Below, in pieces: positions 1 through 37,690 of a DNA stretch of 37,690 bases (within the stretch, counting starts at the first letter, position 1; each line of letters begins with the position of its first letter). A program made the translations under genes and the position numbers. The DNA comes from a virus, in IMG/VR virus record IMGVR_UViG_3300027126_000272, positions 1 to 37,690 of that record; one strand, 5' to 3'. Under the pieces are notes generated by a model. That model saw nothing but the letters and a program-made list of their open reading frames with translations. It had not been told where the DNA came from and did no database searches.

Positions 1-19
1 ACTAAAATCCATGTATTAA

Positions 20-1105
20 TTACGATGTACGGTTAATACGGCTAATTTTCTTAGCGATTTCTTCGATTTCGTTACCAACACTTTCAGTCAAAGGCTTAGC
101 TGGCTGAGAAACAGTGTCTTCGGAAATAGGCTTAGCAGGTGCAGCAGCTTGGGCCAAACTAGAAACTGCAATATCAACACGAGCACGGAACGAGTCTGCA
201 TCAGAGAATGCAACGCTTTCCATCAACCCACGAATCTTTTCTGCTTTAACAGCACTAACATTTTTCAATGCAGATTCAAGAATTGCGTTCTTCTTATATG
301 TATTAACTTCTTCTGCAAGAGCAGCAGATTTTGCCTTTTCTTCATCCAATTGAGAAAGAATTTCGTCGCCTTTCTTAACAGCAGCTTCATAAAGGTCAAC
401 CTTATCCTTTGGCAATTCAACATAATGAGATTCAAGCAAACCTTTCAAGCCATCCATGAACGATTCAGCGATACGGGTACGTGCGCCAAGTTCAAGTGCC
501 AACTTGTTTTCTTCTGCCCATTCGTTAACAACGACAGACAAATACTCATTGATAGAAGCTTGTTGAGCTTGTTGGAAGTTTTCCAATTCCTGAGCAATGT
601 AAGTTTCAGCAGCTTCGGAAATAGCCAACAAATGCTTCTTACCTGCGGAAGTAACAGCAGCTTCGAAAATGTCAGTTGCCTTGCTAGTGAAATCTTCATT
701 CAAGCCTTGCGATTCAAACATAGAACCCAATTCAGACTTCAATTGTACTTCATAAATTGATTCTGCCATCAACTTGCCGATAACCTTGTCCAAAATACCG
801 TTAACGGAATCTTCGGAAACAACACCGTTGATACGATCTTGAATGTCATCAACACTAGTGATATCACCACCTGTAGACGCAGGAAGATTAGGATCATTGA
901 TAAAATCCTTTTCGTCCAAACCACCATCACCAGACACAACATTACCTGTTTCGTTTGCAGGATAAGGTTCTACTGGTGCAGGTGGGGCAGCTTGGAAATC
1001 TTGAGGTTCCAAGGTGACAGGTGCAACTTGACCGACATCAGTGTTATCTGCTGGACGGTATGCTGCCTCTGACATAGTTGTTAAAATTTCTTTAATGGTT
1101 TTCAT
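20..1105 (-). CDS. 22: Prohead core scaffolding protein, T4 gp22-like (361 aa)
   Basis: Internal scaffold around which the T4-like prohead shell assembles; in T4 it is later cut to small peptides by the gp21 protease. Assignment rests on position directly downstream of the gp21-like protease and on composition: long, mostly helical, Glu/Ala/Lys-rich, with predicted coiled-coil stretches. It carries many (L/I)-x-E sites followed by a small residue (for example IFE-A, ISE-A, IAE-S, LLE-S, LYE-A, ILE-S, LME-S, LTE-S), the pattern cut by T4 gp21. The frame is open upstream to a TTG at 1117, but I chose the ATG at 1105 because GGAG lies just upstream of it and would otherwise be inside the gene. 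A late-promoter octamer lies about 45 bases upstream. The major capsid protein would be expected just beyond the left edge. Sequence identity with T4 gp22 itself is not evident by eye. Confidence 0.82.
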   Translation of the reverse strand: MKTIKEILTTMSEAAYRPADNTDVGQVAPVTLEPQDFQAAPPAPVEPYPANETGNVVSGDGGLDEKDFINDPNLPASTGGDITSVDDIQDRINGVVSEDSVNGILDKVIGKLMAESIYEVQLKSELGSMFESQGLNEDFTSKATDIFEAAVTSAGKKHLLAISEAAETYIAQELENFQQAQQASINEYLSVVVNEWAEENKLALELGARTRIAESFMDGLKGLLESHYVELPKDKVDLYEAAVKKGDEILSQLDEEKAKSAALAEEVNTYKKNAILESALKNVSAVKAEKIRGLMESVAFSDADSFRARVDIAVSSLAQAAAPAKPISEDTVSQPAKPLTESVGNEIEEIAKKISRINRTS

Positions 1106-1150
1106 TTTCCACTCCAATAATTGTGAATATTTTTAAAATGTTGTTTTATC

Positions 1151-1158
1151 TATTTATA
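1151..1158 (-). promoter_or_regulatory. T4-type late promoter octamer TATAAATA
   Basis: The minus strand reads TATAAATA exactly, the T4 late promoter -10 consensus recognised by gp55-containing RNA polymerase. It lies about 45 bases before the ATG of the scaffold gene. The same exact octamer recurs in front of other structural genes in the window, which makes chance unlikely in spite of the AT-rich background. Confidence 0.75.
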
Positions 1159-1203
1159 TAGTTCAACATTCTGTAGTTCTTTTTATTTAATGGTTCAAAA
1201 ATT

Positions 1204-1878
1204 TTATGAGCCATTAATACATGATTTCATTAGTTTATTCCATGCTTCCAATTTAGCCTCTTGAAGATTTCTCGAAGATGCATTTTTTATTGAACGGCGG
1301 ATTTCTTCGGCTATTGCAACATCAGGGTCAGATGTGTCCCATGCAATAGTTCCTTCCATTAAACCATCAACAAATGCTTCTGGTGCAGATGGGTCATATA
1401 CAATGTCAATAGCACGTAAAATAAGACCGGGATTAACTTGATTTACACCATCACCACGTTCACGTACAGAACCGTCAGCACGAGAAGAAACAGCCAATTG
1501 TACGCCGCCTTCTAACAAAGCTTGTGCGATTTTCCCACAAGGGGTATCAAGCACTTTTGCCTTACCGATATAATAATTACCATCAATCTTTATTTCTTCT
1601 GTTAAGTGAGAAATACGATCAGGATTGATTTTCGTGGTGTCTGGATGTGTTAATTCGCCTACGGCACGTCTCTTATTAACAAACTGTGTAATATAAGTGT
1701 TTGTCGCAGCATCAAGAATATCTTTTGGGTACATGCGATTGTTTCTATTAACAATGTTCGCCTGCATGAAGATACCTTTTATGTACCAATACTTTTTACC
1801 GTTAACTGTCTCGCTCAATATTTCAGTATCTTCGAAAAGTTGATCATGAAACGGCAATATGTTACTTTTACTAATCAT
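1204..1878 (-). CDS. 21: Prohead core protein protease, T4 gp21-like (224 aa)
   Basis: Serine protease of the herpesvirus-assemblin/T4 gp21 fold (peptidase family S77 in T4). It matures the prohead by cutting scaffold, core proteins and capsid protein. Visible motifs are GELTHP with the putative catalytic His at about residue 78, and AVSSRADG with the catalytic Ser at 131 or 132. Length is close to T4 gp21 (212 aa). The C-terminal tail contains NLQEAK, an (L/I)-x-E-A site that could serve for self-cleavage, as the T4 protease cuts itself. The ATG overlaps the stop of the upstream gp68-like gene in an ATGA junction, so the two are translationally coupled. Gene order protease then scaffold matches T4. 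Confidence 0.93.
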   Translation of the reverse strand: MISKSNILPFHDQLFEDTEILSETVNGKKYWYIKGIFMQANIVNRNNRMYPKDILDAATNTYITQFVNKRRAVGELTHPDTTKINPDRISHLTEEIKIDGNYYIGKAKVLDTPCGKIAQALLEGGVQLAVSSRADGSVRERGDGVNQVNPGLILRAIDIVYDPSAPEAFVDGLMEGTIAWDTSDPDVAIAEEIRRSIKNASSRNLQEAKLEAWNKLMKSCINGS

Positions 1879-2285
1879 TTAAAATACCCCAATTCACTAT
1901 TTCTACGTTGTATAGAACGCATGCGTTTGCGTATGATCATAGACATTTTCATTTGACGCTTTCTTGCAGCACGTTTAGCAGCACGTTTACGATTTATAAT
2001 CTCACGTGGTTGCATCTTAATAACTTGCCCACCGGGCATTAATTTATATCCCTTCCCCATAACATCAACACGCTTGTTCATCTGCAAGCTTCCGTTACGT
2101 ACACGATTGACAATAGCAATACGCCCCATACGTCTTTCAAATGGATGAGGACGATGAGTCATGTTCTCATCAAGAGATTCGGTAATAATTTCATCAGTTG
2201 TCATTTCACCCAACATCGAAGCTGTTTTTTCTAATGCCAAGCGGTCAAGTGATTCTTTTAACATAGTCTTAACAATATTAGTCAT
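1875..2285 (-). CDS. Basic prohead core protein, T4 gp68-like by position (136 aa)
   Basis: Small protein with a strongly basic C-terminal half (clusters such as KRAAKRAARKRQ and IRKRMRSIQRR) that fits a DNA- or scaffold-binding internal head protein. It lies directly before the protease, the place of gene 68 in T4, whose product is a basic core protein of similar size (141 aa). The N-terminus MTNIVKTMLKES contains LKE-S at residues 9-12, and ITE-S follows later; both resemble gp21 cleavage sites. The start overlaps the end of the preceding acidic gene by 8 bases and the stop overlaps the protease ATG. Homology to gp68 is inferred from synteny and composition. Confidence 0.72.
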   Translation of the reverse strand: MTNIVKTMLKESLDRLALEKTASMLGEMTTDEIITESLDENMTHRPHPFERRMGRIAIVNRVRNGSLQMNKRVDVMGKGYKLMPGGQVIKMQPREIINRKRAAKRAARKRQMKMSMIIRKRMRSIQRRNSELGYFK

Positions 2286-2679
2286 GACTAACTCCCTGTA
2301 AAATTGGTTGAACTGTATTAGTAAAATCGTCTATATCATCAAAACCAGCATCCATCTTGTCGATAAATGATGGGTTTGACATAAGAACTTCTGCAATATC
2401 AGGTGACATTACTACGTATGAGCCATCTTTATTAACAACAACCAAATCATTTTCAGAAATACCGTCTTCTGACATTTCATCATCTGTTATATCATCTGGC
2501 GCTGGCGTATATTCAAAGTCATCGTCGTCATCTTCAATATCATCGGCATTGATATTTTCTATATCACTGGTATCAACATCAGGAATATCCATGTCATCAA
2601 CAGGAACATCACTATCATTTGAAGGTGAAACGATATCAAAAACATCATCCAAATCGTCGTCTGTTATATTGTAATCCAT
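2278..2679 (-). CDS. Very acidic prohead core protein, T4 gp67-like by position (133 aa)
   Basis: Protein dominated by Asp and Glu (runs such as DDIEDDDDDFEY), with no membrane segment. In T4, gene 67 lies just before 68 and 21 and encodes a small acidic core protein (80 aa). The acidic then basic pairing of this gene with the next repeats that arrangement, so an internal prohead core role is likely. An ISE-N site in the middle is compatible with protease processing. The last 8 bases overlap the next gene. It is longer than T4 gp67, and assignment is by position and charge only. Confidence 0.62.
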   Translation of the reverse strand: MDYNITDDDLDDVFDIVSPSNDSDVPVDDMDIPDVDTSDIENINADDIEDDDDDFEYTPAPDDITDDEMSEDGISENDLVVVNKDGSYVVMSPDIAEVLMSNPSFIDKMDAGFDDIDDFTNTVQPILQGVSHD

Positions 2680-2691
2680 TTATTTTTCCTC

Positions 2692-3144
2692 TTATTGCCA
2701 AGGATTATGTTCGCCAGACCAATCCTGATTTTCATTGGCATCTTCCAAATCATCATCGTCGTTGACGTTATTATATGGCAAATCAAATTGGTCATTGCTT
2801 TGTTTAAAATTAGTGTAGTAATAATCATACGGCATCAATTTAGCAGGTCTTTGGCTTCCACTAGTATCTACGTCCTGAGAATTGAAATCCGAGTTCAATT
2901 CAGGTGCAAACCATTTCGCCTTTAACCATCCATCTTGGCTACGGTATTCTGGATCATCGTTCCAGTTTTCTTCATCTTCACGTCTTTCATATTGAGCAAG
3001 CATTTTTTCAACTTGTCTACGTGTCAATGGGTAACTCGATTGATCAGGGGCCATACGCATTTCTAATAAATTACCAGAAGACAATTTATCAATTAGCTTT
3101 TCATTCATGATCAATTTAACAAAATCTTTATTAGGGATTTTCAT
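2692..3144 (-). CDS. Hypothetical head-region protein (150 aa)
   Basis: I do not recognise this protein. It is hydrophilic, rich in Asp, Asn, Gln and Tyr, with an aromatic patch (PYDYYYTNF) and an acidic tail ending in NPWQ. The N-terminus (MKIPNKDFVKLIMNEKL) resembles the amphipathic leaders of other small head-region proteins here but lacks a clean (L/I)-x-E site. It is the first gene after the late promoter at 3169-3176, with an AAGGAG-type ribosome site, and is followed after 12 bases by the gp67-like gene, so it is probably made late and may be a head or core component. Confidence 0.7.
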   Translation of the reverse strand: MKIPNKDFVKLIMNEKLIDKLSSGNLLEMRMAPDQSSYPLTRRQVEKMLAQYERREDEENWNDDPEYRSQDGWLKAKWFAPELNSDFNSQDVDTSGSQRPAKLMPYDYYYTNFKQSNDQFDLPYNNVNDDDDLEDANENQDWSGEHNPWQ

Positions 3145-3168
3145 TTATAACTCCTTAAAACATAAGAA

Positions 3169-3176
3169 TATTTATA
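3169..3176 (-). promoter_or_regulatory. T4-type late promoter octamer TATAAATA
   Basis: Exact TATAAATA on the minus strand, about 24 bases before the ATG of the 150-residue gene. It probably drives the run of genes through core proteins, protease and scaffold. The short leader still leaves room for the ribosome site. Confidence 0.72.
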
Positions 3177-3187
3177 ACATTTCATTT

Positions 3188-3463
3188 TTATGGCAAATTG
3201 ATATTATTGTCAAAATATGCAATTGCTGCATCAAAATATGCTTCCAAATCAGTTTTCAACGCATATTGCACATGGGGGTTTGAACCATTAATGTGAGTGA
3301 CCATTACCGCCGAAGCCTCACCAACAGGGTCGGCCCCTACCATAGCTGCGGTGTAATCACCTGTTTGTGCATATATATTGGGGCCAATACGTCCAAACAC
3401 CGTTTGAACATCAGTGCTTACTGGCATTGGCATTGGCATGCCATAAATTGCTGAATTAAACAT
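3188..3463 (-). CDS. Short protein with phage-fibre motif GRxGxxxAQTGDYTAAMVGA (91 aa)
   Basis: The central part reads FGRIGPNIYAQTGDYTAAM, then a segment with an NPHVQYAL element. Both are recurrent motifs of phage tail-fibre and collar/whisker-type proteins, where they often repeat as small beta-structured units near trimeric fibres. Here only one unit is present in a very short protein, so it could be a capsid or neck decoration, a fibre adaptor, or the remnant of a fibre gene. It lies between portal and the core-protein cluster, a place where T4 has no fibre gene. A repetitive Met-Pro stretch (GMPMPMPV) precedes the motif. Confidence 0.72.
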   Translation of the reverse strand: MFNSAIYGMPMPMPVSTDVQTVFGRIGPNIYAQTGDYTAAMVGADPVGEASAVMVTHINGSNPHVQYALKTDLEAYFDAAIAYFDNNINLP

Positions 3464-3487
3464 AATTACCCCAAAAGTTTATATTAT

Positions 3488-5128
3488 TTATTGTTGCATT
3501 TGATCTTGCTCTTGTTGCATTTGTTGTGCAACAGCAATGTAATTTGACGCATCTATTCCTTGTTTCCCCAATATATCAGTTAATGATGAATCGGATTCTG
3601 CTTGTAACTGTGCAGTCAATTGTTGTTCATTAATTCTATTCTGAATATTTTCTTGACGATATTGTGCTGCTTGTTTTTTCAATTCCGCTGCAACTTCTTC
3701 TGTTACGTGTAAGACATTGGTATAAACATAATCAGGGCCATAATATTTTCCAACAAAAGCATCTGCTGCCCCAATCATATTCAAACGACCTTGTAAAATT
3801 TCATTTTCTACAGATTCTTTGAAATAGTTGTCAACGGTAAAATCAAAATACAAATTGTCACGGAATTCTTCCCAATCATCTAATCCAATTATTCCTTTTA
3901 ATACTAACTGTCGTTTCAACAATTCAGCAAAAAGCTTTGAGAATTGAATACGCAAACGTTGAATATAATTAAAGAAGCGTAATTCATCACGAGTAATTTC
4001 AGAACCATGTGTATACAAGGAACCTTGTTGAAAACGGGACGCTGGAACTTTTAATGCATCCCACAATTGAGTTTTGAAATAATCCAATTGACTAGTATTG
4101 TCGAAAGAGTCACCACCGGGCAATGTATCAATTTCTGTGCCACGGCTACCACCTTGACGGGGTATGAAAAAGTCTTCATTCATTGACATGAATCGTTTTT
4201 CGTTTTTCACTTTGCCGGTAACGGGGTCATAAAGAATTTTTGTACGGTACTTGTCAGCGATTTCTTTGATATATTGGTCAATTTTTGCTTTAGGAAGATT
4301 ACCAACGTCGATATAGAATATTCTACGTTCGGGCGCACGTGTAAGCATATAGATAATCCCGCTTTCTTCTAACATACGCATGGAATTAGTAGTACGTATA
4401 GCAGTTTCCAAAGCGGATACCATGAAACCACGATCAGCGTCATAAATCCCTGAATTACATTGAACAACTGATTCCGGTGTTAATGTAATAGTAGTGGAAG
4501 TTGCGCCACCCGCCGTCGATGCACTTTGATCTATTCCGTTTTCATTAAAGATATAAAACTCTTTTATATTCCTGACAATTGGATGGCCATTTTGTATATC
4601 ACGATTTATTTCACGTATTTTCTTTATTTTCGTTGGTTCAACATATTGTAATTGTTGAATACCGTACTGAGGATTGTTTTCATCAATAGAAACCAAATAA
4701 TTAATACGGCCATCAACATACCAGCGTTTAGCAACTGTATGAGCGTCAGTGTTGAAATCTAATAACCCAAGAATTGTTTTAAACTCTTTATTAATTACTT
4801 CTTTCAACTCCAACGAAATATCAATGGCATCCATATTCAAAGTAACAGCCGGTTTTTGATGTTCCATCACAACCATTTCACAAATTATTTCTTCTACTGC
4901 TAAATCAACTTCTGCCTGTCTTGCTATATCTCTATATTGAGCAATCGCATCGTTTTCTGTTTTAACCATTGATGTTATTTGTAATGATGTCGCCATAGGC
5001 GTCATGAAACCACCAGAATAAAGGTCTACAGAAGGATCGTTTAGACTTGGCGCAATGTATTGCGTAACACCACTTGCAGAGTTTTTATCGGCAGAGCCAA
5101 AGCTAAAGCCAAAAATTTTAAATTGCAT
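3488..5128 (-). CDS. 20: Portal vertex protein, T4 gp20-like (546 aa)
   Basis: Twelve-fold portal ring at the head vertex through which DNA is packaged and to which the neck attaches. Recognisable T4-portal features are the ERRIFYIDVGNLPKAK segment in the middle, the NEDFFIPRQGGSRGTEIDTL region, and the SRFQQGSLYTHGSEITRDE segment. Length compares with 524 aa for T4 gp20. The C-terminal tail is Gln-rich and probably disordered. A terminator-like hairpin (5167-5191) separates it from the gene upstream, so it probably needs its own promoter; only a weak late-like box (TATAAAAT, 5155-5162 on the minus strand) is visible. Confidence 0.95.
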   Translation of the reverse strand: MQFKIFGFSFGSADKNSASGVTQYIAPSLNDPSVDLYSGGFMTPMATSLQITSMVKTENDAIAQYRDIARQAEVDLAVEEIICEMVVMEHQKPAVTLNMDAIDISLELKEVINKEFKTILGLLDFNTDAHTVAKRWYVDGRINYLVSIDENNPQYGIQQLQYVEPTKIKKIREINRDIQNGHPIVRNIKEFYIFNENGIDQSASTAGGATSTTITLTPESVVQCNSGIYDADRGFMVSALETAIRTTNSMRMLEESGIIYMLTRAPERRIFYIDVGNLPKAKIDQYIKEIADKYRTKILYDPVTGKVKNEKRFMSMNEDFFIPRQGGSRGTEIDTLPGGDSFDNTSQLDYFKTQLWDALKVPASRFQQGSLYTHGSEITRDELRFFNYIQRLRIQFSKLFAELLKRQLVLKGIIGLDDWEEFRDNLYFDFTVDNYFKESVENEILQGRLNMIGAADAFVGKYYGPDYVYTNVLHVTEEVAAELKKQAAQYRQENIQNRINEQQLTAQLQAESDSSLTDILGKQGIDASNYIAVAQQMQQEQDQMQQ

Positions 5129-5166
5129 ATTTTAATCCTGATATATTGTTTCTAATTTTATATAGC

Positions 5167-5191
5167 AAAAAAGCCGCAGGGCGGCTTTTTT
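5167..5191. terminator. Intrinsic terminator, symmetric
   Basis: Perfect GCCGC/GCGGC stem with a 3-base loop, flanked by six A on the left and six T on the right, so it can end transcription in either direction. On the minus strand it separates the acidic 286-residue gene from the portal gene. Confidence 0.88.
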
Positions 5192-5206
5192 GAATCAATG
5201 GTCTGA

Positions 5207-6067
5207 TTAAACTTTTAGCTTATGTGTTCTGATTTTGTACTTACCTTGTACAGCTTGTACCTTATCAACTAAACCATCTTTTCTAACATGTGTTAAACAG
5301 TGACCCTCATGAAGTATGATTGACCCACCATAACGATTTGTTAATGCGGTTGAAATTTGTTGAAGTGCTTCATCTAAATTTTCAACTTGGTGTGGGTATT
5401 CGATATATGCTGATTCATCTAATTTAGAATCTTTGTGAGATTCATCGTCATCACATTTTTCTTCAAGTTCCGTTTTAATCATGTCATTTTGATCATTAAC
5501 AACATCAACCGCAGGTGCCATTGTTGTATCAATCGGTGTATCAATTGCAGCGGCTATGTCAGCATCTGGTGCAGGTTGAACATCAATATTATCATCAACT
5601 GTAGGTGCTGGTTGTGCATCTGATACCAAATCAGCAATGTCTAAATCATTGTCAGTATCGTTGTTTGTGTCATCTTGACCATTTTCAACAAATGGTACAA
5701 TTTCACCAACTGGCAACACAACAGAGTTTGCATCTTGTTCGGAAGTATCGCCATCACAACCATTATCCGAAACTGGTTCTGGATTAGGCGTTATATTATC
5801 GTCACTTTGATTAACTGGTATATCAGTAGATAAACCACCAACATAATGGTCAGAATCAGTAGACACAACAATATGACATGATGGGCATGTATTTCCATCA
5901 TCATCAGTATCATTAGACAAATAGATGAATGCATTTGGACTAATACGCACCAAATGACCATTCAATTGATTGTCAACCATATTACCCATCAAGGTATTTG
6001 AAGCATCAGTGGCATTTCCTTGCTGGTGGGGGTATACTGATGATAAAATTGCATTAGTTAAATCCAT
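5207..6067 (-). CDS. Hypothetical acidic protein with disordered middle (286 aa)
   Basis: Not recognised. The first 75 residues form a compact-looking region with a CPSCH motif that could bind metal. Residues about 80-215 are low-complexity Asp/Asn/Pro/Val/Ala-rich sequence, probably disordered. The C-terminal 70 residues (from SAYIEYPHQ) look folded and end in a basic tail (KYKIRTHKLKV). It lies between tail tube and portal in the late operon, 12 bases after the tube gene, so a virion or assembly role is likely. T4 has no gene at this place. Confidence 0.72.
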   Translation of the reverse strand: MDLTNAILSSVYPHQQGNATDASNTLMGNMVDNQLNGHLVRISPNAFIYLSNDTDDDGNTCPSCHIVVSTDSDHYVGGLSTDIPVNQSDDNITPNPEPVSDNGCDGDTSEQDANSVVLPVGEIVPFVENGQDDTNNDTDNDLDIADLVSDAQPAPTVDDNIDVQPAPDADIAAAIDTPIDTTMAPAVDVVNDQNDMIKTELEEKCDDDESHKDSKLDESAYIEYPHQVENLDEALQQISTALTNRYGGSIILHEGHCLTHVRKDGLVDKVQAVQGKYKIRTHKLKV

Positions 6068-6079
6068 TATAATTCTCCA

Positions 6080-6697
6080 TTACTCACGTCTTGCCGATGC
6101 ATCAACATCAGTCAACGAAATTTCATTTTTGTTATACGCATTGAAGTTAGTAGTGAAATAATCATACTTCCAAGTTACTTCGAACATCATCACCTGATCA
6201 TTAGCCTGCCATGATAATTGGACAGGAGATACAACATATGGGAATGCATTATGAAGAACATATATTTTATCAACCTTACCAGTTTTTGTATAATGAGACA
6301 CTTTTATGTCACAAACATACTTATCAATAGTTTCGGATGACGTACCATGTTCTTTGAATGTATCAAAGTTTAAGAAAGACATGGAGTTATTCCATGCTTC
6401 AAAGGCATTACGGGTTATAAAATCTTCGTCACAATAAATTGCACATGTCCAATCTTCAAACATACGATCACCAGCAACGTTAATGAAACGACCGAAGTAA
6501 GGAACAGGAATTGTACCAATAACTGAACCGGGTAGGTCTGCTGCGTTAGTCATATATGTAAAGGAAGACATTGCATTGCCTGAACCTGCTGCTGTGGTGA
6601 AAGATGCAGGTGCACTTAACAACTCAATTTGGAATTGGTTTGGACGGGCACCACCATTTTTCAATTGCTTTCTAAATTCATTAGCATTAAATGGCAT
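6080..6697 (-). CDS. 19: Tail tube protein, T4 gp19-like (205 aa)
   Basis: Subunit of the inner tail tube that carries DNA to the cell. Diagnostic T4-gp19 features are ARPNQFQIEL near the N-terminus, a DLPGSVIGTIPVPYFGRF segment (T4: ALPAGIVEKIPVGFMNR) and INVAGDRMFEDWT (T4: INVAGDRTFDDWT). The C-terminal part (QLSWQANDQVMMFEVTWKYDYF) matches the closing beta strands of the family. At 205 residues it is longer than T4 gp19 (163 aa), with insertions after residue 30 and in the middle. A late promoter lies 47 bases upstream. The sheath gene that normally precedes it is not in this window. Confidence 0.93.
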   Translation of the reverse strand: MPFNANEFRKQLKNGGARPNQFQIELLSAPASFTTAAGSGNAMSSFTYMTNAADLPGSVIGTIPVPYFGRFINVAGDRMFEDWTCAIYCDEDFITRNAFEAWNNSMSFLNFDTFKEHGTSSETIDKYVCDIKVSHYTKTGKVDKIYVLHNAFPYVVSPVQLSWQANDQVMMFEVTWKYDYFTTNFNAYNKNEISLTDVDASARRE

Positions 6698-6744
6698 TTT
6701 TGTTATCCTCTTAAATTAAATATCTGTTACATACTATTTAACTT

Positions 6745-6752
6745 TATTTATA
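6745..6752 (-). promoter_or_regulatory. T4-type late promoter octamer TATAAATA
   Basis: Exact TATAAATA on the minus strand, 47 bases before the tail tube ATG. It lies between the divergent starts of the tube gene and a small plus-strand gene. Confidence 0.75.
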
Positions 6753-6765
6753 TTGAGGTGAAATT

Positions 6766-6969
6766 ATGAATCGCTTTTATTGTGACATCGAATCATATAA
6801 AACCATAATACTTCAAGAACTAATATACGAACAGTATTATCTCTCCAACCAAGATGCTGTTGAACATCTCTATATACTCGAAGATCAAATAAAAATATTT
6901 TTTCATAAACAAACACCAATACCTAGTGTTTTAAAATGGATCATGACCTACGATACATGTCTTAAATGA
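6766..6969 (+). CDS. Hypothetical small protein (67 aa)
   Basis: Short, Tyr/Ile-rich, probably helical protein of unknown function, with no membrane segment. It begins with ATG 8 bases after a GAGGTG ribosome site, which is the main support for it. It runs against the surrounding late genes and its stop abuts the strong promoter of the PF10118-like gene. It may be part of the same inserted two-gene unit. Confidence 0.55.
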   Translation: MNRFYCDIESYKTIILQELIYEQYYLSNQDAVEHLYILEDQIKIFFHKQTPIPSVLKWIMTYDTCLK

Positions 6970-6998
6970 TTGACAACTGTATAAATACATTGTATAAT
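6970..6998 (+). promoter_or_regulatory. Consensus sigma70 promoter, TTGACA-17-TATAAT
   Basis: TTGACA at 6970-6975 and TATAAT at 6993-6998, separated by exactly 17 bases: a perfect match to the bacterial housekeeping promoter consensus. It points at the PF10118-like gene starting at 7026. Such a promoter would be active with unmodified host polymerase. Confidence 0.85.
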
Positions 6999-7011
6999 GT
7001 CACAGTTGACA
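6971..7011 (+). promoter_or_regulatory. Imperfect dyad flanking the promoter, operator candidate
   Basis: TGACAACTGT at 6971-6980 and ACAGTTGACA at 7002-7011 form an inverted repeat with 9 of 10 positions paired. The left arm overlaps the -35 box and the right arm lies just past the -10 box near the expected start of transcription. This geometry fits a repressor binding both sides of the promoter, or an early-transcript hairpin. Confidence 0.4.
6980..6987 (+). promoter_or_regulatory. Late promoter octamer TATAAATA inside the sigma70 spacer
   Basis: Exact TATAAATA on the plus strand, lying between the -35 and -10 boxes of the sigma70 promoter and 38 bases before the ATG at 7026. If used, the downstream gene would also be transcribed late. 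It may be a chance match in AT-rich DNA, but its distance to the start codon is like those of the other late promoters. Confidence 0.45.
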
Positions 7012-7025
7012 TGTAGGAGTAGATC

Positions 7026-7778
7026 ATGATACCAGTTCGCAAAAACAAGTTTGATTTTTCAAATACAGAAAAGTATTACTATAAAGATAGCAAACTTATT
7101 ACCCACTTTTTTAACGCATTATCCTCTACCTTTCCGCCCGGCGAAGATTTCTTTGTACGAGCAGTTAGGGCGCATCGTAAAAATACTAAAGACGAATTGG
7201 AAAAAGATATTTCTGGATTTATTGGTCAAGAAGCATGGCATTCTATGGCGCATAAAACCATGAATCTTTATGCGGAAACTCATAATGTTCCATTAACAAA
7301 GATAGAAGATTTTATCAATGTTGCGTTGAAACAAATAGAAAAGAAATTGACAGTTAAACAATGTTTAGCAGTAACAGTTGCACTTGAACACTATACCGCA
7401 TCAATGGGGATGGAAATACTCAATAACCCTAAATGGTTGTCATCGTTTGATGAACCATACAAGGAATTGATAAAATGGCATTCTTCCGAAGAAATAGAAC
7501 ATCGTCATGTGGCATTCGATGTTTATATGAGAGATTATGCAGACGACTATAAAACTCGTGTCGCTGTCATGATTGGTGCGAGTATAATTTTCTGGGTAGC
7601 TATATCAATAATGACTGGAATGCTATATTTCACTGATAAAGATATTGGTGTAAAGGATAAAGTATTTGGTTTATTTCATGGAACCAAAGAATTGTTAGGC
7701 CCGTCAGGATTTGTTACCAATATCCTAAAAGACCTTCCAATATTCTTCAAAAGGGATTTCCACCCCAACATGATGTGA
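7026..7778 (+). CDS. PF10118-like 'metal-dependent hydrolase' family protein (250 aa)
   Basis: The sequence follows the bacterial family annotated as predicted metal-dependent hydrolase (COG3687/PF10118): FPPGEDFFVRAVR at about 36-48, FIGQEAWHSMAH at 65-76, ALEHYTASMGME at 119-130, and WHSSEEIEHRHVAFDVY at 151-167. The conserved Glu and His residues (E40, E69, H72, H76, E121, H122, H152, E155/E156, H159) look like the ligands of a ferritin-like di-iron four-helix bundle. One likely membrane segment follows at 178-202. The reaction is not known for the family. The ATG has an AGGAG site and a consensus promoter upstream. It is on the strand opposite to its late-gene neighbours, and its TGA directly abuts the stop of the GNAT gene. 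Probably host-derived cargo. Confidence 0.82.
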   Translation: MIPVRKNKFDFSNTEKYYYKDSKLITHFFNALSSTFPPGEDFFVRAVRAHRKNTKDELEKDISGFIGQEAWHSMAHKTMNLYAETHNVPLTKIEDFINVALKQIEKKLTVKQCLAVTVALEHYTASMGMEILNNPKWLSSFDEPYKELIKWHSSEEIEHRHVAFDVYMRDYADDYKTRVAVMIGASIIFWVAISIMTGMLYFTDKDIGVKDKVFGLFHGTKELLGPSGFVTNILKDLPIFFKRDFHPNMM

Positions 7779-8186
7779 TTAGACGTATGGTTTACCTTCA
7801 TGGTCATTCATGGCCATGAACAAACTCCCACCGTTTTCATGAAACTCTTTGACGTGATCTTCAAACCCCTTGTCACCAAGACCGGGGTTTCTAAATCCAT
7901 TGTTATGAAATACTTTCAAACTGGCAAGTGAAGATACTTGTCCACCAAGATCAGAATGGCGTTGTTTGGCATGTTTCAACAATTTATCCCCAATTCCTTT
8001 CCCACGTTTATTTTCATCGACGACAAAATCAACAACCGATTGTTTTCTAGGGGAATATTCTGTTTGATGTTGGACATCAATATAACCGCCATCAGTTATG
8101 ATTTTTTCACCTTTATCACCAACTAAAGACTTTCCGTATGAAAAGTCTTCATTAAACATTTTCACAAAATGTGTTGTAAATTTCAT
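7779..8186 (-). CDS. GNAT-family N-acetyltransferase (135 aa)
   Basis: Contains the acetyl-CoA-binding motif A of GNAT enzymes: VVDFVVDENKRGKGIGDKLL at about 51-70 with RGKGIG at 61-66, followed by a helix (KHAKQRHSD) and a SLKVFHNNGFRNPG segment typical of the C-terminal GNAT half. Substrate unknown; phage GNATs may modify proteins or small molecules. It starts 3 bases after the terminase stop, with GGTGA as ribosome site, so it is expressed in the late terminase transcript. The leader MKFTTHFVKMFNED resembles the N-termini of other small late proteins here, raising the possibility that the enzyme is packaged in the head. It takes the place where T4 has the sheath gene. Confidence 0.8.
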   Translation of the reverse strand: MKFTTHFVKMFNEDFSYGKSLVGDKGEKIITDGGYIDVQHQTEYSPRKQSVVDFVVDENKRGKGIGDKLLKHAKQRHSDLGGQVSSLASLKVFHNNGFRNPGLGDKGFEDHVKEFHENGGSLFMAMNDHEGKPYV

Positions 8187-8189
8187 ATA

Positions 8190-9875
8190 TCACCATCTAA
8201 ATGAGTCATCAGGGTCTTTTTCTTCCCACACACCCTTTTCGCCTTTGAACTTAACGTATGTAGGGGCATTTGTAGTATCTTGGTTATTAACGTATCCAAA
8301 TGGAATAAGATCATTTTCAATATCTTCATCCGAAAAATCACGCATATGTGGCAATATATTACCATTAGCTAATTCATGAAAATAATTATCCTGTGTCAAA
8401 AATGCTAATAACACTAAAGTCATGACCATATCATCATGGTTTCCGGGTTCAGCGGAATAACCATCACCCTTCTTGGAGAATGTTCTCAATTCTTTGATGG
8501 TCGCCTCATCACGCAACAACATGGTATTTTGTTCAAGCATTAACTTCAAAACCGAACATCCAAGACGTTTAACCGTGGTGGTGGTGCGCAACCCTATTTC
8601 TACACCCCTTCCAAAGCCTGTAGAAAGACGTTTACCGGCCCTTCCGGCAGATTCTGTACTTAGGATGTTCTCGTAGCCGTAATCGTATTGTAGAAGCACA
8701 GCGACCTGTTCTCCCAAGTCGTTTGTTTCGACAATAGTGTATGCATTGTTATACATTTTTGCAATACGATAAATCCAACTTGCATAATCGGTTGGGGTTA
8801 TTTTATTATTACGGAAAATACAAACTTGACGATACGGAACTTCTGTAACATCAAAAACGCTAAATGCAGAATAATCCAACCCTTTACCACGTGAAACGTC
8901 ACACGTCATAAAATATATTCTGTCTTTTTCTGGTAATTCAAATTGTTTTAAAAAATCATTTGACGTAATGGGTGGGACTGGTAATAATCTACCTAATGTA
9001 CTTGAGTTTAGAAGTGTACCAGCGGAGCCTAAAAACTCACCTTCATATTCTTGACGAAAACGGTCAAAGTCATAGTTCAAAGCTTTTAATGTGTCTGACT
9101 TCCATTTATCGTCACGATTAGGTATTTTATACCAAGGTGCAAAAATAGGCGTAAATCCATTAAGTTCAACTTTTCCAGACTCATCTGGCGTACCATCAGT
9201 CGCCCCTTTCCAGAAATCATAGAAATGATTCAAACCATTAGGGGTACTCGTGAACAACATTTTTGTTGTTTTACCAGAAGAAATAGTTGGGAATGTTGAT
9301 GCGTAAAAATCAGTCCAATTTTCAACGAATGCAGTTTCGTCAATGTATAAGAACGCCATAGACTTACCACGAATGGAACTTGAAGAAGAAGCCGCAGCAA
9401 TGATTTTAGATTCGTTAGCAAACTCAACAGAACCCTTGTTCCATTCTTTAACCCCTATTTGCATCCAACGGGGAAGATTTTCATACGCCATTTGTATACG
9501 GTCTAAAATTTCACGTGCTGAGTCCGCTTTATTGGCAAGTAGACCAATGCGTTTAGCATTATTGAAAATAGCAAAATGCAATAATACAATCGTTGCCACT
9601 GTAGTTTTACCTTGTTGACGACCAGTCAATACAATAACACGTCGATTGTTCAATGTAGCTTCAATAATTTCTTTTTGGAAATCATATAATTTAATTGGAA
9701 TAACACCATAGTCAACACTAACAATCTTAATATATTTTTCAGCCCAATAAACCGGGTCAATAGAACAGCGATATAATTCTTGTATTTGTTCTAGTGTTAA
9801 TGATTGTTTTGTTCCGGGTAGTTTTAGATTAGGATTACCATTATAACCCAATTCCCCTGTTAATTTCTGTGCCAT
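8190..9875 (-). CDS. 17: Terminase large subunit, T4 gp17-like (561 aa)
   Basis: DNA-packaging motor ATPase and nuclease that docks on the portal. Visible elements: Walker A GRQQGKTT at about 85-92, Walker B FLYIDE at 175-180, the coupling motif STPNG at 210-214, and the RNase H-like nuclease domain with TCDVSRGKGLDYSAF at about 328-342, ETNDLGEQ, and GNHDDMVM near 490. Length is close to T4 gp17 (610 aa), with a shorter N-terminus. A hairpin terminator ends the transcript just upstream, so a promoter is expected in 9876-9935; I see only a TTGACA box at 9922-9927 (minus) with a poor -10. No small terminase (gp16) gene is visible. Confidence 0.96.
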   Translation of the reverse strand: MAQKLTGELGYNGNPNLKLPGTKQSLTLEQIQELYRCSIDPVYWAEKYIKIVSVDYGVIPIKLYDFQKEIIEATLNNRRVIVLTGRQQGKTTVATIVLLHFAIFNNAKRIGLLANKADSAREILDRIQMAYENLPRWMQIGVKEWNKGSVEFANESKIIAAASSSSSIRGKSMAFLYIDETAFVENWTDFYASTFPTISSGKTTKMLFTSTPNGLNHFYDFWKGATDGTPDESGKVELNGFTPIFAPWYKIPNRDDKWKSDTLKALNYDFDRFRQEYEGEFLGSAGTLLNSSTLGRLLPVPPITSNDFLKQFELPEKDRIYFMTCDVSRGKGLDYSAFSVFDVTEVPYRQVCIFRNNKITPTDYASWIYRIAKMYNNAYTIVETNDLGEQVAVLLQYDYGYENILSTESAGRAGKRLSTGFGRGVEIGLRTTTTVKRLGCSVLKLMLEQNTMLLRDEATIKELRTFSKKGDGYSAEPGNHDDMVMTLVLLAFLTQDNYFHELANGNILPHMRDFSDEDIENDLIPFGYVNNQDTTNAPTYVKFKGEKGVWEEKDPDDSFRW

Positions 9876-9935
9876 ATTTTATAACCTAAAATGTAAGTTC
9901 ATAAAATATATATTAAATTTTTGTCAAAATATGTA

Positions 9936-9958
9936 AAAGGCGCTTTCAAAGCGCCTTT
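9936..9958 (-). terminator. Intrinsic terminator hairpin
   Basis: AAAGGCGC and GCGCCTTT form a perfect 8-base stem that can extend to 11 pairs. On the minus strand it is followed by TTTTACATATTTT. It overlaps the stop codon of the 214-residue gene and separates it from the terminase gene. Confidence 0.8.
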
Positions 9959-10601
9959 AGGAAGTAGTCGGTGTACTCGACAAGGGTTTATATTTTTTAA
10001 TCTTCTGTATCAATTTGTCATATTCTGGTTTGTCTTGATTTTTGTAAATGTGATCAACAATGGTATTTTCATGTAGACCATGAAGCATTTCAACTTCATT
10101 TGGTGTAAATGTATTTGCCATATGCTTATCCAAATTACGATACACATGCCAATGTAAACGATTTAAATCTTGATCGTAATCAGGAGAGTTTATATTACCT
10201 TTATGTTTTGTATTGAAAGAGTCTAACACTCTCGCTTTTAAAGCATTTACTGTTTTTGCCTTATTAGATGCGAATGAATCATATGCTGTTTTAATTTCTT
10301 CACGTGAATATTTCACTGGCTTTTCACGAGTAAAAAATCCTTCTGTTAAATCTGATTCATCCTCGGACAACTCATGCGCAGAATCAACACGATACGCACC
10401 ACGAGACAGAGAATGTAAATGGATTGATGCTAATTTTGCCTCGTTTGCATCACGAACATTAAAAATTTTATTTGCCACGGGAGTTTCTTCACCATTATCC
10501 CCTTTTATAAAACCACGAACACGATAATGTTTATCACCGGAAAATAAACTTTCGAATATTTTTTTGATAACCATTTGTTCCAAAGATTTTTTAATATCCA
10601 T
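9957..10601 (-). CDS. Hypothetical protein with putative head-targeting leader (214 aa)
   Basis: Not recognised by family. The N-terminus MDIKKSLEQMVIKKIFES is an amphipathic helix ending in IFE-S at residues 15-18, like a T4 gp21 cleavage site. Next comes a small beta-rich segment (YRVRGFIKGDNGEETP) and a helical, Lys/His-rich C-terminal half. I chose ATG at 10601 rather than the longer frame to 10649: GGAAGG precedes 10601, and this start lies one base after the stop of the previous gene, whereas the longer form would overlap that gene by 47 bases. Late operon context suggests an internal head or assembly protein. Confidence 0.72.
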   Translation of the reverse strand: MDIKKSLEQMVIKKIFESLFSGDKHYRVRGFIKGDNGEETPVANKIFNVRDANEAKLASIHLHSLSRGAYRVDSAHELSEDESDLTEGFFTREKPVKYSREEIKTAYDSFASNKAKTVNALKARVLDSFNTKHKGNINSPDYDQDLNRLHWHVYRNLDKHMANTFTPNEVEMLHGLHENTIVDHIYKNQDKPEYDKLIQKIKKYKPLSSTPTTS

Positions 10602-10602
10602 T

Positions 10603-11163
10603 TCAGTTACCTTCCTTATGGTGTCTATTCCAAAACTCAGTATGACCAAGAATCAAGTCTTTATGTTTAGCATCCGAGTTTTTAATAGTTTTATAAGAGT
10701 TTTTATCATATAAACGACCACCAATCTTACTGTCTTCAAACGCCAAAGGCGATCTGTAGAAATAGTGGGAAGGAGACATATTTTTCAATGTCTTAGCCAC
10801 GTCCTCATTATCCTTTGTTGATGCAAGGACATGAGAAACCATACGAGCGGTATATTCATTAGGATTTTCATGAACATCTTTGCGAATTGATTCTGCATGA
10901 CCACCAACACCAGCAAATTTTGTAGCCAATATTTTATAGGCTTTTTCACGAACAGTGCTTCTATGTGGGCCTGTAGCTACATCATTCAAACGCTTCGCCA
11001 ATTCTTCATTTGAGTGTTTGCCCGTATGTGAAAATAATTCTTCATAAGGCAAATTTTCAACATACTTATGCATAGGGACAACATTTTCATCGTCATACCC
11101 TTCTGGGCTTTCATTCAAATGTGTTTCAATTTTATTTTCAAAATAATTTGTGAAAAAATTCAT
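10603..11163 (-). CDS. Hypothetical protein with putative head-targeting leader (186 aa)
   Basis: Unknown family. The N-terminus MNFFTNYFENKIETHLNESP carries LNE-S at residues 16-19, a candidate gp21-type cleavage site. The middle is helical with repeated elements (EELAKRLND, REKAYKILATKF, ARMVSHVLAST, DVAKTLKNM) spaced like a short alpha-helical repeat protein, in part reminiscent of the HEAT-like protein at 23363. It has an AAGGA ribosome site and follows the 1919-residue structural gene by 44 bases, so it belongs to the same late transcript. Confidence 0.72.
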   Translation of the reverse strand: MNFFTNYFENKIETHLNESPEGYDDENVVPMHKYVENLPYEELFSHTGKHSNEELAKRLNDVATGPHRSTVREKAYKILATKFAGVGGHAESIRKDVHENPNEYTARMVSHVLASTKDNEDVAKTLKNMSPSHYFYRSPLAFEDSKIGGRLYDKNSYKTIKNSDAKHKDLILGHTEFWNRHHKEGN

Positions 11164-11207
11164 TTTAAAATTCCTTTTTATTTTTAACTATTTAACATTG
11201 AAGAACC

Positions 11208-14200
11208 TTAGTTCTTCAATGCAATAGCACGGAAACGTTTTGACCTTGGGATAATAGAACGATATCTATCATCACCTCTCGCAATTGTCGAAGAGTAAAC
11301 AACTTTAATAACAAAGTTTGTAAAGTCTTCTGGTGATTCATACTGATATTTTGTTTCAGTGAAAACACCAATATCGTTAAATGAGTTACCACTAACAACT
11401 GTCATTTTCTTCCACTGTGCATCATCCAATGTGACTGAGGTTGGAGTTGTTGAAACCTTACAATACACATCAATTTGTGTTCCCGATAACAAATTATTAT
11501 CCAAATAAACTTGAAGTTCATTAGATGGGTTTACGAGTGTAACATTCTTGGTTGCATAACGAGCAATAGAATTATTCACTTCATATGTTATGCTATTATC
11601 ATCCAATACTGCCGAGTCATTGAACTCATTGATACGATTATTAACAACATACATACCAACCTTATTAATATCAATAACAGGTGAGATATATTCATTAGGT
11701 GACGATATAGAAGCTGTTAATTGCATTGATTGGTCATTGTTTGATTTAACAACTTTCAATGTTCCCAAATCAATTAATTTATCTTCTATAATACCATAAT
11801 TAGTTGAATCAACAACCAAATTAGAGTAATATCCTTTAGCCTTCAAATTCCATTCTAATGACGTTCCATTCAACACAACGGCATCAGTATTCAAACGAAC
11901 CATTGAATATGGTATAACTTGAGAAGCAGTTATTTGGGTTCCGCCACCATTCAATACAGTTTGTGTGTTTGTTGCCCCTGTTACTGTAAAGCTATAAGTA
12001 TCAATAGTTTCGCTTGTTATGGTATGTGAACCACTCAAGTCCGCAATCGTAAAGTCACCTAATACTATGTTACTACCACCATTATAGTTAGGATCAGATG
12101 GATAAGTTATAATAACGGTATCACCAACCTTGAAACCATGATTTTTATGTTTCACAAAAACAGTAGAACCATCATCATAAGTAACATTAATATCAGCACC
12201 AATACCATCACCAGTAATTGTCAAAGTAGGGGCAGATGTGTAACCAACTCCATAATTTGTTATTTGGAAACCAGTAATTGATGCGTATACAATTGCATCC
12301 GCAGTAGCACCAGTTCCATCACCAGTAATAAGTATCGAAGTTGAAGCCGGGTCATAACCAGTACCACCATCAACCACTGTAATAGCAGTTACAGCACCAC
12401 CACTAACAGTAACACTGACTGTTGCACCAGTACCAGTACCAACGACACTTGCCGATGCAGTAGTATAACCACTGCCACCTAAAGAAACGTTAACGTGATC
12501 CAAACTTCCCCTTAAAATTGGGTCAGCCGCAAACCCTGAACCACCCCCACCAGCAAATGCAAATGAAGCTGTTGTGTATCCAGAACCACCAGCCAATACA
12601 TCTAGGTTAGGGCCGTAATACACAGACATCGGGTTGTTGTCAAGCAATTTCTTAAAAATATTTGCCTCTCCGTCAATGTCACTGTCTAACAATTTGTTGG
12701 TAAATGTTACATTACCAGTTACATTATTGTCAAACTTGGCACGATAAATTGTGAACTTAATATCCTGAGATTGTTCTGCTGTCCAAGTGCTATGGTTTTG
12801 TGACTTGAACATAGTTCCCAAGTATGGCTGTTTGTTGATATATTCGCCAGTGAATGTGTTGATATCTCCCGGTCTAACAGCTTTCTGTCCCAATTCGGAA
12901 CACCATAATGACAAATCTTCTGAGTTTGAAGAAACAACAAAAGCATATTCTTTATTAGGTTCCAAATAAACAGGATGATCAAAAGTGAACCTAGTAGGAA
13001 CTGTTGAATCCAACGAACCATAAAATACGTTCACGTCAACAGATGCAACCACATTCTTTCCGGGATAACCATTAACCATATCACATATTTGCAAATTAAC
13101 AGGAGTTCCATCAACACCAGCAATATCATCAGCTTCTGGGCCAAAATATAAATCCATTGATGTTATAAATGCGCCTTCTGGGTTTTCAATCACAAAAGAT
13201 TGAGCAACAGGGTCATACCAATAATCATTTGTTGAAACAACACGGGTTGTAACAAAAACGTTTTGTAGTGTTACAGATGTGCCAGAAGCATCATAATTTC
13301 CAGTCGCACTTGTTGAGGGATTCTCAATGACATCTTTTACCTCAAACTTACGAACACCAGTTTTGAAACGCAAATTACTGTTATTTGGTATTAAGAACCA
13401 ACCATTAATAACACCAGCACCATTTGATTTCAATGTTTGGGTGTTACTTTGTGTAGTGTTCCACCATCCAAAATCATACCAGAAATACCAATAGTACCAG
13501 AAATACCATGTTGGGTACGAAATGGTGTTGTTAATTGTTTGGTAACAATACTGTGAAACATCAACGCCATCAAAATATGGCTTAACGACAGTATTTGGCT
13601 TCAATCCTGTTATTCTAAATTGTACCCATCTGCTACGTATCCAAGGAACAGCCCCAACATCAACAGTACGTGTACCTACATAAGATGTTTGTGTGGTTGT
13701 TGTTGTATTTCTCCATTGGCGGCCTCTACCAAAAGAAAACCCCACAACATCTGTTCTTGCCGATGTTGATGAAGTAGTGGAACCATTGTGAACCATAGCA
13801 TTTTCTTGGCCCACAAAAACTTGTGCCGCCAAATCCCAAACTTTATTCTGTATAGTACCAGCACTTGTACCGCTTGGGTATGTTCCACCATCTAGTGTCA
13901 AATCAGGAGCGTATTGGTAAGTAACCCAACGATCCACGTTTGGTGTAAGCTTTACACGACCACGCCATGCATACTGAACAAAAGGCTGCAAGCGTACAAG
14001 AGTAGAGGCCAAGCTTTGTTTAACATGTGCTACTTCGGTATAAGGTAATGTAATAATTCCATCATTATCTTGTGTGTTTGTATTTGTAGTAGAACTTAAT
14101 TCCAAGTTAACATGTGTGGTGACAGTTTCAGTGCACATTTCTCCTTTAGAGAAGTCAATAGCTACTGTGTGTAATGGGTTTTGTACATCACCAGTGGTTA

Positions 14201-16967
14201 AACTCTCAAAATTATCAACAATAAATCCAGATTTAAACTTATCAAAAAACTCTTTCCCTTGTATATCAGTTTCAAGTAATGACAATTGTGTGTAATACTC
14301 AAGATTCTCAATACGTTTTTCAAGTTGCGATATATCACGCATTGTGTAACGTTTGTAATTTTTCTTATCAACACTAACATCAGAAACCTTGAATGTATAT
14401 GCAGGTATACGCAAAGTGTACAATGTAATAGAATCGTCTGCGTCAACCGGAGTTTTTGGGTCAAGTGCAGGAACACCACGTAATATTGTAAAAACACCCT
14501 TGCGATTCAAAATTATATTATCAACACGTGACAAATAGTAATTATAATCAATAATAATATCAGTTGATGGTGTAACAAATGTTGGTGAAACATCAACAGA
14601 AGTTCTTAAATCAACAACATTACCCAAGAAGTTTCCATTATAACTAGGAATATCCTCATAAGGAATTGTTGAGTATGAGTCAACTGTGAAGAAATCACCA
14701 GACAAGGAATGACTAAAGTAAGTGTAAGACACCTTAACAGTACCTTGTGTTGGGGCATTGCTACCTGCCTTCAAACGAGCATAACCATAATCATAGATAT
14801 CATTTTTCTGACCATTGTCTAAAATATAATGATCAGTATAATCAATATAGCCGTTACCGTCATCTACTGATATAGATGATATAGCAATTATATCAGTATG
14901 ATCCAATTTAACATTTGCGATATCAGACGGTGAATAGCATGAATGTAATTCATCTACAACAGACGTTACTGATTTAGTTTTTGGTGTGTAATTATTTTTC
15001 GCAACACTTGCCCATACGGTATAATTCATAGAGTTATAACCGCTTGGTAAATCAATTTCAACAACGCCAGTTTGTTTTATAATTGCTGTTGGGGTTACAT
15101 ATCCTACACCATCTATACAAACAACGTATGCACCAGAGTCAGAAACAAATTGTATTGTTGTGTCATTCAATGTTATCTTATCTGTTGAAACAGTACCAGA
15201 ATAAGTCTTGTAATATTGTAACAATGAACCAAAAACATTCTTGACATAGCTGTATGGTATGTTAAGTATGAAGTTGGAATTTGCTGTATTGACATTGATT
15301 GCACTTATTCCAGATAATGCCGCCAATGGAGCATACTTACCACTTTGCGCAATATATGTTACAGAAGAAACGGTTGAATTGGCAACAATAGTTTTCAATT
15401 GTGTGAAATACAACTTATAGATAGTGCCACTGAAATGCTCAAGGCCCATCGGCTGTGCTGTAAACAAAACTATATTTGAAGCATTGCGAAACTCAACAGG
15501 TGAACTTCTATTAAACAGATCAAACGCAGCATCAGTTGTAGCACCCGCTGGTGTAGTTCCAGAAGGGTTTAAGTCCAAATAAACATATGTTTCGTATGGG
15601 TTTGAGATATAAACATCGTTAACCGTGTCTGTATCACGGCTCTTATCCAAAACAAGAGGTGGATTATTTGCAGTACGTTCAACTTCATGACCACGAACAT
15701 ATGCAAGGCCCGGCCCCATAATTGCAACCATCTTGTTACTATCGCCACCATTACCAACAGTGTACTTACCTAAGTTTGTTCCATTGTCCAAATGTTCACG
15801 CAAATCCAATGAAAAGTCATTTATGATATAATCACCAGACTCATTGTAAGTTCTCTTTTCCAATATATCTAAAAACAATTGTGAGTAATCAGTTTGATTC
15901 GGTGGTGTTGTAGCAGTACCACTTTGTAAAACCATTAACTGAACAAAGTTTTTAACAGATTCATCTGTTGGCTTCACCGAGAATGTCAATTCCATTTTGT
16001 AACGTGTAGCGCCCGGTGCTGATTCATTAGGAGAACCAATAGCATTATCGTATAAACTATTGTCATCTTCCGGGGTAATGATAATATCAGAAACCAAAAA
16101 CCCTAAAGAAATTTCGTTCTCAGTTTGCGTGATATCAGTGTACTTTGAAACGACAAGTGTTTGACGATCAACTATAGCAAAACGACCATTTATAAAATAG
16201 ATACCATCATTTATAAATGCTAGAGCACCAAAACCAATACCTGATTGTGTTATATCAGCTACAAAATCTTCATACAATTCAGTTTCGTTGTTATACAAAC
16301 TGAATGTAACCCCTGTATTGATCAATTCAGCAGTAGCAACCCCACCAGTACCAACCCCACCAATAATAACAGAAGGAGCAGTAGTATATCCAGAACCATT
16401 ATTAGTTATAGTTATATCTGTAATAACACCAGCAGTAACGGTTGCAGTGGCAGTTGCACCAGTACCATCACCTGTGATAGTAATTGTTGGTGCCGAAGTA
16501 TATCCAGTCCCACCATTTGTAATGTTTATTTTATAAACAGAAGACGAAGAAAATGACTGAATATGACCTTCCGATGAAGTATATTCAACATAAACCGTTG
16601 CTGGGTCGGTGGTAGTGCTTGCAACATAATGGGTAATTTTACCTGTAAGGCTACCCTTGGTTATAGTCCCACCAATATAATTGTGTGTTGTTGACAATGG
16701 CAACGACATTGTGCTTGGCAATTTTATATATTCAATTTGCTGTTTTAACGAAGTTTCACCACCAATGATTTTTGCACCATTGTCGAAAAAGTGGCTACCC
16801 ATACGTGCAACTTGATCTTGCAAAATAGTTTGCATTTGTGTCAATTCACGGGCTTGAACTCCCATACCCGGACGAAACAATACCTGCAAAAACTTTTTGC
16901 TTATATCGAAATCATCGTAATATGGTCTTTGTGTAAATGTTTTTAGTTTTGTTTGGTATCCTGCCAC
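11208..16967 (-). CDS. Very large virion structural protein, DUF4815-type (1919 aa)
   Basis: The N-terminus (YQTKLKTFTQRPYYDDFD, then FRPGMGVQARELTQMQTILQ) is the signature of DUF4815 proteins, large structural proteins of T4-related marine phages, thought to belong to the baseplate or tail periphery. Residues about 150-214 and 1455-1602 hold Gly-rich repeats of the GGSGYTxAPxxxITGDGTGATA type. Around 1145-1172 there is a striking Trp/Tyr/Phe-rich patch. A later domain (DPVAQSFVIENPEGAFITSM, then TMFKSQNHSTWTAEQSQDIK) is common in such proteins. A late promoter is at 17003-17010, and the gp8-like wedge gene lies immediately upstream, which supports a baseplate location. Alternatives are a proximal fibre or collar protein. 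Confidence 0.88.
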   Translation of the reverse strand: MAGYQTKLKTFTQRPYYDDFDISKKFLQVLFRPGMGVQARELTQMQTILQDQVARMGSHFFDNGAKIIGGETSLKQQIEYIKLPSTMSLPLSTTHNYIGGTITKGSLTGKITHYVASTTTDPATVYVEYTSSEGHIQSFSSSSVYKINITNGGTGYTSAPTITITGDGTGATATATVTAGVITDITITNNGSGYTTAPSVIIGGVGTGGVATAELINTGVTFSLYNNETELYEDFVADITQSGIGFGALAFINDGIYFINGRFAIVDRQTLVVSKYTDITQTENEISLGFLVSDIIITPEDDNSLYDNAIGSPNESAPGATRYKMELTFSVKPTDESVKNFVQLMVLQSGTATTPPNQTDYSQLFLDILEKRTYNESGDYIINDFSLDLREHLDNGTNLGKYTVGNGGDSNKMVAIMGPGLAYVRGHEVERTANNPPLVLDKSRDTDTVNDVYISNPYETYVYLDLNPSGTTPAGATTDAAFDLFNRSSPVEFRNASNIVLFTAQPMGLEHFSGTIYKLYFTQLKTIVANSTVSSVTYIAQSGKYAPLAALSGISAINVNTANSNFILNIPYSYVKNVFGSLLQYYKTYSGTVSTDKITLNDTTIQFVSDSGAYVVCIDGVGYVTPTAIIKQTGVVEIDLPSGYNSMNYTVWASVAKNNYTPKTKSVTSVVDELHSCYSPSDIANVKLDHTDIIAISSISVDDGNGYIDYTDHYILDNGQKNDIYDYGYARLKAGSNAPTQGTVKVSYTYFSHSLSGDFFTVDSYSTIPYEDIPSYNGNFLGNVVDLRTSVDVSPTFVTPSTDIIIDYNYYLSRVDNIILNRKGVFTILRGVPALDPKTPVDADDSITLYTLRIPAYTFKVSDVSVDKKNYKRYTMRDISQLEKRIENLEYYTQLSLLETDIQGKEFFDKFKSGFIVDNFESLTTGDVQNPLHTVAIDFSKGEMCTETVTTHVNLELSSTTNTNTQDNDGIITLPYTEVAHVKQSLASTLVRLQPFVQYAWRGRVKLTPNVDRWVTYQYAPDLTLDGGTYPSGTSAGTIQNKVWDLAAQVFVGQENAMVHNGSTTSSTSARTDVVGFSFGRGRQWRNTTTTTQTSYVGTRTVDVGAVPWIRSRWVQFRITGLKPNTVVKPYFDGVDVSQYCYQTINNTISYPTWYFWYYWYFWYDFGWWNTTQSNTQTLKSNGAGVINGWFLIPNNSNLRFKTGVRKFEVKDVIENPSTSATGNYDASGTSVTLQNVFVTTRVVSTNDYWYDPVAQSFVIENPEGAFITSMDLYFGPEADDIAGVDGTPVNLQICDMVNGYPGKNVVASVDVNVFYGSLDSTVPTRFTFDHPVYLEPNKEYAFVVSSNSEDLSLWCSELGQKAVRPGDINTFTGEYINKQPYLGTMFKSQNHSTWTAEQSQDIKFTIYRAKFDNNVTGNVTFTNKLLDSDIDGEANIFKKLLDNNPMSVYYGPNLDVLAGGSGYTTASFAFAGGGGSGFAADPILRGSLDHVNVSLGGSGYTTASASVVGTGTGATVSVTVSGGAVTAITVVDGGTGYDPASTSILITGDGTGATADAIVYASITGFQITNYGVGYTSAPTLTITGDGIGADINVTYDDGSTVFVKHKNHGFKVGDTVIITYPSDPNYNGGSNIVLGDFTIADLSGSHTITSETIDTYSFTVTGATNTQTVLNGGGTQITASQVIPYSMVRLNTDAVVLNGTSLEWNLKAKGYYSNLVVDSTNYGIIEDKLIDLGTLKVVKSNNDQSMQLTASISSPNEYISPVIDINKVGMYVVNNRINEFNDSAVLDDNSITYEVNNSIARYATKNVTLVNPSNELQVYLDNNLLSGTQIDVYCKVSTTPTSVTLDDAQWKKMTVVSGNSFNDIGVFTETKYQYESPEDFTNFVIKVVYSSTIARGDDRYRSIIPRSKRFRAIALKN

Positions 16968-17002
16968 AATTTAGCTCCTAAAGGATTTGTGTGTTTGTGT
17001 GA

Positions 17003-17010
17003 TATTTATA
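17003..17010 (-). promoter_or_regulatory. T4-type late promoter octamer TATAAATA
   Basis: Exact TATAAATA on the minus strand, 35 bases before the ATG of the 1919-residue gene. It abuts the stop codon of the upstream gp8-like gene. Confidence 0.75.
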
Positions 17011-18252
17011 TCACCATAAAATCGGTATTTTTATTGTCTCTGATTGCGTTATATTTCTAAACACGGGTGAACTATATGCAACATATAATATCTTACCCGA
17101 ATATATTTTCACATCGCTTTTTGTAATTCCACCAGAAACTATGTCTAATTGGTTGAACCCATCATATATCTTATGGTTTTCAGTTAAGATTGGTGAGGTG
17201 ATATTACACAAATAAAGTTTATTATTTGAAATGTCATTATATGCCACATTTGCAGTTCCAACTTTTACTGAGTTCAACCATATTTGAACTTCTTGGTCTT
17301 GTGTAAATGTAGCAGTAGATGTTAAAACAACATCAGTTGTTGTTTTTGCCACATTTTCCACATAATTAGAACTACCATCATATTCAAGTGGTTCACGCAC
17401 AATGAATATTTTTCTAAACTCGTTGTTTGTTAAAAAATAGCCTGTTTCATCATATTCCAAGTTTACGGAAATCATGACATAATTAGCCAACAATTCATCC
17501 GCAGGAGAAAAACCGTGACCCCCTATTGGTGATAATATAACTTCGGCTGTCGCATCAATACCATCCCCTGTAATAGTAACTGTTGCGTAATTATAACCAG
17601 TACCATTATTTGTTAGAACTATCGAATTAATGTGGCCTCCAGAATATTGTGCATACGCAGCAGCGCCAACTCCATCTCCCTCGATAGTTATATTAGCATA
17701 ACTATATGATGAACCAATATCTGTAACATCTATACGAGTTAATTCACCGGCAATAGGCGAATTAGCAGCATCTATAATTGGAATAAAATCATTCGTTGCA
17801 AACTTGTTATACAACACGGTTGGTATATTGTACATCCATCTCCACACATAACCGTCTGATGTATTAAGGTTTGACTGTGTTGGTTTGACAGTAGATGCAG
17901 AACCATTATTGTTGGACAAACATTTGAAAACATCATTCGTGTCTGTTAACACATAGAATGCTTTACCATCCATGTTACTCTTATCAGTATATGAATCATA
18001 AATGGTTCCGGTAGTCCAGTCATAACGAGGTGCTACTAAACAGGCATCAATTGTCTTTATTCTCTTCATTGAATATGAATTACGCCATGCATCATTTTGA
18101 GTCAAATCAATATTAGTGATGCTATCAGGTATAGGATCATTATCCCATGCTAAAATACCACCAATACCAAGATAATGGGGGACACTGTTTAATGAATTAA
18201 TGAAGTCTCTAGCAGCGGAAACTTTAGCTAAATTTGTTAAAATACTAGGCAT
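17011..18252 (-). CDS. 8: Baseplate wedge protein, T4 gp8-like (413 aa)
   Basis: Baseplate wedge subunit. The alignment with T4 gp8 can be followed by eye: an N-terminal helix (VSAARDFINSLNS), an early LGIGGILAWDND segment, VAPRYDWTTGTIYDSY (T4: VIPRRDWGDTRYPDPY), AFYVLTDTNDVFKCLSNN, and TSDGYVWRWMYNIP (T4: PGDGYVWEYLFEIP), then FRKIFIVREPLEY (T4: FRQISIITNPLEA). Residues about 178-240 carry two Gly-rich GDGxGA/NNGTGYNYA repeats inserted relative to T4 gp8 (334 aa), and the same repeat type occurs in the neighbouring 1919-residue protein. That shared repeat and adjacency suggest the two proteins are partners in the baseplate. Confidence 0.85.
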   Translation of the reverse strand: MPSILTNLAKVSAARDFINSLNSVPHYLGIGGILAWDNDPIPDSITNIDLTQNDAWRNSYSMKRIKTIDACLVAPRYDWTTGTIYDSYTDKSNMDGKAFYVLTDTNDVFKCLSNNNGSASTVKPTQSNLNTSDGYVWRWMYNIPTVLYNKFATNDFIPIIDAANSPIAGELTRIDVTDIGSSYSYANITIEGDGVGAAAYAQYSGGHINSIVLTNNGTGYNYATVTITGDGIDATAEVILSPIGGHGFSPADELLANYVMISVNLEYDETGYFLTNNEFRKIFIVREPLEYDGSSNYVENVAKTTTDVVLTSTATFTQDQEVQIWLNSVKVGTANVAYNDISNNKLYLCNITSPILTENHKIYDGFNQLDIVSGGITKSDVKIYSGKILYVAYSSPVFRNITQSETIKIPILW

Positions 18253-18270
18253 GTTATGTCTCTTTTTTTA

Positions 18271-18278
18271 TATTTATG
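18271..18278 (-). promoter_or_regulatory. Possible variant late promoter CATAAATA
   Basis: One mismatch to the late consensus on the minus strand, only 18 bases before the gp8-like ATG, which would leave a very short leader. Weak candidate. Confidence 0.25.
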
Positions 18279-18304
18279 TTCTATTATTTTAGGATTAACA
18301 TTCT

Positions 18305-19555
18305 TTATTCAAACTCATCATTTAACCATGAAATAAACAAATCTCTCATACGTTTACTAGGGATATAAACTGTAATTGGTTCACCATTTCTAATACGTGA
18401 TCTAAAAATAAATTGTATCAATTCGGATAATGCATACATTTTCTCATTTATTTGCACATTTTTATAGCACAAGGCTTTCTCAATCATTGGGTTGTGAAAT
18501 AAGTTCAACAAATAAGCAATTGCCCATGTATCACTATAGTCATTAGTTGCTTTGGTGTTATAGGATAACCATGATGCACTATACCTTCCCCCTGATATAA
18601 CACGCATCGCCTGTTTAAAAGTTGTCCATAATCTTTCGTTTTTATTGGCCTTAGTTATATTATTAAAAAAGTTTAATAATCTTTTTCGTAGCTCATTATT
18701 AGAATGTTTTTTAGTGACTAAATCTGCGGCACTAAGGGCGGTAACTTTATCACCAACCTCATTCATTTTACGATCATCAACGATTGTTATTTTATCTTTT
18801 AATTGTGATGGTAAAAGTCCAAACTTTTCAACCGTGTAATCAATGCCATTTGATTTGAGAAAAGCACATAATTGACTTCCTTCAAACATATAAGTTGATA
18901 TGTATATTTCTTTGAAAGATTTTATAATATCAACAGGAAACTCCCATAAAACTATTTTTTCATCAATAATTAATAATTGTCCTAAAGCACATAAGTTTGA
19001 AATTGTATCGAATCTTGTATTTTCAGTATACGCAATCTTTTCATTGTTGAATCTAAGGGTAATACCATCAGCATCAACAGACAGCACATTCGACTTTATT
19101 AGTTGTTTGCACTCGTTAATATCAAGTATATCCGTAGCAGGCTCATATATCGAAACAACTTCATCAAGAAATAACGTATATTCTTTTTCTTGAATAACAT
19201 TTGCTATAGAAGGTGTGAAGTTTGAAAAAAGACTATGTGTGGAAACAATATTGTACCCATTTTCAATTAACGTCATTGCATCTGATAATTTAGTCTCTCC
19301 TTTACTATTCGTAGGGTGTCTGAAACGTTTATTTTTTAATGGATTGGTTTCATCATAATAATACTCATCGTCAGAAACCATTAATGGACGTTTATAGACA
19401 TCGTTTTCATCATAAGATGTGCCAGCAATTCGATGACATTCTGACAATAACGGAGTAACATAGATTATGTTATTTGATGACTCAGCCATCATTTGAATCA
19501 TCTTGTTTGTTTTACCAGAACCACATAATGCACTAAACACTGTCACTTTTGTCAT
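18305..19555 (-). CDS. P-loop helicase-like ATPase (416 aa)
   Basis: Superfamily-2-like NTPase: Walker A CGSGKT at 11-16, an ITxVTPL-like motif (IIYVTPLLSE at 30-39), STHSLF at 105-110, and Walker B LFLDE at 128-132. The C-terminal half (YNTKATNDYSDTWAIAYLLN, then YALSELIQFIFRSRIRNGEP and IPSKRMRDLFISWL) resembles helicase-like replication proteins I associate with mobile elements and phages, though I cannot name the family. It starts with AAAGGA plus ATG, just downstream of a good sigma70-type promoter (19580-19608), and reads away from the repeat-rich intergenic region. This suggests an early gene, possibly a replication initiator or origin helicase acting at that region. Confidence 0.82.
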   Translation of the reverse strand: MTKVTVFSALCGSGKTNKMIQMMAESSNNIIYVTPLLSECHRIAGTSYDENDVYKRPLMVSDDEYYYDETNPLKNKRFRHPTNSKGETKLSDAMTLIENGYNIVSTHSLFSNFTPSIANVIQEKEYTLFLDEVVSIYEPATDILDINECKQLIKSNVLSVDADGITLRFNNEKIAYTENTRFDTISNLCALGQLLIIDEKIVLWEFPVDIIKSFKEIYISTYMFEGSQLCAFLKSNGIDYTVEKFGLLPSQLKDKITIVDDRKMNEVGDKVTALSAADLVTKKHSNNELRKRLLNFFNNITKANKNERLWTTFKQAMRVISGGRYSASWLSYNTKATNDYSDTWAIAYLLNLFHNPMIEKALCYKNVQINEKMYALSELIQFIFRSRIRNGEPITVYIPSKRMRDLFISWLNDEFE

Positions 19556-19579
19556 AATTAATCCTTTAGAAAGGTGATA

Positions 19580-19608
19580 ATTCTACCACATTTTTTACCA
19601 AATTTCAA
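19580..19608 (-). promoter_or_regulatory. Sigma70 promoter, TTGAAA-17-TAGAAT with extended -10
   Basis: On the minus strand, TTGAAA (19603-19608), a 17-base spacer ending in TGG, and TAGAAT (19580-19585). Each hexamer has one mismatch, and the TG one base before the -10 gives an extended -10 element. It drives the helicase-like gene with a leader of about 20 bases. Confidence 0.7.
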
Positions 19609-19795
19609 CAAAAAATACCCCCTAGATTTGCGCAACTACTAACACTTCTTTTACTATTTTTATTTTATATTTCTTATTAAAGAAAGATGGTGTAAACACA
19701 TGTTTTTAAAGAAGAAAAATTCAGGTCTAAGCATAGGGTCTGCTTAAATCCAAAAATGTAGTAAAAAATGAAGAAAAATTATAGTGTCAAAGACA

Positions 19796-20094
19796 CATAC
19801 TTGAGCGTAGCGAAAGTATCAGTTATAACGAACATAGTGAGTGAGGAAAAATAATTTAAAAATGTAAAATACCAGTATTAAAATTTTAATCATGGTATAA
19901 AAATCTCTACATCATATTTTCCTCATTCGCTACGCTCATTACAAATTTTATATTTGGTTCTATTCCTCATTCCATTCGTCATAGAACGTTCACTTCGTTC
20001 ATATTTTATATTGGTCAATTCAAATATCATATTTCCTCATTCGCTACGCTCACTATAAAATATAAAACTGATACTTTCGCTACGCTCAAGTATG
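19796..20094. repeat. Perfect 29-base inverted repeat, arms 241 bases apart
   Basis: Arms at 19796-19824 and 20066-20094 are exact reverse complements over 29 bases. The core of each arm is TGAGCGTAGCGAA or its complement, which also occurs at 19926-19938 and 20040-20052, so the left arm can pair with any of three partners. Outside the arms the match stops abruptly. Confidence 0.9.
19911..20052 (+). repeat. Direct repeat pair containing TTCGCTACGCTCA
   Basis: Copies at 19911-19938 (28 bases) and 20026-20052 (27 bases) are identical except for one T in a T-run. Both end in TTCGCTACGCTCA. Spacing between copies is 115 bases, filled with degenerate relatives such as CATTCGTCAT and CACTTCGTTCAT. 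Confidence 0.85.
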
Positions 20095-20315
20095 CCTAAC
20101 GACCATTTTTTAATCAAACAATCTTTTTCTTTTCATTTAAAAGAAAAGAGTCTATCAAACCAATTAAACACATTCATAGAACGCTCTATAAAGCGTTTTA
20201 AGACGCTTAAACAAAAATTAAGTACCTTCGTATTAAAATGCCATCAATACCTCCTTAAACGAGCTTATAGAAGGTTTTAGGGCTATTTGTTAAATGGTGA
20301 CAACTAAACTTTTAC

Positions 20316-20344
20316 TTGACAAATCAAAATTCTGTATATAAAAT
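20316..20344 (+). promoter_or_regulatory. Sigma70 promoter, TTGACA-17-TAAAAT
   Basis: TTGACA at 20316-20321 and TAAAAT at 20339-20344 with a 17-base spacer, one mismatch in total. It points toward the RlpA-like gene, leaving a leader of about 180 bases. Confidence 0.65.
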
Positions 20345-20428
20345 ATGCAACGTCAAAAAAGATAGTTGTTAAACTGGGTTTTTGAACACAAATTTTTACA
20401 TGTTATGGGAGTAAAGAGTTCAAAATTT

Positions 20429-20437
20429 TGATATAAT
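20429..20437 (+). promoter_or_regulatory. Extended -10 promoter TGATATAAT
   Basis: TG plus one base plus a perfect TATAAT (20432-20437). No convincing -35. It would start transcription near 20444 with a 90-base leader before the RlpA-like gene. Confidence 0.5.
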
Positions 20438-20534
20438 TGTGTGGTTATGAGACGCACTTCTGATGGGGACATTGTTGTATCTGACTGATCTATATTTTTA
20501 ATCCGTCCCTGTCCATTAGAGAGGTAAAATTTAA

Positions 20535-21026
20535 ATGTCTAATATAGTAAAATCATTGTTGGTTGCCATTGTATTCATGGCTCCAATCGCCGCCGAGGCA
20601 GGTAACACCAAGAAAACCGATCATTCGCATGAAAGCGTGGTGAAGACTGAAAAGAAGAAGAAGGGAAAGAAGAACGCCAAAAGTAAGGACACGATTTTGG
20701 TAAAGTCCACACACTCAAGAATTGAAATTGGTAAAGCATCTTGGTATGGGAAGAAGTTTATAGGTAGGAAAACTGCGAGTGGAGAGCGTCTAAACGGAAT
20801 TACAATGACTGCTGCTCATAAGAAACTACCATTGGGTACGATTGTAAAAGTAATAAACACGGAAAACAACCAAAGTGTTGTTGTTAAGATCAATGACCGT
20901 GGCCCTTATGTTGGTAAACGAATACTTGATTTATCACCGGCTGCTGCTAAACGAATCGGAATGATTGATGCAGGGGTTGCAAATGTTAGTATGGTTGTAA
21001 TATCAGAGCCTAAAAAGATGTATTAA
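20535..21026 (+). CDS. RlpA-like double-psi beta-barrel protein with signal peptide (163 aa)
   Basis: A cleavable-looking signal peptide (MSNIVKSLLVAIVFMAPIAAEAG) is followed by a Lys-rich linker and an RlpA domain from about residue 64: GKASWYGKKFIGRKTASGE, TMTAAHKKLPLGTIVKV, VVVKINDRGPYVGKRILDLS. The three residues matching the active site of Pseudomonas RlpA (a lytic transglycosylase for naked glycan strands) are present as E84, H95 and D121. It lacks a lipobox Cys and a SPOR domain, so it would be a soluble periplasmic wall enzyme. The ATG has a GAGAGG site. A terminator follows immediately, so it is a single-gene transcript. It may aid lysis or remodel the wall during infection. Confidence 0.9.
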   Translation: MSNIVKSLLVAIVFMAPIAAEAGNTKKTDHSHESVVKTEKKKKGKKNAKSKDTILVKSTHSRIEIGKASWYGKKFIGRKTASGERLNGITMTAAHKKLPLGTIVKVINTENNQSVVVKINDRGPYVGKRILDLSPAAAKRIGMIDAGVANVSMVVISEPKKMY

Positions 21027-21049
21027 AAAAGCCCTTTAAGGGCTTTTTT
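21025..21049. terminator. Intrinsic terminator, symmetric
   Basis: GCCCTT/AAGGGC stem flanked by A6 and T6, starting at the stop codon of the RlpA-like gene. It would work in both directions. Confidence 0.9.
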
Positions 21050-21102
21050 CATTTATTGCGTACAAAATATGTTTAAATAACATTCATGTTTGGAGGTATA
21101 TT

Positions 21103-22113
21103 ATGCCCGGTGCGGTTAGATTAGGTGATATGGGCAGTGGTCATGGATGTTTCCCGCCACATAATGTTATTGTTGGTAATCCAAAGGTATTAATTGAAGG
21201 AATGCCCGCTAGTTGTATAGGCGATTTATTAACAACACATTGTTGTGGCCCTGTGTGTCATCCGGGTGCTATTGCATCAGGTTCTGAAAAAGTATTAGTT
21301 GGTGGAAGACCTTTGGCTAAAATAGGGGATTTTGTTAATTGTGGATCAATTTTGATAACTGGCTCTACCAAAGTAAGGGTCGGTGAAGCGATTCCGATAT
21401 CTATCATGCCAACTTCTGTAGTTTCATCAACAGGTGAAGTAATATCATTGCCGCCACAATATAGCAGCGAAGCGGTAGGCCCAATAATACAATCTACGGG
21501 TAAGTATGTTGTGTTTGACGAACCTGACAACATAGAATATACACCACAAACTTTAGCTGATGACACAACGGAAGCGTCAACAAGTAAACCAGAAAGGGAT
21601 GTTAAGTCAATGAATACTGAACCAACGCCATTATTATCAGATTGTGCAAATATACAAAAGATAGATTACAATTTAAAACTCTCAACCCATTTTACATTGG
21701 GCGATTTAAGTACAAAATGCTTGTTCAAACATGAAATACAGGCACAGGCAGGATTTACGGTAGCACAGATTATATGTAATTTACAAGGTCTTGCTCAAAA
21801 TGTTCTTGAAAAGATATGGGAAAAGTATCCAAACTTTAGAGTAAATTCTGGATTTAGATCATTTACTGTTGGTAAAAGTCAACATGAAAAGGGGCAAGCT
21901 TGTGATATTCAGTGGCCCGGTATAACAAATGCTGAATACAAAGTTAGGGCACAATGGATGCGTGATAATTTGGTGTTTGACCAATTGTTATTTGAACATG
22001 GCAACATGATTTGGATACATGTTAGTTTTAATAGAAATAATCCTTCACAAAGAAAAGATGTTAGAACTATGTATAAAGGTAAGTTTGAACCGGGTATAGT
22101 TCTTTATTATTAA
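21103..22113 (+). CDS. PAAR-domain tail tip fused to an M15-type peptidase (336 aa)
   Basis: Residues 1-95 are a PAAR domain (MPGAVRLGDMGSGHG, CIGDLLTTHCCGPVCHPGAI, GRPLAKIGDFVNCGSILITGS), the zinc-stabilised cone that caps tail spikes, like T4 gp5.4. A disordered linker covers about 100-180. Residues 190-336 match zinc peptidases of the M15 family (FRVNSGFRS, SQHEKGQACDIQW, MIWIHVSF) with ligands H261, D268 and H306, which in phages cut peptidoglycan cross-links. The protein would thus be a membrane-piercing tip that carries its own wall-cleaving domain. A GGAGG site precedes the ATG. It sits on the plus strand away from the other tail genes and no late octamer is visible upstream. Confidence 0.88.
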   Translation: MPGAVRLGDMGSGHGCFPPHNVIVGNPKVLIEGMPASCIGDLLTTHCCGPVCHPGAIASGSEKVLVGGRPLAKIGDFVNCGSILITGSTKVRVGEAIPISIMPTSVVSSTGEVISLPPQYSSEAVGPIIQSTGKYVVFDEPDNIEYTPQTLADDTTEASTSKPERDVKSMNTEPTPLLSDCANIQKIDYNLKLSTHFTLGDLSTKCLFKHEIQAQAGFTVAQIICNLQGLAQNVLEKIWEKYPNFRVNSGFRSFTVGKSQHEKGQACDIQWPGITNAEYKVRAQWMRDNLVFDQLLFEHGNMIWIHVSFNRNNPSQRKDVRTMYKGKFEPGIVLYY

Positions 22114-22126
22114 TGAATGGTGTAGT

Positions 22127-22705
22127 ATGGATAGCATAAAATCGCCAAAGTTGATGAAGGCGGAAATATACAAGAATATTTTTTTACAGAAAGAATTTAA
22201 AAATCCCATGACTAATTCTATAATTAGTCTAAAGCATAAATTGTCTTTGAAATTTCAAAATACGCATTCTGAAAAAATGAAAGAGAGTATTAAAGTATTG
22301 TTTGAATTGTTGGATTATTTTAAATCATACACAGATGACATCTCTGGTGCGAATATGAAATCAAAGAAAACAATTTTTGAAATATATGATATAATTCAAA
22401 AACATTCAAAAATGTGTAATAATGATACAGAAAACTTATACAAACTTTGTTTAAGTTCGGTGTTGGATTCAGATGACTTATTAGAATTGTTTGAAAAACT
22501 GGAAGAATCTATATCCCAAGGCGTATCGGATGAGATAGTGATGTTTAATATTAATTCAGTGATAAAACATATAAATTCTCATATCCAAGCTGATAAATTA
22601 GCATATGCAAACCTAAAACAAGAAACATTATTATATTCAATAAATGAATCTTTGCGTAATGTTGTTTGCAAAACAAAAGATAATATGGAAATGTATGTTA
22701 ATTAA
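22127..22705 (+). CDS. Hypothetical helical protein (192 aa)
   Basis: Unknown. The sequence is almost entirely predicted helix, Lys/Glu/Ile/Asn-rich, without membrane segments or catalytic motifs. Three Cys are scattered with no obvious zinc pattern. It begins 13 bases after the PAAR-peptidase gene with a poor ribosome site, so translation may be coupled. A chaperone or inhibitor for the upstream peptidase is possible by position only. Confidence 0.65.
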   Translation: MDSIKSPKLMKAEIYKNIFLQKEFKNPMTNSIISLKHKLSLKFQNTHSEKMKESIKVLFELLDYFKSYTDDISGANMKSKKTIFEIYDIIQKHSKMCNNDTENLYKLCLSSVLDSDDLLELFEKLEESISQGVSDEIVMFNINSVIKHINSHIQADKLAYANLKQETLLYSINESLRNVVCKTKDNMEMYVN

Positions 22706-22735
22706 ATACAGATATCATTAATAGAAGGGTTCATT

Positions 22736-23362
22736 ATGAAAAATATGATGACATTGATGGAATTTTTTGATTCCGCTGATTTGCCAAATAAAGATCAAAA
22801 TTTGGGAATAAAGCGTGTCAATATGCCTCAAATAGAAACAAATCAATTTTTGGCTGATGTAGAAAAACATCCAGACATAAATTATACTAAAGATGTAGTT
22901 GATACCGATCAGCTATTACCAACACAATCTCAATTCAATGATGGGAAGGTGAAAGCAATTGTTATGGCACTACGTTCAGGTGCTGAACAGAAACCAATTA
23001 TAGTTACCGAAGACAATTATATTGTTGATGGTCATCATCGTTGGGCAGCACATGACAATATAGGTGCAAAAATACCTGTACTCAAAGTTGGAACCGACAT
23101 TAATTCTCTTTTGGAGTTTTTGAAAGATAAACCATATGTTGTTAGAAAAACAATCAATGAATCGGTTAACATTGATAATATGAAACGTCAACTGATAGAC
23201 ATATTGCGTTTACGTGTTCAAAAATCTTGCCCAATTTCCTCGTTAGGCTACTCGATGATGTTGCAACAAGAAACACAAAAAGTTATAGATATGCCGGATG
23301 ATCAAGTTACCAAGGAATATAATCAAATTTTTGTTAATAACGACGTTTCCCCGGTGAGCTAA
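22736..23362 (+). CDS. ParB/Srx-fold domain protein (208 aa)
   Basis: Residues about 55-125 match the ParB-like N-terminal fold: TDQLLPTQSQFNDGKV, QKPIIVTEDNYIVDGHHRW at 86-103, then KIPVLKVGTD. The DGHHRWAA signature (98-105) is the nucleotide-binding motif shared by ParB, sulfiredoxin and related phage proteins. The C-terminal part is helical and unassigned, with an INE-S site near 143. No helix-turn-helix is evident, so a DNA-modifying, nuclease or regulatory role is more likely than centromere binding. An AAGGG site lies before the ATG, and the next gene starts at the base after its stop. Confidence 0.78.
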   Translation: MKNMMTLMEFFDSADLPNKDQNLGIKRVNMPQIETNQFLADVEKHPDINYTKDVVDTDQLLPTQSQFNDGKVKAIVMALRSGAEQKPIIVTEDNYIVDGHHRWAAHDNIGAKIPVLKVGTDINSLLEFLKDKPYVVRKTINESVNIDNMKRQLIDILRLRVQKSCPISSLGYSMMLQQETQKVIDMPDDQVTKEYNQIFVNNDVSPVS

Positions 23363-23935
23363 ATGAATAGGTTTGAAGACATTCTTGTTGAAGAACATAC
23401 GGTAGTTTATGAAGGGGTTTTGGATGTATTGATGCGTAGATCAATACCAGAACGTGTACTCCATGCAAAGTCTGACAGTGATTTTATGACACTTCACCGT
23501 CATTTTGCCACTAGTGACGACAAAGAAGGATTTGATGATTTACGTGCAAAGACCCCAGATTCAGCCTATCATAAGTTGGCTACTAGTTATAATTACAAAG
23601 ATCGTATGATTGCTGCCCAACATGCGCCACATCCAGTTTTGACAAAGATGGTTGATGATATTAACACAAATGTTAAGGAAAAATTGGCGGCGCATGCCCC
23701 GCAATTTCATGAATATATGGCAAGTGATAATGCTCCATCAGTACGTCACACTGTAGCAAAGCATACCACCCGTCATAATGTGTTGCATAAATTAGCAAGT
23801 GATTTAGACCCTCGTGTTGCAACAACTGCTATTCACCGTGCTCGCTCGGTTTTAAGTGGAAGTTCCTTGGATGATGTTGAAAAAACATACAAACGCTCTC
23901 ATCCAAATGGTTATAACGGTGATATGTTTACTTAA
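23363..23935 (+). CDS. HEAT-like repeat protein with head-targeting-like leader (190 aa)
   Basis: Residues about 60-165 contain iterated short helical units with the HEAT-type pattern (YKDRMIAAQHAPHPVLTKM, NVKEKLAAHAPQFHEYMASD, APSVRHTVAKHTTRHNVLHK, DPRVATTAIHRA), each built around an x-V-R/K-x-x-A/V-A-x-H core. Such solenoids bind proteins or nucleic acids. His is unusually frequent. The leader MNRFEDILVEEH contains LVE-E, similar to other leaders in the window. The ATG follows the previous stop without a gap and uses GGTGAG as ribosome site. Substrate or partner unknown. Confidence 0.72.
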   Translation: MNRFEDILVEEHTVVYEGVLDVLMRRSIPERVLHAKSDSDFMTLHRHFATSDDKEGFDDLRAKTPDSAYHKLATSYNYKDRMIAAQHAPHPVLTKMVDDINTNVKEKLAAHAPQFHEYMASDNAPSVRHTVAKHTTRHNVLHKLASDLDPRVATTAIHRARSVLSGSSLDDVEKTYKRSHPNGYNGDMFT

Positions 23936-23949
23936 TTGATACACATGGG

Positions 23950-23990
23950 TTCACGAAAGATGATATACTCTTATTATCATCTTTCGTGAA
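23950..23990. promoter_or_regulatory. Perfect 16-base inverted repeat, operator or RNA hairpin
   Basis: TTCACGAAAGATGATA (23950-23965) and its exact reverse complement (23975-23990) with a 9-base loop. There is no T-run, so a simple terminator is unlikely. The element overlaps an extended -10 box and ends 6 bases before the ATG at 23997, leaving almost no room for a ribosome site. This suggests a repressor operator or a hairpin that controls translation of the next gene. Confidence 0.65.
23961..23969 (+). promoter_or_regulatory. Extended -10 promoter TGATATACT inside the palindrome
   Basis: TG plus one base plus TATACT (one mismatch). Expected start near 23976, about 20 bases before the ATG at 23997. 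No good -35 (TTGATA at 23936 is 22 bases away). Confidence 0.35.
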
Positions 23991-23996
23991 CAAATC

Positions 23997-24344
23997 ATGA
24001 TTACACACTCTCTTTTTTCAATTCCTTCTGACCAAGATCAACTCATTGTTTCGTCTCATTGTCTAACTCGTTTTATGCAACGTTTTCGTTTACATATGAC
24101 ACTGACAGAAACACAATCAAAGAAAATGCAGATACGCCTTATCAAGAAACTTGTCATGAGTGGATATGTACAACGCAAGTATGAGTTCTGCCCATTCTAT
24201 GTCAATAAACAATCAACAAAGCATAAACATGGTGATGCTTCTTACGTGAAAACGAAAAGCGGTATTTTTATTTTAAAGCCGAGTGCAGAAGACCCATCTA
24301 AAATTATGATTTTGACGGTTGTTAGACATATGGGGGAGATATAA
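23997..24344 (+). CDS. Hypothetical basic protein, possibly RelE/DUF4258-like (115 aa)
   Basis: Small, basic protein. The element VSSHCLTRFMQRF at about 18-30 followed by a predicted beta strand-rich C-terminal part (GYVQRKYEFCPFYV, IFILKPSAE, KIMILTVVRHM) recalls the short SxHxxxRxxqR pattern of DUF4258/RelE-fold proteins, a group with RNase toxins and phage relatives. I cannot confirm this by eye. It is preceded by a long palindrome that may control it and followed by a separate promoter for the next gene, so it is its own transcription unit. The ATG lacks a clear ribosome site. Confidence 0.65.
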   Translation: MITHSLFSIPSDQDQLIVSSHCLTRFMQRFRLHMTLTETQSKKMQIRLIKKLVMSGYVQRKYEFCPFYVNKQSTKHKHGDASYVKTKSGIFILKPSAEDPSKIMILTVVRHMGEI

Positions 24345-24365
24345 CAGAAAGTGTACAAAATGGGG

Positions 24366-24394
24366 TTGCATATTTCATGTTATTTTGTTATAAT
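24366..24394 (+). promoter_or_regulatory. Sigma70 promoter, TTGCAT-17-TATAAT
   Basis: TTGCAT at 24366-24371, a 17-base spacer and a perfect TATAAT at 24389-24394. It drives the metallophosphoesterase gene with a leader of about 30 bases. Confidence 0.78.
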
Positions 24395-24429
24395 CCTTGC
24401 AAAATTAAAAGAGAACAAGAGATAAGAAA

Positions 24430-25080
24430 ATGAGCAATGAAATATTTTTCACAAGTGACCTCCATTTCGGTCATGGTAATGTAATAAAATATTCAAACAG
24501 ACCTTTTATGGATCAGTTTGAACGTCATGAGTATGACAAAGCAAAAGCTAACCTAACTCCCGCAGAATACCGTGAGTTTGAACGCCGTTTTAAACTCAGT
24601 CGTCAAACAGTTGAACGCATGGATAATACCATGATTGAGCGTTTCAATTCCAAGGTTCTTCCTAACTCCACGGTATACATCCTTGGTGATGTTGCATTCT
24701 ACAAAGAGGTTTCCACCACCATTTCTTTGTTGAAACGAATGAATGGTCGTAAGATTTTGATTGCAGGTAATCATGATAAGTACATGGTAAAAGATCGTGC
24801 ATTCCGTGATTGTTTTGAACAGGTTCGTGATTTCATGGAAATAAAACATGAAAACCAAAGTATAACATTATGTCACTATGCTATGCTAACGTGGAATAAG
24901 AGCCATCATGGCGCTTGGATGTTGCATGGCCATAGTCATGGTTCACTGCCTGATGATAACACTCAATTACGCATAGATGTTGGCGTTGATTGTCATGATT
25001 TTTATCCAATTTCTTTTAGTGAAGTAAAAGAAATTATGTCTAAGAAGAAATACTCACCGATTGATCATCACGGGGAATAA
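24430..25080 (+). CDS. Calcineurin-like metallophosphoesterase (216 aa)
   Basis: All motifs of the two-metal phosphoesterase family are present: SDLHFGH with D10, H12 and H15, LGDVAF with D87, AGNHDK at 112-117, a conserved His in LCHYAML near 149, and LHGHSH at 165-170. Small phage enzymes of this type (for example lambda PP and its relatives) act on phosphoproteins, nucleotides or cyclic nucleotides in vitro; the real substrate here is unknown. An insertion of about 45 residues (28-75) after the first motif is helical. It has its own promoter. The C-terminal codons form half of a CACGGGG/CCCCGTG hairpin. Confidence 0.92.
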   Translation: MSNEIFFTSDLHFGHGNVIKYSNRPFMDQFERHEYDKAKANLTPAEYREFERRFKLSRQTVERMDNTMIERFNSKVLPNSTVYILGDVAFYKEVSTTISLLKRMNGRKILIAGNHDKYMVKDRAFRDCFEQVRDFMEIKHENQSITLCHYAMLTWNKSHHGAWMLHGHSHGSLPDDNTQLRIDVGVDCHDFYPISFSEVKEIMSKKKYSPIDHHGE

Positions 25081-25088
25081 CCCCCGTG
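25069..25088 (+). terminator. GC-rich hairpin at the gene end, attenuator or weak terminator
   Basis: CACGGGG (25069-25075) and CCCCGTG (25082-25088) form a perfect 7-base stem with loop AATAAC that contains the stop codon. No T-run follows, so it may only attenuate, stabilise the mRNA, or hide the GTG start of the next small gene. Confidence 0.45.
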
Positions 25089-25295
25089 GATTATTCATCT
25101 TCTAATTCGTCGAATAATAAATCTTACAATGATGAACGTTGTTTTAGTGGTATGCAATCAAGAGCACATGGAATTACAGACAAAGGAATAAACCGCATGC
25201 TCGATAGCTCTTGTAAAAAAGACTATGGGTATTATTACCATGACTCCATATATGATGAAGTCGATGAATGGCATTGTCAGAATGATGAATGTTAA
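25086..25295 (+). CDS. Small Ser/Asn/Asp/Tyr/Cys-rich protein (69 aa)
   Basis: Unknown hydrophilic protein with four Cys in a compositionally odd sequence (SSSNSSNNKSYNDE near the start, DYGYYYHDSIYDE near the end). A GTG at 25086 within a hairpin is the most likely start; the first in-frame ATG is at codon 23. It is one of several tiny proteins of similar composition spread among the genes from 25 to 28.4 kb. Its stop overlaps the ATG of the next, interrupted frame, so the set is tightly packed. Such phage proteins are often inhibitors or decoys of host factors, but nothing specific is visible. Confidence 0.5.
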   Translation: MDYSSSNSSNNKSYNDERCFSGMQSRAHGITDKGINRMLDSSCKKDYGYYYHDSIYDEVDEWHCQNDEC

Positions 25296-25531
25296 AACAC
25301 TTAATTATTATCGTCACTTGTGGTTAGAACCACGGTAATGAATTAAACGAAAAAATTAAAACGCTTTATAGTCGTAAAATGTTTGACTATATGTTTTCAA
25401 AGTTTGATCGTTCTATAATGAAAATACCAATTGATACTATAACACATAACGATTTTTCGGATGAAGTTGAGTTTTTGAACAATTTTAATGATGAGGGGTT
25501 GACGTTCCGTAGTCAACATAGTAATGACTAA
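25289..25531 (+). pseudogene. 80-codon gene interrupted by one in-frame TAG
   Basis: From the ATG at 25289, which overlaps the previous stop, the frame reads MLKHLIIIVTCG, then TAG (25325-25327), then NHGNELNEKIKTLYSRKMF and on to a TAA at 25529-25531 directly before the next ATG. The frame on both sides of the TAG looks coding, and both ends fit exactly into the tight gene packing, so the whole looks like one gene with an internal stop. The TAG lies in a short palindrome (GTGGTT-AG-AACCAC). Without readthrough, a 50-residue product could start at the ATG at 25379, but it has no ribosome site. It could be a decayed gene, a readthrough gene or a sequencing error. Confidence 0.5.
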
Positions 25532-25732
25532 ATGAGCAATAGTACATCAATATTCGATCATCAATGCATGTTTAATTATACAACGTCTAGGGATATGTTT
25601 TATATTTATGACGAATCACGTGATGATAATCCTAAACCGCAAAAATATTGTAATCCTGTAAAATATAATACAGACCGTTATAATGAATGTTATGATGACG
25701 TTTCTTATAATACCCAATCCAAAAATGATTAA
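25532..25732 (+). CDS. Small Asp/Asn/Tyr/Ser-rich protein (66 aa)
   Basis: Unknown hydrophilic protein with many Asp, Asn, Tyr and Ser, and three Cys (HQCMF, KYCNP, NECYDD). Composition resembles the small proteins at 25086, 26802 and 28227. The ATG follows the TAA of the interrupted frame with no gap, which supports it as part of the same transcript. No ribosome site stronger than ATGACTAA is visible. Confidence 0.5.
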   Translation: MSNSTSIFDHQCMFNYTTSRDMFYIYDESRDDNPKPQKYCNPVKYNTDRYNECYDDVSYNTQSKND

Positions 25733-25750
25733 TAACACCAAGAGTATAAA

Positions 25751-26800
25751 ATGACTTTTTTACAAACAAATTATATAGCTTCTCACGAAACTTCCAACAA
25801 CCCAATTGTAAACTCCTATCAAGCAATTTTATCTAAACGATTGTCGGAGATGTTTTCACGAACTAATTATTATAATTCTGGTTTTGGATATTTTTATATA
25901 ACAAAGCAGAACTTATTTCGTTTGAAGGCATTGTTGGAAGAAAAACAATGTTTAATTTATCACTTTTCTGGTTCTTCAAAAGAGTTTATCTATATTACCA
26001 ATGATAATGAAGAAATCGTAAAAGTTAACTTTATATCAGAAGTAAATGATTGTGTTGAAGAATCTTACAAGATGTCGTATAACTCTATTATGAGAACTTG
26101 TAGTAAAACATTAGAGTTTTTGGAAATATTGAAAGATGTTTCTTTTGTTCCTCCTAATAAGATGAAAGTATACAATTATTATTTTCAAGAAGGAAAAATT
26201 GTATATAATGAAATGTTGATGGATGTTACCCCGTCGTTGAACCAATTGGCGTATCCGTATATCAAAAACATGCATCAATATTTTGAAGATTATTTTAACA
26301 ATGAACGCAGTGTCTGCATCTTTAAAGGACAACCCGGAACAGGTAAGACCACATTAATTCGTTCTTTGATGGCCAAATATACACCTCAAGATGTTCCCGT
26401 ATTTTATACTAACTCGGATCGTGCTATTGAGTCTGATCAATTGTTCAGTGAGTTCTTGACTTCTTCTGCAAAGTCTATTGTTTTTGAGGATATTGATATC
26501 CATTTGACTGCACGTAATGATGGTAATTTGACAATGTATCGTTTGCTTGCAGCATCTGATGGTTTCATTAAGTCTCCAATCAACAGTAAGAAAATCCTTA
26601 TTTCTACAAACTTACCTAACATTCGTGAAATGGATAATGCATTGACTCGCCCCGGTCGTTGTCAAGGTATCATTGATTTCCGTGCATTGGATTATACCGA
26701 ATCCTGTGCATTCATGGAGTCTATTAAACAAGATTATTCGTGGTTGGATAGTAAGAAGAAATATACCTTGGCAGAATTGTATAACCCGGAATTGAAATAA
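25751..26800 (+). CDS. AAA+ ATPase (349 aa)
   Basis: An unassigned N-terminal domain (about 1-160) precedes a single AAA+ module: Walker A GQPGTGKTT at 193-201, Walker B IVFEDID at 243-249, sensor 1 STN at 285-287, and LTRPGRC at 298-304, which supplies the arginine finger of the classic AAA clade. The closest well-known architectures are BCS1- or proteasome-type ATPases that remodel proteins. The N-terminal domain probably selects a substrate. The gene starts 18 bases after the preceding small gene, and a tiny gene follows after one base. Its function in this phage is unknown. Confidence 0.9.
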   Translation: MTFLQTNYIASHETSNNPIVNSYQAILSKRLSEMFSRTNYYNSGFGYFYITKQNLFRLKALLEEKQCLIYHFSGSSKEFIYITNDNEEIVKVNFISEVNDCVEESYKMSYNSIMRTCSKTLEFLEILKDVSFVPPNKMKVYNYYFQEGKIVYNEMLMDVTPSLNQLAYPYIKNMHQYFEDYFNNERSVCIFKGQPGTGKTTLIRSLMAKYTPQDVPVFYTNSDRAIESDQLFSEFLTSSAKSIVFEDIDIHLTARNDGNLTMYRLLAASDGFIKSPINSKKILISTNLPNIREMDNALTRPGRCQGIIDFRALDYTESCAFMESIKQDYSWLDSKKKYTLAELYNPELK

Positions 26801-26801
26801 A

Positions 26802-27023
26802 ATGGAAGGAAATCTATTATTGTCCGAAGATTCTGAAAAAGATGGAAGATGTTATCAAAATTGGCGTGAAAATATAGACTATAAAGTTTTTAGAGATATG
26901 GAAACTAAAGAGTTTATTGAAAGTAAGTATACTAACAATAATAAACCATTACAATCAGATTCAGAATCAATTGTGGATAGTGGTGTTTATTCGATTAGTT
27001 GGAACAATAGACATGATGAATGA
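26802..27023 (+). CDS. Small acidic Asn/Ser/Asp-rich protein (73 aa)
   Basis: Unknown. Hydrophilic and acidic, with one Cys and repeated NNN/DSES stretches. The ATG lies one base after the AAA+ stop, and its end overlaps the methyltransferase start by 11 bases, which supports a real gene in a coupled chain. Composition puts it with the other tiny proteins of this region. Confidence 0.5.
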   Translation: MEGNLLLSEDSEKDGRCYQNWRENIDYKVFRDMETKEFIESKYTNNNKPLQSDSESIVDSGVYSISWNNRHDE

Positions 27024-27600
27024 TATGAAAGGTAAAAATTTTTCCACAAATAATGTTTCAGGAAATCGTAAAAAGTCAGATTTTTATGAAACCCCATATT
27101 CACTAACTCAACAATTTCTTCAAGCACATTCTTTTTATGGGGATGTGCTTGAGCCTGCTTGTGGTGATGGTGCTATTGTAAAGGTTTTGGAAGAAAATGG
27201 TTACAATGTAACTGCGTTTGACGTAGAAGTTGATTTTTTGAAATACAATGGCACCATAGATAACATTATAACAAACCCACCTTTTTCATTGGCATATGAG
27301 TTCATACTACATGCTAAAAAGATTGCTACACGTCAGATAGCTATGCTTTTGCCACTTTCTTACTTGCATGGTAAGAAGCGTTACGATAACATATATTGTG
27401 ATAAGGACTTTTCATTGAGGGCTGTGTATGTTTATACACGTTATCCATTATTAGGAGAAAAACTTAGGGAAGATGGTAAGTATAAAACTGGAATGATGGT
27501 GTATGCATGGTTTGTTTTTGATAAAGAACATAGTGGCCCACCAGAAATACATTGGTTAGATAATAATGAATATGTTTTGAATAGTAAGGATAAAATATGA
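27013..27600 (+). CDS. DNA adenine-type methyltransferase (195 aa)
   Basis: S-adenosylmethionine-dependent methyltransferase with motif I LEPACGDGAIVKVL and the catalytic motif IV NPPF (in IITNPPFSLAYEF), as in N6-adenine methyltransferases; NPPF also occurs in some N4-cytosine enzymes. The N-terminal KSDFYETPYSLTQQFL is the usual lead-in of phage enzymes of this type. The frame is open upstream to 26917, but the ATG at 27013 (or 27016) is preferred because it overlaps the previous gene only slightly. No target-recognition domain is visible, so specificity cannot be read. It probably protects phage DNA from restriction or marks it. Confidence 0.85.
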   Translation: MMNDMKGKNFSTNNVSGNRKKSDFYETPYSLTQQFLQAHSFYGDVLEPACGDGAIVKVLEENGYNVTAFDVEVDFLKYNGTIDNIITNPPFSLAYEFILHAKKIATRQIAMLLPLSYLHGKKRYDNIYCDKDFSLRAVYVYTRYPLLGEKLREDGKYKTGMMVYAWFVFDKEHSGPPEIHWLDNNEYVLNSKDKI

Positions 27601-27920
27601 AAGTAATGAAACACCCATTTGCTTTGACAAATGATACATTAAAAGACCATTATATGATAATTGATGGCGACTACAAAGGTAGTGTTTATGAACTGAAAAA
27701 TGTTCGCTTTGGTGGGGATGCTGAGATTATGTTTGATTTGGACTTAGTTGCATTGCAATTTAAGGAAAGACCAGTGACCGATATATTCCTTATAAATTAC
27801 CATTTTGGTATTATACAACAAAAGGTTAGTGATTTGGTTGTTGAAGCATTGAAATCGTATATTGATGCCAATACAGATAAAGAAGCTGCCAACATAGCGG
27901 ACAAACCTGTACGTGAGTGA
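27597..27920 (+). CDS. Hypothetical protein (107 aa)
   Basis: Unknown small protein. The first two thirds suggest a compact beta-rich fold (HYMIIDGDYKGSVYELKNV, AEIMFDLDLVAL), and the end is helical. The start overlaps the methyltransferase stop (ATGA) and the end overlaps the GTG of the HNH gene. It lies between a methyltransferase and a nuclease gene, but nothing in its sequence links it to DNA modification. Confidence 0.68.
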   Translation: MKVMKHPFALTNDTLKDHYMIIDGDYKGSVYELKNVRFGGDAEIMFDLDLVALQFKERPVTDIFLINYHFGIIQQKVSDLVVEALKSYIDANTDKEAANIADKPVRE

Positions 27921-28227
27921 AAAGAAAAAACTCATACGCCAAAACTTTCGTGAGTCTGTTTTTGGACGTGACGGATATAAATGTGTCTTTTGTGATATTA
28001 CTGAAACCCTTGATGCACATCATATAACCGATAGAAAAGAAATGCCAAACGGAGGCTATGTTGCCTCTAATGGCATTTCTTTATGTCATGAACATCATAT
28101 GTTAGTTGAAGATTGGCATGTTTATGGTGAAGTTATAGAAGAACGTTATCATCCAAATAATCTTTATCAGATGGTTGGAAGTTCATACGAAAAGGCATAT
28201 TTGGATTCTTTGAAATTGGGGAATTAA
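27913..28227 (+). CDS. HNH endonuclease (104 aa)
   Basis: Compact HNH nuclease: FGRDGYKCVFCD with the CxxC zinc pair C24/C27, LDAHHITDRKEM with the catalytic-motif His pair at 36-37, SNGISLCHEHHMLVE with N53, C58 and H61/H62. It starts at GTG 27913, overlapping the previous gene. The domain fills nearly the whole protein. It could be a homing-type, packaging-related or restriction-like nuclease; proximity to a methyltransferase is suggestive but not proof of a pair. Confidence 0.88.
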   Translation: MSEKKKLIRQNFRESVFGRDGYKCVFCDITETLDAHHITDRKEMPNGGYVASNGISLCHEHHMLVEDWHVYGEVIEERYHPNNLYQMVGSSYEKAYLDSLKLGN

Positions 28228-28421
28228 TGCTTTCAAATTATAAAAATGATAAAAGTAATTGTTGGTTTAGTGATGATAATATCATTCATGATATGGCTAA
28301 ACATAATAGGTCGTATAATTATAGGTATTGTAATGGTGATGACGACTTTTATCGACCATGCTGTGAACATGAAGACCTCTCTATTAGTGAAAATTGTTTT
28401 GACGAAGGTGTTGGTGATTAA
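28227..28421 (+). CDS. Small Asn/Asp/Tyr/Cys-rich protein (64 aa)
   Basis: Hydrophilic protein with five Cys, including an adjacent pair (YRPCCEHED), and high Asn, Asp and Tyr. The first base of its ATG is the last base of the HNH stop. The Cys and His residues could hold a metal ion. It resembles the proteins at 25086 and 25532 in composition. Function unknown. Confidence 0.52.
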   Translation: MLSNYKNDKSNCWFSDDNIIHDMAKHNRSYNYRYCNGDDDFYRPCCEHEDLSISENCFDEGVGD

Positions 28422-28449
28422 TATTAACAAAGTGATGGAAATACGGTAA

Positions 28450-29382
28450 ATGGAAATAAAAGAAAGGTTTGAAGGTGCATTGTTTGGTCTTGCGTGTGGT
28501 GATGCCGTGGGGGCACCAGCCGAATGGAAGCCAAGAGAATGGCTTGACCAAAACCCTATTACTGGAATGCAGGATAGTGTTAGTCATGATTTAAAGGCAG
28601 GTCAATTTACCGATGATACCAGCATGGCTTTATGTTTGGCGCAAAGCTTGATTGACAGTGATGGTGTGGATCAGTTAGACCAAATGAGGAAGTATGCCCA
28701 ATGGTTTATGCAAGGGTATATGGGATGTAACCAAAAGTGCAATGGTATTGGACGTACTACACGTTTAGCAATACAGGATTTTTTACAGACAGGAAATTAT
28801 GTCTGTACAGAAAACAATCCTGAGAAAGCTGGTAATGGTAGTATTATGCGCTTAGCGCCATTGCCAATGTTTTACTTTCAAGATTTTAATGGTCTTATGA
28901 AGGCTACTGTTAAATCTACACAAACAACACATGGTTCATATGAGTCAATTTATGGAGCAGTATTGTTTTCAATTTACATGCATCGTGCGTTGCTTGGTGT
29001 TAAAAAGGAAAACATCATATCACCTGTTCATTTCTTGGCTAACGATAAAAATACATCTGATGGGTTGAAGAAAATAATTTTTGGTGAATACCTTAATAAA
29101 GATTATGATTCTATCAAGGGTACAGGTTATATTATTGAGTCTCTTGAAGCAGCATTGTGGTGTTTTTATAAAACCGATAATTATAAAGATGCTGTTTTAA
29201 TGGCGGTTAATCAAGGTTATGATGCAGATACAACGGCTGCTATTGTTGGTCAATTGGCAGGTGCACATTACGGTGTTAACAATATTCCTACAGAATGGTT
29301 GCAAGTTTTGGATATGTATGATACTATAGATGGAATTATTGGGACAATATATAATAAAGTTGAAAAACGTTTAATACTATAA
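28450..29382 (+). CDS. ADP-ribosylglycohydrolase (ARH/DraG family, 310 aa)
   Basis: Full-length member of the family that removes ADP-ribose from proteins or other acceptors. Signatures: FEGALFGLACGDAVGAPAEW at 7-26, FTDDTSMAL at 53-61 (first metal-binding set T54, D55, D56), GNGSIMRLAP at 128-137, HGSYESI at 161-167, and GYDADTTAAIVGQLAGAHYG at 256-275 with D258, D260 and T261 as the second metal set. All residues expected for the dinuclear magnesium site are present, so it should be active. In a phage it may undo host ADP-ribosylation (toxin-type defences) or reverse a modification made by the phage itself; no ADP-ribosyltransferase is visible in the window. Confidence 0.93.
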   Translation: MEIKERFEGALFGLACGDAVGAPAEWKPREWLDQNPITGMQDSVSHDLKAGQFTDDTSMALCLAQSLIDSDGVDQLDQMRKYAQWFMQGYMGCNQKCNGIGRTTRLAIQDFLQTGNYVCTENNPEKAGNGSIMRLAPLPMFYFQDFNGLMKATVKSTQTTHGSYESIYGAVLFSIYMHRALLGVKKENIISPVHFLANDKNTSDGLKKIIFGEYLNKDYDSIKGTGYIIESLEAALWCFYKTDNYKDAVLMAVNQGYDADTTAAIVGQLAGAHYGVNNIPTEWLQVLDMYDTIDGIIGTIYNKVEKRLIL

Positions 29383-29413
29383 TAATTCACATAATTCATA
29401 TCAAGGATGTAAA

Positions 29414-31270
29414 ATGACAAATAATGATAATTTTAAGGTTCTAACGGACGAAGAACATTTAAAGCTTAGACCCTCCATGTATATCGGCTCTGTTGACGAG
29501 ACTGATATATCAACATATTTTATAAACCTATCTGATGGGGTATTATCAGAAGCGGAATATAAATCAATAAAGATAGTTCCCGGCCTTGCAAAGATAATCA
29601 ATGAAATCATTGACAATAGTGTTGATGAAAGTATTAGAACCAATGGGAAATATGCGAACAAAATAGACATATCCATGAAAGAAAACCTAGATGGTTTTCT
29701 GGTGACAGTACGTGATAACGGTCGTGGTATTCCTATTGTAAAACCAGATGGTGTTGATGAATACAGACCAGTATTATCTTGGTCTAGGGCACGTTCTGGC
29801 ACTTCTTTTGATGCTAACCGTGTTACGTTAGGTGCTAATGGCGTTGGGTCATTTGCAACATATGTTTTTTCAACCAAGTTTTTTGGGGAGACGCATGATG
29901 GTACACATGGTTTGACTTTTCAAAAAGACGGTATGATAACAAAAGTCACTAAATCTAAAAAGAATTTCACCGAAGTTACCTTTTTACCAGATTTGGAACA
30001 ATTCAACAAGGGTGAAGTTTCTTTTAATAATCATGCTGAATATATCAGACAACGATTGATAAACTTGTCCATATGTTATCCTAAGATTAAGTTTACTTTT
30101 AATGGTGATTTGGTTTCCATACATGATATGTCTGCGTTAGCAACATCATTTTATAAAGATAATATTATTGTTAAGGAAAATGATTTCACAATTATAATAG
30201 GTTCTACTGCCGAGTTCCAAGAGTTTAGATTCCATTCGTATGTTAATGGTTTACATACTCCAAATGGCGGCGCAGTTGTTGATTATATCACTTCCGAAGT
30301 GTGTAGTCTTCTTCAACCACTAATAAAAAAGAAGCATAAGATTGAAGTAACACCAAGTCAAATAAAAAATAATTTGTTTCTTGGTTTGTATGTTGTTAAT
30401 TTTCAAAACTTGAAGTTTGATTCACAAACTAAAGAAAAAATAACAAACAGTCGTAATGAAGTTGCTGAGTTTTTTAAAGGTTATGATTTCACTGGTTTGG
30501 CTAAGAAGATTTTAACAACTGAAAATATCATCAATCCAATAATACAATCTATACTTGCAAAGAAAGAATTAGCTGAACGCTTGGAGTTAGCTAGAAAACA
30601 AAAGAAATCACAGAAATTAGATATTGTAAACCATATACAAGCAACATATCCTGAACCAGAGGAACGAATATTATTTGTTGCAGAAGGTCTTTCCGCTATG
30701 TCCCCTTTATTGGCTACTAGAAAATCCACGAAAATTGGTGGTTATCCCCTGCGTGGTAAGATTTTGAATGTCACTGGAATGAAGTATAACGCCATAATGG
30801 ATAACGTCACCGTGTCTGAATTGATATCAGTCATTGGATTGCATCTTGGAAAACCACCACAGGATTTGAATTATGGAAAAATTGCGATTATGACGGATGC
30901 TGACGTTGACGGTATCAGTATCAGAATGCAATTGGTTAATCTGTTCTATTTGTGGGGAACAAGGTTGTTTGATGAAAATCGTGTGTTCATAGTTAAGACA
31001 CCTTTATTATCCGCTCAAAAAGGAAATGATTTAAGACTTTATTATTCGTTTGATGAATACAATAAAGATAAGAAGAATATAAGGGGTTATGAGGAAACAT
31101 ATTTTAAAGGTCTTGGTACTATGCCACTAGAAGTGTATGAACAGTGCATTAATAATCCTAAATTGGTTCCTATAACATTATCGTCGGAATCTGATAAACG
31201 TCATTTAGAAATGGCTTTCGGAGATGATTCTGATATGAGAAAGAAATGGTTGTTGGGTGAGTTTAAATGA
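29414..31270 (+). CDS. 39: DNA topoisomerase II large subunit, T4 gp39-like with TOPRIM (618 aa)
   Basis: ATPase subunit of the phage type II topoisomerase. The GHKL ATPase domain shows NEIIDNSVDE at 63-72, DNGRGIP at 101-107 and LGANGVGS at 139-146. The TOPRIM region has FVAEGLSAM near 420-428 and MTDADVDG near 493-500, the metal-binding acidic residues. In T4 the TOPRIM part is encoded separately in gene 60; here both parts are in one frame, as in the unsplit gp39 of some T4 relatives. It overlaps the next gene by ATGA. The gp52-like partner follows two genes later. The complex supports replication initiation and DNA untangling. Confidence 0.95.
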   Translation: MTNNDNFKVLTDEEHLKLRPSMYIGSVDETDISTYFINLSDGVLSEAEYKSIKIVPGLAKIINEIIDNSVDESIRTNGKYANKIDISMKENLDGFLVTVRDNGRGIPIVKPDGVDEYRPVLSWSRARSGTSFDANRVTLGANGVGSFATYVFSTKFFGETHDGTHGLTFQKDGMITKVTKSKKNFTEVTFLPDLEQFNKGEVSFNNHAEYIRQRLINLSICYPKIKFTFNGDLVSIHDMSALATSFYKDNIIVKENDFTIIIGSTAEFQEFRFHSYVNGLHTPNGGAVVDYITSEVCSLLQPLIKKKHKIEVTPSQIKNNLFLGLYVVNFQNLKFDSQTKEKITNSRNEVAEFFKGYDFTGLAKKILTTENIINPIIQSILAKKELAERLELARKQKKSQKLDIVNHIQATYPEPEERILFVAEGLSAMSPLLATRKSTKIGGYPLRGKILNVTGMKYNAIMDNVTVSELISVIGLHLGKPPQDLNYGKIAIMTDADVDGISIRMQLVNLFYLWGTRLFDENRVFIVKTPLLSAQKGNDLRLYYSFDEYNKDKKNIRGYEETYFKGLGTMPLEVYEQCINNPKLVPITLSSESDKRHLEMAFGDDSDMRKKWLLGEFK

Positions 31271-31731
31271 ATACAATGGAATTGGATGTAACTAACTTGG
31301 AAATAAATGATTCATCAATAGAGTTTAATGGGTTAGCTTTTACCCAAACTAATGCCGATAAGCGTGATGAGAATAACATAATGATAGCAATGGACAACTA
31401 TAAGTCATTTTGTGAAGCTGCTGTTGAAAAAGAGCGAAATCAATTGTATGAGAAAATTGACAAGGCATTATTTGAATTGAAAGAAAATCAAATGTTAATT
31501 TATGTTCCAAAAGATATGAAAGTAATTGGTGTTAAAAGTGCATTTGTTACTAAATTATTTAAAAATGAATTAAAGGAAAAATCTAAATCTAGATATTTTA
31601 AAGCACAAATATTGGAAATATGCTGTGAATATAAAGATTCTGATGGAAATGTAAAAACAGAGTGGATACTACTAACACATTATTCACCGACACAATTTAT
31701 TAAAAAAATAATAACAGAGGAAATACTATAA
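31267..31731 (+). CDS. Hypothetical protein (154 aa)
   Basis: Unknown. Mixed alpha/beta protein, Lys/Glu-rich, with hydrophobic strands (MLIYVPKDMKVIGV, AQILEICCEY, EWILLTHYSP). It sits between the two topoisomerase subunit genes and overlaps its upstream neighbour by ATGA and its downstream neighbour by one base, so it is translated with them. A role in replication or recombination is possible from position only. Confidence 0.75.
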   Translation: MNTMELDVTNLEINDSSIEFNGLAFTQTNADKRDENNIMIAMDNYKSFCEAAVEKERNQLYEKIDKALFELKENQMLIYVPKDMKVIGVKSAFVTKLFKNELKEKSKSRYFKAQILEICCEYKDSDGNVKTEWILLTHYSPTQFIKKIITEEIL

Positions 31732-32240
31732 TGGTTAATAAAATAGATTTAAGTAAAGACCCAAATATTCTCGTATATGGCGGTCTTGAGTATGATTCAG
31801 CGTGTGTTGATGATGTTGTACCAGAAGAAGAACCATTAAAAGATGATGAAATTATTACTTTATGGGGTGTTAAGCATGTCAATGAAGTTAAAAATGAACT
31901 GGTTGATGATTCTCTCGGTGCAATGTATAACCGCATTTTGACACTTATTGCAGAATCTACTCCTAGTAAGTATGTCACATATAATAAAGAACGTGTTGTA
32001 GGAGTTAGACGTTTTGAGGAAGTTATGGTTACTAAAGAATCATTTTTCCAAACAAATGCGTATAACTTCACTAGAAACGTAGAACGTCTTAAAAATGAAT
32101 ACGCAAATGATAAGTTGGAAATATGTGTTGTCACTTCTTCTGCTGATGCTGATATTAACGGTCGTAAGTGGATACAATCGCCGCCGACATTTGTAAATTT
32201 TGCTATTGTTGAAATTAATGAAAAGCCGATATATCGTTAA
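31731..32240 (+). CDS. Hypothetical protein (169 aa)
   Basis: Unknown. Acidic N-terminus (VVPEEEPLKDDE), then a helical centre and a C-terminal part with strands (LEICVVTSSADADING, FVNFAIVEINEKPIYR). Conserved-looking ITLWGVKHVNEVKNEL at about 42-57. The start shares a base with the previous stop. A hairpin at its end suggests that the topoisomerase transcript partly ends here before the gp52-like gene. Confidence 0.72.
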   Translation: MVNKIDLSKDPNILVYGGLEYDSACVDDVVPEEEPLKDDEIITLWGVKHVNEVKNELVDDSLGAMYNRILTLIAESTPSKYVTYNKERVVGVRRFEEVMVTKESFFQTNAYNFTRNVERLKNEYANDKLEICVVTSSADADINGRKWIQSPPTFVNFAIVEINEKPIYR

Positions 32241-32252
32241 GATATCGGCTTT
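32222..32252 (+). terminator. Hairpin terminator or attenuator
   Basis: AAAGCCGATAT (32222-32232) and ATATCGGCTTT (32242-32252) form an 11-base perfect stem with a 9-base loop that contains the stop codon of the upstream gene. The T-run is short, so termination may be partial. Confidence 0.65.
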
Positions 32253-32309
32253 AACTATTATCACATAATTTACATATTTTTACTAAACACATATAAATGG
32301 ATTTAAAAA

Positions 32310-33677
32310 ATGAAAAAAGGAAAAAAGGTAGAGGAACAAGAGATTGATATCGACTTGTTATCGCCTATAACTGTTACTGATTACATCAATCAACATTATA
32401 TGGATTACTCATTGTATGTTATCCAATCACGTGCTCTCCCAAACTATATTGATGGTTTGAAAGTTGTTCAACGCAAATTGATATATGCCGCATTACAAAT
32501 GGCAGCACACAAAAAAGTAAAGGTAGCAGAGTTAGGGTCTTCACTTAGTTCATATGAATATCTTCATGGCGAAACCTCTGCTCAAGATGCTTTGGTTAGT
32601 ATGGCTGCATCATGGAAAAACAACATTCCATTATTCGATGGTCATGGTAACTTCGGTTCTCGTCTAATACAAGAATCAGCGGCCCCCCGTTACATTTATG
32701 TTAGCCTTTCCGACAAGTTTAAAGATACCTTCATAGACACCTCTGTTTGCGATTTTAAGGCCGATACACCAGAACCCATAACTTACCTACCTGTTATTCC
32801 GTGGTCGCTTATAAACGGCATTTCAGGCGTTGCAGTGGGCTTTGCGAGTAACATTCTTCCTCGTGAATGGAAAGATGTTAAGCAAGCATGTTTGGAATAC
32901 CTGACTAAAGGAAAAATAAAAACAGTTATGCAGGTAAAATATCCACATTTCAATGGGAAAGTTGAATTGCTTGAGGATGGGAGATGGGCAACATATGGTA
33001 TTGTTGATAAAGAAAAGGTTGGGCGTAAAGAGGCTTATGTCATTAAAGAATTGCCTATTGGTTATGATCGTGAAAAATACTTCAATATTTTATTGAGACT
33101 TAAAAATGCCAATAAAATAAATGATTTTGATGATGAATGTAATAAGAATGGTTTTCGTTTTGTGGTCTATACTTCACCAGAACAAAATAAGGCTATTGAC
33201 AAGGACATTACTAAGTTTTTTGGATTAATGAAAACAGAAACAGAGAATATTTCAACTGTTGATGAACATGGGAAGTTGCGTATTTTCACATCAGTTGAAG
33301 ATTTGGTGAAAGATTTTTGTAATTATCGTTTACAAAAGACAAAAGATTCGTTACAATACAGTATAAATCAAACTGAACAACGTCTTTTGGAGATGACTGT
33401 AAAAAAACAGTTTATTACGAATGTTGTTGAAAATGTAATCAATCTGAAAAATTATACTAAGAAAGAATTGGCTTCATATGTTTGTTCACTTGGAAATAAT
33501 GTTTCGAATGATATTTCAGAAAAGATTATATCAATACCATCCTATTCGTTTACTAAAGATAATATATTAGATTTAGAAAAGCAAATCTCTAAAGTAAATG
33601 ATGAATTGAATAAGCTTAGAAATAGCAATGAAAAAGACGTATTGGTTGATAAGATTAAAAAATTGAATTTGGATTAA
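32310..33677 (+). CDS. 52: DNA topoisomerase II medium subunit, T4 gp52-like (455 aa)
   Basis: DNA-cleaving (GyrA/ParC-like) subunit. Recognisable features are YSLYVIQSRALPNYIDGLK at 33-51, the KVVQRKLIYA motif, HGETSAQDALVSMA, DGHGNFGSR and the active site APRYIY with R127 and the transesterifying Tyr128, then ISGVAVGFASNILPRE. The C-terminal part from about 330 is a long coiled coil. Length matches T4 gp52 (441 aa). It pairs with the gp39-like protein at 29414. The ATG has only a GGA at suitable distance. Confidence 0.95.
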   Translation: MKKGKKVEEQEIDIDLLSPITVTDYINQHYMDYSLYVIQSRALPNYIDGLKVVQRKLIYAALQMAAHKKVKVAELGSSLSSYEYLHGETSAQDALVSMAASWKNNIPLFDGHGNFGSRLIQESAAPRYIYVSLSDKFKDTFIDTSVCDFKADTPEPITYLPVIPWSLINGISGVAVGFASNILPREWKDVKQACLEYLTKGKIKTVMQVKYPHFNGKVELLEDGRWATYGIVDKEKVGRKEAYVIKELPIGYDREKYFNILLRLKNANKINDFDDECNKNGFRFVVYTSPEQNKAIDKDITKFFGLMKTETENISTVDEHGKLRIFTSVEDLVKDFCNYRLQKTKDSLQYSINQTEQRLLEMTVKKQFITNVVENVINLKNYTKKELASYVCSLGNNVSNDISEKIISIPSYSFTKDNILDLEKQISKVNDELNKLRNSNEKDVLVDKIKKLNLD

Positions 33678-33689
33678 AGGATTAAAGAA

Positions 33690-34211
33690 ATGGAAGATCG
33701 TGAAGTATTTTATGTTGATGTTGGGAACATGAGTAAGGAAAAAATAAATGAGATAATTGAGGAAACAGTAAAAGGGTTTTCAGCGAGGGTTTATACTGTT
33801 GATAGATTAGAACATAATGTTCACCCTGTTGAACCACTATTGGGCACTATTATTGAGAAGATTTGGGAATGGAATGACATTGCTGGTACACAAAAGAATG
33901 AAACCACAATGGCATTGTATAAGAATCTTATCACGGAAGAATATGAAGAGTTTTTGGAAGCCTATGGTAATAAAGATCATGTCGAGGAACTAGATGCATG
34001 CGTTGATATGATTTGGGTTATTGTTGGTTATATGCGTTCCCGTGGTTGGTCTAAGGAATTGTCTAAAGCTGCATTTGATGAAGTTCAGCGTTCTAATTTC
34101 TCTAAGTTTGTTGATGACAATGGGGAAGTAAAATGTGTAAAGCGTGAAGATGGAAAGATATTGAAGCCTTCTACATTCTCTCCCGCAGACATATCCGGTT
34201 TGTTTGTATGA
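33690..34211 (+). CDS. MazG-like all-alpha NTP pyrophosphohydrolase (173 aa)
   Basis: The core shows the MazG/HisE pattern: LITEEYEEFLEAYGNKDHVEELDACVDMIWV with the ExxE and ExxD acidic residues that bind magnesium, a helical G/RSRGW linker, and a C-terminal FDEVQRSNFSKFVDD plus REDGKILKP. Phage relatives hydrolyse (d)NTPs or alarmones to monophosphates. The first 30 residues (EVFYVDVGNMSKEKINEIIEE) are not part of that fold and strikingly resemble a segment of the portal protein of this window. An AAAGGA site precedes the ATG. The stop overlaps the next ATG. Confidence 0.85.
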   Translation: MEDREVFYVDVGNMSKEKINEIIEETVKGFSARVYTVDRLEHNVHPVEPLLGTIIEKIWEWNDIAGTQKNETTMALYKNLITEEYEEFLEAYGNKDHVEELDACVDMIWVIVGYMRSRGWSKELSKAAFDEVQRSNFSKFVDDNGEVKCVKREDGKILKPSTFSPADISGLFV

Positions 34212-34663
34212 CAAATTGGCCTATGACCATATATTATCGTAAAAGTTCTCCTGATAAAACCTATCAGGAGTTTTACGAAGAGCATATGAAAAAAATACCT
34301 TCTAAAAAGAAATATGAAGAAATTTTGGAAGAATTGAATGAAACACAAAAGGTTTCGGATGGGTCATATGACCTTAATGAAACATATAATGCCTTTTATA
34401 AGAGATACATGGATTCAGTTAAGCCAAAATACTTCTTGTATGTTCAACATAGTAAAGTAGTCGAAACAGTTGATGTTAATAACGTACATGAATTTCAAGC
34501 TTTCTTGGAACATGCGAAAGACATGAATTATGAAGTGTTAATAACAGATAAAGCAAAATCTGCTATATTAAGTCCACCATCTACTAATATTGAATCATAT
34601 GGCACCACAGCAGTTGAAGTGCAGCCAATTTATAGTTCAGATATACAGAATATATTAAAATGA
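34208..34663 (+). CDS. Hypothetical protein with TYxxFYxxxM repeats (151 aa)
   Basis: Unknown. The N-terminal third has two related segments (KTYQEFYEEHMKKIPS at about 17-32 and ETYNAFYKRYMDSVKP further on), also seen in the protein at 35228. The second half looks alpha/beta (YFLYVQHSKVVETVDVNN, YEVLITDKAKSA). Overlaps both neighbours by ATGA, so it is strictly coupled to the MazG-like gene and to the gene at 34660. Confidence 0.7.
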   Translation: MTNWPMTIYYRKSSPDKTYQEFYEEHMKKIPSKKKYEEILEELNETQKVSDGSYDLNETYNAFYKRYMDSVKPKYFLYVQHSKVVETVDVNNVHEFQAFLEHAKDMNYEVLITDKAKSAILSPPSTNIESYGTTAVEVQPIYSSDIQNILK

Positions 34664-35220
34664 GAATTATAACAATTTCATATAATGACTTGTTGCCACA
34701 AGGATACATTGAAGTCAATTGTACATCAAGGGGTGATAAGTATAAAGAATTATCGCCTTTCACTCATTATGACGTTAGGTTTAAAGATATATTTGCTAAT
34801 AATGTTGAAAACGCATGGCAATTTTCGAAAGTATATCCACAACATGATGATAATGGAACCCCAAATGAAAAATGGTATGAATGGAGAGAAAGAGGATTCA
34901 AGTCTTCTTTTGCTTATCGCTATCCTATGGGGAAAGGGGCAAAGCCACTGTATTCTTATGTTGATGGTGTGAAGTATGATTATGTTTCTGCAAGAAAAGA
35001 AATATATTTTCCACTATACATTGATTTTTGTTTACATAATTCGGTATTTTTGGAATTGTATAAAGAAGTATGTGATGGATATGAATGTTATGCTATTCGT
35101 GATTTTGATGCATATAAAATGAAAAAACTGACACTGAAAGAAGTAGTAAACAACCCATATAAAAAAGTTGGTCATGGTTTTGTTTTGTACCATTTATTGA
35201 CTAACGAAAATTATAAGTGA
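34660..35220 (+). CDS. Conserved phage protein of unknown function (186 aa), perhaps DUF6939-like
   Basis: The pattern is one I associate with a family widespread in large phages: VNCTSRGDKYKELSPF, ANNVENAWQFSKVYPQH, YEWRERGF, AYRYPMGKGAKPLYS, DYVSARKEIYFPLY, RDFDAYKMKKL and KVGHGFVLYHLL. I think this is the group named DUF6939 but cannot confirm it. The ENAWQFSKVY and YPMGKG elements faintly recall NADAR-type ADP-ribose glycosidases (ExxxQ-x-x-K pattern); that is speculation. Overlaps the upstream gene by ATGA. Full-length by comparison with the pattern I recall. Confidence 0.75.
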   Translation: MRIITISYNDLLPQGYIEVNCTSRGDKYKELSPFTHYDVRFKDIFANNVENAWQFSKVYPQHDDNGTPNEKWYEWRERGFKSSFAYRYPMGKGAKPLYSYVDGVKYDYVSARKEIYFPLYIDFCLHNSVFLELYKEVCDGYECYAIRDFDAYKMKKLTLKEVVNNPYKKVGHGFVLYHLLTNENYK

Positions 35221-35227
35221 GATAATA

Positions 35228-35953
35228 ATGAAATACCCTTATCTAATATTTTACAAACAAAAAGTTGACAATTCATTAAGTTATGATGAATATGTCGGTT
35301 TATATGAAAAGGCATTGCCATCGGAAAATGAATACATGGAATACCATTCTTTGATTGGTAAGCTACCATTATTAACATATGATGAAATGATAAAACGTGA
35401 GCGTGATGGTTTTAAATCTAAGTACGAAAGTTATAGAAAGATAACATCACAGATAAATTCTAGACCAATTGATTCAGATGAAACTTATAATGAGTTTATT
35501 GATGAGTGTATTGAAAATGGTTATGAATTATTTGATGATGATAAAAATACATTTTCTACTGTTGATATAACATGGAAGAAAAATTACGTAAAGGATATTT
35601 TGGTAACACTTTCAAACACGGTATCCAGAAATGGTGTTATCTATAGTAATGATGTTTTGGAATCTATGTCTAAACAAATAAATGAAAACAAAATATTATG
35701 TTTAAGCGGCATACGTGATGATTTTAAAATAGATTTGGAAAATGTTGTTGGTATATGTCAGAATGCTAAAGTAACGGAGAAAGGATTAACAACAGATTTA
35801 AAAGTATTTAATGGTTTCACATTGGACAGAGAGCATTTTACTGTAGGGTTTTGCTCATCTGGAAATGTTGATGATAAAGGTAATGTTAACGACATTGAAA
35901 TAAAATATTCATATATTTTTCCAAAAGAAGATTCACAATGGAAAAAGAGTTAA
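35228..35953 (+). CDS. Hypothetical protein sharing N-terminal repeats with its neighbour (241 aa)
   Basis: Unknown. The N-terminal 100 residues carry segments like those of the protein at 34208: LSYDEYVGLYEKALPSENEY, LTYDEMIKRERDGF and ETYNEFIDECIENG. The C-terminal domain (from about 115) looks beta-rich with hydrophobic strands (CLSGIRDDFKIDLENVVGI, KVFNGFTLDREHFTVGF, IEIKYSYIFPK). The last 16 bases overlap the next gene. It begins 7 bases after the previous stop. Confidence 0.7.
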   Translation: MKYPYLIFYKQKVDNSLSYDEYVGLYEKALPSENEYMEYHSLIGKLPLLTYDEMIKRERDGFKSKYESYRKITSQINSRPIDSDETYNEFIDECIENGYELFDDDKNTFSTVDITWKKNYVKDILVTLSNTVSRNGVIYSNDVLESMSKQINENKILCLSGIRDDFKIDLENVVGICQNAKVTEKGLTTDLKVFNGFTLDREHFTVGFCSSGNVDDKGNVNDIEIKYSYIFPKEDSQWKKS

Positions 35954-36675
35954 CAAAAACTGAATTATTCATAAAGAAAGCCAAAGCTATACATGGCGAC
36001 AAGTATAATTATGATAAAACTGTATATGTAAAAAGTTTACAAAAAGTAATCATTACATGTCCTGTTCATGGCGATTTCGAACAATTTCCAAATAATCATA
36101 TTCTCAAAAAATGTGGGTGTTATGCATGTAGTGGTAGAAATATAAAACCAGTTAATAAAAGGGCGTTAACAACATCATCTTTTATTGAGAAAAGTAAAAA
36201 AGTACACGGTGACAAGTATAATTACGATAAAACAGATTATTCACATTCACATATAAAAGTTATATTAACTTGTCCTAAACATGGTGATTTTTTAGTTTCT
36301 CCAAATAATCATTTACGAAATGAAAAAGAGGGTGGTTGTCCAAAATGTCATTATGGCGTACCATCAAATAATGAGGTTATTGAAAACTTTAAAAAAGTAC
36401 ATGGTAATAAGTATAATTATGATAAAACAGTTTATGAAAATAGTTGTTCAAAGGTAATAATTACATGTTCTATTCATGGTGATTTTGAACAGTTGGCACG
36501 AAGTCATTTAAAAGGTCATGGTTGTAAAAAGTGTAGTTATATGTATAGCAAAAAATATTGTTTGTGCCCTATTCATGGACAATTTCCGAAAACAAAATAT
36601 AATATAAAGCATGGTTGCCCTAGTTGTAATATTTTGAATAATTGTGATTGTGAAGAATGTAAAAAGGGAGTTTAA
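35938..36675 (+). CDS. DUF723-like zinc-ribbon repeat protein (245 aa)
   Basis: Three tandem repeats of about 60 residues, each with FIxKaKxxHGDKYNYDKTxY, then KVIITCPVHGDFEQ and a Cys pair (GCYACSG, GCPKCHY, GCKKCSY). A fourth, degenerate unit (YCLCPIHGQFP, GCPSCN) and an extra CDCEECKKG follow. Each repeat supplies CPxHG plus CxxC, enough for one zinc ion. This repeat (DUF723) occurs in phage and giant-virus proteins and often next to nuclease domains; here no nuclease domain is attached. It probably binds DNA or RNA. It ends the long plus-strand transcript at a bidirectional terminator. Confidence 0.85.
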   Translation: MEKELTKTELFIKKAKAIHGDKYNYDKTVYVKSLQKVIITCPVHGDFEQFPNNHILKKCGCYACSGRNIKPVNKRALTTSSFIEKSKKVHGDKYNYDKTDYSHSHIKVILTCPKHGDFLVSPNNHLRNEKEGGCPKCHYGVPSNNEVIENFKKVHGNKYNYDKTVYENSCSKVIITCSIHGDFEQLARSHLKGHGCKKCSYMYSKKYCLCPIHGQFPKTKYNIKHGCPSCNILNNCDCEECKKGV

Positions 36676-36684
36676 ACTCCCTTT
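36663..36684. terminator. Bidirectional terminator between convergent genes
   Basis: A 22-base perfect palindrome, AAAGGGAGTTT followed by its complement, containing the stop codon of the plus-strand gene and ending just before the stop of the minus-strand lysozyme gene. The A and T ends give short T-runs in both directions. Confidence 0.82.
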
Positions 36685-36686
36685 CA

Positions 36687-37235
36687 TCATTTCTTTTTCT
36701 TTACAGAAGCCGCCGCAGGCGTGACTGGTTGATCATAAAAATCTGGACAAACTAGTTTTATCACACGTGGCCCACGTGTGCCAACCTGAGTGTACCATTT
36801 AGATTTAGTTAGATTTAGCGCAGCATTTTTCCAATCTTTTTTCTTGACAAATCCTAAAGTATTTTTAAAAGTCAATAATGTAGTGATGCCCATATTGAAA
36901 CAAAGGTTGACAATAGCACGGTTTGGGCCTTCTATGTCTTTTACTACTTCCCAGAAATCTTTACCTTCAAGATTTTTTATGCAACGATTTATATCATTTT
37001 TCAATAACATCTCGACTTGTTCCATAGTCAACCCTTTTGTACTTAGAAATACATCGGCGTTGTGGAAAGATATACTGGTTGTTCCGAATATTGCTTGACA
37101 TTCTTCACGGCTAAATGGTACGTCACTATAATTTCGTCCAACACCAACTGTGCGCTTACCTACAGTATCGGTATATGCTTTTAGACGAACACCTTCATCA
37201 ACTTTAAGTTCTTCTATTAATTTTTTGATATCCAT
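36687..37235 (-). CDS. e: Phage lysozyme, T4 gene e-like, GH24 (182 aa)
   Basis: Muramidase that breaks the peptidoglycan at lysis. The catalytic triad of T4 lysozyme is kept with a uniform shift of three: E14 in KVDEG, D23 in YTDTVG, and T29 in RTVGVG. NLCFNMG and FKNTLGFVKK match the C-terminal lobe, and the GTRGPRVIKL segment corresponds to T4 RTPNRAKRVI. There is no signal peptide or signal-anchor, so export needs a holin, which is encoded just upstream. A Lys-rich extension (KKKK) closes the protein. T4 lysozyme is 164 aa. Confidence 0.95.
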   Translation of the reverse strand: MDIKKLIEELKVDEGVRLKAYTDTVGKRTVGVGRNYSDVPFSREECQAIFGTTSISFHNADVFLSTKGLTMEQVEMLLKNDINRCIKNLEGKDFWEVVKDIEGPNRAIVNLCFNMGITTLLTFKNTLGFVKKKDWKNAALNLTKSKWYTQVGTRGPRVIKLVCPDFYDQPVTPAAASVKKKK

Positions 37236-37238
37236 TTT

Positions 37239-37394
37239 TCACCCCTGTAATGCTTTATTTTCTGGCTCGATGAGTTCTGCCATATTTGTTTTTGTTTTTG
37301 ATGTTTCGTTCATATTGACGTTGGCGTATACAGTTTCACTTAAAACTGTTTTATTTTCAACCAACTCGATCAAAGGGTTATTGTTTTCCATCAT
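37239..37394 (-). CDS. Small hydrophilic protein in the lysis cassette (51 aa)
   Basis: Unknown. The frame is open to 37427, but the ATG at 37394 is preferred: AGGA lies 7 bases upstream, and this start overlaps the end of the holin-like gene by a typical 17 bases. The product is acidic and Asn/Glu-rich without a membrane segment, which argues against a spanin. It lies between holin-like and lysozyme genes and ends 3 bases before the lysozyme ATG, so it is co-translated with them. An antiholin-like or regulatory role is possible. Confidence 0.55.
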   Translation of the reverse strand: MMENNNPLIELVENKTVLSETVYANVNMNETSKTKTNMAELIEPENKALQG

Positions 37395-37690
37395 TATTTC
37401 CTGTATCATCTGTTGTTGTTTCACCATCGGTTTTTTTATTTTCTTTCATTTGTGCAAGTTTTAAACGTTCTTTTTCCACGGAAGCATATGAAACACCAGC
37501 CATAGTAGATAAAGGTATAGTTAAAGCCCACATAAGGGAATCAGCGACCGTTGTGTAAAATGATGCTACTGTCAAAATCAATACACCTAATGACATAGCA
37601 GTTGCGGACATGAATAATACTAAACGTTTTGATGAAGAATCACTTGATTCTTTCAAGAAATCCGATAGAACAAAATCTCCTAATTTAAAC
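37378..37690 (-). CDS. Holin-like membrane protein, partial at the right edge
   Basis: Two hydrophobic segments (VLFMSATAMSLGVLILTVAS and LMWALTIPLSTMAGVSYASV) separated by a short loop, followed by a charged C-terminal tail (KERLKLAQMKENKK and an acidic end). This fits a class II-type holin with two membrane spans. A TTG at 37656 could start a 92-residue form, but no ribosome site fits it and the frame stays open upstream through FKLGDFVLSDF to the end of the window, so the true start is probably beyond the edge. Lysozyme lies downstream, completing a lysis cassette. Confidence 0.72.
   Translation of the reverse strand, partial: FKLGDFVLSDFLKESSDSSSKRLVLFMSATAMSLGVLILTVASFYTTVADSLMWALTIPLSTMAGVSYASVEKERLKLAQMKENKKTDGETTTDDTGNNDGKQ

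Follow-up and report, generated by a model that had tools for sequence, protein, structure and literature searches.

We lean towards the view that the divergent, repeat-rich and AT-rich intergenic region at positions 19556-20534 (979 bp) contains an origin of replication of a T4-type phage, be it the only one or one of several, and that the yonV-type protein encoded next to it would act as its initiator or origin-opening helicase. The window, i.e. the whole stretch of 37,690 nucleotides that was analysed, comes from a T4-type myovirus and covers part of its genome (portal Gp20, terminase, baseplate wedge, topoisomerase II large subunit), and the closest relatives of its portal in the phage collection are those of cyanophages (38%). 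A replication origin had already been suggested for this region in an earlier note made from the letters of the window. Comparison with other genomes supports the suggestion, short of proving it, because a member of the yonV family is located near the GC skew minimum for 19 of 23 phage genomes or contigs and because the family occurs on plasmids without a recognised Rep. Origin activity of the region, as well as binding and initiation by the yonV-type protein, are predictions from sequence. A wider proposal, to which we give somewhat less than an even chance, is that yonV-family proteins form a class of SF2-helicase-like initiators that had not been recognised before, present in large phages of the Gram-negative and Gram-positive world and on plasmids listed as rep-less, with the region described here as one of its origins.

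If this is true, the missing origin and initiator would be supplied for phage SPbeta, the replication processes of which "have not yet been investigated" according to a review of 2021 (PMC8270828). Among the Acinetobacter plasmids that are said to be without an identifiable rep gene, some would gain a candidate Rep; for A. baumannii, plasmids said to be without one amount to 161 of 813 (PMC11702686). Some Acinetobacter plasmids of this kind carry carbapenemase genes. Plasmid typing and the calling of origins in metagenomic phages would both be improved.

Architecture of the intergenic region

The region is flanked by a minus-strand gene on one side and by a plus-strand gene on the other, and its GC content (29.3%) is lower than that of the whole window (34.6%). 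Its most prominent element is an inverted repeat (19796-19824 and 20066-20094) that is exact over 29 bp, with a chance expectation of ~1.5e-10; the runner-up among the perfect inverted repeats of the window has 17 bp. At 85% the repeat grows to arms of 46 nt (19796-19841 and 20049-20094, plus strand, as for the following repeats). An inner inverted repeat is nested in it, with arms at 19823-19850 and 19917-19944 that pair at 79%, and a direct repeat of 44 nt is present at 19918-19961 and 20032-20075, the second copy being 80% identical to the first. The left arm of the long repeat can form pairs with three alternative partners. The AT-richest 100 bp (19821-19920, 21% GC) are located inside the inverted repeat and represent, by inference, a possible unwinding stretch. 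The 37.7-kb window contains four copies of the word TTCGCTACGCTCA, all of them inside the region, one on the minus strand (19802-19814) and three on the plus strand (19926-19938, 20040-20052 and 20076-20088); its reversed pattern does not occur. The exact inverted repeat, the long direct repeat, the pairing of the left arm with three partners and the four copies of the word had all been described in the earlier note and were found again, the copies being exact and accompanied by one variant, TTCACTTCGTTCA, with three mismatches (19989-20001, plus strand). A 57.9-kb sister contig from another sample (G001) contains the region and its repeat arrangement without any difference, and the region is therefore not an assembly artefact.

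Whether these repeats are a working part of the proposed origin is a separate matter. The earlier note had called iterated short motifs typical of origins that are bound by an initiator, and the idea that TTCGCTACGCTCA is such an iteron was first raised because the Macrococcoides plasmid pMiCAN82c shares the 16-mer CATTCGCTACGCTCAT, which it carries inside nested inverted repeats upstream of yonV, and because eight of nine degenerate matches to TTCGCTACGCTCA lie upstream of yonV. A yonV-specific iteron was rejected, since the word is widespread without yonV: unrelated bacterial genomes have 94 stretches with two copies 20-50 nt apart, the 16-mer is present in 67 viral contigs, and not one of 146 further loci retrieved through the repeated word encodes a yonV homologue. 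Judged by this distribution, TTCGCTACGCTCA can be counted among the promiscuous interspersed repeats. It is little short of an even chance that the repeats of the region are a selfish or host-derived interspersed repeat of the TGAGCGTAGCGAA class, which would have landed and expanded in a tolerant spot and would be functionless for the phage. The occurrence of the word and of the 16-mer in so many unrelated stretches and contigs is in agreement with this explanation, as is the finding that stretches of 20 bp and 23 bp of the arms were found nowhere else in the collections scanned; moreover, a long inverted repeat is not a general trait of yonV gaps, since one that ranks first or second within its genome was found in only 11 of 27 cases. 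On the other hand, the sister contig has exactly the same arrangement, and many yonV gaps bear their own, different iterated motifs, which vary by phage (ATAACACTAA in B9, CTGACAAGA in the Edwardsiella phage). In VH-8, B9, H101, G022, G019 and the window phage, no other gap of the genome is as rich in repeats as the one upstream of yonV, which speaks for an origin there. An interspersed repeat would compete only with the repeats as a functional part and not with the region as an origin; the repeats may be structural parts of the origin or passengers.

The word TGAGCGTAGCGAA is common to the window and to interspersed bacterial repeats of the GTCATTCTGAGCG-AGCGAAGAATCT type, from which the window copies differ by other flanks and by their arrangement in one nested inverted repeat. 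Arrays of TTCGCTACGCTCA/TGAGCGTAGCGAA, often in the form GTCATTCTGAGCGTAGCGAAGAATCT, were seen in Cardiobacteriaceae, Bacteroidia, Campylobacter, Clostridia and Calothrix (loci L325, L331, L338, L353 and L367 among others). The nested inverted repeats upstream of yonV in pMiCAN82c (L254, 6067-6510) have arms of 32 and 25 nt at 84% and a fold z-score of -7.9.

The yonV-type protein

The gene on the left of the region (18305-19555, minus strand), our candidate for the replication initiator, codes for a protein that is matched over its full length (residues 1-415) by the profile of phrog_2467 (E 7.6e-73), a family that is annotated as of unknown function and that includes YonV of SPbeta. Homologues with identities of up to 43% were found in 55 phage records, SPbeta yonV among them, and 219 candidate stretches of IMG/VR encode a homologue. 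Members of the family have a P-loop and SF2-like motifs with conserved GxGK (Walker A), DE and Q..R..R signatures; G14, K15, D131, E132, Q381, R385 and R389 are invariant, and profile searches gave weak matches to ResIII/DEAD. A confident AlphaFold model of the protein (pLDDT 91.3) matched SF2-type helicases in the PDB (DEAD-box, RecQ, XPD, RadD), the matches being weak with TM values of about 0.3-0.47. The earlier note had called the product of one flanking gene a helicase-like ATPase; both its motifs and its fold are SF2-helicase-like.

Origin-binding helicases of the herpesvirus UL9 type (PF02399) have an SF2-type fold too, and UL9 is among the weak structural matches; in sequence, however, the yonV family shows no significant match to this profile (Herpes_ori_bp; best E 0.094, in one of 12 family members). 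A known counterpart, yonV of SPbeta, belongs to the same family with 32% identity over the full length to the window protein, and in SPBc2 the gene is located 300 bp from the detrended GC skew minimum. The SPbeta gene differs from that of the window in having only a small gap upstream, and it sits within a yonT-yoyJ-yonU-yonV transcript (PMC5848175).

Position of the family relative to GC skew

GC skew had been named in the earlier note as a check on the origin. The cumulative minimum of the window and of the 57.9 kb available from the sister contig is at position 20260, inside the region, which holds for a fragment of 38-58 kb, as the genome-wide minimum could differ. The comparison was extended to 22 further phage genomes or contigs that carry the family, 23 together with the contig of the window phage. 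In 19 of these a member of the family is located within 4.1 kb of the detrended cumulative GC skew minimum, and a rank test of yonV against all open reading frames by closeness to the minimum gave p 2.5e-8; as some of the 23 genomes are relatives of one another, they were also merged into six groups, for which p is 1.1e-4. Among 17 families common to at least eight genomes, yonV is nearest to the minimum (median 1.9 kb), followed by a family at 4.75 kb, and most others are beyond 10 kb. B9, G011 and G012 do not fit the minimum, and in H101, a further exception, the yonV-family gene is 1.5 kb from the skew maximum.

The skew minima coincide with divergent strand switches, which counts against an origin. 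An ordinary divergent promoter or regulatory region between the late structural genes and the block of genes on the right would explain this as well: the switch in skew would then reflect the transcribed strand and the repeats would be operator-like or terminator-like debris. We consider this unlikely, although several features point in its direction. The gene strand switches exactly at the region and skew follows gene strand, and the region contains terminator-like hairpins (19796-19784 on the minus strand, 19984-20000 on the plus strand) as well as sigma-70-like promoter matches directed outwards. One of these points toward the yonV gene (19580-19608, minus strand, 10/12 consensus) and one toward the right-hand genes (20316-20344, plus strand, 11/12 consensus), so that the outward promoters claimed in the earlier note do have consensus matches on both sides, but as a set such sites are not above chance (9 compared with 6.2 in shuffled sequences). 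Because plain GC skew follows gene strand, a strand-controlled test was run in which the third-codon GC skew of same-strand genes to the right of yonV was compared with that of genes to the left. With the strand held constant, 18 of 22 genomes still show a higher skew to the right of yonV than to the left (Wilcoxon p 0.003), which speaks against a purely regulatory region. Compared with other anchor points yonV ranks higher (p 3.6e-7), and in the window phage it ranks first; for D'Alembert and pCD, which have paralogs, the copy nearest the minimum was taken. The strand-controlled effect is modest. A regulatory region also does not account for the other conserved families, which are not at the skew minimum, nor for plasmids without a recognised Rep that carry the yonV gene with a conserved DnaA box.

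In Fusobacterium phage Fnu1 (MK554696, 39890-41025) an inverted repeat of ~265 bp is present in a gap at the GC skew maximum (40028), i.e. the opposite of the location of yonV at the minimum; this repeat is possibly a terminus or a genome-end structure.

Plasmid relatives and DnaA boxes

The family is encoded on 23 Acinetobacter plasmids, in three Bacillus plasmid records and on two Macrococcoides plasmids of only 10.5 and 11.9 kb. PLSDB lists no replicon type for any of the eight yonV plasmids inspected but gives one for a control plasmid, and the Rep_3 domain (PF01051) was detected in none of the eight but in the control; PF03090, PF06970 and PF01446 were likewise found in none of the eight, but these profiles gave no signal in their control genomes either. 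When 20 proteins encoded on the two Macrococcoides plasmids, one yonV protein among them, were scanned with Pfam, no Rep family exceeded the cut-off, and two helix-turn-helix proteins of these plasmids show weak similarity to RepL (E 0.0087) and RP-C (0.023).

Acinetobacter plasmids without an identified rep (pNDM-GJ02, pTS37365, pBJAB0715) code for a protein with 45-46% identity, and as in the window the yonV-family gene is located behind a divergent gap of ~1 kb. For pTS37365 no Rep type has been reported (PMC10272872), and in pNDM-GJ02 a gene for a ParA-like ATPase and parB adjoin the yonV-family gene. Five records of the Acinetobacter type contain a single TTATNCACA each, ~200 bp upstream of the yonV-family gene. 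In an alignment of the five upstream regions (67% mean column identity) this DnaA site is an invariant TTATCCACA, and iterated AAGACAA/TTGTCTT dyads are present. The window differs from these relatives in that its region lacks both the DnaA box and the dyads: neither TTATNCACA nor TTATCCACA with one mismatch was found there. The absent box and an iterated word that is not specific for yonV both count against the region as an origin, and with them it does not conform to a DnaA-dependent iteron origin. Across the family, 12 DnaA boxes TTATCCACA are located within 4 kb of yonV compared with 3.6 expected; this excess of 8.4 is not approached by 60 permuted control words, which reach 2.7 at most, and it comes mainly from clusters of four boxes in H101 and G019. 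In each of these two the four TTATCCACA boxes are perfect and form one cluster, at ~58621 in H101 (KR534323) and at ~83108 in G019, with the yonV-family gene ~2-3 kb away.

Theta plasmid origins with iterons of the Rep_3 type likewise have a repeat array upstream of a candidate Rep gene, and the plasmid relatives resemble them further in having a DnaA box and par genes close by. The proteins differ, as Rep_3 is a winged-helix protein and the yonV-type protein is SF2-helicase-like.

Instead of initiating replication, the yonV-family protein could be an accessory helicase (for recombination, DNA repair or defence, or from a mobile gene) that is merely found near origins. The SF2 fold is generic, and VH-8, Edwardsiella phage ABTNL-9, D'Alembert and pCD1602_4 contain two to three paralogs each, which one would not expect of a single initiator; upstream of one yonV copy of D'Alembert there is a separate gene with the annotation replication initialization protein. 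Against such a role, the yonV-family protein is the only helicase-like protein found on the two plasmids of 10-12 kb, where no Rep family scored above the cut-off, and we regard an accessory function as improbable. In several of the phages with paralogs, a gene annotated as UvrC-like or hypothetical directly follows one yonV copy.

Proposed mechanism

If the region is an origin, the yonV-type protein would recognise a site in it and melt AT-rich DNA, upon which the phage replisome could be loaded. Forks would then leave the region toward the two divergent gene blocks, and the yonV gene would be transcribed in the direction leading out of the origin, an orientation shared by many plasmid rep loci. 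The nested inverted repeat probably either acts as a DNA structure, a cruciform or a single-strand hairpin at the opened origin, or separates the divergent transcripts.

The earlier note had also considered a new structured or switchable RNA transcribed from the region, and this we regard as very unlikely. The predicted fold is indeed very stable on both strands (z -11.1 for plus, -12.8 for minus), and by inspection the differences between the copies of the inner stem are all transitions, four of six of which leave wobble pairs on the minus strand. The extreme z-scores are, however, an automatic outcome of the inverted repeats, which are themselves not general in yonV gaps. A search of the region against Rfam 15 gave nothing at the gathering score and only weak matches below the cut-off, and a homologue search provided no partner for covariation, since the sole relative, the sister contig, is identical and thus holds no covariation information. 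A MITE or transposon was rejected, as a second copy is absent from the record, the arms have no relatives and no target duplication was seen at the arm ends.

Further features of the region and its right flank

A search of T4 late promoters (TATAAATA) gave five matches in the window, which is the chance level, and none in the region; a tRNA search found nothing. Part of the region is possibly coding, because a putative open reading frame of 62 amino acids (20092-20280, plus strand) begins within the long inverted repeat, in its right arm. The ATG of the frame is formed by the final three bases of this arm, the predicted product is basic, and it may be a real small gene. The gene to the right of the region (20535-21026, plus strand) codes for an RlpA-like DPBB lytic transglycosylase (PF03330, E 3.8e-26). 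At 21103-22113 of the window, an N-terminal PAAR motif is fused to a C-terminal peptidase M15/endolysin-like domain.
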